A stretch of DNA of 64,000 bases from Nereocystis luetkeana (taxonomy: Eukaryota; Sar; Phaeophyceae; Laminariales; Laminariaceae), in assembly GCA_031213475.1 (NCBI GenBank), contig JARUPZ010000017.1:9685587-9749586 (forward strand), given 5' to 3'. Every line of letters starts with the position of its first letter. Position 1 is the stretch's first letter. This document shows, one piece after another, positions 1-64,000 of the stretch. A model generated the notes under the pieces. That model was not told where the DNA came from and did not search any database. It worked only from the letters and a program-made list of their open reading frames with translations. The position numbers and the translations under genes are program-made.

Positions 1-30
1 TTGGATGACATTGGGGTCTAAAAAAAAAAT

Positions 31-165
31 GAGTTAAGAAGCCCCGCCAGCCAGAAGAAAAAATGACAAAAAAAATGTCTTACCCGCACCGTGGTGTCGA
101 AGTGTCGAATGAATTTCATTCCTTAGGGTGTTTGCGAAGAGTTGTTTGTAGGGCTGTTGTCTCTA
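31..165. other. Unassigned AT-rich sequence
   Basis: Nothing recognisable from 1 to 165 other than A runs. Confidence 0.5.
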
Positions 166-275
166 TTACGGGGGACCATAGTTAACAGGACCTATAGTAT
201 ACATAAAAAATTATATGTTTATAATCATTTTTACTATTAACAATATTTGGTCCTGTTAACTATGGCCCCCCGTAA
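166..275. mobile_element. MITE1 copy 1
   Basis: TTACGGGGGACCATAGTTAA opens and the inverse closes the element; TIR about 27 bp, flanked by TA on both sides. It lies upstream of exon 1. Confidence 0.8.
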
Positions 276-799
276 TAGTAGTTTATTTCCTACTTTTAAA
301 TAGCAATCCTACCAAATCTCAGGAGAAACTAATTGCTGTGGAAAAGAAAGTGTAGAAAATAACGTTTTTGTTGCAGAAATATTCTTGAGCTGGGTTGCTC
401 GGCGGGCTAACTACGTGTCGCGAACGGAGCAACCTATGATTGTTGGCTACGTACCTATTCATAGCGCCTTCGAATTCACCTGTTTAACCAATCAGCTCCT
501 CGTGTTTTTTTTTTTTCGGTTTTGATTATTTTTTTTAACCCAATCGAATTGGGTTATGTAACATAACACCCTACTCGTTTCAGGTAGGGGGGAAAGGGTC
601 GAAAATAGTAACGATCACCGCAGTCGGCCACGCGAATCAACTCTTCAAGCTGGGGTAGCAGTTGTTGTTTTTTTTTCGCGCCCAAAGCGCAACGGAACCG
701 AGTGCAAGACATGCGCACTTCACGAGGGGGACTTGTGCTGCTGCGCGTTAGCAGTACATATTAGCCCTCTATGGCGCTTCAGAGGCCAAAATTGACGAC

Positions 800-1062
800 A
801 CGTAAGTGTTATTGATTAGCGGAAGGCGCGTGAGCGTGAACAAGCAACATTCGTTTGATGAATGTCGACGAGCAGGGGGAATACTGAACCCTGTGATACG
901 CGCGATAGGAGTGAAGGCACGCACCGAGGGGGCGGAGAAGGGACGACACCTGTGACCACGGCTTGTCCAGAAGGTCGCTGGAGGTATCAATTCACCCCCT
1001 ACGAGTTGAGCTCGAGAGTGGAAGGGATGATCAACAAAACAGAACAAACAAACAAAAAACGA
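800..1062 (+). mobile_element. SINE-C copy, headless
   Basis: Body CGACGAGCAGGGGGAATACT ... ACGACACCTGTGACCACGGC ... GGAAGGGATGATCAACAAAA matches 48010-48238; ends in an A-rich AAAC tail. Confidence 0.6.
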
Positions 1063-2278
1063 GCGTGACGATGACAGCAAAACGGCCCATTGCCTCATTT
1101 GGGAGACTGTGCGGATTGGCGCCCGAGTCCCAAAGATAGTGGAAGGAGTCTTTTGCGGTACCGGCGCGTCACCCGTACTGCGTGGCGACACGCTGCTCGT
1201 GGACGGTAGGTATCGCCGGAGTTATGGTTGGAGTATTTCAGCTCCGGTCGCTGTGTTTCGTCGTCCCAAGGCCGCTAGTGGTCGGCTCATCTGACTGCAC
1301 CTACCTGTCGCCGTTTAGGTAGCCATACGACAGTATAATCAAGTCACGAAGAAAAACGTTGAAATAGAGATAGGTGCCTGCCCGGCCGCGATAACAAACA
1401 AATGGCGTCTATACCCATTCTGCCCTGTTGTCCCGAAAACTAAAAACGGTGTTTTTTTCCCCCCTTTTTATTTTGTCCCCAAGTTTTTCTTAATTTTCGT
1501 CTGGTTATGCCTGCCGAGCTCCTGAAAAAGTACAAGTATGCTACTTTCAACGCGAAATATATATTATAGATATACCAGGTATATATTATATATATTGTAT
1601 ATGATATGCGTTTGTATGTTTCTTGAAAAAAACTCCCGAAGGTACTTGATGCTACGCCAGAGCGTATTGCGTGTAAACCTACAGTAGGCTAGAATATGAT
1701 TTTTCTATGACCTTTCGCGGGCGTTTTTAGAACGGGGCTGCGTCGTTTGGTATTTATTCACGTCTGTCTTACCGGCAGCAACAACGACCAGGACAACGAC
1801 CACACCCATACCGATAGCACCAAACAACACCATCAAACAATAGCGACATCAAATGGCAACACCACCAACAACGACCATCGCAAAGAACCGCCGAAACGAA
1901 ACGATCACGATATCGCTACAACCATCAGCGACACCACCGAAATAACTAACACAAACACCAACGAAAACACCAACACCAACACCAACGAAAACTCCACCGC
2001 CAACACCAGCGCCAATGCGACCAACACCTACACCATAAAAAATACCACCACGATCACCACCACCGCCCGACCCCCCCGCCCACCCCTCCCCCACAAAACT
2101 ACCGGCACCAGCAACCCCACCACTGGCACCATCATCAGCGGCATCAGGAACAGCTACAGCGGCGGCCGCTTCACCCAGCAGCCCACCGCTTTCAGCCCAG
2201 CAGCATCAGGATTCGACGGGTGCAACATCAGCGCTGCCCTTACCCGACCAAGGCCAACACGCGCCGGGGGCGCCGCCT
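1063..2278. other. Upstream region of the synthase gene
   Basis: No gene recognised. It holds AT-rich TATATA sequence at 1557-1605, a TACCAGGTA at 1573, and from about 1775 to 2040 an AAC/ACC-rich stretch. From 2039 the exon 1 frame is open. A promoter probably lies here but no element is diagnostic. Confidence 0.4.
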
Positions 2279-2295
2279 ATGGGGGGAATGGAAAC

Positions 2296-2330
<35 letters not shown>

Positions 2331-4079
2331 CGGTGGCGGCGGAGGAGACCCGAACAGCGGAGGAGGCTAACCAGGCGGAAAATATTGGAAGAGAAGGAGG
2401 AGGAGGAGGAGGAGGAGAAGGAAGAGGAAGGGAGGGAGGATCGGCAGAAAGAGACGGGGGAAGAATAGGAGAAGGAAGGGGAGAGCGGAGAGGAGGGGGG
2501 GGGGACGGTGCGACCGACCTCGCTGCGGCGACGGAGCCTGCCAACCTCTCGGCAAGCAGGGCTGCCGCAGGCCTGTCGGGAGGAGGGGAGCATACGGCTA
2601 CGCTTCTGGGAGGGCTGGAAGGCGATGGCGGGGGCGGTGGTGGTGGTGGTGGGACCGAGAGTGATGGTAGCAGCGGCGGTGGTGGTGGCTCGGGGAGGGG
2701 CGGCCTGGAAGGGGCCGGTTTGGTGGATGGATTGATAGACGGCATAGCGGCGGTGGTTGTTCCGGCGGGGGGCGGAGCAGGGGCAGGGGCGGGGACTGGG
2801 AAGAGGGGGGACGCGGCGGTGGACGAGGCAAGGAGGTTCGTAGCGACTCCCGACACGATTAGTAGCGGCGCTGTCGGTGGTGACGGCGGCGGCGGCGGCG
2901 GCGGCGACGGCGGCGGTTCAGGTGCGAATGTTTCCGTCGTCGCCGTCGACGCTGAGGGTGACGTCGGGGTTGGCTCGGCCGTGACGGTGGCCCGGCCTAC
3001 GCACGCGGCAGACGCAGCAGCAGCGGAAGTGGAAACAGCAGCAGCAGCAGCAGCAGCGGCGGCGGCGGCAGGAGCACCAACAACAGCAAGGGGGGAAGCG
3101 GGGGGTTCGGTGGCATCTGTTGCTCCCTCCGCTTCTGACTCTGCCGCGGCGCTAGGGGCAAGGGGAGTCGAAGCCGCCGCCACCACCTCCACGGCTACCG
3201 CTACCCCCACCGCTAGCGGCGCCGCCGCTACACCCGTTGCCGCCGCGGGGCACAAGCAAGAAGGCGACGCTCTTGGAGGCGACGACCGCTCCGCAACGGA
3301 GGCGACAGCGACGCCTCCGAAGGATTCCGCGTCGCGAAGTTCTTCTCCCCCTCTTCCTGTGTCTCCTCCGCCGCCTCCTCCGCCTCCTCCACCGCCGCCG
3401 CCGCCGCCGCCGCCGCCGAAGAAACCGCGGTCCCTCGAGGACGCCGCGGCTTTCGTGGATGCTGAGGGCGCTGCCGCCGACCAAGCCTACCTCGAAGCCC
3501 TGGCAGCGCAGGCTCAGGCGCAGGCGCAGGCGCAGGCTCAGGCGCAGATGCAGGCGCAGATGCAGGCGCAGATGCAGGCGCAGGCGCAGTTGCAGGCGCA
3601 GGCGTTGGTGCAAGAAGCGCAGGCGCAAGGGCTAGCTTTGCCGCCGGCGCGGGCAAACCGCGACCAGGAGGAAGCCCAGGCTCAGGGTGAAAATGACGGT
3701 CAGGCCCAGGCTCAGGCTCAGGCTCAAGGTCAAGCTCATGGTCACGGTCAGTCAGACGGCCAGGCTCGACGTCAAGGCCAAGATCACGCCCAGGGTCTGG
3801 CTCACGCCCAGGGTCTAGCCCAGCCTGAGGGTCTGGGTCGCGACCAGGTTCTAGCTCAAGCCGAAGGCCTGGCCGAGGCTGAGGGTCTAGCTCAGGCGCA
3901 GGAGCAAGCGTTGTCGGAGGCGGGTCGCGCGCAGGCGGCTCTGCACGCCACCGCATCAGCGGCGGCGGGGATTGTGGGGGGGGCGGGGGGCGCTGTTAAC
4001 GCGGCGGCGGCGGCTGCTGCGGCCGCCGCTACGGCTGCGGCGACCGCGGCGGGGGGGGCGTTTTCCCTGGCTGATCGAG
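2279..4079 (+). CDS. Exon 1: Gly/Ala/Gln low-complexity N-terminus
   Basis: An open frame of 600 codons runs from ATG 2279 to a donor at 4080 (CGAG then GTGAGG, phase 1). It contains Gly and Ala runs, a proline run near 3368-3420, a short charged stretch (KKPRSLEDAAAFVD), then long Ala-Gln dipeptide repeats between about 3505 and 3940 and a final Ala-rich segment. The same frame stays open upstream to 2039 as Pro/Ser/Ala-rich sequence, so translation could start earlier or the exon could begin at an upstream acceptor; I kept the ATG. The end phase fits exon 2 exactly. The strong compositional bias also opens long frames on the opposite strand, so the coding claim rests mainly on the splice fit. 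Confidence 0.5.
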
Positions 4080-4207
4080 GTGAGGGGAGGGGAGGGGAGG
4101 GGAGGTGGGGGGGGGGCGGGGTGAACTCTTTTGTTGCTTGCCTGAGCCATTTAACCACTGACCACGCATCCCTCTCGAGACGGAGCACCCCTTTCCCACT
4201 CCCAATA

Positions 4208-4785
4208 GAGGGGCGGGGGGTACACTCGATATCATGGATGGCCGTAGTCGTATGACCGTAGGCCCTCGCATCCCTACAATGTTTGAGCACGTCGGGTGTT
4301 CACCGACCAGGCAGGCACTGCATGCACCAAGCGCGAAGCGCCGTGAGGTGTCCGGCGAGTCGCACGTAGGGTGAGCTGCATCCTACCAAGAACCGCCTGT
4401 GAGGCGGACTTGCATATGGAGGACATCGCCAATGAGTTTGATTTATTTTTCGGTGCGGCCACCTCCAGAGACAGCGATGGGGGTACTATGTAGGCAAGGG
4501 GGGGGTTACTCATTGTCGTGCATGGCCGAAGTCGCATGTATGCCCATAGACCCTCGCGTCCCTACAACGCCAGGACGGAGTGTACTCGTCGGAGGGGACG
4601 GAAGGGGAGGGGGTGCCCGTTGGCATGCATGGCCGTAGTCGCATGCATGACCATGTGCCCCCGCATCCCTACAATGCCGGGACGGACGACGTCGGGTTTT
4701 CACCGACCAGGCAGACATAGCTTGCACCAACCGCGAAGCACCGTGATGTGTTCGGCGAGTCGCGCGAAAGGCCAGCTGCATGCTA
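4208..4785 (+). repeat. R3 fragments, two in tandem
   Basis: Two partial copies of the R3 dispersed repeat (CATGGATGGCCGTAGTCGTA ... GAGCACGTCGGGTGTTCACC ... GAGGCGGACTTGCATATGG). The second is split by MITE1 copy 2. Confidence 0.7.
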
Positions 4786-4886
4786 TCACGGGGGACCATA
4801 GTAAATAGGACCAAGTGTTGTGAGTAAAAATTAATATACAGGTTTTTGTGTGTTCCGTAAGACCTATTTACTATGGTCCCCCGTAA
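4786..4886. mobile_element. MITE1 copy 2
   Basis: TCACGGGGGACCATAGTAAA at one end, inverse TTTACTATGGTCCCCCGTAA at the other. In intron 1, inserted in an R3 fragment, whose sequence GCATGCTA...CTAAGAACCGC resumes after it. Confidence 0.8.
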
Positions 4887-5138
4887 TACTAAGAACCGCT
4901 TATTAGGCGGACGGGGAAACCGGGAGAGGAGGGGGTAGGGTGGGGAGGAGAGGGGGATGTATTGTGTTCTGGCTCATTTTTGTTGCTTGCGTGTATGTGT
5001 TGTTTCTGATTGCAAAGTTGTTCTTGCTTCTTTTGGTTGCCTCGGTTACTTACTGCCGCTCTCTCTTTGGTTTTTCTTCTTCTCCTCCCCTCCCCTCCCC
5101 CCCCCCCCCCCCCTACGCGCGGCAAACACGCCTTTCAG

Positions 5139-5212
5139 ATAACTTGTACGAAGGGGCGTGTTCAGTGTTCGGGGAAGAAGGGGAGGTGTGGAGACAGCTC
5201 CAGACGCCTCAT
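5139..5212 (+). CDS. Exon 2
   Basis: Acceptor CCTTTCAG after a pyrimidine tract, donor GTGAGA at 5213. The 74 nt encode DNLYEGACSVFGEEGEVW and a few further residues. Phase 1 in, phase 0 out, matching exon 1 and exon 3. This is a non-repetitive, amphipathic-looking stretch, unlike its intronic surroundings. Confidence 0.55.
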
Positions 5213-5369
5213 GTGAGAGCCGCCTAGCCGCTTTGCACTATTTCGCATCGCCTCCCTGCTCGTTTTTTTTCTCTCTTTTTCTCTTGTCACCGTCGCTGTT
5301 ACGGTACCAGCTGAACTCGACTCTCAATCGTCAACTTCAGCAGTGGTTCCTCGAAAGTGCCCATATGCG

Positions 5370-5515
5370 CCAGTCAACAATACCGGCTCTATAACGGCAA
5401 CCGGCAGTATTCCGCACACTACCACAAGGGTGAACCCCGAATGTGTCAAGCGATTCCACAGGCACTATAGCGGGCACCAGGCGCCATGGAGGGGCCACTA
5501 CTGTATGGCCATACA
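5370..5515 (+). repeat. R8 copy
   Basis: Shares GGCTCTATAACGGC, CCGCACACTACC, CAAGCGATTCCACAGGC and GGAGGGGCCACTA with 13120-13260 and 34725-34815. Confidence 0.45.
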
Positions 5516-5559
5516 ACTACGGTTGTGCATCGCATGCCTACACCGGAAATTGAATGAAC

Positions 5560-5990
5560 TCGTTGAAGCTGTCATCCATATGCAAGTCCGCCTCACAAGC
5601 GGTTCTTAGTAGGATGCTGCTGACCCTTCATGCGACTCGCCGGACACCTCACGGCGCTTCGCGCTGGGTGCAAGCAATGTCTGCCTGGTCGGTGAAAACC
5701 CGACATGCTCCGTCCCGGCATTGTAGGGGTGCGAGGGTCGATGGTCATACGACTACGGCCATGCATGGCATCGAGTACATCTCTCCTATCGAGTGCAACC
5801 CCCCCCCCTCCCTCCGTTGGTGGAAGGCAGCTCACCCTTCATGCGACTCGCCGAACACCTCACGGCGCTTCGCGCCTGGTGCAATGTCTGCCTGTTCGGT
5901 GAAAACCGGACGTGCTCCGTCCTGGCACGGGTAGGGATGCGAGGGTCTACGGCCATACGACTACGACCATGCATGATAATGAGTACACCC
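5560..5990 (-). repeat. R3 fragments, inverted
   Basis: Two minus-oriented partial R3 copies (ATGCGACTCGCCGGACACCT, GTCTGCCTGGTCGGTGAAAA, ACTACGGCCATGCATGGCAT). Confidence 0.7.
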
Positions 5991-6548
5991 CCACCCCTCC
6001 CATCTCCGTTTGTTATCCCGCTTCGCCCCTCTCCTGGGCGCGTAGATGGCGTTTATCCAGTGTCAGCTGGCTATTCTGGGCGGCCTGGTGTGCCTCATCC
6101 TCATCTGCTGGAGACGGCATGGGAACTTGATCTCGGTCCTGTACGCCGTCCCGGTCGACACGGAGACGGAGTGCCAGGGAGTTATTGACACGCCTTGAAC
6201 CGGTAAGGAACTCCTTTTCACCTCTCTAGAACGACAGCACGCGGCAGATAGATAGATCATGATCTGACTGCAGATCATCTAGCTCCTCGTCTGCCTTTGT
6301 GAGAGGTCATATGGGTATTTCACTTGGTTTCGGTGTTCCCCCCCCCTTTCTGGGTCTGGAAACATGGGTATAAATAGTGGGGCGCCGGGATTTTTTTTTC
6401 TCCCTGGACCTCTGGTCATCCGCCTTTTTTTTTCTTCCGGAAATAGCTCATGTTTCGGGGTTGTGACTGTAGGCTGGGGGTAGGTTTAGGATTAGGCAGT
6501 ACGCGGCGTTAAGGAGTGACGATATCAGGCAACTCACTAACGCCATCG

Positions 6549-6760
6549 CTATGCAAGTCCGCCACACAAGCGGTTCTTAGCAGGATGCATGCAGCTCACC
6601 CTCCATGCAACTCCCCGAACACGCTACGGCGCTTCGCGCTTGGTGCAAGCAACCAATGTCTGCCTGGTCGGTGAAAACCCGACGTGCTCCGCCCGGCATT
6701 GTGCGAGGAATGCGAGGGTCTATGGTCATACGACTACGGCCATGCATAACATGAGTGCCC
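6549..6760 (-). repeat. R3 fragment
   Basis: Minus-oriented partial R3 from TATGCAAGTCCGCCACACAA to ACTACGGCCATGCATAACAT, ended by a C run. Confidence 0.7.
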
Positions 6761-7642
6761 CCCCCCCCCGGCTCTCCCCTCGCCTCCTGTAAGTACAATA
6801 GCCCCCCCCCACGCTCCGCCTCTTTACCCCCGCCTCCCGTAATTCACGTGTACCCCCCCGCCCACATCCCACCGCCCGTCACGCCCCCCCCCCCCCCCCA
6901 CCGTCAGTCGCCTAGAAGGTGTTTCAGGGTTTCCAACCTCCTCGGGGGTGCTGGTGTTTCTCCTTCCGATTCGTCGATGCGCTTAGGGCGGTGGGCAGGG
7001 GTGGGGTTAGTGCAACCGACATCGCTGGTGGGGTCTGATAGTGGTGCTGCTGCTGCTGCTGCTTCTGTTGCTGTTGCTGTGCTCCTGTTTCCGCTGCTGC
7101 TGGTGTTGTGCTCCCTGCTGTGTTGATGCTGTTGCTGCTGTGCGTACGCTGCTTGCTGGTGTTGTGGCCTGCTGCTGCTGCTGCTGCTGCTGCCGCTTCC
7201 GCTGCGTGCTATCATCGTTGTTGTTGTTGTTGCTGCTGCTGCTGCTTTAGCCACTGCTAGCAGTGTGGACGCTGCTCCTACAGTAGGCGACCTGCTCTGT
7301 GCTGTAGACCTGCTCATTGTGCACGGACCGTGTTTTTTTTTGCGAGCGGGGTGGACACCTGGCCTAACCTACCGGATCTATTAGGACCGCTTGGGGCACT
7401 CCTACTACTCCCCCAAACGCCCCTTAAAATTTCCGGACATATTTTGTGTTAAATAGTCGAGCGATGGGATGGCGTGGTAAATACACACTGTGTGGGTGTT
7501 GGTTGTTCTTAGATCGCCCCCGTGGCGTACCGGTTGCAGGGTACATGCTTCATAAGGTGGCGGGGGAGGGGCGGGGAAACTGCCAACCAATCCCCTACCA
7601 TAGTGTAATCTGTATCCCACTTGTATGTGTCCCAGGTACATA

Positions 7643-7747
7643 TTACGGGGGACCACAGTCAATAGGACCAATTATTGTTAGTAAAAATGGTTAAATACAT
7701 AGGTTTTTATGTGTACCGTAGGTCCTATTAACTATTGTCCCCCGTAA
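7643..7747. mobile_element. MITE1 copy 3
   Basis: TTACGGGGGACCACAGTCAA ... TTAACTATTGTCCCCCGTAA with TA flanks; intron 2. Opposite internal orientation to most copies. Confidence 0.8.
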
Positions 7748-7817
7748 TAGTTAGGCTGGAGAACGGGGGGGGGGTTCAATTTGCGAAATAGAGTCTGACC
7801 CCTCTTTTTTTTCCCTA

Positions 7818-7927
7818 TTACGGGGGGCCATATTAAATAGGACCTACGGTACATACGAAAACCTACAGTGTGTATTTAGCTATTTCTACTGACAATAATT
7901 GGCCCTATTTGCTATGGCCCCCCGCAA
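7818..7927. mobile_element. MITE1 copy 4
   Basis: TTACGGGGGGCCATATTAAA ... GCTATGGCCCCCCGCAA, 70 bp after copy 3. Confidence 0.8.
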
Positions 7928-8220
7928 TAGTGGCTTGGCTCGAAAACTGGTGGCGCGGTTTGCGTAGGGGCTGCTGATCCCGTTGTAATTCCAAGTTGTT
8001 TGTTCCGAAAACAGGGGTGCGGTTTTGCGAAAGGGGTTGGTCGATAGAGGATTGATGGTCCTACTTTAGAGTTCCCAGTAGTTTGCCACGGAAGCGGGAT
8101 GCAGAGTCACGGGTGATCGGACCCCCCCCCCCTCCCCGTTGGACACCCGTTGGACAATGTGGAGACGTTGAATGATGCCGCAAACCCCCCCTACTCTAGG
8201 TACCAGGTATCGACAAAGCT

Positions 8221-8355
8221 CCTTGTGGAGACGTTGAACAATGTAGCGAGCCCCACAACGCGTCGGCAACCTCTCGATTCGGTGCGCATAATGGTGTGCT
8301 ACATTGTTCAGATGTCTCGACAATGATTTTTTGCGTGCCCACATTGTGCGGGGGG
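8221..8355. mobile_element. R9 element
   Basis: CCTTGTGGAGACGTTGAACA and inverse-like TGTTCAGATGTCTCGACAAT surround CGTCGGCAACCTCTCGATTC. A second copy at 15916-16190 is split by MITE1. Confidence 0.5.
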
Positions 8356-9009
8356 GGGGGGGGGGGGGGGAGGTGTCCCGGCCATCTGCGTTTTGCGAAT
8401 TAGCTACAGTATATACGCTCCTTCGGAGTGATGCATCTCCCAAGATAGGAGTGCAACAAGCGTGCAAAGGGGCTTATAGAGGACGAGGGGCTGCTGCTGG
8501 GGGTAAGTGTCTGCTGTGGGCATCTGTGGGCGTGCTGCGCACTGCGTAAAAATGCGAATGACTGGTTGCTATGGTTGGCGTGCCGCAATGTAGATATTTG
8601 TACCACGTTACGAGCATGTACCAGAGTGGTAAATAGGGTTTCTATTTGCGGAAGCGTGTTTTATTCTTGGAGCGGCCCTCGGCTGGTACGTGATAGTGAA
8701 AGGTACTCTATCTTAAGTTCGAGTACTATACATAGTTTACAGCTGTACGTATTTATGGTACGTAGTACGTAGCTCTTCTCGTATCGGTGAGCGGTTTTTC
8801 GGAGGACCAAATTGTTCGTAAGTTCTTATCTGTTATCTGAGGGAAGAATAATCATACAAGTTTTTGAGGGCGACCTACCTCTTCATCAATTTCCAGAGCA
8901 GAAACTTGTCGAAATCACTTGTCTCGGTAAAAAAACGCGCATGCTCAGCTCTGAGGGGAAAACCGTCGTCAATTTTCTGAGGGGTAGTAGGCTTTTACCC
9001 TCAGAAATA

Positions 9010-9235
9010 TCCTCCAAGATCTCCGCTTCAGATTCTCCGCTTCAAAATATCCGCGTCAGATTATCCGCCTTAAGGTCTCCGCTTCAGATTCTCCGCTTCA
9101 GATTCTCCGCCTAAAGATCTCCGCTTCAGATTCTCCGCCTAAAGATCTCCGCTTCAGATTCTCCGCCTCAATATCTCGGCCTCAGATTCTCCGCTTCAGA
9201 TTCTTCGCTTCAAGATCTCTGATTCAGGTTTCTAT
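9010..9235 (+). repeat. 14-bp minisatellite
   Basis: Repeats of CTCCGCTTCAGATT and variants CTCCGCCTAAAGAT, about 15 units. Confidence 0.8.
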
Positions 9236-9488
9236 ACGTTTTGGTCTGCACTACTACGAGATGTCTGATACCTGGTGACAATGATGTCGGATTACGTAGT
9301 TACGTCCTTACGGCGAGCCGTTTTGGCGGTAAGTGATAAGACTGGGCCGGCGAAATTACGCTACGCCCCCAGTCCCCTATAAACGAAAATCGTAAAAATA
9401 TCTAGGAAGCCCCCGCATTTTTTATTCCCAGTAGCCAGCCACATTTGGACTTTGAGCTTGCTCTGTGACCCTGCAACCTGCTGCGAGC

Positions 9489-9653
9489 ATGGCGATGGCA
9501 TCTTGGATCGCGAAGAAGTCCAAGCACTCAGGTGTACGCGAGCAGTTCGACCCCTACATCGAAATCCCTCCTGGCCAACCGGGCGCGGGTACCAACATGC
9601 GTGGCAGCTGCAAGTCATGCCGCCAGCGCCCGCCACATATTAGTAATATATAA
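9489..9653 (+). pseudogene. BED-finger-like transposase fragment
   Basis: The frame beginning MAMASWIAKKSKHSGVREQF and continuing DPYIEIPPGQPGAGTNMRGS then CKSCRQ resembles the N-terminal BED zinc finger of hAT-type transposases (V-R-x-x-F-D, then C-x-x-C); the His pair is missing and the frame stops at 9651-9653. Probably a relic in intron 2. Confidence 0.4.
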
Positions 9654-9968
9654 AATAATGGTCTGCACAATTTGGACGTGCCTTTTGATCCTAGCGGGGA
9701 TGTTTCTTAAACGTCCCCTGTTTTTGCCGTAATTACCCGTAAGCACGCAAAAAAAACAGTTTGCCGAAAAACGCGTAAGGATAAGCATCTCCAGCCGTAA
9801 TCCGACATCATTGCCTGGTGAACCCTCGACAAAAAGGCGCATCTCAATCTTTAAGAGCTCTCCTATAATTAATTGTAATGTGTTGACGTAGCGTGGATTT
9901 TTAGGGGGGGTAAGCTGTTCCACGGATTATTGCGTATTTCGCGGGCAAGGAAGCACATTCCTGGTGGA

Positions 9969-10030
9969 ATCAAGGTATAGGCGTAGACCCAAGGTATAGG
10001 CGTAGACCCAAGGTATAGGCGTAGACCCAC
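9969..10030 (+). repeat. Three 20-bp tandem units
   Basis: AAGGTATAGGCGTAGACCCA three times; a single diverged unit occurs at 55465. Confidence 0.8.
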
Positions 10031-10461
10031 AACCCAACCGCTGAGTTATAATAGGGTCAATCTTAACGTGGAGTGTTTTTCAGTATTTTCCCGAAATTTC
10101 GGTATTTTCCTATTATTATAGGAAAAAACCGACAAAAAATACCGAATTTTCGTGAAAATACTTGAATAAACCTAAAAACCCTAACCCTAAAAAACATCCC
10201 TCGTTAAGATCGACCCTTACCTCAACCCTGACACCAACCCGGACTCGAAACCGCCCTAAACTAGCCACAACAACGAACGGCTGCGCCGCATTTTCCTTGG
10301 TTCAGGAGAAAAGAAAAATCGAAACGACGGGACCACCACTCGCTCCAAACTGCCACGCCTACGCAATTACTACGACAAAAAACCCACCAAACAATCCGCT
10401 CTTCGTAGGAACAGATCGTCAGTGGAGCGTACCGCTTGTTCGAAATTTGGTCTGATTACCT

Positions 10462-11246
10462 CAGGCCGTTTCCTATGCGGTTCGATTTTTGAGCTTCAGA
10501 TTTTGGCCCGATCACATTTTCAGATGTGAAGTTGGCAAATCGAAACAGCCTTCCTATGCGGAAAAATCAGATTTATTGTGTGTGTAGAGATTTGAGCAAA
10601 CGCCGAGACCAACTAACTGCTGTTTTTGTGGTTTGGCGCCGCGAAGAGACGCGCTGGGTGCGCTGCACTGCGCGTAGGACCCAAGCATCCGAGCCGAGGC
10701 TGACCATCTCTGGTCTGGCGGCGAAGAGACGTGGCGAGTGCGCTAGAGCCACCTGTCTTGGTATTTTGGGTTCCATGTTGTGACTGACTGCTGCTGCTGC
10801 TGTACAGCAGTGCACGTACAAATACTCGTACGTATCCACGGAGAGGTGCGTGCCGAGTGCGCTTCTCTTGGTCTCTAGGCCCGAGCCCGCGCCAGGCGAC
10901 TGACGTCTGGCCACGGAGGGTCGCGCCGCCCGAGCGTCGGGCGCGAAGCGACGCCGCTATACAGCTGTGTCGCCTTCCAACTCACCGATCGTTCCGCTGC
11001 TGTTTGCTGTCATGGATAACATCTTGAATTTAGAGAGCATGCCATTTTTCGATTTGAAAATCCGATGACCCAGGTCGTCGGATTTTGGGCCAAAATCCGA
11101 CGACTTGGGCCATCGGAATCTCAAATCGAAAAAAATCCGGTCAGATTTTGCATGTTTCGACTGCATAAGCAGGGTCATTCGTTTTTGAGATCGAGAAATA
11201 CAAATCTGAAGCTCGAAATCGAACCGCATAGGAAACAGCCTCAGGA
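10462..11246. mobile_element. Non-autonomous DNA transposon with about 43-bp TIRs
   Basis: Left end CAGGCCGTTTCCTATGCGG... (10464 on) and right end ...CCGCATAGGAAACAGCCTC (to 11244) are inverted repeats over about 43 bp with few mismatches, ending at CTTCAGATTT. Inside lies a second palindrome at 11062-11117 (CCGATGACCCAGGTCGTCGG and its inverse). No transposase ORF. The target duplication is unclear. Confidence 0.65.
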
Positions 11247-11379
11247 TCAGGACTATTAGGGTTGCTCTTATTGGCCGAGGATTGAGGTTGGGGTTGGGGT
11301 CTGGTATTTTCGTCTCGTAGACAGAGTGTGCCTCAACCATTTTCTCGATTGAGTGGCAACCTATCACACCTAGGACAGA

Positions 11380-11800
11380 TCAGATCCCAATTTCGGGATC
11401 TAGATATTTTGGAGCAGATAGATCCCTGATCCACAGGGATCTGCGGGATCTAGATCATGTTTGCTGTATGGGATGATCCGTGCGATCTAGATCCTATGAA
11501 CACGTTTTGCCTGGGTGGGGTCTGGATGATCCAGATATTATGTGTAGTACATGTTTCTGTGTGTGGGATATATATGATCTAGATCTTACACACACGTTTG
11601 CCCGGGCATGATCTGTGTGATCTGCCTGATCTGCACATGTTTGACTGGTGAGATATATATGATCTGCGAGATCTAGATCATACATGTTTGGAGGAATCTG
11701 CATGATCTAGATCTTACATACATGTTTCGGTGGGTGGGATCTGCATGATCTAGATCATACATACATGTTTCGCCAGGTAGGTGGGATCTGCAGATCTGCG
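11380..11800 (+). repeat. GATC-rich degenerate repeat
   Basis: Recurrent GATCTAGATC, GGGATCTGCATGATC and CATACATGTTT motifs in loosely repeated blocks; a diluted version is at 28520-28760. Confidence 0.6.
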
Positions 11801-11837
11801 CGCTCCCACTGCTTTGTAGATATTATCAGATAATCTG

Positions 11838-12260
11838 ATGACGTGCGAGTAGAAGGGCCGCCTCCTACAGGTCTCACTGTGAAGGTGTTACCTACTGAGC
11901 TATAGGGGTAAAAGACCGATCGATTACCCAGCCCAGGGTAATCCTTATAACACTCTCCCCCCCTCTAAACGGCGGGATCTTTGGGGCGTCTGAACCGTAT
12001 ACATACGTCCGTACGCTGACCTACCCGCTTCGTTTCATTACCTGGGGATCCAGGGAGGGGTGTTTTTCAGTGTGCACGCGCAAGCGTTTCTGTAAAAGAA
12101 ACGTTCGAAGTGAGGTTCGAACCCGTGACCTGGACGACGTCAAAAAATGGGAAGGTGTTACCTACTGAGCTATAGGGGTGAACGCGACCGATCGATCACC
12201 CAGCCCAGGGTATAATCCTTATAACATCACCCGCAAACATGTCAATGTGTGCAAGACTGT
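11838..12260 (-). mobile_element. SINE-A, tRNA-derived, two copies
   Basis: Minus strand reads CCCCTATAGCTCAGTAGGTA (D arm and A box) and CACGGGTTCGAACCTCACTT (T arm and B box). A shorter copy lies at 11865-11960. The acceptor arms do not pair, so these are tRNA-derived repeats. Confidence 0.5.
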
Positions 12261-12422
12261 GCGCATGAACGAGTTATAGAGGAGAAAAAATGGGGAAATT
12301 TCTATGGCACCTAGCCCAGGGTATAATCCTTATAACATCACCCGCAAACATGTCAATGTGTGCAAGACTGTGCGTATGAACGAGTTATAGAGGAGAAAAA
12401 ATGGGGAAATTTCTATGGCAAT
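12201..12422 (+). repeat. Tandem duplication, period about 111 bp
   Basis: AGCCCAGGGTATAATCCTTA through TGGGGAAATTTCTATGGCA occurs twice, nearly identical. Confidence 0.8.
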
Positions 12423-12429
12423 TTTGGTG

Positions 12430-14600
12430 GACTGCGAATCTCTGGGCCTTTTCATCCTGATTCCAGCCGCACCCCGACCCCACCCGGGGGTATCAATCTG
12501 TTTATATATATATATACCCTGATCCCATGTACCAGGTAGGCAGCAGCGGTCGTCCGCACCCACGAAAAAAGAAGCAACAAAAGCTGAAACCAAAATATAA
12601 GACACTCCCCGGGCAAACATGATCTTCATTTTTTTTAATCCCCCATCCTATTCACCAATCTTCGCCCTTCTTGCTGCTGCTCCCTCCTACGTACGTACTG
12701 GTGCTGTACGAGTAGTCGCACCTCAGATCCGGGGGCACTCGTACGACGAAAACATATAACGCAGGCTCTTCTCCCCCTTCTCTCCGCTGCACGGTACACG
12801 TGCCGACGATATGTCTTGCATTTTTATCGCGAGAAAAATTCACTACCCGTATAGCCTGCCCGTAGCACTTACTTACTTCCGTCCCTCGTCGACTCGGGCC
12901 CGCCTCATACGTTTTGTTTTTTTGTTACTAGATCTTGCTGGATCTTCTCGTGATTTCTTAATGATGATATGTATGTGTATACTCGTATATCTTCCCCAAA
13001 AAATCCAGTGCACGAGATGTGAGTTCGTAGCCATGTCGACGTAGGGACTTCTGGGTACACTACTATATATCAGCTACCGTATGTATGCTCCTCCAATCGG
13101 TACTATCATTATATACGTAACGGCAAACCGGCTCTACTCTGCACACTGCAACATGCAACACACTCGTTCATCCCGTCTGGTGCCAAGCGATTTCACAGGC
13201 GGGCAGCCGCCGCTACTCTCAGCCGGCTCTATAGAGGGGCCACTATAACTATTATACTGGTACTGTTTAATAAAAAACTAAAAGAGTACGTCAGGTGTGA
13301 ATTCAACCGATCGGCAGATCGATCGATACTCAACTTTGCAAGCTGCGTGAACCGTTCACGCGTTTTCCATTATCTCCCTAGCGATTGACTACCATTATTG
13401 GCCGGTACTCCCCTGGATGCTACCAGGGTCGACGAGACGATAATACTTGTACCATTTCGTACACTGAAACAGCAGATCGACACGCGAAGGTCGGGGTACA
13501 CAAGACAATCGAAAGCTGGTTTACAACACAGACAGTTTGAACGTGACGGGCACACCAACACCGTGAAAATTTGTAGTGTGGGTGTCTGACCTGTCGATGT
13601 GTGTGGTGTATGTATGTGGTACTGCTGTATGTAGTATAATGAATATGTGTCCAGGACTCCATCATAAAACAATTAAATCGTTTTCAATCGAGCGCCCGCG
13701 TCCACGGCGTCAGCCGAAACCCTCGGTGGCTGCTGCCTGCTGAAGGCATAAAACGTATCAAACACGCCTACGTGAACCTATACAATGGGGGGGGGGGGAG
13801 GGGTCCTTAGGGCACGTCACCGCAGCACGCCCGCTGCCCTCCCCTCTCCCTCTCGGGAAATACGCGGTGTAATCGGTAGCTTTTCGGACGAACCGTTCCC
13901 GATTATGCCGCACATTCTACCGTTACACCCACGTCACCAGATGTGCGTTGTCGGCGGTCGGCGGTCGCAATGTTGCAATCGTGATACATGTAAGAATATG
14001 TGACATACACGTACCAGGTACGGCACGTATCAGATCAGGCGCCCAGGCTTGCCATCAGGCCGTGCCACATCGGTCTTGTCCGACTTCAACGGAAAGATTG
14101 TCATACAGCAGTGTAACGATACACGGGAGGGTGTGTGTGATGGAGTCGAAGGCTGAGGCGAAGAGCCCTTGCGGCCCAGGGGTGGAAGATCTGACGATGG
14201 CCGCGAAAGGCTTGCGGCACGCTGACGCACCCGAGGTATGACAGACAGGTCCCTCACCTTGTACCTGGTGCGAGTCGTACCGGATACTTGTACTCGTAGG
14301 CATGACATCTCGTTGAATGTGCGAATCGCTCTGTTTCGTAGATACGGCGGACTGCTGCTGTCTGTATACAAAGCGACCTGGGAAACTGCACGACGAGGAG
14401 TTAGCTCTCTAGGGAGAAGAGAATCAGTACGGAACGAAAACGTTCTACTGCTGCAGGCGTCATCCCTGCATGGAAATAAAGACCGGCCCTGCAACGGGCA
14501 CAAACAAAGAGGAGATCACGGTCTGACCAGTTGGATTACCACCCCCCTACACAAACTACAATCAGCGCGTACATAATATATATGATACACAGTGGGCGCT
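12430..14600. other. Intron 2 sequence without recognised coding exon
   Basis: Apart from an R8 copy I see no repeat family or splice-bounded exon. A 157-codon minus-strand frame (14030-14503) and an overlapping plus frame exist but show no recognisable motif. Confidence 0.4.
13120..13260 (+). repeat. R8 copy
   Basis: GCACACTGCAACATG, CCAAGCGATTTCACAGGC and AGAGGGGCCACTATAACT match the copy at 5370. Confidence 0.45.
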
Positions 14601-14680
14601 CTTTCAGAACCGCAGCCCAGTTTGGGGACAAACCAAATTCTAAGCAATTTGCCCCAAAAACGGAACTACAGCAGTCCTAC
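14601..14680. mobile_element. TTAA palindrome (R2), degraded
   Basis: CAGAACCGCAGCCCAGTTTG ... CCCAAAAACGGAACTACAGC; arms recognisable, ends lost. Confidence 0.5.
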
Positions 14681-15122
14681 AAACACGTCAACTTGGTACG
14701 AGGTATCCAGGCTCAATTTCTTATGTTTTTTCCCCGACCTTGATTCAACTCTGTAGTGTAGGGTTTAGAGTGTGTCCCCTGTTGAGCCGTGTTTCTTAAC
14801 CCGATTTTCAATTATATTATTGTTCGTGTCGATCTGAGCCTGTTTTTCTTAACTTAACGTTCCTTAACTGCGGGAGTCGTGGAACCACGGAGCAGTAAAT
14901 AGAGGATGCTCGCCAAGTATTCATGGTGTGTTTGATATCTGTTCCACAGTCTACTATCAATAGCATCTTCCATGTCCATGTCTGACGCCACTGGATTCTG
15001 GATTATCTTTTGTTTAATATGTGGAAGGTATGATGGGAACACACCCTCGTACGTATACGTTGTCAGTTGGCGAAGGAATTGATACTACGTACTGCCGCTG
15101 TAAATACTGCTGTAAGCAGTTA

Positions 15123-15227
15123 TTATGGGGGACCATAGTCAATAGGACCTATGGTACACATAAAAACCTATATATTTCACCATTTTTACTAACAATATTT
15201 GGTCCTATTAACTATGCCCCCCCGTAA
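15123..15227. mobile_element. MITE1 copy 5
   Basis: TTATGGGGGACCATAGTCAA ... TTAACTATGCCCCCCCGTAA; its interior GACCTATGGTACACATAAAA is the reference for the insertion comparison with copy 11. Confidence 0.8.
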
Positions 15228-15544
15228 TAATAGTGGTATTAGATACCGGGTAGAGGCCTTGACGAGCACCCGAAAAGCTCGTTCTCTTTATACTACATAC
15301 ACTCTACGTTCGAGCATCTGTGGCACACAAGCACTTCCCAGAATTTTCCCTAAGCACTGAAGTACAATTCCAACCACTATCTGTGTTGACGAAGCGCGGT
15401 TGTTGCAGGTTCTCACCTACTTACTGTATGTACCACTTTGGACATGTATATAAAGACAGTTTATACATTAATATGAATACTAAGCGTTTCTTATAGTGGC
15501 GCCCAAGGTAATTTATTCGTGCGGTGTTTTCGTACGAAGGTTGC

Positions 15545-15720
15545 CGGGACTCCCCCCCCTGTTATGAGGCTTAGATTAGGTAGGCGATTGGTTAACCTTT
15601 CACCTTTAGCCCAACGGACTAAGACCTTAACAAATGGCGTCGACGGCAGAACACGGGTTGTGAGCCGTGAGTTCGAATCTCACGTCCATCATGAAGTCGC
15701 CTACCCAATCTAAGCCTCAA
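15545..15720 (+). mobile_element. SINE-B, tRNA-derived
   Basis: TTATGAGGCTTAGATTAGGT, then A-box-like TAGCCCAACGG and B-box GAGTTCGAATCTCAC with a long spacer. The two boxes are RNA polymerase III promoter motifs. Flanks do not form an acceptor stem, so this is a retroposon, not a tRNA gene. Confidence 0.55.
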
Positions 15721-15734
15721 AACTCCCTCCCCCC

Positions 15735-15905
15735 CCCACTCCCCTACAACTTTCGCGCTTGGTGCAAGCAATGTCTGCCTGGTCGGTGAAAACCCGACGT
15801 GCTCCGTCCCGGCATTGCAGGGATGCGAGGGTCTACGGTCAAACGACCACGGCGATGCATGATGTCGAATACATATATCCTTATCGAGTACACCCCCCTC
15901 CGCAA
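15735..15905 (-). repeat. R3 fragment
   Basis: Minus-oriented TTCGCGCTTGGTGCAAGCAA through ACGGCGATGCATGATGTCG, adjoining a SINE-B copy. Confidence 0.65.
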
Positions 15906-15915
15906 TTTGTGGGCG

Positions 15916-16190
15916 CAACAAAATCCTTGTGGAGATGTGGAGATATTGGGCAATGCAGTATTACGGGGGGCCATATTAAACGGAACCTACGGTAGACACA
16001 AAAACCTATATGTTTTGCTGTTTTTAAGAACAAAATTTGGTTCTATTTACTATGGTCCCCCGCGATAGCAGACCCCGCGAGGTGTCGGCAACCTCTCAAT
16101 TGTCGGTACGCCTAATCTTGTGCTGCTACATGGTTGAATGTCTCCACACATATGATATTTTTACGTCTGCATTGTGCACGGCGGGGGGTT
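15916..16190. mobile_element. R9 element split by MITE1 copy 6
   Basis: CCTTGTGGAGATGTGGAGAT, MITE1, then GTGTCGGCAACCTCTCAATT ... TGGTTGAATGTCTCCACACA and a G run. Confidence 0.5.
15961..16065. mobile_element. MITE1 copy 6, nested in R9
   Basis: TTACGGGGGGCCATATTAAA ... TTACTATGGTCCCCCGCGA. It interrupts a copy of repeat R9 (15916-16190). Confidence 0.8.
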
Positions 16191-17389
16191 TGAGTTAGGG
16201 GGCACCTGTGTACTGGTACACGGTACGGTGGCTCCTCGTTCGCTTATTCCTCTACCTTAATATCTTTGCGACGTCTGGTGTTCTCCGCCTTTCTCAAAGT
16301 CTGTGGCCGCAGACTTTGTGCGAGAATCTCTCTGTGGGACAAAGAATCAGGACGGACGCTGAGTTCCTGATATATCCCACCGAGCACCTGAACCCTCTTC
16401 TCGCCCCTCTCTCCTCTATTGTCTTTTCTCGCGAAGAAGGCTACGTATAAAGAGTACATAATGCCGAATGCAGATGGAGCCGCCCAACCTGAAGGTCCGC
16501 CAAGTATCTGGACCTCTCCTTGCCTTGCCTCTCCTCTCTTTTGTTTTGTTACGCGCAGAGACGTAGATTTGTCCCACCAAGCGCGCCTGACCCCAGATGT
16601 ATCCTCCCTCCTCTCTACGTATGCCCCAGAGCGTCGCGCCCGCTAGACCAGACTTAGCAACAACATCGCATCCAAATCTAGATACACGGCTGTTTTATCG
16701 CTCATAAGCCGGACGCACCACCACTATGCCCTTGACTTGTTATGTGCTGCACCTGGCGCCGTGCTCGTTCGAGTTCATTGGTAGTATTCGTGCTCGTGGG
16801 CGACGGTGTTGTTGCTTCTGTAGCATGGCTTGTCGCGAGTGAGTTCGTCCGAGTTTCATGCCGCGAATGTTAAGGGATAATCTCTGAAACATGAAACACG
16901 CTTTCCCACGCAAATACACGCTTCTACCGTACGTGTAATAGTCATGGCAGTTCGTGCGTAGTGTGGAACACGCCCATCGTTCCAAAGTATGACGCGGTTG
17001 CGCTGTACCAGGTAGCTTGTAGGAAACACGCCTCTTCCCAAGTACCAAGCGCTTCGGGCTGAAATGTAAGGAACCTTGGGTCATGCATATGGAGACGAAA
17101 CGTTTATTATATTCCCGGCCAGCGTGGTATCGCTCAGCCGTGATGAAGCTACTGCAGCTTAGCTCCCACCTATGAAGGGTACGTAAGTATATTTACGTCG
17201 TGTATATTATAAAATTAAAAAACAACAGCTATGAATATGTACTCCCATGTCGTGTATTCTGTTCGCCCTTCTGTTATACAGTGTATACTTCGTACATCTT
17301 TATAAAATAACAGCAATGGATATAAACGTTTACGCCGTTTGTTATGTCCGCCCCTTCTGTTCTCCCTTCTTCAATACGATAGCTGTAAC

Positions 17390-17545
17390 TCATATCCGGA
17401 GTCACCAATCAGGCGTGTTTTACTCCCCTTTTTCATCCCCACTACGGTTCGTGTCTCGCATCTTTTTTCGCTTTTTAGAGAAGACTTCCTCCAGCCCTTA
17501 TTTCTTCCCCCGTCGGCTCGCATATACCTGGGTATCGATTGCGCC
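17390..17545 (+). repeat. R7 copy
   Basis: GTAACTCATATCCGGAGTCA ... CCCACTACGGTTCGTGTCTC. Related to 25467-25620 and 62345-62412. Confidence 0.5.
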
Positions 17546-17565
17546 AACCCACGCTACTACAGCTA

Positions 17566-17762
17566 TTACGGGGGACCATAGTAAATAGGATCAAATAATG
17601 CCAGTAAAAGTAGCTGCAGTAAATGTATACCACTCTGGTCGTAAATTTAAGCACCGTTTCTCCGTTAATATTAAGACAAAGCGGTGCTTACATTTACGCC
17701 CATAGCGGTAGGTTTCTTGTGTGCACCATAGGTCCCTATTTCCCATGGTCCCCCCCCGTAAA
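17566..17762. mobile_element. MITE1 copy 7 carrying a MITE2 insertion
   Basis: MITE1 ends TTACGGGGGACCATAGTAAA and CCATGGTCCCCCCCCGTAA enclose an 83-bp MITE2 (17628-17710) inserted at an internal TA that is duplicated. Confidence 0.8.
17628..17710. mobile_element. MITE2, intact copy nested in MITE1
   Basis: TACCACTCTGGTCGTAAATT ... and the inverse ending CGCCCATAGCGGTA form about 32-bp TIRs. The element is CC...GG flanked by duplicated TA. This is the clearest copy and defines the family. Confidence 0.8.
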
Positions 17763-18064
17763 TAGTAGGCGCTCTCAGCAGTAGATCCTGTTGTTTCATT
17801 AATTTCTTGTCGCCTACCTGGTATAGAACTAAACAAAAACTGACACGCGTGGGGTTTGACCTCAACCGCCAACAACTCTCGGTATTGATAGCGTTCGTTC
17901 CCGCCGGCATCGACTCAACAGGTAGAGATCCGTTCCCACCCGAGACGCGGTCATTCCGAAGCGAACGTGGTACATACCCTTTCCCACGTAAGATTCTGCT
18001 GTGCTGATGTTGTGAGAAGTGCCAAGCAAACCTTTGCCCACGTGAGACGCGGTATTCACTCAAC

Positions 18065-18167
18065 TAACCCCTTTAGGACACCGCAGTCCCGTTTTTTGGG
18101 ACAAACCCTTTTAAATCCAAGTAGTTCGTCCCCAATTGTCCCCAAAACGGGACTGCGGTACTAAAAG
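18065..18167. mobile_element. TTAA palindrome (R2)
   Basis: TAACCCCTTTAGGACACCGC ... GACTGCGGTACTAAAAG; extra CCCCAATTGT before the right arm. Confidence 0.75.
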
Positions 18168-18254
18168 CAGTACTGAAGGGGTGAAGCTCGTGTGGAGCAT
18201 GTCCTTTCCCATGAAAGACGCGATTTATGATCTGCATGTGGGGAGGCGTTCTAT

Positions 18255-18472
18255 GGTAGTGGCTCCTTACTTGAGGAACCTGTGCCTCACCCAAAAACTG
18301 TCCTCAGCAAAAATCACATTGCATCACCGATTAATAAACCCATGGCCCAAGCATACAACAACGTCATTTTTCGAAAATAATATTGGGCATTGCGACGGTT
18401 TCGGGTTAAGGAGCCCCGACATTCAGAAAACGTTTTGTGGAAATGTGCTACGTACGTCCATCGTAGAATGTC
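18255..18472 (+). repeat. R5 copy
   Basis: TGGCTCCTTACTTGAGGAAC ... ACTGTCCTCAGCAAAAATCA ... CATCGTAGAATG. About 215 bp, four copies in the window. Confidence 0.65.
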
Positions 18473-18740
18473 GTCTGGAACAGATCATTTCCCGCGCCAA
18501 GGGTCGGTTAACCGGAAGGTATGGTGGAACAGATCCTTCGCTGCTCTAAAGATAACGCGAATCCTATCGTAAGGCTCGGCTGCTCTAAAGATAACGCGAA
18601 TCCTATCCTTTCCTACGTAAGCCGCGCGGTTATATTCTGAAGTCGGTATGGCGCAAAGCCCCTTTCGCGCTTGAGGCTCGCCCGTTCTGAAGTGGACGCG
18701 GGGCACGCCTTTTTTTCCGCGAAAATAAAAAGTGTATTTT

Positions 18741-18846
18741 TTACGGGGGAAACATGGCAAGTAGGACCAAATACAGTCAGTACAAATGGAGAAATATAGA
18801 GGTTTCTGCGTCTACCATGGGTCCTATTAGCTATGTTCCTCCGTAA
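18741..18846. mobile_element. MITE1 copy 8
   Basis: Diverged ends TTACGGGGGAAACATGGCAA and TAGCTATGTTCCTCCGTAA; intron 2. Confidence 0.75.
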
Positions 18847-19517
18847 TAGCAGTCACGTGCTGATGGTGAACACTCCCAAGGTAGCCGTTTGCGCACTCTG
18901 GCTGGCGCAGGCATACACTCTAAGAGGCTCGTTCAAATCTGGAGTCTGTCCAAGACACGGCATCCCGAGCCGGCCGAGATAACCGAGAGTATTTCCAAGA
19001 GCATCCCTCCAAGCCGGCCGAAACAACTTTGGGTCTTACCAAGCACAGGATCCAAGCACTGACCCCTAAATGATGAAGCCTTAAGACTCGGGTTGGGGTT
19101 AGGGTTCGGGTCGATTGGGTCGGGCTTTAGCCGTACGGAACCCCCCCCCCCCCCGTCAACATGCACTGCCAATATGTGGCCACGCCTCAGATAGTGTCGG
19201 CCCTTTAGCTACGGCAATGCACTGTTCATACAACTAAATATGAGCCTTATATATCCCAAAGTGATTTGTGTCCATGACGGGGAGTTTACCCCCAACACGA
19301 CGAACGGGGGTTACTCGAAGCGTAACTCCATTTTGAGGCCCAGGCATGATGGCCACCTAATGCACGCCCAAGGGAGGGGTGACCGGCTTTCCAGGGGGAA
19401 GAGCGGGCACCGGGTGCAAGCGTACGACATCATGCTTGCGCGCGTGTCGAGCAAATCTCAGCGCGTCTCGTTGCGTTGCGCGTTGGATGCAGCAACCCCC
19501 TCCCCTTGCGCAACGTG

Positions 19518-19605
19518 TTAACTCTTTTAGAACCGCAGTCCCGTTTCGGGGACAAACCACTCAAATTCCAAGTAGTGTGTCCCCAAAACGGGACTGCGAT
19601 CCTAA
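19518..19605. mobile_element. TTAA palindrome (R2)
   Basis: TTAACTCTTTTAGAACCGCA ... ACGGGACTGCGATCCTAA, near-perfect inverted arms of about 38 bp. Confidence 0.8.
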
Positions 19606-19969
19606 CAGGGCCAAGATTAACACAACGCGAGTGTAAAAAAAAAACTCCTTTGCGCGGGGACATTGAACAAACACAACGGACCGTTAGGATGCACCGGATC
19701 GCGAAGCTGTCGACACCTCGCCGGGATTAGCCACGGCTGTTCAACTCCACATCTGCACAAGGATAGTTTCACACCCTCTCTTGCACACCGACATACAGGA
19801 CAGCTGCTAAGAGAGCGAGCCGTGAGGACTGAAATTGACACGGAAATTGGAACTTCGGGAGTCGTTGCACTGGACTGAAAGTTAGATTCGAATCTGCCTC
19901 CTTCCCAGAAAATGTATCGGACATCTCACGTTGAACATGAGCTCTCATGTTGCTTGTTAGGTACCCTTG

Positions 19970-19984
19970 CACTACTACTATTAA

Positions 19985-20028
<44 letters not shown>

Positions 20029-20078
20029 ATATCAATACTGCTACTGCTATTACTACTACTACTACTACTACTACTACG

Positions 20079-20115
<37 letters not shown>

Positions 20116-20143
20116 TTATCAATACTGCTACTACTATTAATAT

Positions 20144-20193
<50 letters not shown>

Positions 20194-20269
20194 TACTACT
20201 ACTACTACTACTACTAATATCAATACTGCTACTACTATTATTAATACTACTACTACTACTACTACTACG

Positions 20270-20343
<74 letters not shown>
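19970..20343 (+). repeat. (TAC)n microsatellite
   Basis: About 370 bp of CTA/TAC triplets with TAATATCAATACTGC interruptions; opens false Leu, Tyr and Thr reading frames. Confidence 0.95.
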
Positions 20344-20975
20344 GTAGTGGCTTCAAATCCGAGCTGATTCGACGCTTTTTTTTTTCTTATCGTACCACCA
20401 TAAGGGGTTTTGCCGCTTTTTTTTTGCGATGAATTTACTCGCCCCTCTTTTTTTGCGATGAGTTTATATACACGCCGATCGTTTTCGAATGTGTGTACAC
20501 TTACGCCAATCGGTCTTGGGATGCCGGCCGTTGTTTTCTTGTTCGTGCGTACGCGACTTCGCGTTTTTTTGTTTTTTTTTGTTTCTTGCCTTCTCTTCGT
20601 ATTTTTTTTGCGGTTGACACACGCTGCGGAACAACAGCGGCGGATGGTAGCCACTAAGGTAACAACTGTTAATTGTATGATAAGGGGAGGCAGGCGTAAC
20701 GAAACCGGTGGCTTTGGAAAATTATGTGGAAGAGGGTGGAAGAGGGTCTCTGGAAGAGGGTCTCTTCCGTGGAGGCGTTGCTCGACGGTTTGCGCTCGCC
20801 TCGTTGTCCAGAGAATCAGATGGGAACTTCGTCCAGAGGGGGAGGGGGGGTGTTGTCTGATCACACGGGTGATGGTGTTACACGGTGAGCACACCCTTCT
20901 TTCCCCAAGTAGGGCACGGTTTTTCAGTGAAGTTCGGAGGCGTTCGTTCTACGCTACAGGTTCACCCCAACTTTT

Positions 20976-21195
20976 ATGAGGCTCCTTGCTCACTTGAAGA
21001 GCTCCATACCTCACGCGAAACCTGACTTCAGCAAAAAAACAAAATTGCCTCCCGATGAATAATCCCATGGCTAAATCATAAAAAAACCCGTCTTTTTTCG
21101 AAACAAGATTGGCACTCCGACGATTTTGGGTTATATGGAGCCCCGTCATTCGGAACACATTTTACCGGAAATGTGCTACGTACCTCTATCGTAGA
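20976..21195 (+). repeat. R5 copy
   Basis: GAGGCTCCTTGCTCACTTGA ... CGAAACAAGATTGGCACTCC ... TATCGTAGAACGC. Confidence 0.65.
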
Positions 21196-21399
21196 ACGCA
21201 CCTTTGTTTTCGCCTCAACAAGGTTGAGCGAACCTCCTATGGGACGAAGGATGCTAGGAAGCGAGACAAAGGATAGTGCGGAACACTACACACTGCTGTT
21301 GTAGTATTGCCTTGAAAGGCCTTGATATGCCGGTAACTACATACATCTGCGTGCAGGTTTTGGGGACGCGATTTGTGTTTGTTGGGAGGCATGTCTTAG

Positions 21400-21610
21400 A
21401 TGGGGAACCGGGGATTTCAGAACGAGGCAAACGAGCCCACCCCTTTAGCCTTCTTCATGGCCGGGCTGTGGAATAAAACGTTGTATTGGGAACGTGGTTT
21501 GTAATACTCGGAGTGCGTGTCTTAGCTGGGAAACCAAGGGTTTCAGAGCGAGGCAATTAGCCCACCCCTTTGTTCTCCTTCTTGACCGGATTGCGGAATG
21601 AAGCGGCATT
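21400..21610 (+). repeat. Diverged tandem duplication
   Basis: GATTTCAGAACGAGGCAAAC ... CCCACCCCTTTAGCCTTCTT and GGTTTCAGAGCGAGGCAATT ... CCCACCCCTTTGTTCTCCTT about 120 bp apart. Confidence 0.6.
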
Positions 21611-21635
21611 TCTTCTTCTTCTTCTATCTAGCTAT

Positions 21636-21746
21636 AAGCATCCAGCACGTGAGCAGCAACTCGATCACCTGCTCAACAAGCTAAACCTGGCAAGGGACCC
21701 CCTGTGCCCCACCATGCATAACTTTGCGCCATTTCCACGTAGATAG
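21636..21746 (+). other. Possible coding fragment in intron 2
   Basis: After TTCTATCTAG the frame reads YKHPAREQQLDHLLNKLNLA then RDPLCPTMHNFAPFP before TAG. It looks protein-like and is not repetitive, but has no clear donor and would break the phase chain. Perhaps a transposon relic. Confidence 0.25.
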
Positions 21747-21779
21747 ACGAGGCGTCCTACGATGGAGAGGTTCGCCCCA

Positions 21780-21985
21780 TTTGTTCTGGGGCTCCTCACC
21801 CGAAAACTGCCTTCAGCATAAAATCAAATTACATCCCGATGAATAATCCCATGACCAGTCCAAGCATACCGAGCCGTCATTTTTCGAAACAAGATTGCCA
21901 TTCCGACGATTTCGAGCCAAGGAACCCCGACACCCAGAAACCATTTCAGCAGAAATTTGCTACCTTTGTCGTACAACGCGTCCGT
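21780..21985 (+). repeat. R5 copy
   Basis: GGGGCTCCTCACCCGAAAAC ... CGAAACAAGATTGCCATTCC ... TTTGTCGTACAACGCG. Confidence 0.65.
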
Positions 21986-22279
21986 CGTAGAGGAGGCGTT
22001 TTCCTAAACGGCCAGAAGCGGCTGTACCAAAGTTACAGCTTTGTTGTGCTGAAGTGAGTAGGGTCCCGCGTTAGACGCGGCTGTACCGAAACCTTTGTAG
22101 AGCACACAATCTCCCACACAAGGCGCGCCGCGGTTCTACCTACGTTATGTCACTACAGTAGCGTGGAACACGCTCCTTCCCTTGTGAGACGCGATGACTG
22201 TTTGCACCTTTTTTTCATGACTGTTTGTACCTTTTTTTATCACGTCTGCCATCCGAAAAAAGCGGAAGCAAAAACAAGA

Positions 22280-22462
22280 CAGAGCTGTTCACGGGTCGGG
22301 TCGAAATCTCGCGGGTCGTGTGGGGTCGGGTACATTCGGGGCATCAAATGTGATCCCGATCCGGCTCGCGGTATCTTGAAGACCTCCTGACCCGATCCGG
22401 CCCGGCCCAGCCCAGCCCGGCCTGACCCGTGAGATGTTGAAGACCTCCTGACCCGTGAAAAA
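22280..22462. mobile_element. R4, about 190-bp element
   Basis: GCTGTTCACGGGTCGGGTCG start, GACCTCCTGACCCGTGAAAA end. Inverted GGGTC/GACCC termini; two further copies at 27272 and 54538. Confidence 0.6.
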
Positions 22463-22636
22463 CGGCCCCGTCCTTCGTGCTCGGCGTTGCCTCACTACTA
22501 TTAATAATAGTCGCTACTATCTCAAATGACATGAGGAGCATGCTGAAGATGATTCTTCAACTAAATGTGTATAGGTAGACCGCAACCCCTTGCGTGGGTA
22601 CACTCGACATGAGGAGGGGGGGGGGGGGGGGGGGGT

Positions 22637-23125
22637 ACTCGATAGGAGAGATGTATTCGATCTCATGCATGGCCGTAGTCGTATGACCATAGACCCTCGC
22701 ATCCCTACAATGCCGGGACGGAGCATGTCGGGTTTTCACCGACCAGGCAGACATTGCTTGCACCAAGCGCGAAGCGCCGTGAGGTGTCCGGCGAGTCGCA
22801 CGAAGGCTGAGCTGCATCCTACTAAGAACCGTCTGTGAGGCGGACTTGCATACGGAGGACAGCTTCAATGAGTTGATTTAATTTCCGGTGTACGAGTAGG
22901 CAATTCCAGAGACAGCAATGGGAGTACTTTGCAACTCCCTCTAGGGTGCCTTAACCTTGACCACTACGTGATGCGATCAATCTCCTTGTGCGAAGCAAAG
23001 GTTCTTTTTCTCGCACAAATGATCTAACTCGACAACCAGCTTCGGGCGACCGCCGAAAAAAAAAACGGGCACCCCGGTTGTCTAGCTTGCGTAGTGAGCG
23101 GCATGGTTTACGGCGTCGATACGTG
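22637..23125 (+). repeat. R3, near full-length
   Basis: Preceded by a 22-nt G run; from TACTCGATAGGAGAGATGTA to GGCATGGTTTACGGCGTCG. About 490 bp; ends about 170 bp before exon 3. Confidence 0.75.
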
Positions 23126-23297
23126 TTTCCAAAACTATGCTGTTTTGTGTATACCCCGCGGGTCACCGGCCCCCTCCAGCACCACCGAACCCTTCGCGGT
23201 ACCGCGACCGCGCCACACCCTGCGCCGCGCCCGCCCCTCACACCAGCCTCCGTCAGCCCCGGCGAAATATAATCTTGCCTTTAAACTGTCGTAACAG

Positions 23298-23410
23298 GAG
23301 CATGCGGAGGAGAAGGCTTCGACCGCGGAGCTGGAGCCGTATCGACGACTCTTCGAACAGCACAAAGGAGATCTGAGGGCGATGTTCGATACCCTCGGGG
23401 AGGACCCAGG
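23298..23410 (+). CDS. Exon 3
   Basis: Acceptor GTAACAG and donor GTGAGC bound 113 nt encoding a charged helical-looking segment with ELEPYRRLFEQHKGDLRAMF and DTLGEDP. Phase 0 in, phase 2 out. The sequence looks clearly coding and is unrelated to nearby repeats. It lies after an 18-kb intron; a MITE1 copy begins 38 bp after its donor. I do not recognise the N-terminal domain it belongs to. Confidence 0.65.
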
Positions 23411-23447
23411 GTGAGCAAAGCGTCGGACAATATTGGGGAATAATGTA

Positions 23448-23553
23448 TTACGGGGGTGCCGTAGTAAACAGGGCCTACGGTGCACACAGAAACCTATGTG
23501 TTTGACTATTTTTACGAACACTATTTGGTCCTATTTACTTTGGTCCCCCGTAA
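23448..23553. mobile_element. MITE1 copy 9
   Basis: TTACGGGGGTGCCGTAGTAA ... TTACTTTGGTCCCCCGTAA, starting 38 bp after the exon 3 donor. Confidence 0.8.
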
Positions 23554-23559
23554 TAGTCG

Positions 23560-25280
23560 GCCGTCCGGCAGACGTGCAGTCATGGGTGTAGCTTTAAAGT
23601 CGACGACTCACAAAAACCGAGCGCTGTTGCTATTTTTTTTCGTTTGACATCCGACGATGTGCAGCATGAGCTTCAACGTTCATCACCTTTAAAAAATATA
23701 TATATATATTTGTATATATATGTACTTCGAAGTATATATATGTATGTATATTCCCCGAAAAAAGAAGAAAACCAAGGAAGATATATATAAAAAAGGAAAC
23801 CTACCTGCTATGCCCGACGTCTCACTCCCTTCCGTACCTTACTCCCTGCTCGATTGACCGAGCTATTTTTGTTATTTGTTACTTGTTATCGTTGTGCTTC
23901 CCTTTCGTCAATCCGCAGCATGACCTTCAGTGCCTAAGCAACTGATTGGCGTGTTGGTATTTTTTCGCGACGATTAAAACACACGTCGGGCCAAAAACGC
24001 GCCACGTCAGATGCAAACACGCAGAACCTCCGCAAAGAACCGCACGCGACTACCCTGCCAACAAGTAACTATTAATAGTCACTGTATCAACCAGCCAACT
24101 TATATCTAGTTGTTGTAATGCCTAGCCAACTACACCAACTAGTCTGTCTCTGCATCGTCCAGCCAACTAGTGGGTGGTCGCCGTGATACCCAGCCGAATA
24201 CTACCTAGTTGCTACAATGCCGAGCAGAAACAACTACTCAGTCGCTGTAAAACCTAACCAACACCCAACTAGTCGCTGCTATACCTAGGCAACTAATAAC
24301 CAGTCGGCGGCGACCTATAGTCAGCCAACTCTCAATCCTACCCAAGGGGAGTAAACGGCGACGGACACCCCCCGGAACGAATATCCGAGCCGAGTTTTTC
24401 AAGTAGTACCAGGGTAGTAGAATGTCTTTGGAAATATCTGGACAGGATGTGCACGCTCCCGGTCTTCGAGAAATTCAGCTTGGGAAAACCGTTCGAGATG
24501 GTGTGTTGTCGTGTCGCTCGTGTGGTTCGACACATAGGCGGGGGAGCTATGTTCTCGCAACACGACGGATCCGACTCGCACGGGCATTCTACAATCGGTT
24601 CGAGCGGGAGATCAGAAAACGAAATGATGGATCGGGTGACTAGGTTTTGGTTCGACTAGCCCTAGAATTCTAGCGGTTTTCGTTTGTTTCTTATTCGGTT
24701 GTTCGATTGGGGGGGGGGGGAGGGGCGACAGCGGCAGTACTGATACTTGACACCGCTAGTGACGAGAGTAGGAAGGAGACGGCAAAGGGTGTGGCTCAAG
24801 TGAGTTACAGGTAATTGGGTGAGGTACAGAGTTCCTACACTAAAATCAAGTGACTTATACGTGCTACGTACCTCCGTAGGGCAAACACGCGTCGAAAAAA
24901 AAAGAAGGGAGTTGGACTTCGCGCATACGTAGGGTTTCCTTTTTTTTTACTTCGTTTTGGTTAGTTTTCCCTTTTTGTTGTTGCTCCTTTCGGACATTGT
25001 TTATGTTAGGGTCAACGTTGAAGCCCATGCTATAAACATCGTCGGGCGGTGAAACGCAAATGTTATCAACTGCATGGACAGCGTCGCCGATTGTCCGCCA
25101 GGAGCCGACCCGACCCGACTCTTGCCGTGTTTTTTTTTTTTTTCTCTCTTTTTTCCTTGTTGTTCGTTTCTGTGTATTTTCTACTATTCCGGGGCGTCAT
25201 AGAAATGCATACCTGGTACCAGGTACCAGGTATTGATCATAGCTCACAACGGGCCCAAAACCCATGCACCCCCCTATTTT
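23560..25280. other. Intron 3 body
   Basis: AT-rich TATATA block at 23695-23790, then repeated ACTAGTCGCT / CAGCCAACT motifs at 24060-24340. A frame at 24447-24659 ends SENEMMDRVTRFWFD and looks protein-like but has no homology I recognise. Confidence 0.4.
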
Positions 25281-25620
25281 TACACACCATAAACATTTAA
25301 TATTTTTTCCCCATCCCCTTCTTCTATCTTCGCACGTCTTTTTCTCTCTCCTTCCTATTACGGGGGACCATAGCAAATAGGGCCTACCTTATACACGAAA
25401 AACTATGTATTTACCTATTTTACCCACAATGTTTGGTCCTATTTACTATGTTCCCCCGTGTAATAGACGTAACTCTGATCCGGGGTCGCATATCAATAGC
25501 AGTCTGTATTCCCCCTTCATCACTACGGTTCGTGCCTTGGAAAGCATTTTTATCGCTATTAAAAGGAGACTCCTGCCCTTGACGCCCTCGTCGACTGGCA
25601 TCGAATAACGCCTACCAGGT
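25280..25620 (+). repeat. R7 copy carrying MITE1 copy 10
   Basis: TCTATCTTCGCACGTCTTTT, MITE1, then GTAACTCTGATCCGGGGTCG ... TCACTACGGTTCGTGCCTTG; the same order is found without the MITE at 62300-62412. Confidence 0.55.
25358..25463. mobile_element. MITE1 copy 10
   Basis: TTACGGGGGACCATAGCAAA ... TTACTATGTTCCCCCGTGTAA; inserted in an R7 repeat copy about 220 bp before exon 4. Confidence 0.8.
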
Positions 25621-25684
25621 ACCTGGCACTTGGGTCTGATTTCTGTTGTCCCCCGTGATTTGCACTCCTCGCAACTTTCAACAG

Positions 25685-25783
25685 GAAGGCGCTAAAGTAC
25701 CCACCAGCGGACGCGGAAGACTTCGCCAGGGTTTACACCAGGGGAGGGTACACCTACGTCCCCGACAGTAAATCGCCGCGAAA
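25685..25783 (+). CDS. Exon 4
   Basis: Acceptor TTTCAACAG; the encoded segment includes KALKYPPADAEDFARVYTRG and GYTYVPDSKSPRK. Phase 2 in. Two donors are possible: AAA then GTAATC (end 25783, phase 2, which fits exon 5) or ACA then GTAAAT (end 25767, phase 1, which would need another exon). I chose the phase-consistent one. Confidence 0.6.
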
Positions 25784-26015
25784 GTAATCGCGAATAAATC
25801 GCGAGACAAATAGAGCTGGGGGGGGGCTTGGGGGGGTGATGTCGATGTTGTGGCGTAAGCACGGTTCGTTGTTGTTAGTGTTGTTTTTTTTGGCAGTTTT
25901 TGTTGGCCGTATTCGAAATAATATTAGCTGCTCGTCAACCGCGACAGATTCGGTATGGGCTTATTTTTCCATGTCCCAGTAAAATCGACGTACATATGCC
26001 AATAGTGTGTGGGGG

Positions 26016-26560
26016 GGGGGGTGTACTCGATAGGAGAGATGTACTCGATCTCATGCATGGCCGTAGCCGTGTGACCATAGACCCTCGCATCCCTACATAT
26101 GCCGGGACGGAGCATGTCGGGTTTTCACCGACCTGGCAGATATTGCTTGCAGTATGCGCGAAGCGCCGTGAGGTGTCCGGCGAGTCGCATGAAGGGTGAG
26201 CTGCATCCTACTAAGAACCGATTTTGAGGCGGACTTGCATATATATGAATGAAAGCTTCAATGAGTTGATTTAATTTCCGGTGTAGGCAATTCCAGAGAC
26301 AGCAATGGGAGTACTATGCAACTGCCTCTTGGGTGCCTTACCTTGAACACTACGTGATGCGATCAATCCCCTTGTGCGGGGTAAAGGTTGTTCGCCTCGC
26401 ACAAATGATCTAACTCGACCACCAGCTGTGGGAGACCGCCAGGAAAAGAAAACAAAAGAAAATACAGGGCCCCGATAGTCTAGCTCAAGTAGGGAGCGGC
26501 ATGTTTGACAGTGTCGTCGCCAACCGACGCCAACCCAACCTAGATATACCAGTCATGTTT
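26016..26560 (+). repeat. R3, near full-length
   Basis: G run, TACTCGATAGGAGAGATGTA ... CCAACCGACGCCAACCCAAC. Intron 4. Confidence 0.75.
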
Positions 26561-26564
26561 TGTA

Positions 26565-26830
26565 TGGAGGGGGGAGGGTGTACTCGATATCATGACAGGG
26601 CCGTCTTCGTATGGCCATAGACCCTCGCATTATCCCTACAATGACGGGACGGAGCACGTGAGGTTTTCACCGACCAGGCAGACAATGCTTGCACCAACAA
26701 GCGCCAAGCGCCCGTGAGGTATTCGGCGAGTCGCGTGAAGGGTGAGATGCATCCCACTACTACTGTATGAAGAACGGCTTCTGAGGCGGGCTTCCTTGCG
26801 TTTGGATGACAGCTTCGAATTCATCTGTGG
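26565..26830 (+). repeat. R3 fragment
   Basis: Second, shorter copy directly after the full one (TGTACTCGATATCATGACAG ... GGATGACAGCTTCGAATTC). Confidence 0.65.
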
Positions 26831-27271
26831 GGAGAGGGGGGGTGACAAACCGACACACATGGACTGGGGATATATCCTGGATGCGGCGTTATGGGGCAAA
26901 ACGTGAGGGTAGATTTGCACAGTATCAGGCACCTATTGCCTGGTATGCCGTATGTGAGAAAGTTATCCTCAGAGTAGAAAAAGTTAGATCGAGTGTAGGG
27001 CGGAGGCTGGTGAGTGGACCCCGACGTAAATCGCGCACGCTAAAAACGTGCCAGGCACCTGGTACTTTACACGTATGGCTTCCTCGGTTTGTTTTCCTGT
27101 GTAAGAGAGGTACTCGCCCTCTTGACTACGTGCGCACGCGTGTCGTATGCATTACCTGGTATGAGTTTATTTTCAGTTGGGCAATGTCGAAGGACACACG
27201 TCATTAAAAACACACCAGGCAGGAGGATGGCCACATGTTTGCTATCGAACCGAGTCCAACGGCATTTGGCC

Positions 27272-27472
27272 GTAGCTGTTCACGGGTCGGGCCGAACCTC
27301 GCGGATCAGGTGGGGCCTGATTGGGTAGCGGTGACCGGAACCAGGCCCGACCCATCATATTTTGGAAACCTCCTTGCCCGATCTGACCGTACCCGACCCG
27401 GCCCGTTAGGTTTCGAAAACTTCCTGACCAGAGCAGCCGTGGGTTGGGGTCATGACCCGTGAAGAGCCCTGA
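27272..27472. mobile_element. R4 copy
   Basis: AGCTGTTCACGGGTCGGGCC ... TCATGACCCGTGAAGAGCCC; inverted ends TTCACGGGTC and GACCCGTGAA. Confidence 0.65.
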
Positions 27473-27679
27473 AACACCACCATCTGATCCTGATAAAGAC
27501 GGATGCATAAAGCCAAATTCCAACATAAGCTACAGCATCATATACCCGAATACTGAATAACAGGAGGAGTGATTTACCAAGGTCGTGAACTGAATTCCAG
27601 GGGAGCTGCTCGTCGCGTGCCCGAGACAACAGCCACGCACAGCGGACCTAACGCCGCTGCAGGCTTGTTGACTTGGCTA

Positions 27680-27807
27680 TTAGGGGGGCGACCATAGTTA
27701 ATAGGACCTACCTGGTACCAGGTATGGTATACATAAAAACCTACCAGGTATATATTTAACCATTTTCACTAACAATATTTGGTCCTATTAACTATGGTCC
27801 CCCGTAA
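27680..27807. mobile_element. MITE1 copy 11 with two scar insertions
   Basis: Ends TTAGGGGGGCGACCATAGTT and TTAACTATGGTCCCCCGTAA. The interior carries CCTGGTACCAGGTA after GACCTA and CCAGGTA after AACCTA; deleting both restores the consensus exactly. Confidence 0.85.
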
Positions 27808-27829
27808 CATTAGACAAGACAACTTTCCC

Positions 27830-29230
27830 CGGACTCCATATTCCAAGAGAATCCACAGCAGAGTGCATCATAGTAACCCTTTACTTGACGTTCAGGACAC
27901 GCGTCCGAACCTCACTTCGAACGTTCACGTTTTTTTTTTTTAAAACAGAAACGCTTGCGAGACGTGCGCCCCTCAAAACATGTGGCTTCCTTTGGTTCCC
28001 CCACAGGTATACAAAAACTTATTTGAAACAAAACGGTTAGGTCCAGGTGCGGCCGTATGCGATGTCGTTACGCCATAACAGCATACTACCGGCAACACAG
28101 AGGCGTAACGGCGTATGTATCTGTCGTTGTACAGAGTAGCACTTGACAGGTGTTTTGTTTTTTTTCCCCCCGGGCATAACTCGGACAGAACGTTACGTGC
28201 AGGCATCGAATCAGGCGAAGAGGTCACCGTGACTATACGCAGGATGGAGTAGCTCTTGGGCCGAACGGAGGTTCAGGGTGTGCAGCAGTGTACCTGGTAC
28301 GCTAATAAGGTTATCCCTTTCAGGACTGCAGTCCCGTTTTGGGGACAAACTACTTGGGATTAGAGTGGATTGTCCCCAAAACGGGACTGCGGTAGGTACC
28401 AAAAGCGAGTCGGCGAGACAGGCTCCAAAACTGAAAAGGTCATAAGGTTTCATGTTTCATATTATACTCCTGGATAGATCGCCAATCCCTACGAGTAAAT
28501 TCGCACGTATGTACTCGTAGATCTTTCGGGGGCAGATATTTCTGGATATATTCCTGGGATCCTTGTGATCTACCAAGTGGTAGTTAATAATATGATGCCG
28601 CGGTGGAAGTAGGATAATCTGCATGGTCTAGCACGTACCACATGGTTCCTGGGTTGGATCTGTACCACAATTATATACATGTCCTACGCAGCATCCCATG
28701 ACGGCAGGTTAAATAGGATCCAGATCATATCATACGCAGAATAGGCGAATGGGTAGATCGCGATCTGTCCAACATGGGAAGATGCGTGAAAGGTTTCAAA
28801 CGGCCACTCGTCAGAGCGCGCAAGGATCATGATTTATTTTTTCAAATGAATGGTTGCAGGCTACCAGATACGAAGTACATACCGTTCCAGCATATTTTAC
28901 TCGCCGCGGTGTATTCTGCTGATGGCGACCTCGAAGACGATGGCAGCTCGAGCTGCGAGCTGGGCACATACGACACCCCCCCCCTCCAAGCAACAACCAC
29001 GCGGCGAAGCAACCCAAACGAGATCTGGATCTAATAAATGCCCCAAATGTAGACGCCTCGCAAGGTTTTGGAAACCCTTTCAATTTTTAATTCCACCGCA
29101 TCCGCGCGGTGTCCCGATGTGCCGTGTGCTTGTTTCCGTGAGCACGGTGTACGGTGTACGCTGGGAAACACTTTGACGCTGGAATGGCGTGCGGGTGGGG
29201 AATGACAACCGCTGGAGCCTTTTTGTCGCT
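27830..29230. other. Intron 4 middle
   Basis: A SINE-A-like T-arm remnant at 27890-27960 (CGTCCGAACCTCACTTCGAA), a TTAA palindrome at 28311, then GATC-rich sequence. A plus frame 28774-29034 shows no recognised motif. Confidence 0.4.
28311..28394. mobile_element. TTAA palindrome (R2), right end truncated
   Basis: TTATCCCTTTCAGGACTGCA ... ACGGGACTGCGGTAG; the AAAAGGGTTAA end is missing. Confidence 0.7.
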
Positions 29231-29341
29231 TGCTCCAAGAGCGTCGATAAGATGCAGCCCCTGCAGCCATCTCGCTTGGAGGGCGTCCTCGCTCCGCCAC
29301 AGCAGTACACGGTCAGTTTACGCTGCTACATGTCGCTCGCG

Positions 29342-29402
<61 letters not shown>

Positions 29403-29845
29403 ACAGCGCACTACAGAGCAGTGCGGTTTAGGCTCCTGCAATATAGCTACTGCTGCATCTCCAGAACGGACCAGTTTCCCAGCCAGGCATCGATAAGATG
29501 CGACCCCTGCAGCACTCTCTTGGCGAGCATCTTCTCTCGAGCTACATAAAGCAGTGTCGCCTGTGCCCTTTCCACCGCATTACAGAGCAGCACGGCACGT
29601 AACTCCTGCAACAGCTATACTGCCTTGTGTTTTCGAGAAGAGACCAGTTTCCCAGTCACAGGCATAGGTGAGATATAACCGCTGCAAGTCATCTCGCTTG
29701 CAGGGCGTCCTCTTTCCTCTGCAGCTGTTGCTGGTACCAGTCAATCTGCTGTACATGTCGTTCGTGCGTCTTTGCTGGTGCTCCAATATGCTGTGGTACC
29801 AGCGAACTACAGAGCAGTACCCAGACTCCTAGAGCAGTAGACCTG
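29230..29845 (+). repeat. Three diverged tandem units, one with (CTG)n
   Basis: Each unit has GATAAGATGC/AGGTGAGATATAAC, CCCTGCAGC and ACTACAGAGCAG; unit 1 contains a (CTG)n expansion at 29347-29402. Confidence 0.6.
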
Positions 29846-30259
29846 CCGTCATCTGTTGACTGTTGACGCGACCACTCACCCAGTCAGATCGGTTGGTCTC
29901 CAGGGTATGCCCCCTATTAATCAGAAACAACAGTTTTCGCAGTGCCTCTACAGAGTAACTCCCACCGCTACACGAGTACCACAAATAAATGACACCACAT
30001 TTACGTGCCAAACTATAATACTACTGCTGTACTTCAAAATTCAAAATTACGAAATTTGTGGATACCAGGTCCCCTTCCCCTAGATAGTACCGCCTCATTA
30101 CACGCATGTTCAAGGTCAACATAGGTGACTCACTCCGTTCCCCGAAGACTCGAGACACCAACCCACCTCGGTGTGTCCTCCACAACACAACCTCAAAAGA
30201 GAGAACCTGCCCGGGGCTCCGCCCCACAAATTGAGGCTAAAATATTTCAGAGCATCCTG

Positions 30260-30356
30260 TTAACCCATTTAGAACCGCGGTCCCGTTTTGGGGACAGACC
30301 ACTCAAATTCCAAGTAGGTTGCCCCCGAAACGGGACTGCGGTCCCAAAAGGGTTAA
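30260..30356. mobile_element. TTAA palindrome (R2)
   Basis: TTAACCCATTTAGAACCGCG ... GTCCCAAAAGGGTTAA; both TTAA flanks intact. 300 bp before exon 5. Confidence 0.8.
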
Positions 30357-30661
30357 TAGAGCTGCTGCTCGAAGGCCTACGAGGTGTATCTCTTCGCATA
30401 CTGCTGTTGTACCAGGTAGATCGTGCAGCAGGAGGTATATCACAGCAGTGGACAATTACCTGGTACAGGGTAGGTCGTGCGTTGTACCAGGTACATCTGT
30501 AACCCCGCCCCCCCCGCTCCCCCTCCCCCCTCCCACCCTTATCGAAAGGGATGCGTGGTCAATGGTGAAATGGCTACGGCGAGCAACAAATGAGTACGCC
30601 CCCCCCCCCCCCCCCCCCCCCCCCCCCGCGCGCTTCTCCGTCGCCCTCCTTGCTTTTTCAG

Positions 30662-31045
30662 GAGCTTCATCAACTCCTCGGTGCTTCGACAGCGGAATGT
30701 AGAAGAGTCTCGGGTCAGCAGCAGCAGCATCGGCAGCAGCAGCAGCAGCAAGCCTCCCGTTAGTGCTAGGAGGGAGACAGGGATCAGCGAGGCAGGGCAG
30801 GAGAGAGGGGCGGGGAAGGGGACAGGGAGGGGCAGGGCTAGGGTTGATGGACCTGGATATATCGCAGCCGAGGCAGAGTTGGGGGGGCAGGAACAGGAGG
30901 AGGAGGAGGAGGAGGAGGAGGAGGAGGAGGTGGAGGAGGAAGAGGAGGAGGAGGAGGAGGAGGAGGAGGAGAAGGAAGGGGAGGAGAATGGGGCACTTCG
31001 ACCGGAGGCCCCCGCCGCGAGCTTCGTGCGACACGCGTGTTCTCC
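30662..31045 (+). CDS. Exon 5: Ser-rich and acidic linker
   Basis: Acceptor TTGCTTTTTCAG, donor GTGAGT at 31046. It encodes SFINSSVLRQRNVEESR, a serine-rich stretch from AGC repeats, a Gly/Arg-rich part and then a glutamate run from GAG/GAA repeats at 30894-30975. Phase 2 in and out; junction codon CC+G joins to exon 6. The glutamate run is long enough to act as a flexible acidic spacer before the catalytic region. Confidence 0.65.
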
Positions 31046-31379
31046 GTGAGTTGATCAAAGTCCATTCGTGGCGTTATGATAGCGCTGCAGTGGTCATTGT
31101 GGTAGCCGCGGCGTTTTTTGTGTTGGTGGTGTTGGCGGTGGTGTTGGCGGTGGTGTTGGCGGTGTTGGCTGTACATATGCAGGACGCCTACGAACACTGG
31201 TACGAAAATATGAAACTGGAAAGCTAGTGAAGGCTGGATTTATTTTTCGAGAATGGGTGTGTTTTACACCAACGTCATATATCTATAGCGGCTCCCGATT
31301 TTTTCTTCTTGTTTTCGGTAGAATATCAGCCTGCCTTTTCTCACTGCTCGTTTTCTTGGTAAGTGTCTTGTACCGTATT

Positions 31380-31620
31380 GATGGTGCTGGAGTTGGTGTT
31401 GGTGTGGGTGGTGTTGGTGTTGGTGTTGGTGTGGGTGGTGTTGGTGTTGGTGTTAGTGCCAGTGGTGGTGGAGTTGTCGCGTTGGCGGTGGTGGTGTTGT
31501 CGCAGTGGTGTTGGCGGTGGTGTTGGCGTTGGTGGTGGTGTTGTCGTGTTGGTGGTGTTGGTGTTGGTGATGGTGGTGTTGGTGGTGGTGGCGGTTGGTT
31601 GGCGGTATTTGTTGAGTGTA
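31380..31620 (+). repeat. (GGTGTT)n-type repeat
   Basis: GTTGGTGTTGGTGTGGGTGG-like repeats, intron 5. Confidence 0.85.
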
Positions 31621-32179
31621 CTCGTGTCCTTGCGCGTGGAAATATTTATGTAACGATGCGGAGGAATACGTAAAGATAAAGAGGCATGTTTCTCAATGAT
31701 TCTTTCCAGCATCACCCGTGCCGACCAGGCACTTTATCTCTTCATCTGTTGGTTACGGGATGTGATTTTTTGGGGAGGTGGTTGTTGTTGGTGGTGGTGG
31801 TGGTGGTTGGGGGCAGTCTTTTTCCGTAGGGGTTTGAGTTGGGCTGAACTTCACGGGTAATCTTTAGTTGGATTAGTTGGATGTGGCGGAGCAAGCCAAC
31901 TAACTGAATTGTTTTTGCATTTGCTGTATAACATTAAAAAACCCAAATGCAAGCCACCATCGCGCCAGTCCTTGGCAAGTACTGTACGACAGCTTCGCTA
32001 AAAATAATTTTGCTTGCAACTAACTGTATTATCTAGCCAACAAATAACGATGAAGGGTTTGCGATGGGCAACGGAATCGTCTGCATGCGGTGGTGTGATG
32101 TCGAGGCGGGATGCTGGTTTTCTTTCCTCGGGCGGCCAAGGTTTTGCTTGTTTTTTTTTCTGCCTGCGTCGTGTGAGTG

Positions 32180-32520
32180 CGTGCGTGCTTGGTTGGTTGA
32201 TCCGTCGGTTGATTGATAGGTTGGTTGATTGGCTGGTCGATCGGTCGGTCGATTTTGGTTGGTTGGTTGGTAGGTCGGTCGGTCGGTCGATTTATGGGTG
32301 GGTTGGTTGGTTGGTCGGTCGGTGTGTTGGTTGGTTGGTTGGTTAGTCGGTCAGTGGATTCACTATTTTCTTGGTTGATTGGTCGGTTGATGAGTTGTTT
32401 GGTCGGTTAGTTGGTCCGTTGATTAATCGGTCGGTTGATTTGTTGGTTGGTTGGTGGTTGGCTGGTTGGCTGGTTGGTGGCTGATTGACTGTTTGGTTGG
32501 TTATTTTAGTTGGTTTTCTG
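32180..32520 (+). repeat. (GGTT)n degenerate repeat
   Basis: GGTTGGTT/GGTCGGTC tetranucleotide repeats, directly before the C-rich tract at the exon 6 acceptor. Confidence 0.85.
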
Positions 32521-32758
32521 GTTGTTCGTTCGATGCTCCCTCGTCAACCCCCCCCCCCCCCCCTCTACTCCCTCCTCGTCCCTCCCCATCCTCATCTTCT
32601 CCCCACCCATCCCCACCCGGATTCTCATCCTCCCTTTCCACCCCCTCCCCCCCCCCGCCACCTCCCCTCACTCCCCTGACCATTCCCACCCTGCTTCCCA
32701 CCAACTCTTCCCCTTCCCCTCCCCACCCCCCCCTTCCCCGCCCATCCTCTCTCAATAG

Positions 32759-32913
32759 GCTGTCAGGACCGTTGTGGAAATCCGTGGGCACGTTGTTGGG
32801 GTGGCCGGAGGACCGGGCGAAGGGTCTGGTAGCCTTTGGAGGCGTTTATTACAAGCCGCGGGACGCCCCCGACACCGCCAAGCCCAAGAGGGAGCTCTGC
32901 CCTGAGCGAGCCG
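32759..32913 (+). CDS. Exon 6: start of the conserved synthase region
   Basis: Acceptor CTCTCAATAG after a 200-bp C-rich tract, donor GTGAGT at 32914. It encodes LSGPLWKSVGTLLGWPEDRA followed by GLVAFGGVYYK and a basic linker. The pattern resembles the segment that precedes the catalytic domain in plant and algal RluA-like synthases (an AFGAVYYK-like motif). Phase 2 in, phase 1 out. Confidence 0.8.
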
Positions 32914-34400
32914 GTGAGTTCATGGTTTTGTTTTTTACGCGATAAATTAGTCGGGCCTTTTTAATGTTCACAGTCTAAAATTTTAGTAGTACAGTGCATG
33001 TACATGTAAAAAATGCTCTTATTTCACACCATTTGCAATACTTCGCCAGTGATCGCGGGTCGTTTTTCGCACTCTCTCCTGCGGAGCATACAGGAGGGGG
33101 CGCGGGTACACTATGGCGCAAGTTTGGGTCTCAGCCGGGCTGCTCGGTGGCGCGTGCCCTGCGCATCCCGATCCGCTCGCGCTGTTTTTTGTTTTTCAAG
33201 GAATTGCTGTCCGCCCTGCTGAGCCAAGCAGGCCCATGAAAACCCCTAGAATACGTAAAATGATATTTTCATCTTCTTGAAATCATTTTTTTGCTTCTTG
33301 TTTTTTTGCTCTGCCGAAGTTTCTGAGGTACCACGGGAGCCCTCGAAGGTCAGACAGCCACGGTGTAATATCGGCCGCTTTTCCCTTTGTGACAGCCACG
33401 AACGATGCTTTCGTGTGTGCGTGTGCGTGAGCGTGTGCCATCGTAGGGTCCCCACCAGGGGAGCAGCAGGAATCAGAAACACAGTCAGTCCCACAAAGAG
33501 AGAGGTGAAGTTTCAGTTTTCTTTCTTCTCTGTTTAGGTTTGTCCTCCTTTGCTGTGCTGCTTGCTGCTCCTGGGAACCTGTTTCACACCGCAAGCGCTT
33601 TTTACGTCGTGGCAGCCATGGTATAGCATCAGCCGTACTTCAAGATGTGTGTGTGTGTGTGTTTTTTGAGACAGCTACGAATGGTGCTTGTGTGCGTGCG
33701 TGCTTCTTTGTGTGCGTGTATGCAATCCTGAGCACAAGCTGTTCGATTCCAACCCACGGTTCCTCTGGGTTTCGAAGACACTGGGTTTCGAAGACACCCG
33801 CGCAGCACAGAAGCGGTGCAATGACAACGACAGCGGCAACAACAGCAGCAGCAACGGTGTAACAGCAGCGAGCAAAGCCCCACAGAGTATCAATTACACT
33901 GGATTGCCTGCTGTGTTCTCTCTCCCTTTTCAACTTGCAACACCCCCGGGGTTTGGAGTCGTCAATCACATCCCGAAGGAGAACCTTGCACGCCCAGGCT
34001 ACATCAGTTATACCAGGTAAATATTATCAAGGCCACGGTTAGCTTTGACTCGCCTAACAACAATATGCTCCTATCATAGCGTGTCCGACGATGCTGCTGC
34101 TGCTGCTGATGCTGCTGCTGCTACTGCTGCTGCGCTGTATCGCGCATGTAGGATACCACTCTGTCCGGAAGTGCATGGGGCCTGTGGGTACAGTATCCAT
34201 ACGAACCCAGGCTGGGCTAGCATCCCTGTTTTTCACTGTTTGTTTCGTCTCTCTCTCGATCTCCCTCTCCACCCCTCCACCCCTCACCTCCTCTCTCTCT
34301 ACCTCCCCCCCCCCCCCGTCTGTCTCTCTCTGTCTTCCTCCGTCTCCTTGTCTGTCCGTTACTGTCTCCGTGTTTTGGTCGGTGCTACTAGTGGTGGTAG

Positions 34401-34471
34401 GGGAGTACCTTCGCATCTTCTCGGAGCCTAGGAGATTCCCCGCCTGGTTCGGCGTCGATTGGGAAAGCAGG
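34401..34471 (+). CDS. Exon 7
   Basis: Encodes GEYLRIFSEPRRFPAWFGVD then WESR. The arrangement (YLR, basic PRRFP, DWESR) is typical just before the catalytic domain of plant-type RluA homologues. Donor GTAAGC at 34472. An alternative acceptor 9 nt upstream keeps the same phase and would add three valines. Confidence 0.85.
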
Positions 34472-34724
34472 GTAAGCAAGACCTACTGCCTCTGTACTAT
34501 TTTGGTAGTGATAGACCCACTGCTATACCAGGGTAGTAATAAGCATAGCTACGCACTACAGTACCAGTAAACTTCTACGGTATGAACATTAGCTATTTAT
34601 CCTACGGGGTATGTTCTACTACTGCGTGCTATTTGTAGAGCTGCTGCTACACCATCCGAATTACAGGCAGCAGTAGCCCCACTGCTGTAGTTTTATTGGT
34701 ATGCACCAGGCCAAGACACCGGCA

Positions 34725-34815
34725 TTGTAGCGGACACCGACACTATTCCGCACACTGCCATCTTCGCCAAGCGATTTCACGGGCATTATTACGGACACCG
34801 GCAATATTGAGAAAC
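34725..34815 (+). repeat. R8 copy, partial
   Basis: TTCCGCACACTGCCATCTTC and GCCAAGCGATTTCACGGGCA match the other two copies; intron 7. Confidence 0.4.
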
Positions 34816-35021
34816 CCCTACCTGTACCTCTAGCAGGTGTTCCTGCTGTACTGTTGGTATACCTACTGCTGTAGCTATTGGTACAGCTAAGAGGTATTGC
34901 TGCTGTAGCTATTGGTGAAGCAGAGTAAGATGTGGCAGTACGCCGCACCGCTGTAATACTGTATGCCGCTCTGTGCGGAAATGTAAGAACACTTTGGTAT
35001 TCAAATCATTACCCGAACGTT

Positions 35022-35022
35022 C

Positions 35023-35085
<63 letters not shown>
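35022..35085 (+). repeat. (TAC)n microsatellite
   Basis: About 20 TAC triplets ending about 70 bp before the exon 8 acceptor. Confidence 0.95.
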
Positions 35086-35086
<1 letters not shown>

Positions 35087-35156
35087 CAGCTACCACTACT
35101 ACTGCTATTACTGACTACTACTACTCCTACTGACTACACTCACCTGTTATCAATAG

Positions 35157-35260
35157 ATAGTGTACGAGGAAGAAGACGTGATGCTGGTGAACAAGCCATC
35201 AGGGGTCCCCGCTCATGCCACCGTCGACAACTACCGCGAGAACATGCTGGCCGGCCTCAG
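35157..35260 (+). CDS. Exon 8: NKPSGVPAH motif, GC donor
   Basis: Encodes IVYEEEDVMLVNKPSGVPAH then ATVDNYRENMLAGL. The NKPSGVPAH stretch is the conserved N-terminal motif of the RluA fold. The exon ends CTCAG followed by GCAAGT, an excellent GC-type donor; no GT nearby fits the phase required by exon 9. Confidence 0.9.
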
Positions 35261-35975
35261 GCAAGTCCGCATGTTTCATCACGCGTATCCCTGTTGGAAC
35301 TGCACTAACTGTGTCATACATATACGTAAACATATACCTGGTACTTCGTATTATACCAAGTACATTACTGCAATTCAGAGTGTTTTATTGTCCACAACAC
35401 GGGCGTGCGGTTCTTAAGGCCTAAAAGGGTTAACCTTAGTTTTTTTTCCCAAACGGCCGCAGGATTAAAAAAAAAAACTCTCGTGCTGCCGCGGTGCGGT
35501 GTGCTGTAGTTTGGTTTGGTTAAGGTGAAGGTGAAGTATGCTTCGCTTTGCTACCGAGTGTTTTTGTTTAGGTACATTCACAACTGATGCGTGTGCGAGC
35601 TGCTTTGACAGACTGAAAGGTGGAAGCTCGAAACTCAGGTCATAGATTGCGTATGGGAAGTGTTTTTATGAATAGGCTTAGGTTTACGTCAGCTATGAGT
35701 TTTTCACCGATGAAACTAACCTTTGTTTTTTTTTTCTCTGATTTAGGTTGGTTCGATGTGGTTTCCAGTTTGCAATCACATCGGCTGCGAGATAGGCCGA
35801 TCGAACAGTCAGACCGCAGCTTTGCAACCTTTTTGTGATCCGATTGGTTTGCCTCCCAAATCCCCTTCCGCGCTCCCTTCTTCTCTCTCGCTGTCGCTCT
35901 TCCCTCGCACCGCTGTGCCGCATGGTACCCGTTCGAACGGTGGGCATTTTATGTTCCACTTTTCTGGGAGCACAG

Positions 35976-36049
35976 AGATGCGAGGGCGGGGCTTGAGCTA
36001 TCCCTGCCGCACAGGCTGGACATCGACACCTCTGGGCTCGTCATTGTCG
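35976..36049 (+). CDS. Exon 9: catalytic HRLDIDTSG motif
   Basis: Encodes DARAGLELSLPHRLDIDTSG then LVIV. HRLDxxTSG is the signature of RluA-family pseudouridine synthases and its Asp is the nucleophile/catalytic residue. Acceptor GAGCACAG, donor GTGACT. It is immediately followed by a full R3 repeat copy in intron 9. Confidence 0.95.
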
Positions 36050-36082
36050 GTGACTAATGTACACCAGTACAGTATAGGGGGG

Positions 36083-36600
36083 GGGGGCGTACTCGATAGG
36101 AGAGATATACTCGATCTCATGCATGGCCGTAGTCTTATGACCATAGACCCTCGCATCCCTACAATGCCGGGACGGAGCATGTCGGGTTTTCACCGACCAG
36201 GCAGACATTGCTTGCACCAAGGGCGAAGCGCCGTGAGGCGTCCGGCGAGTGGCATGAAGGGTGAGCTGCATCCTACTACGAGCCGCTTGTGAGGCGGACT
36301 TGCATATATGGATGACAGCTTCAATGAGTTAAACTGTTTTCCGGTGTGGCCACTTCCAGAGACAGCAATGAGAGTACTATGTAACTGCCTCTTGGGTGCC
36401 TTACCTTAAACACTACGTGATACGACCAATTCCCTCGTGCTTCTCCACCTAGCACAAATGATCTAACTCGACAACCAGCTGTAGGCGAAACCCCAAAAAA
36501 TAAATAAATTGGTAACCTGGTTGTCTAGCTCACGTAGTGAGCAGCATGTTTTACAGTGTCGTTGCCAACCGGCTCCAACCCAACCTATATAAAATAGGGA
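36083..36600 (+). repeat. R3, near full-length
   Basis: GCGTACTCGATAGGAGAGAT ... CAACCGGCTCCAACCCAACC, beginning about 35 bp after the exon 9 donor. Confidence 0.75.
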
Positions 36601-36904
36601 GGGGGGGGGGGGGGGTATACTGTACAGTAGTGGTCGGATCCCAGAAGCTGTGTGCAACCTCGGAAAGTCATTTCGTTTACATCCCAAGTACAAGTATAGA
36701 CACACCCACTCCTCGAATTCTGCAGCTTAAGATTTTGCCTTCCTTCTATGCGGAATGCATGTCCTGGATGAGGCCTACAGCAGATTAAACCCGTAGCACG
36801 CGCGATGGAAGTGTCACTCACAGCTTGCACACGGTGAGTTTCGACGAAATTCTCGATCTCACAGATGCTGCTTTTTTAATGTTGTAAATACTGCTGTAGG
36901 GTCC

Positions 36905-37135
36905 GGCCCCCCATATGGCGGTATCCCGGTATAAGGCGGTCTGAATAAGGCGGTATCCCCACATAAGGCGGTATGAATAAGGCGGTATCCCGATATAAGG
37001 CGGTCTGAGCAAGACGGTATCCCGATATAAGACGGTATGAGTAAGGCGATGTCCCGATATCAGGTGGTCTGAGCAAGGTGGTATCCCCACATAAGGCGGT
37101 CTGGGTAAGGGGGTATCCCGATATAAGGCGGTCAA
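36905..37135. repeat. 32-bp minisatellite
   Basis: About seven units of GGCGGTATCCCGATATAAGG plus CGGTCTGAATAA with substitutions. Confidence 0.85.
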
Positions 37136-37170
37136 AATCGCTTGGCGTGACTGGAGAATTGCGCTCATAT

Positions 37171-37243
37171 TACCGGGGAACATAGTAACAGTCAGACCTT
37201 AATATGGTCTCACTGAAAATAGCTACCAGGGTATATAATATCA
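37171..37243. mobile_element. MITE1 relic
   Basis: TTACCGGGGAACATAGTAAC and a few further consensus bases, followed by a MITE2-like end at 37244. Highly diverged. Confidence 0.4.
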
Positions 37244-37330
37244 ATACCACTCTGTCCCTAAATATGAGGAATGTTTGTATTGAATATTAGTGTATAAATG
37301 GTTCCTATATTTCTGGACAAAATGGCTTGT
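37244..37330. mobile_element. MITE2-like copy, diverged
   Basis: TACCACTCTGTCCCTAAATA start; inverse-like GGTTCCTATATTTCTGGACA near 37300. Follows a MITE1 relic. Confidence 0.45.
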
Positions 37331-37467
37331 TTATTGGGTCCGTCGTGCGTTCTGAATACGTGCAACATATTTATAGTATGTACTAAATATAATGCCCAGT
37401 TGGTTGCCCTTATTCAAATACACACGCTCGTTATATTCCGGGACAAATCACTATTATTGGTAACATT

Positions 37468-37548
37468 CAGTAGTAGTAGTAGTAGTAGTAGTAGTGTTAA
37501 TAGTAGTAGTAGTAGTAGTTGTTGTAGTATTAATAGTAGTAGTGTTAA

Positions 37549-37581
<33 letters not shown>

Positions 37582-37614
37582 CAGTAGTAGTAGCAGTAGT
37601 AGTAGTAGTGTTAA

Positions 37615-37645
<31 letters not shown>

Positions 37646-37686
37646 TGTAGTAGTAGTAGTGTTAATAGTAGTAGTAGTAGTAGTAG
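37468..37686 (+). repeat. (TAG)n microsatellite
   Basis: TAGTAG runs with GTGTTAATAG interruptions at intervals, intron 9. Confidence 0.95.
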
Positions 37687-38070
37687 AGTGATAGTATATG
37701 CTTGTACTCGTATATATACACGTTGATTTATTTAATAGTGTGTTCGTGGTATGAATAGTATCCCAGCAGTTAGTGTCGCTAGTTCACACGGTTTAGCAGT
37801 AGTAATGACAGCAATACGTACGTGCGAGGTGTCAGTTTTGATCGTGTGCAACCTCTTGGGGAGCCCGAGATAGCGACTGAAACAAAGACACCCTCCCCCC
37901 CGCCTCCCCTGCTCATGCCGGGCTTAAATAAAGCCTCCCTTTGCTACCTCCCCTACTCCTGTCTGATTGCCATCCTTCCCGCCCCCCCCCAGCTTCCCCC
38001 CCCCAGCTTCCCGCCCCTCCCCCCTGCTAACTATCGTAGCTTGCTTCTCCCCGTATTTTGTGGGCGCCAG

Positions 38071-38135
38071 CGAAGAACCGAGAAACTCTTCGAGCCATCA
38101 ACGACCTCATTAAGGGCCCGGGGCTGCTGCTGAAG
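38071..38135 (+). CDS. Exon 10
   Basis: Acceptor GGGCGCCAG, donor GTGGGG. Encodes AKNRETLRAINDLIKGPGLL and LK; with exon 9 this reads LVIVAKNRETLRAIND, the helix that follows the catalytic motif in RluA proteins. Phase 1 in, phase 0 out. Confidence 0.9.
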
Positions 38136-39242
38136 GTGGGGGGATACTATCGCAGCTCCCTGCCCGTGAAAGCCCGTTATTGTTTTCATTTGAGTTTTGA
38201 GCGAGGGTACCAGGAATAGTGCCCAAAACAAATACCCCGATGAATACGTGTATACCTGGTATATTATAGATATATAATAGGGCAGATGCCCAAATCAGGT
38301 ATACCTGATCCGTTTTAGCCAAAATCAGGTACGTGCTAAACTCGAGTAAAAAACGCGCGCCACGGGCGGTGTTGTGTCGTTCATGAAAATCCGGCAAAAA
38401 ATAAAAGCGCCTAAAGCATTAAGCGTGCCACATGGCTTCCAAAATCTGAATTGTTTTGTTTTCTTTAGGGCGTAGGCACCACGGGCTCCCCTTGGCTTAC
38501 CTGCAGAGAGTCAGTATTGATAGGCTTAGTACTGTCGTTTGTTTCGCCACGACGGGAACGCCAAGAGTGTATACTCTGGCGCCCCCCCCCCCCCCCCCCA
38601 AGATCTGAGGCCACCTCGACGCGGGGTGGCGCAGACGAATGCCGTGTGACCATGGTGCTGCATGGGCTGCTGTGACCAAAAGAAAAACCCATCAGAGTAC
38701 ACGTGACACAACAGCTATCTGAAGCAAGAACATCGCACACACCGAAGAAGAAGAGGTGAAAAAAACTGCGTACGCAAGTATGCAAGTATAAATGAGTACT
38801 TTTTACGTACGACGTACGAGTGTTTGAGAGTGAATACAGAAGAATTTCAACCGAGGGAGGGCAGACGCATACGGAGAAGAAAAAAACAGTGTACGTATAT
38901 ATGGCTTCTCCGGTTGGTTCAAAGTTGGCAAAAATCTGTTGAAAGCTGGACATACAGTAGTAGTCTAAGTCAGGTATCCCTTGGCCTTTTCGAGCCAACA
39001 TCAGCTACCTGGTACGATGTTATGTAGCCTGGCCGGTAGAAGGACTCCTGGGGTGTGTTTTGTACTTGCTTATAGCATGTAACTGATTTTGGCTGAAAGT
39101 GGCCAGGAATACCTGATTTTGGCCAAAACCCTATATAGTGTATACCTGGTACATGGTTTAGTAATATATACCCTATATATACCTGGTACCAGGTATATAA
39201 TATATATATATATATATGTATATATCTACCAGGTGTAATATG

Positions 39243-39330
39243 GTATTGTTTTGTTTTGTTGTTCTCACATTAACTCTCTGACGAAGGAGTCCGTGGTCAC
39301 ACAAAGGTGCTGGAGCCCTAGGAAGATCCG
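39243..39330 (-). mobile_element. LINE 3' end fragment, degraded
   Basis: Plus-strand TTGTTTTGTTTTGTTGTTCTCACATTAACTC, then GTCCGTGGTCAC and GGAGCC, is the reverse complement of a diverged LINE 3' end with a short tail. Confidence 0.6.
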
Positions 39331-40344
39331 AAAAACAAAAAATGCCTCGAAATACACGATACGAAGAAAGCGCACACGAGCTAAAACCAATGTGCAAACT
39401 GAACTAACATGGCCGCGGGTATATCCTCTCAACTATAACATAGAGTACCCCCGTTCCCACCACTAACCAACTCGTGGCTGCTGACTACAGCGGATGCTGT
39501 CTGAAGTGCTGCCTGCACCGTACGAAACGCACGGTAGTCCTGAAAACGAAAGAGGAACACACCTGGCTGCTATCTGGAGTGCTGTCAGAGTGAAGACTCG
39601 CGGATACGCAGTGAAAAAAGGAGCAATCGAACCTTACTACCACACGAATATCAACGATCGCCATCTCTTCCTGGGCTGTCTGACACAAAAAGATGCAGCA
39701 CAGTTATGATACCACGTCCCTGATAATTGCGTAGGTTATCCCTCATGAAGGGTATACAACTCGTTAACTACAAAGACCAGTGACGACGTTAATACCAAGT
39801 ACCGGTAGATGCTATTCTGCCTCGTGAAAAACAATACCAGGAAAAAACAAACTATGACTGCTTCTCTCGTGATGATAGCGTGCGCGCAGATCATGGGTCT
39901 CCGTGCACCGTCTTCCTGCCGCTCTTCATGGCCGCCTCATCGCCTTGGCCCAATCCACCCGCTCCTTTGCGCGTGCACTCGTTGCCATTCCCTTCCAGTC
40001 GATTCCCTTTCTCCGTCATCCTGAAAAACAAAACGCTCCTCGCACTTGCGGTTCTGATCTGAAGAATAAATATTCTCGCGCAGGGGGAGGTCAATCCGTC
40101 TCTTCCTATAGATACGCAGTAAGCTCTGTTACCGCATGACGCGCAAGAGGGCAGACACACCCCTCCGACGAATTTTCCAGGCTTTTTATTTCTCCGGGCG
40201 AGGCGTGTGGAGAAATATCTCGGCAAGATATTTCCAACACCACTTGCTCTTTTTTTTTTCTTCATTTTTTGTGCTTTCTTAGCCCTCCTCCCCTCCCCCC
40301 GATGTTGTTGGAAAATCTCGGGTCCGAAAGTCGTGTGATACGGC

Positions 40345-41620
40345 ACCACTCTGCCCCTAGATGTAAGAAACGTTTGTGCATTACTATGCAATCAAAAAGG
40401 TCCTTACATTTCGGATACTATTTCGGACAATCTGTCCCGAAATGTAAGCACCGTTTGCATAGGAATAATAAATCTATACGTTTTTTATATTTATTTCTTT
40501 ATATTCAGGACACTCTGCCCCTCACCATAATGATCACTTGCATATTAAGAGCTAGTCCACACGTTCCTGCTGATTCGGACACTCTAACCCGAAGTTTAAG
40601 GATCTTGTGTATAATTTCTTTGATAAAAACGGTCCTTGTATTCGGGACATATTTTGACCCGAGATATAAGGATCGTTTGTGTAGTAACCTTTATTCGAAA
40701 CGGTCCCCATTTTTAGGGACAAGGTTTGCCCCGAAATTTAAGGACCGTGCGTAGATCAATCTTCAATCGAAACGGCCCCCATATTTAGGGGCATAATGTC
40801 TGAAATATAAGGACAGTTTGTATAGGAATACTTCATCCCCACGTTCCTTATATGTCGGCCCGAAATAGAAATATCATTTGTATAGGAACATTTAATCCAC
40901 ACGCTTCTTATATTTCAGGCACTCTGACCCGAAATTTTGGGACCGTTTGTATGTGAATACTTCATCCAAACATTCTTTATATTTAGGGACATAGTTTGAA
41001 CCGAAATATAAAGACTGTTTGTACGTTAGTCTTTAATGAAAACATTCCTTTTGTTTAGGGACATATTTTGACCCGAAGTATAAGGACCGTTTGTATTTTT
41101 AATCTTCAATCTAAACGGTCCTTATTATTGAGGGACATAATTTGACCCGAACTTCAAAGATCGTTTATATGTTAATGTTCATTCTAACGGCCCTCATATT
41201 TGGGGACATGCTCCGACCCGCCAAATAAGGAACGTTTGTAGATTAATAATTATAGTAGTTAAGTTTGCTCCTAGATATAATGGATCGTTTATACGAGAAT
41301 AGTAATACCTGGTACCCAAGTATGAGCCTAAATATGATGATCGCTTATATAGGAATACTTTATCCAAACAGTCATCGCATTTAGTGACATAGATTGACCC
41401 GAAATAGAAGGATTGTTTGTACATTATTCTCTAATCGAAACGTTCCTTATATTGAGGGGCATTGGCGTCTGAAATATAAGGACTGTTTGTATGTGAATCT
41501 TTAACCAAAATTTTCCTTTTATTTAGGGACATGCTTTGACCCGAAACTTACGAACTGCTTGTATGTTAATACTTCATCGAAACAGTCATTACATTTAGGG
41601 ACGTGGTTTGACCCAGGACG
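40345..41620. repeat. Tandem array of MITE2-derived units
   Basis: About 17 diverged units of roughly 72-78 bp, each with GGACATAxTTTGACCCGAAA, then TATAAGGACCGTTTGTAT and ...AACGGTCCTTATATTTAGGG. The unit matches the terminal and subterminal sequence of MITE2 (CACTCTGxCCCxxAATATAAGGACCGTTT). Fills a third of intron 10. Confidence 0.7.
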
Positions 41621-42092
41621 TACCAAGCACAAGCCACTACTACCGCCACTGCCACCGCTGCCGCCGTCTCCACTACTCCGCAACGCACCTGACGGCACCG
41701 CAGCAGTAGTAACGGCGCCGCAACAGTAGATCATGCAGTAGTAGCTATGCGTACGTAGCGCCGAGTAGAGGTTCGGGCCGGAGTGAAAAAACACAGTAGT
41801 GAATTGACTACCGGTATCTCACACAGCACAGGCGTCGAAGCATCCGGTGCACTGACGGTGTCGTGTCCAAGCTGTCCAAGCTAACCCGCTACGCAATACA
41901 GCAGTTTGTAAACCATCGTAGCTCCCATTGCGCTGACGGTGTCGGGTCCAAACAAACTCGCCACGCAATGCAGTTTGAAAACCCATTTTTTTTTGTTCGA
42001 TTGAGGTGTTCCTGTACCTACAAACATCATGACACAAGCCGCTGCAACTGCCGCCGCCGCCGCCGCTGCCGTCTCCGACGCGCCATCTCCAG

Positions 42093-42350
42093 GCGGGCGG
42101 GAGGGGGGACACGCCGCGCGCCCGCAGGGCCAGGAACAAGGCTCTACGCCGCCGAGTCGCAGCGCAGGAGGAGCGGCAGGAGGAGCAGCAGGCGTCGAAG
42201 CTGCAGGAGGAAGGTCATCAGCGGCCGAAAGTTGCTGCCTTGCCATCGTCTCCGTCCCCGTCATCGTCCTCGCTTTTTTCGTCGCCAGCGATGGGGGTGG
42301 GCGGCGAAACGCCTGATCGTCTTAGGAAGCGCTACCGCGCTCTCGTGGAG
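42093..42350 (+). CDS. Exon 11: Q/E-rich insert ending in KRYRALVE
   Basis: The last codons, LRKRYRALVE before GTGAGC, match the conserved K-Y-x-A-L-V strand of the family. Upstream the frame encodes a basic then Gln/Glu-rich and Ser-rich insert of about 75 residues. The acceptor at 42092 (ATCTCCAG) is the best phase-0 choice; a shorter exon is possible. Part of this exon is duplicated downstream in intron 11. Confidence 0.7.
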
Positions 42351-42794
42351 GTGAGCAGAGACCCCTTCTACGTACCAGCTATACCCGCCCGTGATGGGAG
42401 GGGGGGGGGCGGAAAACGCCTGATCGTCTTAGAAAGCGCTGTACACCGACAGCTCTTGGGGAGATTCTTCGACCCCTCTGCTTGTAGCGCTCGATGGGGA
42501 AATTGAAAACTACGTGTTGTGTCCAAGACAACAGAAAAAAAACAGCATTCGTGCACAACCTGTAAGCAGGAATGCACGAGCACCCGGTGTGCATTCATAC
42601 ACAATACCAGGCATACTTATGAACTATACCTGTACACGCATGTGTTTAGATCCATTGTACACTTAGCACGTGGGTATACTGTAGCTGCTTGACACAAATG
42701 GTTCGATTTTGTGTTTATGTTTTTTTTTTTGTGCTGTTCGCTCTTTTTGTCTCGCTCTTCCGTCCTTCCTTTTCCGCGCGACCCCTGCCCCCCC

Positions 42795-43415
42795 CCCCTC
42801 CCCCTATGCTCATACGATTACGGCCATGCATGAGATCGAGTACATCTCTCCTATCGAGTACCCCCCCCCCCCCCCCCCTCCCCCGACGTCATTATACGTA
42901 GGTTGGGGTGGCGTCGGTTGGCAACGACACTGTAAAATATGCCGCTTATTACGTGAGCTAGACAACCGGGTACCGTTCGTTTTTTGTTCTCTAGCGGTCG
43001 GTGACAGCTGGTGGTCGAGTTAGGTCATTCGTGCGGGGTGGAGAGCCTTTAGTCCGCACAAGAGCAATGATCGCATCACGTGGTGTGCATCTGGCAAGGT
43101 GCCCAAGAGGCAGTTACACAGGACCCCCGTCGCTCCCTCTGGAAGTGGCCACACCGGAAATTGAATTTACTCATTGAAGCTGACATCCATACGCAAGTGG
43201 GCCTCACACTCGGTTCTTCGTAGGATGCAGCTCACTCTTCATGCGACTCGCGGAACACCTCACGTTTCGCGCTTGGTGCAAGCAACCATTGTCTGCCTGG
43301 CCGATAAAAACCCGGCGTGCTCCGTCCCGGCATTGTCGGGATGCGAGGGTCTATGGCCATATGACGACGGCCATGCCTGATATCGAGTACACCCCCAGCC
43401 GACGCCACCCCACCC
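42795..43415 (-). repeat. R3, inverted, near full-length
   Basis: Minus-oriented copy with an additional R3 start at 42800-42870; occupies most of intron 11 and stops just before exon 12. Confidence 0.7.
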
Positions 43416-43440
43416 CACCCCACCCCCTTGCTCTCGGCAG

Positions 43441-43545
43441 GTCATGCCCGGGAGTTCCCCACTGTTGGCGTCCCCCATTCCTCTGATACACTTCCAGAGA
43501 GTCTCGCACAGAGCGCCCAAGGAATTTTCCAAGAATCGACCTGAG
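43441..43545 (+). CDS. Exon 12
   Basis: Acceptor CTCTCGGCAG, donor GTGGGG. Phase 0 both ends, 35 codons, including PIPLIHFQRVSHRAPKEFS. It corresponds to the segment after the YRALV strand where plant-type homologues have an H-x-M ... RAP motif. A (GGGAT)n tract begins about 65 bp after the donor. Confidence 0.85.
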
Positions 43546-43599
43546 GTGGGGAACATACTATGGTTGGGGCAGGTGGGGAACGTATTCGGGGCGAGGTGG

Positions 43600-43925
43600 A
43601 GTGTGGTGAGATGGAATGGGATCGGACGAGATGGAATGATATGTGATGGGACGGGACGGGACAAGATGGGATGGGATGGGATGGGGCGGGATGGGATGGG
43701 ATAGGATGGGATGGGATGGGGTGTGATCGGATGGGATGGGATGGGATGGGATGGGATCGGATGGATGGGATGGGATGGGATGGGATGGGATGGGGTGGGA
43801 TGGGATGTGATCGGATGGATGGGATGGGATGGGATGGGATGGGATCATACGGGATGGGATGGGATGGGATTAAACGGGATGGAATGATATGCGATGGGAC
43901 GGGGTGGGATGGGATAGGAGGGGGG
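43600..43925 (+). repeat. (GGGAT)n satellite
   Basis: Over 50 GGGAT pentamers with GATCGGAT variants, starting about 65 bp after the exon 12 donor. Confidence 0.95.
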
Positions 43926-44234
43926 TGAGATGAGGGGGAGTGGAAACGCTGGGTCGAGGTATCTCCCGAACAACCATGGGTATACGTAGCCGTAGCCATC
44001 CATCAACCTGCCTTCTCCGGTGGATATCGTTTTGGAGAGACGCATGGCGTGTACTGGTATACTGTAGTGCCTCCATGACAGCGTGAAATCAGCATACTGG
44101 TAGACAATTTGCAGAGGTACACTTGCGGCCTTCGTTTGCCGTATCGGAATTTCGGAACGTAACTTCACTTACTTGCACCGCTTTTGCTGCTTTCCTGACC
44201 CCCCCCCCCCCTATATTATATACCTGGTGCATAT

Positions 44235-44735
44235 ATCTATATATATTATATGTGTGTTGGGATGGCGTCGGTTGGCGACGACGCTGTAAAACGCGCCTCT
44301 TACTGCGTGAGCTAGACAACCATGGTGCCGTTTTTGTTTTTGGCGGCTACCACGGCTGGCGGTCGACTCAGATCATTTTTGTGCGGGGAGAACCTTAACG
44401 CCGCACAAGGGGGATGATCGTGTCACGTACATGGTCGTGTGTATGTATGGTAAGGCACCCAGGAGGCAGTTACATACGTAGTAAACACATTGCTGTCCTT
44501 GGAAGTGAAAAATAATATATACGTTGGCGCTGTCATCCATGTGCAAGAAAATCCGCCTCACAAGCGGCTCTTAGCAGGATGCAGCTCACCCTTTATGCGA
44601 CTCGCCAGACACCTCACGGCACTTCGCGCTCGGTGCAAGCAATTTCTGCCTTGGTCGGGGGAAACCCAACGTGCTCCGTTCCGGCATTCTAGGGGTTTGA
44701 GGGTCTACGGTCATACAGCACGTTTCTATATCGTA
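44235..44735 (-). repeat. R3, inverted
   Basis: GGCGTCGGTTGGCGACGACG ... GAGGGTCTACGGTCATAC; intron 12. Confidence 0.7.
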
Positions 44736-45714
44736 TGTGGAGAAGTTTGGTGCACCGTAAAAATAGTAAATAGGTACCAGGTACGTGGTCGCGAGATCAC
44801 GATCGCTCTCCTAGGAGATAGATGGTGGCCGCAGGTGGCGTAACAGGGAGGGGGAAATCAAGCAAAGTCTCTGTGTACGAGTACTAGTACGGTATATAGG
44901 AAAAAACGTAATGGGCGCCAAAATGTTGGAGGCGTTTCCATCAGGAGTGGGCGGGGTGCTCCGTCTCGACAGGGATGCGTGAGGTCAATGGTGAAGTGAC
45001 TTAAGGCAAGCAACTGAATGAGTACGCCTCATACGCCTCATGACGAGGACGTTCTCTGCATGTAGTATACCTGGTAGGCATGACGGCCTCTTCATGCCGA
45101 AGGGCGTAGGTACAGGCTTCCTTTATTCAATTGGTTTGTTTGTTGCTCTCTCGTTACCACCCCCCCCAAAAAAGTATGATTGCGACAGCTGTTTCTATGT
45201 GGGGCCTATTTACACAAACTCGGTGTCTACGGAAGCGGGCGAGCGAGCTTGGGCTAAAACGCGTTTGACTTGTGTTCGTGGCATACCGTCTCGAGTCTCG
45301 AGGTGCTTGAAGTCGCCGGGTCTGCTGTAGGTTTGGTGGCGTGTTCCGAGTGGGGCGGAAAAGCATGTACCTGGTAGTTGTTCTTTTCGTTCGTATTTCT
45401 TCGATTGGGTAGAAAGCTAGGCTCAATCTTATCGGAGAGCTTTTTTTTTCCCATTATTCCCAAAGTTTGGAAATATTTGGAGATATGTATCAATATACGT
45501 AGGCGTTCTGTCACTATTCGTGAAATTCTCCAGAAGCATGAAGATTAAGTTCGTTAAATTTCACATATTTGGAAAAAAAATCAGCGCACACGGCCTGCTG
45601 CAGGTGTGCGGCCGCCTCGCCTCATTTCCCCCTCTACTACTGCAGCACGACTACGACCATGCATGACACGAGAAACCCCCGCCCCCCCCCCCCCCCCCCC
45701 CTCCCGCCGTGCAG

Positions 45715-45905
45715 GAAAGCGGAGGCGGAGAGTCGGAGGAGGGAGCCGAGGAGTCGTGGCTGGAGTGCCGTTTGGTTCTGCTGTCCACGAGGGAGGTGTC
45801 GCCGAGATGGGTTGGGGAGAGGGAGGAGAGCGGGGTCGGCGACGTCGGTCGGCGGTTTCAGGAAGTCGAGGCAAGTTGCCGATGTGTCGAGCGTTTGTTT
45901 GCGCT
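45715..45905 (+). CDS. Exon 13
   Basis: Acceptor CCGCCGTGCAG after a C run, donor GTGAGT at 45906. It encodes an acidic start, then SWLECRLVLLSTREVSP, matching the C-x-L beta strand of plant-type homologues, and a lineage-specific segment ending VERLFA. Phase 0 in, phase 2 out. Reading past the donor meets TGA at once, supporting the splice. Confidence 0.8.
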
Positions 45906-45956
45906 GTGAGTACCCCGTGTGTTTTTTGTTGTTGTTGGCATGTTGTCGCTACTAAT

Positions 45957-46060
45957 TTACGGGGGAGCATAGTAAATAGGACCTACGGTACACACTAAAA
46001 CCTGTATATTTAACTATTTTTAATGACAATCTTAGGTCCTATTTACTATGGTCCTCTGTA
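45957..46060. mobile_element. MITE1 copy 12
   Basis: TTACGGGGGAGCATAGTAAA ... TTACTATGGTCCTCTGTA; begins 51 bp after the exon 13 donor. Confidence 0.75.
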
Positions 46061-46094
46061 CTGGTAGTAAGTAAGCCATCGCTAGGTAATAATA

Positions 46095-46199
46095 TTACGG
46101 GGGGGCATAGTAAATAGGACCTACGGTACACACAAAAACCTATATATTTCGCGATTTTTACTATCAATATTTGGCCCTATTTACTATGGTCCCCCGTAA
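46095..46199. mobile_element. MITE1 copy 13
   Basis: TTACGGGGGGGCATAGTAAA ... TTACTATGGTCCCCCGTAA with TA flanks, 34 bp after copy 12. Confidence 0.8.
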
Positions 46200-46338
46200 T
46201 ATTAATAGTACTGGTTGCTTGTATTGATTGAGTCATTCGTCTCCCCCACTCCGTATGATAAATAAATAATTAAACAAACATACCAATAATATTCACCTCC
46301 CTGCAGGTATGATGTTGCAGGATGGCGAAAACAATGAA

Positions 46339-46632
46339 TTATTTGCCCTCCGATAAAAAAATATCTCTCAGACCCGGAGGCAGACCGAATCGGGCCCGCT
46401 CCTCCCCGAATTCGGAAAACGGATAATTAAACAACATATACGGCACCTGTATGGTTACGGGGAAACCTATCGTATTGGTCCGAACCTGTTGACAGCGCTT
46501 AGGAATACGACGCATGAGATCTCCATCGTAGATCGAGGAGTTCCATGCTGGATAGGGATTATGGTAGTGGGATTTCGGGATATCGGGACAATGTGCGAGG
46601 CTCCCTGAAGTCGCGCGTTGTGTAGCTATCAA
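46339..46632 (-). other. Unrecognised 97-codon ORF in intron 13
   Basis: Non-repetitive minus-strand frame from ATG to stop containing AWNSSIYDGDLMRRIPKRCQ and FGLPPGLRDIF. Its 3' flank CCCCGAATTCGGAAAA recurs at 55160, so it may lie in a repeat. No function proposed. Confidence 0.25.
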
Positions 46633-46835
46633 TAGCTCCTTGTGAGGCGAGTCAGCTCGACAGCCGGGGAATAATTACAGGAGGAGAGAGCTCCGCATTG
46701 CTGAGTCTGGAGTCAGCCGCGCTTTCCCGTGCCGGCTGCGTCTAAACCTTCAGAGACATACTAACCGAATGTGGTGTGTGTAAGCCTTGAGGGATAACCT
46801 GTTTCTCGGGTCCATGGTAGGTTCTGATTACTGTG

Positions 46836-47010
46836 TACCACTCTGCCCCATAATATAAGCACCGGTTTCACACTAATTGTTAACCCCTTTAGAACCGCAG
46901 TCCCGTTTTGGGGACACACCACTCAATTTCCAAGTCATTTGCCCCCAATTGCCCCCAAAACGAGACTACGGTCCTAAAAGGGTTAAACCAAACTGTGGGA
47001 CAGAGTGGCA
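46836..47010. mobile_element. MITE2 interrupted by a TTAA palindrome
   Basis: TACCACTCTGCCCCATAATA ... GTGGGACAGAGTGGCA, with a complete TTAA-palindrome inserted at 46880-46986. Confidence 0.65.
46880..46986. mobile_element. TTAA palindrome (R2) nested in MITE2
   Basis: TTAACCCCTTTAGAACCGCA ... GGTCCTAAAAGGGTTAA, both TTAA flanks intact. Confidence 0.8.
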
Positions 47011-47077
47011 TTCGCCACTTCGTATGTATTGCTGAGACGAAGGCTACATACAAGCAGTAGAGGTGAACCTTTTCTTT

Positions 47078-47402
47078 TTCAGTCTCCTCTGTTCAGGAGC
47101 TCCGCACCTCACCCTAAAACTGACGTCAGCAATAATCAAAAGTGCAATGGTTGACGAACAATTCCCATGGCCCAAGAGTACCGAAAAAGTCATCTTTTCG
47201 AAAACAACACTGGCGTTCCGACGATTTTGGGTCATAACCCCTTTTAGAACCGCAGTGCCGTTGTTGGGGACAAACTACTTAAAATTTGAGTAGTTTGTCC
47301 CCAACAACGGGACTGCGGTTCTCAAAAGGGTCAAGGAGCCCCCGTCACCCAGATTTTTTTTCTTTCGCGGAAATATTGCTACCTCTATCGTAGAACGCGT
47401 CC
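47078..47402 (+). repeat. R5 copy split by a TTAA palindrome
   Basis: AACTGACGTCAGCAATAATC ... CGACGATTTTGGGTCA, then the palindrome 47235-47334, then GGAGCCCCCGTCACCCAGA ... TATCGTAGAACGCG. Confidence 0.7.
47235..47334. mobile_element. TTAA palindrome (R2) with compensatory arm change
   Basis: Left arm GTGCCGTTGTTGGGGACAAA pairs with right arm TTTGTCCCCAACAACGGGAC; other copies have GTTTTGG and CCAAAAC. Nested in an R5 copy. Confidence 0.8.
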
Positions 47403-47892
47403 TATGCACACCTGCATAGTCGTTGTCGCTGGCAAGTCGCTATCGCTGTTCAGCGAGCTATCCATGTATGGCCATCTGGTGAGAATCGTCAGCATGTTAT
47501 CATAACAGGTATCGCTCTTCGGTAGCAAGGTATATTTCATAAAAATTAAAAACAACAGCTGTGAGGTCGAGTCTTTCGTCGAAACTAATATTCGCAAGCT
47601 GTGTGTGATAAATCGATCGCGCGTAGTACGAAGTTTTTATGGCCTCGTGCAGGAAATGCAGTCCGTATAGGAGGAGGGCAAACTCTGAAGCTGCGCAGTT
47701 CAAGGAGTGGGAGTGTCTATGGTTGGGAAATAATAGAAACAATTTTCGAGGTTTCACGTAGCTTGCCACTCTGTTTGGAATTTTTCCAGAGAGCATTTAG
47801 CCAGCCATCTATGGCCATCTGGCAAGGTTCGCCAGCATATTACTACGAGCATCGGTATTCATAGCATATATATATACGTATATTATATGTAT

Positions 47893-48238
47893 TCATTGGC
47901 GTCCTCGGTGGCTTGGTAGGTGGTCCACGTGCCTATCAAGATCAATTTCGTGGGTTCAAGTCTCGCCGAGTGCATGCTCGTATAGACTTTTTCTTGCAAA
48001 AAAACGTTGATAAGCGGAAAGCGCGAGAGCGTGAGTTAGCTGCATTCGATGAAAAACGACGAGCAGTGGGAATGCTGAAAGCCCTATGCGCGACAAAAAA
48101 ATAAAGGCACGTACCGAGGGGGGGGGGGAGGGACGACACCTGTGACCACGGCTTGTCCAGAAGGTCGCCGAGGGTAAAACCTCCTACGAGTTGGGCTGGA
48201 AAGTAAAAGTGATGATTGAAAAAAAAAAAAATTAAAAA
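47893..48238 (+). mobile_element. SINE-C, tRNA head and A tail
   Basis: A tRNA-like head (TCGGTGGCTTGGTAGGTGG, B box GGGTTCAAGTCTCGCC) is followed by a body shared with 800-1075 (ACGACACCTGTGACCACGGC) and an A-rich tail at 48220-48238. Confidence 0.6.
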
Positions 48239-48416
48239 ATGCTCATATCGCGGGTGCTAGGATCGAAGGTGCCGCCGCCGAGATGGATTGAGGGAGAGCG
48301 GGACCAGCTTGGTGTCGGTCGGCGGGTTCGAGGAGGTCGGGGCGAGTTGTTTGCTGCAACCACTGCTGTTAGGGCTGCCGCTGGTAGTTGGGCCCGACGT
48401 CACTGCTATTACACAA

Positions 48417-48417
<1 letters not shown>

Positions 48418-48486
<69 letters not shown>

Positions 48487-48560
48487 CTTACATTAACTCA
48501 CAATTCGATGCAGTCCGTGGTCGCAGGACAGGCTCCAATAACTCTATATTTTGGTGGGTG
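48418..48560 (-). mobile_element. LINE 3' end fragment, (CAA)n tail
   Basis: Read on the minus strand it ends TTATTGGAGCCTGTCCTGCG ... GACTGCATCG ... followed by (CAA)n, which appears as (TTG)n at 48418-48486 on the plus strand. It matches the 3' end of the LINE at 50255-50436. Confidence 0.75.
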
Positions 48561-48939
48561 TGGCGGAGTAAGCAGACAAACCGACGTTCTGTTGTTTTTG
48601 ACCTGGTATTTACTACTAGTAACAACAACAAAAATCGACGCGCGAAAAAAAACTGTCATACAGCCAACTAAGAGCTAGTCGGCGACTTAAGGCCAGCCAA
48701 CGCACAGCCCTAGCTATTGCTAGGAAGTGTTACGGCATAGCGTTGGTATGGCTATGGGTACATCCGCAAGTTATCGCTAGCGTCTTGTCCCAACCGAGTT
48801 AAAGTTCTATGATGATGCTAGACCTAGTTTTCGCTTCTGTCAACGACCGCCGCTTGCAAGTTTATCGCATGCAAGGTATCCGTAGGCGTCGCGCTGTGTG
48901 CTTTTACTGTGTGCTGGAGCTGGATATCGATATCTGGTG

Positions 48940-50436
<1,497 letters not shown>

Positions 50437-51181
50437 ATCGGCAGTAGCTGGATATCGATATATTGTTGTCGACGGTAACATGGACGTTCGGGTCAACTTT
50501 GAAGACGTTGCTGCTGTAGTGTCGGATATCGGATATCGATTTATGTATATGCGATCGAACACCGGAATCGATGTATGCATAAACGATACCGATAAAGAAG
50601 AAAAATATAATCGAGACGATATCGGTGATCGATATGTACACACTGACTGTACGTCGACTGTTTTCGTTCGTTTTGTGTCGGTATAAATGACGAAGGGGCC
50701 AGGGGATGAAGCACAAAACACGCTCGACGCGACCGAAAGAAGCTTTCGATGTTTCGATACTTCGGGAGTCCGAACGTTCGATGGTTCGACTTTTCGATGC
50801 ATCGCAACTTACGACACGACACCCAACGCTGCTCGGGACGCCGAACGGACGATACACATGCTTCGACTTTTTGCGCCCCGTCTCCGTACGCGAGTCGCAT
50901 CGAGTGAGCACACGCTCCCTCCCGTTGATGCTTCGCCCTCCCTCCCCTTTCCCGTCTCCCCGAATGATCCACATCCCTAGGGGTTTCCATGATATCCCAC
51001 AAAGAGCGTCCAGTTGGCGCAAGGGTACACGATCGCTCTTCAGCGCTCGGGTATTTTTTTTTTTTTGGAGAACGGGGAGGTTTGCCACTAAGTCCGATGT
51101 AAGAGTCTGTTGCTCAAGGCTACACATTTACAATGTACGCAGTATATAGGCGTTCGAATTTGGCAGAGCCTACGATTAATA

Positions 51182-51289
51182 TTACGGGGGACCATAGCAA
51201 ATAGAACCTACGGTACACACAAAAACATCTACGTTTCCCGATTTTTACTATTAACAATATTTGGTCCTTTTTACTATGGTTCCCCGTAA
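51182..51289. mobile_element. MITE1 copy 14
   Basis: TTACGGGGGACCATAGCAAA ... TTACTATGGTTCCCCGTAA; intron 13. Confidence 0.8.
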
Positions 51290-51406
51290 TAATAGTGGCT
51301 TTTTAGCTCGCTTTAGTAGGGGCGCTGATAAAATTGGATTAAAAAAATGTGTTGCCAGAGGCGAGCGTTGCGGTAAATCGTGATACTTGTAGTCTGCTCC
51401 TCGAGG

Positions 51407-51503
51407 TTAACCCCTTCAGCACCGCAGTCCCGATTTGGGAACAAACCAGTCTAATTCCAAGTGATCTGTCCCCAAAACGGGACTGGGGTCCTAAAAGGGT
51501 TAA
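51407..51503. mobile_element. TTAA palindrome (R2)
   Basis: TTAACCCCTTCAGCACCGCA ... GGTCCTAAAAGGGTTAA; first of two adjacent copies. Confidence 0.8.
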
Positions 51504-51520
51504 GTAAGGATGGCTTCACA

Positions 51521-51617
51521 TTAACCCTTTTAGGACCGCAGTCCCGTGTTGGGGACAAACTACTTGAGATTTGACTGGTTCGTCCCCAAAACGGGACTGC
51601 GGTTCGTAAGGGGTTAA
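51521..51617. mobile_element. TTAA palindrome (R2)
   Basis: TTAACCCTTTTAGGACCGCA ... GGTTCGTAAGGGGTTAA; 17 bp after the previous copy. Confidence 0.8.
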
Positions 51618-51951
51618 GATTCGAAGGCTTGGGCAGATTTGCTGGTTCCCGTTCGCGGGCCCTATACTGCAATCAAGTAATATACAACAGCCTCAACCAA
51701 CCTACAGTACTCGAAGTCAATATACATCTATTGCATGCGCTACAGGACTGTAGTAAAGCGTGCGATCGCTCGTTGTGAGTTTCGCGTACTTTGCTTTCCT
51801 CGGACGTCAATTTTCGGGCGTGAGCTACGTAGCCGAGACCTCCTCGTGTTATTTATTATGTAGGAGCCTTGAGAAAAGGAGGCATTTTTAGGGGGGGGGG
51901 GTGTACTCATTAGCATTTTTAGGGGGGGGAGATAGTATTACATATATGGTG

Positions 51952-52024
51952 GCAATCAGAACCCTCGGTTTACCCAAACACTGTTTATTCCCCTATGTTT
52001 ACCCCCCATGCTTGGTTCTGATTG
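51952..52024. repeat. Short foldback element
   Basis: GGCAATCAGAACC and its inverse GGTTCTGATTGC lie about 50 bp apart, directly before MITE1 copy 15. Confidence 0.5.
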
Positions 52025-52030
52025 CTATTA

Positions 52031-52142
52031 TTACGGGGGACCATAGTAAGTAGGACCAAATTTTGTGCGTAAGAAATGGTAAATATATACCTGGTAGGTT
52101 TTTGTGTTTACCGTAGGTCCTATTTACTATGGTCCCCCGTAA
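52031..52142. mobile_element. MITE1 copy 15 with one scar insertion
   Basis: TTACGGGGGACCATAGTAAG ... TTACTATGGTCCCCCGTAA. Interior AAATATATACCTGGTAGGTT differs from copies 2 and 3 by an extra CCTGGTA. It abuts a 70-bp foldback (51952-52024). Confidence 0.85.
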
Positions 52143-52332
52143 TAGTAGTACGTTCCCTCGTAATTGGTACCCCCCTCCTATGGCGTGGGCTCACTTCGCG
52201 CGCACAAACAAAATAAACAAATCGTTTTTCCTTGGTTATTTACAAGCGTTTAATTGCTGGTCGGCTGAAAAAGCTAAAAACTTCAAGTTGAAGCAAGCTC
52301 TTGACCGCACTTGCGAAAAACATTCCACACTA

Positions 52333-52433
52333 TTACGGGGGACGATAGTAGATAGGACCTACGGTACACACGAAAACGTATATATTTCCCTGTTTTTACA
52401 ATATTTGGTCCTATTTACTATGGTCCCCCGTAA
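52333..52433. mobile_element. MITE1 copy 16
   Basis: TTACGGGGGACGATAGTAGA ... TTACTATGGTCCCCCGTAA; intron 13. Confidence 0.8.
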
Positions 52434-53115
52434 TACAGTTCCTATTGCTCCGTGTAACAGCCCCTACTACTCCATGTAATAGTCATATTCCGTACTTTGC
52501 CGCTATAAACGAGGGCGCAAGTCTGAAGGGTTCAATTGGGTGTTGGATATCGTACCGAAAGCTTCGATATGTCGGAGTATCGCGCTTTGAATATGTAGTA
52601 TCGAGCGTGTTTAACCCCTCCATGCCCCCCCCCCCCCCCCCACCTCCCCGCCGCTTGTGTTTTTCATGCGAACGCATTGAACAGCACTCCGATGCACATT
52701 TTTATCTAATATCAACATCGTGATTTTTTTTTAATTTTAAAAAATAAAATAATTTGCCTTCTGACAATGTGCAGGGCGTTATTCATTCAAAATGAAAAAG
52801 CTGACATAATTCATCGAATACCACTAACTTCATCGAACCAATTCTCCTTCCCTGCGTGTACTCACTTGCACCCCCACCATTTACCGAGATATTTTACCTA
52901 CTATGTATCTATACGCCACGCTTCCTACTCCGCATCTACATTCCACCCCCACGCCATGGGAAGTAGTCCTCCCTCCTCCTCCCTTCCCCCCCTGGCGGCC
53001 TGGCGGTCTCGCAGGGCGAGCTTATATCGGTGTACTCTGCGCGAGATCGCGACCTGGGTAGTCACCGATATGACCTGGAAAAGGTGCTCCTTACAAACCC
53101 CTTTTCTTGCTAAAG

Positions 53116-53224
53116 ATCCCCCGTCCGTTCCTCCAACGATGCTCGCCGCCAGCTGGTCGATGAAATCGCTACCTTCCTTCCAGAGGCGTTCAATTGTTAC
53201 GTGGAATTGTTTTGTTGTTCACCG
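53116..53224 (+). CDS. Exon 14 (boundaries uncertain)
   Basis: A phase-2 to phase-0 exon is required between exons 13 and 15. This one supplies it: acceptor TTGCTAAAG, strong donor GTAAGT at 53225. It encodes DARRQLVDEIATFLPEAFNC then YVELFCCSP. The 9-mer GTGGAATTG at 53201 recurs at 53340 as the first codons of exon 15, so a product joined at the repeat would read CYVELVTGRTHQIR, closer to the family pattern; see findings. Confidence 0.55.
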
Positions 53225-53339
53225 GTAAGTATCGTATGGAAATCGATATCCGATATCCGATATCCGATACATGATATCCGATACATGATATCCGATATCC
53301 AACAGCAACCCTTGCTCTTTTCGATAAAAACAAGTGCAG

Positions 53340-53583
53340 GTGGAATTGGTGACGGGCAGAACGCACCAGATCCGGGGACAGCTGGCCGCCGAGGGCTGCC
53401 CGATACACGGAGATCTGCTGTACGGGTGGGCTTCGACGCCTGCGATGGCGGTGCCGTCTTCGGGCCGAGGGCAACAGCGGCAGCAGTGGAAGCAGCAGCG
53501 GCAGCAACAGCGGCAGCAGCAGCAGCAGCAACAGCAACAACAACAGTTGCTGCAACAACAGCAACAACAGCTGCAGCAGCAGC

Positions 53584-53635
<52 letters not shown>

Positions 53636-54062
53636 GCAGCAGCGAACAGCGCCCGACATCTCGAAACTATCCGTTACTATTTCTTCGGAAATTGTGGATG
53701 ATTCGAAAAAAGTTGGTCTCAGCGCTTGTGTTGGTGAACTTGGTGTCATTGTTGGTGTCGATGCTGGCGTTGCAGGTGTTGGTGTTGGTGGTGTTAGCGA
53801 TGTCGGTGCTGGTGACGGTGTTAGCGGTGTTGGTAATAGCGTCGGGATTGGTGTTGGTGTTGGTGTTGGTGTTGGTGGTGGTGGTGGTGGTGGTGGGCAA
53901 GGCACTGGGCCGCGATTGGGGGTGGGACGCTTCGTGGAGAGCCCCGCCATGGCTCTGCAGGCGTTCGACGTCTTGCTCGAGGTCGGGGGGCGGGTACACT
54001 GGTATAGTCTGAGCAGAGACACGTGTTGGTGGGGGGCGGAAGAACCGCCCAGCCGGCCTTAA
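53340..54062 (+). CDS. Exon 15: TGRTHQIR motif, poly-Q insert and C-terminus
   Basis: Acceptor AAGTGCAG; frame runs 240 codons to TAA. It starts VELVTGRTHQIRGQLAAEGC and continues PIHGDLLYG, both family signatures. A poly-Gln tract (CAG/CAA, about 53480-53645) and a Gly/Val-rich repeat tract (about 53720-53900) then interrupt the domain before it resumes with GPRLGVGRFVESPAMALQAF and ends near DTCWW, the usual C-terminal hydrophobic motif. No internal splice is needed to keep the frame. Confidence 0.9.
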
Positions 54063-54358
54063 CTCTTTTAAACATACACTGTTTTTTTCAACTGTTTTTT
54101 TCCATCCCTTTTATTATCTCCTGAGCTTTTTGAGTAAAAAATCGATCGATTACCCCAGGCCAGGGCAAAATCCCCATCACACTCAGGGCTCGCCGTCCTC
54201 CGGAGACGCGGACGGAGACCCCCCTCGGCCAGGAGAGCGCACCACTCTTGGTCGGCTAAATGAAGTCGGTTTTAGTCGGCTCTGGCGAAGCCGGCCGGCC
54301 ACGTTGCATCTATCGGTAGCGGTGAGGTCCAACCAAGTTTTTTCAACGACCCTAACTA

Positions 54359-54455
54359 TATACCACTATGTCCATAAATACAGGGAACTTTTTTACATGG
54401 TATTAGTACTAGAAAGATTATTATATTTTGGGACAAATCGGTGGTCATCATGTCA
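54359..54455. mobile_element. MITE2-like copy, diverged
   Basis: TATACCACTATGTCCATAAA ... TTTTGGGACAAATCGGTGGT; 300 bp beyond the end of the synthase gene. Confidence 0.45.
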
Positions 54456-54537
54456 ATCATACTGAGCCAATCTATTCCTGGAAAAGGTACGTGCGTGCGA
54501 GTGGTCAACTCTATTCCCAAGTAGTTTGTTTCTGGGG

Positions 54538-54730
54538 GGCTGTTGACGGGTACAATACCGGTCAGGTTGGGTCGGGTAGCCATCCGGTAAGGGTTACCCG
54601 ACCCGGCCCGGCCCGTGAGATTTCGAAAACCTCCCGACCCGACCCGACCCGACCCGACTCGACCCGTGAGATGGTAAACACCCTCTCTGAGCTGACCCGA
54701 GGGTCGGTTCATGACCCGTGAAGAGCCCTA
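54538..54730. mobile_element. R4 copy
   Basis: GGCTGTTGACGGGTACAATA ... TTCATGACCCGTGAAGAGCC, with a short internal (CGACC)n run. Confidence 0.65.
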
Positions 54731-54946
54731 TCAACTACTTCGTATACTTGGTACCATGCACTACATCATGTCAGGGGCTGATTACGTTTCTCCTGTTCCG
54801 AGTCAACAGGGGTACGAGGTCCTAGCCCGTGCTTTCAGGCACGCGCGCATGGGGACAGGTACGCCGGCGGCGGAGAACTATTAAGATGGATACGGCATGT
54901 AGATGAGCACACATATGGCTGAAGGCGCCTTAAACGTGCCTGTCTT

Positions 54947-55051
54947 TTACGGGGGACGATAGTAAGTAGGACCTACGGTACACACTAAAACCTATATTTT
55001 TAGCTATTTTTACCAACATATTTTGGTCCCATTTACTATGGTCCCCCGTAA
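54947..55051. mobile_element. MITE1 copy 17
   Basis: TTACGGGGGACGATAGTAAG ... TTACTATGGTCCCCCGTAA, in the spacer between the two genes. Confidence 0.8.
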
Positions 55052-56696
55052 CACTATTAATAGACGCACGGACGTGCCTGAAGAGTCAATGAATGCGCCC
55101 GAGGCGTGCCTGAAACCTTGCAGTATCCTATACTACGAGTATGTATGTTCATTTGTTCTCCCCGAATTCGGAAAATAAATAATTACGGACTTGACGTGTA
55201 ATATTTTTCGTGTGCCCGAAGACGGAAAGTAAATAATTACCTCTATTTCCAGTACGAAATGATTAAAGTGAAACCGAGGTGGTCAATTTATTTCATTGTT
55301 TTGTTTCACTTGATTTTTAAACTATACGCCGCAGGAGCATCTCCCGATCCCAAAAAATAATCAATTTCCCAAAAAAATCAGGACTCAAAAAAGAGGACCT
55401 TTAACAATCTGGGAAAAGGGATCTTTAGCTTGGTAGGCTGTTCGGATGTTTTGGTTCCTGTTGGGATCAAGGTACGGGCGAAGACCCAACTCAACCCCTG
55501 ACTCTAACCCTAACCCTCACCCTAACCGCAGCCAAAACGGGCCAAAACTCGCCATAAACGCGGCTACGCCGAGTGTGCATCGAACCAGGAAATTTCTCAG
55601 ATAGATGCGGACGACGATTCCGAAGTGCAGACCACGCTACACATTTTTCAAGTAAAAAACATCCCTAAAGATCCCTTGTCCCAGACTGCTAAACCTACTC
55701 ACTCAAAATCGGCTCATATGGCCCTTATATCTTCACAATTTTTTCGTTTTTTTTTCTTTCAAGGGGTGAAAAAATAGTGTTTTCCGCTTGCTGCCACGAC
55801 AAGATAGGCACGAAAACAACAGTAGTAGTAGTGATTCAGGCGCGTTCGTACGTGTGTTTCAGCAGAGGTAAGTTCAGGCGTGGTGTGCAGGCATGCACAT
55901 CTCTGTCTGTGACCCGACATTAGACGTCGGCTTTCCCCTGTGATTCTGGGAGTTCCGCACTGGCGGCGTTATGTTTTAGTGCCCGCAAGTGCCTTTGGGC
56001 GTGCCTGGCGCGTGCTTGGCGAAAGATAGTATAAGCGAGAGATACCACGAGAGAGAACTACTACTACTACTGCAGGACTTCAGGCACACGCTTGTTTCAG
56101 AAAAGGCGGTGGCTCAGGCTTTTTTTCAGTGTTGAAGGCTATATATAGGGCCTAAACAGGGGATTCCAGTTCGGAAATTTAACTTTCTTCCCGATGATCA
56201 CTCGTCCTGAAACCGTTACTCGTATACAATATACCTGGTACCTGCTGGTACATAAAATGTACCGATTTTCTTTCTCTGGTCGTTGAGCTTTTCTTTTTTT
56301 TTGGGCTGTATAGACGTGATTTTTCTCGACGGCTGGTGGGCCTTTCGTTTTTATCATAGACACAAAGTCGTCGGATATGACCTTATTGCTCTATGACATC
56401 ACCCCCCAACCGAACGTCTCGAACGCCTCCTCAGGCGAAACCTGTATATCCGGTAATGTTAGTAATTTCCCATCCAACTTTGTGTGCGAGTATGTAGCCT
56501 TAGTGTTAACAACCGAGAGCTAAAGACAACGAACGGGAAAATCCGGACTACTACTTACTACGACAAAAGGAAAAAGAAAAAAGAAGGCAAACGATGTGTT
56601 TCCAACAAGAAAACATACGAAAAACATCACGGCCTTTTAAACACCATTACCAGGTACCAGGTATATAACAACATGAATACCGGGTGGCCAGTGTTA

Positions 56697-56845
56697 TGAG
56701 GCTTAGATTGGGTAGGAGGCGATTTTGGTCAACCTTTCACTTTTTTAGCCCAACGGACTGTTTAAATAATAAGACCATAACAAGTACGGCGGAACATGTC
56801 ACATGAGTCGTTGGTCGTGAGTTCGAATCTCACGTCCACCATGAC
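56697..56845 (+). mobile_element. SINE-B copy
   Basis: TTATGAGGCTTAGATTGGGT ... TAGCCCAACGGACTG ... GAGTTCGAATCTCACGTCCA. Confidence 0.55.
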
Positions 56846-56987
56846 ATTGCTTTTTACAAGAAAAATGAGTTTCCTCATGTCATGAATCTGAAAAATGCTT
56901 CTGGATCCTCAGAAATTGGAACCTTGCGTGGTGGCGCGTCGACACGTAAAATCCGGTCCGTTCCAGGCGGGGGGAGTGTTTGTTGTT

Positions 56988-57062
56988 ATGAGGCTTATAG
57001 ATTGGGTAAGCGATTGATGAACTTTTTACCCTTAGCCCAACGGACTAAGACCTTCACCTCAG
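56988..57062 (+). mobile_element. SINE-B copy, 3'-truncated
   Basis: TTATGAGGCTTATAGATTGG ... TAGCCCAACGGACTAAGACC and then ends before the B box. Confidence 0.5.
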
Positions 57063-58058
57063 GATAGTATATCTACGCCAGGGGAGGTATAATATAGAGG
57101 ACCTGGTGTCGATTGTCCGACGAGCGCTTACTCCAAAACTGCTCTATATTGAAAATTCCACCTCCGCGCTTCAGAAGAAGTGAAAAATACTTGGAACTAT
57201 TAATACAAAGTGTGTGATATTTTTTTTTGTGAAAAAATACTTCGTTTTTTAAAAGTGTGGGATTTTTTTTGCAGTTATATAGTTCTGGATGATTCAACAA
57301 TCAAAAGGTGTGTTTCTCCGATTGACTGCTGTGACGAAGAAGAAAATATTATTATCGTACGAACCTTGCCAGGGTACGGGACAAAAAGAGGAACTCACTC
57401 CCGTGCAAAGAAAAAAAAAAGGCCAGAATGGGGAAAAAAAACGAGTTTGTGCGGTGGGGTTTGTGTACACTATTAATAGGTGAAAAAAAAACGCTCATAC
57501 ATACGTACGTAGCTTTTTCATTTATCATGGGTGTTGCTGCTGCTGTGAGTAGATATTTTGTATTCCCCTAGCTCTCCCCTCTGCCTGGGCCGAAACAAAA
57601 AGGGGGGGTTCGACTCTAAAAAGACAGAAAATGGATGTTCGAATCAGAGCCCCCCCCCCCCCCTGGCACGGACGGGGTACAGACACATACACATTTAGTC
57701 GGCAGCACGAGCTATAGATCATACACACAAGATAGGTCGTAGAGAATCTATCGATCTGCTAGGAAAGATCTACGTAGCTCATGGGAGTGTCATGGTATAT
57801 ATTCATGATCCCCTTTTAGGAGGAGGTGGGAATCGATGAGAGATGTGTCCGCGGTGTGTAATTTTCCATGTAGTAAGCAGAATGGATCCAACAAGAAACA
57901 TCTATCTGATGATGTAAGTAAGGCTGAGAACCTTCTTCTGCTGTGACACCAGACCTGGCCTACAGCAGTATGTATATATACCCACGAGCAGAATATGTCG
58001 AGTAGGAAGTAGTGTGGCCCGCGCCGCTAAACACGAAGTCTTTCTTAATCCTGGTTTC

Positions 58059-58169
58059 TTAAACCCTTCCACGAACTGCAGTCCCGTTTTGGGAACAAAC
58101 CACTCAAACTTCAAGTATCTTGTCCCCAATCGTCCCGAGGACGGGACTGACTGCAGTCCTCTACTAAAA
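58059..58169. mobile_element. TTAA palindrome (R2)
   Basis: TTAAACCCTTCCACGAACTG ... CGGGACTGACTGCAGTCCTC; diverged right end. Confidence 0.7.
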
Positions 58170-58319
58170 CTGAGGCATTTCACACACTGCTGAAACTATG
58201 GACGTGAACCAAAGGATCGATTCACCCTCAACATGAAGACAACACACTCCTTACATTTATTTCCGTCAACGAGCGGTATAGGTTATTGTTCGTGTGGCCA
58301 GATAGAATGTAACATTTCC

Positions 58320-58850
58320 CTCGATCGTAACTCCCAAATAACGAGAACGACATGCGACGTCCACATCCGACCCCTCACCGAGCGAAATGATTAGATTTGA
58401 TTGGTTGATTGAAATTCCAAGAATGGAGAGGAAAAGCGTGTGCGGGTACACATATATATACCGAGGAGTTACATGCATGCGCAATCCAGGTAGGTATTCC
58501 AGGTGTTCCGGGGTGACTCGGTATGCGGGTACTACGTGCGATACGATGCACACAAGACTGCTGTGATGCATGGAGTGGGAGACATCGTCAAATTGGGGAA
58601 TCTTCCTCCGGCATACAAAAGTTCGCTAAAATATACAACGCACGACTTACTTGTTGTGCGAGTAAAACAATCGGAGGATAAACTACTATGCACCCATGTT
58701 AATGCCCGCCGGAGAGCTTGCGGAAACAAAAAACGCTGTGATCCTAATGACATCTCCGCACACCCGGTGGACACACCCAAATATCGAGAACCGCACGCGA
58801 CTTCCATCCGTCGCGACACCGAACTGATTTGATTGATCGGTTGATTGATA
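58320..58850. repeat. Diverged 85-bp direct duplication
   Basis: CCAAATAACGAGAACGACAT ... GATTTGATTGGTTGATTGA (58335-58411) and CCAAATATCGAGAACCGCAC ... GATTTGATTGATCGGTTGAT (58768-58850). Confidence 0.55.
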
Positions 58851-58930
58851 TATCGTACGGAGCAAAACGGCGTCACTCCGGAATAATACCTTATACTGCT
58901 GTACATGTAACTCAGTATACGTGTAATTTT

Positions 58931-59034
58931 TTACGGGGGACCGTATTAACCAGGACCTAGGGTACTCACGAAAACCTATATATTTCGCTATTTTTAACGA
59001 AATATTTGGTCCTATTTAATATGGTCCCCGGCAA
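58931..59034. mobile_element. MITE1 copy 18
   Basis: TTACGGGGGACCGTATTAAC ... TTAATATGGTCCCCGGCAA; intergenic. Confidence 0.75.
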
Positions 59035-60141
59035 TAGTGTTGTGTCCCAATATTTCTAACCCGCGGAAAGTCCGCTCAAGACAAAAAATGTGTGATCAAC
59101 CTTGTGGTCATTTTTTTCTCTCGTTTTTTTCGTTCTTTAAGCGACGGGCAGCGCCCTACACACATTTTTGTGCAGGAACAGGAGAGTGTGCTTATGATGT
59201 TATATCGTGCAAAGACAGGCCGCGAGCGGTGAAGCGACACGCCTTACATCCAAGAGAAACAAAAACACGCATAATTACACGGAAAGGAAGTATAATTATT
59301 AATTATACAGTCACAGCATGCAGCACAAAGCCGAACACACCTGTTACATATTACAACGAAGACTTTCGCCAATTGCCAAAGTAGGGCCGGGGGGGGGGGG
59401 GGGGTATCTGGGGAAACACACACAAGCGCATACTCCTTCCCTGAAAGGCAGGTAGACAGACCCGCCACTCTCCTGCCCAACAAAGGCAAGTCACGTATGG
59501 AGTGTTTGATCCGCTATGTACGCGCATGATGAGGTGCTGTAACATCCACGGGAGGCAACGCACCGAGCGAATTCGAGACTCGTTTCCTTTTTCTAGTTCC
59601 GACCCCTCGTCTTCACGAGACTAGACGACAAATAAAAACGCCACCACTATAAAAAACTTCCTTGCCCAAAGGCAAAAAAACGGAAGTGGATTTAGTCTAC
59701 CTGGGACATGCTTCGGTTATTATGGTGTCGCCAACAAACCTAAGCTGAAGTGAGCGTCCCAAGCAACCTCTCAGCCCCATCACACCCCGTTGCCATCTCC
59801 CATCTCCCCTGCCGTGCTGCTCTCCTACAAACTGCCAAGGTGTAGCAGCAACTGTCGGTAAAGGTCAGCGACGACCCAACCTATCGAGAGTCCACTTAAC
59901 AGTTGACCAAGAACGGAAGACGTGAGAGCAGACGGGGTGCTTTCCTCCAGTCCTACACTCAGACAAAACGCCTTCCTGCCCCCCCCCGCACTGGATTGCC
60001 ACGGTAGTAACGGTCAGTCGGTAAGTTGTCACCACTCTAACGGCCCAGTCCATTCAGGGGTATCTTTCTTCCTCCGGCCCCATAATCGGAACACGCTTTT
60101 CCATGCCCCTAACCCTACTGACTGCCAACAGAGCCGTCATC

Positions 60142-60248
60142 TTACCCTTTTAGAACTGCAGTCTCGTTTTGGGGACAATTTGAGGACAAATTACTTGGAA
60201 TTTGAGTGCCTTGTCCCCAGAACGGGACTGGAGTTCTAAAGGGGTCAA
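60142..60248. mobile_element. TTAA palindrome (R2)
   Basis: TTACCCTTTTAGAACTGCAG ... GGAGTTCTAAAGGGGTCAA, 120 bp beyond the spondin gene's stop. Confidence 0.75.
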
Positions 60249-60366
60249 CACAACAGCCCAGCCTACTAAAAAGTCTCTCATCATCATCATCATCATCATC
60301 ACTAGTCTTGTGAATAGGCTATTAATAGCATCGGTTCAATAGGGTACTGGTAGGCTATTGATGAGT

Positions 60367-60560
60367 TTAGGGGCCGAAGACGAAGACCTCGGCGACGGGG
60401 TTCCTCCAGTCGTAGGCGCGGGTGGTGATGTCCGCCTCGCCGTGGATGCCACGGTGGATGTGGATGAATTCCTCTCCGGGTGCATCCTGCGCGTTGCCGG
60501 AGTCGGGCTCGCATGCCGGGCCGGGCATGTGGGAGCACAGCTCGTTGTTGGACTCGGTAC
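60367..60560 (-). CDS. Spondin_N domain protein, terminal exon
   Basis: Acceptor CCAATCAG; runs to TAA at 60367-60369. Encodes GTESNNELCSHMPGPACEPD, then GEEFIHIHRGIHG and YDWRNPVAEVFVFGP, the C-terminal half of Spondin_N. Two Cys (CSHMPGPAC) could form a disulphide. The 884-bp intron upstream holds a 146-bp tandem duplication and (GGGT)n tracts. Confidence 0.9.
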
Positions 60561-60594
60561 CTGATTGGGTCGAGGATGGGACGGTCATGACGGT

Positions 60595-60880
60595 CACGGG
60601 TGGGTGGGTGGGTGGGTGCGGTGGAAATAGGGGCGGAGATACGCAAAAAAAGTTGAGACGCACGTGCTGTAATTCAGAATAAATAGCTCTAGCGATCACT
60701 TGATAGTGTGATGATAAATGATCGTTGCAACTGATGGATGGGTGGGTGGGTGGGTGGGTGGGTGGGGTGGAAATAGGGGCGGAGAGAAGCAAAAAAAGTT
60801 GAGACGCACGTGCTGTAATTCAGGATAAATAGCTCTAGCGATCACTCGATAGTGTGATGATAAATGATCGTCGCAACTGC
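60595..60880 (+). repeat. 146-bp tandem duplication in the spondin intron
   Basis: GTGGAAATAGGGGCGGAGA through TGATAAATGATCG occurs twice, each preceded by (GGGT)n. Confidence 0.85.
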
Positions 60881-61444
60881 TGCTGACATGGGGAGGCGGG
60901 GTTGGTGGTGTTGATGGCGGGTGTCGGTGCTGCTAAGATGGTGTCGCTGTTGATGGATGTGTAGCTCGTGCGAAGCATGGCATGCAGCTCGCGGCCATGG
61001 ACTTCGACGAAATCCTCTATCTCAGAGCGGACGCGTTTTTATATACGAAACTCCAAGACATCGGAGGGCGGAGAAATCGGAGGGCGGTGAAATGCTGGGT
61101 CCCACCGCGTGAAGTGGCATCGTGGAGCCAAAAGGTTCGCCCCACCAGTCGCGAAAATACACAAATGGAGCCGTTCACAAAATTTGCGAAATCATACATT
61201 CTGGAGCCAGCGAAACAGCAGTACATGCTGGACTGCTGTTGTTTGACGAGATAGAGGAGAGAAGGTGCACTCCTTGCATTTGCATCTTCTGGGCTTAGGG
61301 CAACAAACACCACCTGGCTATTATTTTGTGCTCCGACTCGTGTATCGACGTACGTGCCTGGTAGGTGTACACGCGGCAACAGGCGAACTTTTTATCGCGG
61401 AAAAAAAAGAAGCCTTTTGTTCACGAAATTTTTGTGTGTCTCAC

Positions 61445-61528
61445 CAGCGTCAAAGGCGGGCGGGAAGGACTTGGAGCCGCTGTACAGGCCCTCGGAGTCG
61501 ATGCCCATAAAAGCATCGTTGGTGTTGA
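61445..61528 (-). CDS. Spondin_N domain protein, second exon in window
   Basis: Acceptor GACTGCAG, donor GTGAGA. Encodes (I)NTNDAFMGIDSEGLYSGSK then SFPPAFDA; split codons A+TC (Ile) and G+GT (Gly) join perfectly to both neighbours. NTNDAF and FDAGTE are diagnostic of Spondin_N. Confidence 0.9.
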
Positions 61529-61905
61529 CTGCAGTCAACGTCACGTCACGGCACGGAGTACGGAGTCGGAGGTGGTTAGAGTGGGGCTGGGTGAACGTTT
61601 CTCATGCGTGGCGTGTCGGATGGTTTTCCTTTCCCAACACACACAACACTCTAAAAAGCTCCACCTCTTGAAACGCGCGACCCAGGTATTAACATTTTAA
61701 AACTTTTCGGTTGATATGTGATATTGAGTACCGAGTGCGTCAACTAATGAATGGAGAACAAACGATCAGTCGGGTATATTATCATACCACCAAACTGTAC
61801 CGGACTAGCGACAACCTTAACACTTTTGACCATGACTAAGAAATGGAGGAACTGATACCACCTACTACTGCTAGTACTCGTAAGATCAAACTATATGGGA
61901 CTCAC

Positions 61906-62059
61906 TGAGCATGGAGACGGTCGAGAAGACCGCGTCGTCGCCGCAGACGTCCATGTCCACCTCCATGGTGCCCCTCCAAGTCTCTCCCGGGAACAACGGC
62001 GCTTCGCCGACCGCGGAACCGCAGATGTAAGGGGCCACCTCGGCGGAAGCCGCAAGCGC
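61906..62059 (-). CDS. Spondin_N domain protein, upstream exon in window (partial gene)
   Basis: Minus-strand exon: acceptor CTGTTCAG before 62059, donor GTGAGT after 61906; phase 0 in, phase 1 out. It encodes ALAASAEVAPYICGSAVGEA then LFPGETWRGTMEVDMDV and FSTVSML. With the next two exons it gives 143 residues with the Spondin_N pattern: PG near the start, SMLxNTNDAF, FDAGTExNNE, HIHRGIHG, DWRNPVAEV. This domain occurs in animal F-spondin-type extracellular proteins and in bacterial and algal secreted proteins, so a secreted or surface role is likely but not shown. The N-terminal part of the domain and any signal peptide are upstream, unidentified or outside the window. Confidence 0.8.
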
Positions 62060-62299
62060 CTGAACAGCACGGCAACAACATCAGCAAATAGTATCGCAGG
62101 TGAAGTCAGGTACAGCAGTAGCATGATCAAAACCAAACAAAACACGGGAAACGCGATCGAAAACTTTACCTAACTTTGGAACAATCGATCAAGAAATACA
62201 TCCCCTTGCATGGGTTTTTTTCTCTTTTCTTGTGAGACGAGGAGGGCGAGAACTATTTACGAGGAACCATAGTTATATATTTTTTAATTTGTTTTTTTG

Positions 62300-62412
62300 C
62301 TCATCCCCATTCATTATCTTCGCACATCTTCTTCTCTCTCCTTCCCACTCGTAACTCAGACCCGGGGTCACATAGCACTCCCCCCTTCCCGCTACGGTAC
62401 GTGCCTTCATTT
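62300..62412 (+). repeat. R7 copy
   Basis: CATTCATTATCTTCGCACAT ... GTAACTCAGACCCGGGGTCA ... CGCTACGGTACGTGCCTTC; empty-site version of the arrangement at 25280-25620. Confidence 0.5.
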
Positions 62413-62414
62413 TT

Positions 62415-62538
62415 AGTTAATACCTGGTAGGACCTACGTATGGTACACATAAAACCTACCTGGTATATATTTACCCATTTTTACTAACAACATTCGGTCC
62501 TAACAGGTACCAGTGGTATTAACTATGGTCCCCTGTAA
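62415..62538. mobile_element. MITE1 copy 19, 5'-incomplete, with several scar insertions
   Basis: Begins inside the left TIR (AGTTAATA), ends TTAACTATGGTCCCCTGTAA. Extra blocks CCTGGTA, CGTA, CCTGGTA and ACAGGTACCAGTGGTA sit after TA dinucleotides of the consensus. Confidence 0.75.
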
Positions 62539-62824
62539 TACCTGGTACAACAACAGCAGATGTATCCTTGCAAGAGTTTTTTTTTTTTTTTTGTGAGGGC
62601 AACTACGAGTACTACTGTACAGCGAGCAGCAGATATTTTCTTAAAATGTAAGCCCATCCAACGAGTGCGCATAGTGGGCGTGTCTGTTCTGTTGAAAACC
62701 GAGTCAGTCCACAGCCGAAGTCCTCGTGTACGTGTACGACTACAATAATACTAAAATTACAATGCATTTGGTTTTTGACGTCTGTTTTTTTGCTTTGCTT
62801 CGTCGTCTGTTTTCTTCATCCTGT

Positions 62825-63110
62825 CTATTTTTTTCTGGGTAGTATGTGGTCTTCTCGGTTTCTGTGGCGACTTGTACAGCGTACCGCATGTATCTGATAC
62901 GTACGTGCGCGGACCTCCTTTTTCTATTGGTATGTTTTTGTCTGACTGCTGAGGTCTAGATGTGCTTCAGTTATCGTGTGTACTACTCTTTTGCTTGTTT
63001 TATTTATTACCGAGGTATTTCTTCCACTCCAAAGTTATTGAAGCCTGCCCTGCGACCACGGACTGCATTGTATTGTGGTGATGAGTTCATGTGAGAACAA
63101 ACAAACAAAA
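62825..63110 (+). mobile_element. LINE 3' UTR fragment
   Basis: Near-identical to 50058-50310 (TCTGGGTAGTATGTGGTCTT through CCACGGACTGCATTGTATTG) and ends in CAAA/CAAAC repeats. It is therefore a severely 5'-truncated insertion of the same LINE. Confidence 0.8.
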
Positions 63111-64000
63111 AACAAACACTAACCCCCCGGTACACGTAAACAAACAAAAAACAAACACTAGCCCCCCGGTACACGCACACTACAAAAATATAGCTGGTAC
63201 TACTGTAGCTCACAGCATTGACGTCATTTAGAGCATATATTCGTATGGTACCTCACCACGACGTGGCGCTGGAGCTACTTACAGCTGTACTATCAACGGT
63301 TTTATGAGCGTACCAGGTACGGTCTGTATCTGCCATGACCGAATCTTACCAGGATCAACAGAGTCAATACCTACCACGACCAAGGTGTTAGACCACTCGG
63401 TCAACCTTTTTACTTGAAGCTTGACCAAACGATACAATATGGTTGTAAGCTGGAACACGTAAACCAGGTACCAGGTTTCGTACAAGGTCCAAAAGGCATT
63501 GCCTTTGACTAGACCCAAGGTTTTGGAGCCGTTTACAACCCTTTAGTTGAAGCTGGACGAAAGGATGAAGGTAGCCACTCACTGCAACACGAAAATGGTG
63601 GAGTCGGCTCCTCTGGAGGGCGACGGAATGTGACTAGACCACGTAAATTGTCAAGCCAGGTGCTCGCGAGGGCGACGTTGCCGGTAATTATTGGTAGTTC
63701 GATATTTTCCTGGATATTTCGATAGACTCGTGCAGGTGCCAAGCATGATCGATTTTCGACTGTTACTAATAATAATATCTCTTATTTTATACCTGGCTAT
63801 ATGTGTTTGCGCTCGTTGCATTTTGTGAAACTTTCATTCAACAAGTAAGTATCGGAACTACTCCGGATTATACTTGATATTTATACACCTCGTGTATCTC
63901 GTAGTTGTTGGGTCTATCGAACGCGGACCTCGGGCCATGATGTGGCTCAGCAGCAGCTGCTGCATGCTCGCACATCGGTATGGTATGCCAACAATTTTCG
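63111..64000. other. Unassigned sequence upstream of the spondin exons
   Basis: The missing N-terminal spondin exon(s) should lie here or beyond. I found a good minus-strand donor (GTAAGT at 63275) with a short phase-0 frame, but its peptide does not resemble Spondin_N. A plus-strand donor at 63845 is also unassigned. Confidence 0.3.

Follow-up and report, generated by a model that had tools for sequence, protein, structure and literature searches.

The window, by which we mean the whole stretch of DNA that was analysed, comprises 64,000 nucleotides of contig 17 of the Nereocystis luetkeana genome (465 Mb, 1,987 contigs). Counts beyond it were made genome-wide or in a 264-kb sample, consisting of the window and 200 kb of C1 and C17. 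Five open reading frames of the window matched no Pfam family, and 110 of the 185 listed frames scanned against Pfam yielded retrotransposon domains, NADAR and one BCD1. A NADAR domain was found beside a retrotransposon RNase H frame (L016:6242-7834), and such domains are mentioned in Gypsy elements of Ectocarpus in a passage of the brown algal transposon survey PMC12477816. Contig 1 starts with TTAGGG-type telomere repeats. The EsV-1-7 family gave 1,714 first-look candidates in the genome, and all 150 that were scored matched. A passage of the same survey describes this domain as expanded in brown algae and known elsewhere chiefly from giant viruses (PMC12477816), which points to a brown algal host.

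The repeat MITE1 (consensus of about 111 bases, ends CTATTACGGGGGACCATAG) occupies 44 places in the 264-kb sample, 20 of them in the window, and eight copies carry the word TACCWGGTA. The region 27706-27748 holds three such sites in one MITE1 copy, arranged as a stack of two and a single site. The features are as follows; a strand is given where one was assigned, and the basis is the motif count unless another is named.

1573..1581, putative footprint
8201..8209, putative footprint
12530..12538, putative footprint
14012..14020, putative footprint
17006..17014, putative footprint
17815..17823, putative footprint
24407..24416, + strand, putative slip-type footprint TACCAGGGTA (class tested genome-wide)
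25210..25232, putative three-footprint stack
25613..25621, putative footprint
27153..27161, putative footprint
27677..27813, + strand, MITE1 copy (copy 11 of an earlier, sequence-only reading), host of three putative footprints (MITE1 alignment)
27709..27724, putative two-footprint stack TACCTGGTACCAGGTA, a 14-base insertion at TA (empty-site paralog 87.9%)
27742..27750, putative footprint TACCAGGTA (empty-site paralog 83.9%)
28291..28299, putative footprint
30410..30418, putative footprint
30457..30465, putative footprint
30485..30493, putative footprint
34011..34019, putative footprint
34526..34535, + strand, putative slip-type footprint TACCAGGGTA (class tested genome-wide)
35335..35343, putative footprint
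37224..37233, + strand, putative slip-type footprint TACCAGGGTA (class tested genome-wide)
38253..38261, putative footprint
39006..39014, putative footprint
39143..39151, putative footprint
39180..39195, putative two-footprint stack
41306..41314, putative footprint
44775..44783, putative footprint
45068..45076, putative footprint
45368..45376, putative footprint
52088..52096, putative footprint in a MITE1 copy (perhaps copy 15 of that reading, a guess)
56232..56240, putative footprint
56648..56663, putative two-footprint stack
62421..62429, putative footprint in a MITE1 copy (perhaps copy 19 of that reading, a guess; MITE1 alignment)
62457..62465, putative footprint in the same MITE1 copy as 62421..62429 (MITE1 alignment)
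62539..62547, putative footprint
63311..63319, putative footprint

A derived seven-base gain at TA

TACCWGGTA occurs at 37 sites in 32 arrays of the window, against a mean of 0.44 and a maximum of 2 in 100 shuffles. The sequence-only reading had claimed about thirty sites where chance predicts about 0.5; the motif observation holds and is larger than was reported. Sites were found at all ten coordinates which that reading named, with positions off by 0 to 5 bases. Its proposed genome-wide check returned 182,395 exact copies versus 1,744 of the reversed word, an excess of about 100-fold and a density of approximately one per 2.5 kb. The C/G-centred version was nearly absent in the 264-kb sample (3 sites versus 130 with W). 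The W alone proves nothing, since a CCAGG footprint reads as its reverse complement, CCTGG, on the opposite strand.

The ancestral state was examined using empty-site queries, in which both flanks of a scar were joined and searched against the same 264 kb, with paralogs required to reach 30 bases on either side. Among 117 sites tested, 41 had a paralog of any identity and 19 an empty-site paralog at 80% identity or more; three of the 19 were 14-base stacks (best 97.9%), and one was a visibly poor alignment. As a control, 987 other TANNNNNTA words gave 276 with a paralog and 15 with an empty site. In a stricter test, confined to paralogs of at least 80% identity, the motif was matched by an empty site in 16 of 39 cases, compared with 1 of 38 for TACGTA, 1 of 27 for TATATA, 0 of 23 for TACWGTA and 2 of 13 for TACGAGTA. 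The empty-site paralogs indicate that the motif is derived, with TA having become TA-CCWGG-TA; the insert is CCWGGTA, gained at TA in paralogous repeats. Other words of the form TA-X-TA were considered as further scar types and rejected: empty sites numbered 0 of 23 for TACAGTA, 0 of 7 for TACTCGATA and 0 of 9 for TACAGCAGTA. The pair TACGAGTA/TACTCGTA occurred 53 times versus 3 for the reversed word in 264 kb, yet it had no more than the 2 of 13 empty sites given above; it is possibly a second, weaker footprint type.

The MITE1 copies were aligned using MAFFT, and the alignment took in 38 copies, including seven of the eight motif carriers. In pairwise alignments with other copies, the 27709 stack and the sites at 27742 and 52088 each had a gap-free empty site. 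At 52088..52096, the gap-free empty-site paralog (87.0%) reads CA in place of TA, and another (85.7%) has TA. The expectation that the indels would measure multiples of seven bases was borne out against the consensus in three of seven copies; two showed 8 or 13 bases, and two were ambiguous. With seven bases, the insert is not itself a MITE in the sense of a short element with inverted ends.

Stacking, also part of the sequence-only reading, was found in 11 of 118 arrays, whereas 0.9-1.9 would be expected if new insertions chose TA at random; this excess indicates that insertion sites were used again. A stacked motif in nine viral contigs was taken as chance. The 264-kb sample contained 130 exact sites (control 1), 118 with one substitution (control 30) and 584 with two (control 504), such that, after subtraction of the control, the one-substitution class was about two thirds the exact class. 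The scars look like products of a long, near-steady accumulation that decay by point mutation.

CCWGG is a known methylase target, and a dispersed functional palindrome, maintained by selection as a binding or methylation site, would be an explanation of another kind. The empty-site paralogs, the stacks and the size of the one-substitution class all argue against it as the principal cause, and we consider it barely plausible. The excess and the derived state in repeat copies support instead the sequence-only reading, which saw no binding site but a scar that recurs at TA in either orientation and which named no source for it. Neither of the outcomes that would have refuted that reading was observed.

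Target preference and the proposed excision reaction

The flanks showed a preference that is symmetric about the TA, with A/T at -8 and -7, A at -6 and non-T at -1 (chi2 with 3 df: 30, 88, 83 and 32, respectively; 114 unique sites, one copy per distinct flank, read from both sides). This two-sided, TA-centred preference resembles the site choice of a transposase. The scars thus share with Tc1/mariner footprints a TA-centred target preference in the flanks, a duplicated TA flanking a few bases and a derived insertion. A flank score built on the preference gave 0.92 for scars (in-sample), -0.96 for background and a near-background -0.48 for TACCWGG words that lack the following TA and are not one change from a scar. 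The unrelated word TAGGWCC averaged 0.62, and 30% of its occurrences exceeded 2, a result probably due to its location in MITE1 ends; as it outscored the TACCWGG words without TA, the score is not specific and was rejected as a finder of element ends.

TACCWGGTA is very probably a footprint left by the excision of a cut-and-paste DNA transposon working like Tc1/mariner, and we infer the cleavage chemistry, the five-base overhang length and the ligation as follows. The element would insert at a preferred TA and duplicate it. On exit, the transposase would cut the 3' strand at the element tip and would cleave the 5' strand five bases further in, thereby leaving each flank with a 5-nt 3' overhang, 5'-CCAGG. 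The two overhangs could pair at four of five positions with a central A:A mismatch, and ligation would produce TA-CCAGG-TA, which reads TA-CCTGG-TA on the other strand. A four-base overhang (CCAG) with one base filled in could be an alternative route to CCWGG; a five-base overhang would be the simpler reading. Overhangs of 3 nt joined end to end would be expected to yield CCATGG, which showed no excess in the 264 kb (2 versus 2).

The model makes a directional prediction. A one-base slip, or one further base kept from the other end, would yield CCAGGG (reverse complement CCCTGG); CCTGG overhangs would instead yield CCTGGG (reverse complement CCCAGG), and plain slippage in the G run would yield both ten-letter forms equally. 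The excision products expected are therefore TACCAGGTA/TACCTGGTA, plus a few per cent of TACCAGGGTA/TACCCTGGTA. In the 264-kb sample, the CCAGGG type was found seven times and the CCCAGG type once. The test was set down before the genome-wide counts, of which the sample that suggested it is a negligible part. Genome-wide, TACCAGGGTA occurred 11,422 times (reversed control 409), part of which comes from copied repeats, and TACCCAGGTA 1,578 times (control 362); once the controls are subtracted, the CCAGGG form outnumbers the other 9 to 1. Seven listed TACCAGGGTA sites at G000:C1:1305185-1308362 have an exact 528-base spacing and are tandem-repeat-like.

An enzyme that writes CCWGG and the duplicated TA directly, with no mobile parent, would account for the lack of a certain parent beside 182,395 scars. 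The symmetric TA preference and the CCAGGG/CCCAGG asymmetry, however, follow from two inverted overhangs, and a steady state needs few parents; direct writing is accordingly judged quite improbable.

The search for the parent element

A scan of the 264 kb for elements of up to 6 kb with exact TACCWGG ends revealed no parent whose inverted ends match. Seven pairs passed a pairing of terminal inverted repeats (TIRs): one was a 334-base inverted repeat with scars, and the rest were judged chance or AT-rich. The former (L019:9156-9489) has arms alike in 159 of 160 bases and stacked scars on each. A 14-base match shared after TACCAGG (CCAGGAAAAAACAA) was judged chance. Short TACCAGG...CCTGGTA remnants numbered 98, compared with 296 for a control word, which itself forms part of MITE1 ends; of the 50 remnant places listed, many terminate in TACCAGGGTA or in scars with a T-to-C change. 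Searches with DDE_3 and Transposase_1 returned nothing and are weak negatives, as Transposase_1 was silent in control genomes too and the candidate described below has mariner-like motifs.

Two transposase groups were rejected as the parent. The Pogo-like DDE_1 genes (28 matches, 10 loci read) had no TIR with CCAGG and are probably host or decayed genes. Near-identical DDE_1 gene pieces were observed at L029 and L031 on C1, and L031 stops at CCAGGTA beside a shared GTACAGTGG. Among the DDE_Tnp_4 transposons (57 matches, 10 loci read), the family that was read carries a scar inside and is a target instead; in this recent, Harbinger-like family (L039-L048), one TACCAGGTA scar is common to 10 of 10 copies read. 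This shared scar also bears on a ciliate-like programmed somatic elimination of TA-flanked germline segments, which would suit one dominant scar form, TA flanks and missing parents. The same scar at the same place in all ten copies, together with the existence of one-substitution scars, indicates that scars are inherited through the germline, whereas ciliate-type scars arise anew in somatic nuclei only; somatic elimination is thus scarcely credible here.

The best parent candidate is a low-copy mariner-type family with a copy on C20, which we hold, at slightly better than an even chance, to be the source of the scars. A profile search with HTH_Tnp_Tc3_2 (E up to 0.1) gave at least 27 matches in the genome, and all match counts are lower bounds. 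In-frame stops were present in 14 (13 on C29 and a weak one on C1); the other 13 are dispersed and stop-free, with open frames of 194-613 residues. The thirteen C29 matches (G000:C29:3890863-5049588), mostly 179-aa frames with one TAG each, recur every 82-104 kb, except for a single 201-kb gap; the first five are on the + strand and the remaining eight on the - strand, and the series looks like a giant tandem array inverted in the middle. The C20 copy has an uninterrupted frame of 434 residues from the first Met. Its HTH match (E 2.1e-7, 31.6 bits) lies just above the cut-off of 31.5, and its match to Mos1 is weak (E 0.033). The protein contains VDEKWFF, QQDNAPAH and PPNSPDTNILDLGFF, which we take, reading by eye, to be mariner-like motifs; its catalytic triad, likewise read by eye, is presumably D179, D300 and D335, the second and third of which are separated by 34 residues. 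By this reading, the C20 element has the HTH and the D-D-D/E triad of a Tc1/mariner transposase. No relative of this transposase was confirmed in viral and genome collections.

The left edge of the C20 element reads TA|CCAGG|AGTCCGAC, and the sequence upstream of the frame is gtatgata-TA-CCAGG-AGTCCGACAAAAAATATAACC. A copy on C24 equals C20 in 166 of 166 bases from AGTCCGAC inward (the extent read), and its upstream sequence is unrelated; because the identity ends at the TACCAGG boundary, this is a true element edge. The C24 edge itself is TA-CTGGT-AGTCC, with CTGGT at the same distance from TA, and a third edge, C1:12541, is TA-C-ACTCC in a copy that differs at a few inner positions. Five bases thus separate TA from AGTCC in two of the three edges read in the family, and CCAGG is present at one. 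Scored for the scar preference against background half-sites, the flanks of the three TAs fell in the top 5.2% (C20), 25% and 17%. The copy at C1:3120 has an inverted 5' region in place of the edge (96 of 97 bases); head-to-head inverted 5' regions were observed in candidate-transposase copies at L060 (C1:3120800-3121050) and G000:C14:10945627-10946161. The left edge of the C20 element alone was read; the right end lies more than about 2.5 kb away from it.

The same mechanism may have been driven by another TA-targeting parent with CCAGG ends, extinct or too rare, with the C20 junction being coincidental. This reading, which is somewhat short of an even chance, gains from the lack of CCAGG at two of the three edges, from the lack of a TIR pair in the 264 kb and from the C20 end: the 20-letter TACCAGGAGTCCGACAAAAA occurs exactly once in the genome, and its 59 occurrences with up to three mismatches are not far above the control of 33. 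Against this, the densities of TACCAGG (3.4e-4 per strand-base) and TACCAGGA (2.7e-5) are so low that a chance abutment at the first boundary read is unlikely.

Low copy number of the parent is compatible with the abundance of scars. A constant input with point-mutation decay reproduces the exact and one-substitution counts if it lasted for about 0.22 substitutions per site. At assumed mutation rates between 4e-10 and 5e-9 per site and generation, each haploid genome would need to fix 8e-4 to 1e-2 excisions per generation, a total of about 419,000; these figures are arithmetic on assumptions and are inflated by scars that were copied within other transposons. A few wandering elements could be enough for all scars, because scars pile up with each hop while copy number stays low, and this estimate agrees with the finding of no parent in 264 kb.

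Relation to known footprints and implications

TACCWGGTA is most likely the scar of a cut-and-paste element that leaves TA, and hardly any element capable of making it was detected. According to passages of PMC7827188, Sleeping Beauty/mariner transposases nick three nucleotides inside the element and generate 3-nt 3' overhangs, to which the footprints are identical. The alga's scar would share the duplicated TA and, by inference, a footprint that equals the 3' overhang of the element tip and is end-joined; it differs in its five bases and in its 182,395 exact copies in one genome. By analogy, it would be a five-base version of that reaction. Tc1/mariner footprints are given as 2-4 bp in a passage of PMC7913693, a range that is descriptive and no definition and that the five bases exceed.

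Stowaway/Osmar5 excision in grasses leaves varied TIR fragments of 1-4 bp next to TA duplications, with several footprint forms at one locus, according to passages of PMC1925063, whereas one form dominates genome-wide in the alga. A rice study resembles the present one in its genome-scale view of excision products; in passages of that source, 8 of 94 excisions were perfect (PMC4423477), while the countable products of the alga are mostly one identical 7-base gain, a uniformity that holds for products keeping both TAs, as a word count cannot detect those that lost one. In Ectocarpus, Mariner-Tc1 comprises 17 families with one autonomous copy of 4.4 kb, and most copies are non-autonomous miniatures, as stated in passages of PMC12477816; in the alga, no miniature with CCAGG ends was found. 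Neither "excision" nor "footprint" occurs anywhere in this survey's main text. No earlier description of the scar was apparent by title among the matches listed, in literature outside subscription and preprints, and searches for the motif letters gave unrelated titles among the matches listed. The kind of footprint is itself known; the novelty is the longer, near-complementary overhang and the extraordinary number.

A fuller picture, to which we give an even chance, is that of a brown algal mariner whose five-base overhangs are four-fifths self-complementary: a low-copy nomad that made several hundred thousand hops over about 0.2 substitutions per site, mostly repaired alike, with its itinerary written as 7-base scars and its ends maybe selected for clean healing by the host. 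Excision footprints are few and varied in the compared studies, and about 182,000 are identical in this genome. If the reading is true, the scars record the cut site of the transposase and the outcome of host end-joining, including the minor one-base-slip product, and their decay records hop frequency over evolutionary time. A transposon could then leave abundant marks in a genome from which it is itself nearly missing, and annotation of repeats by copies would be expected to miss this.
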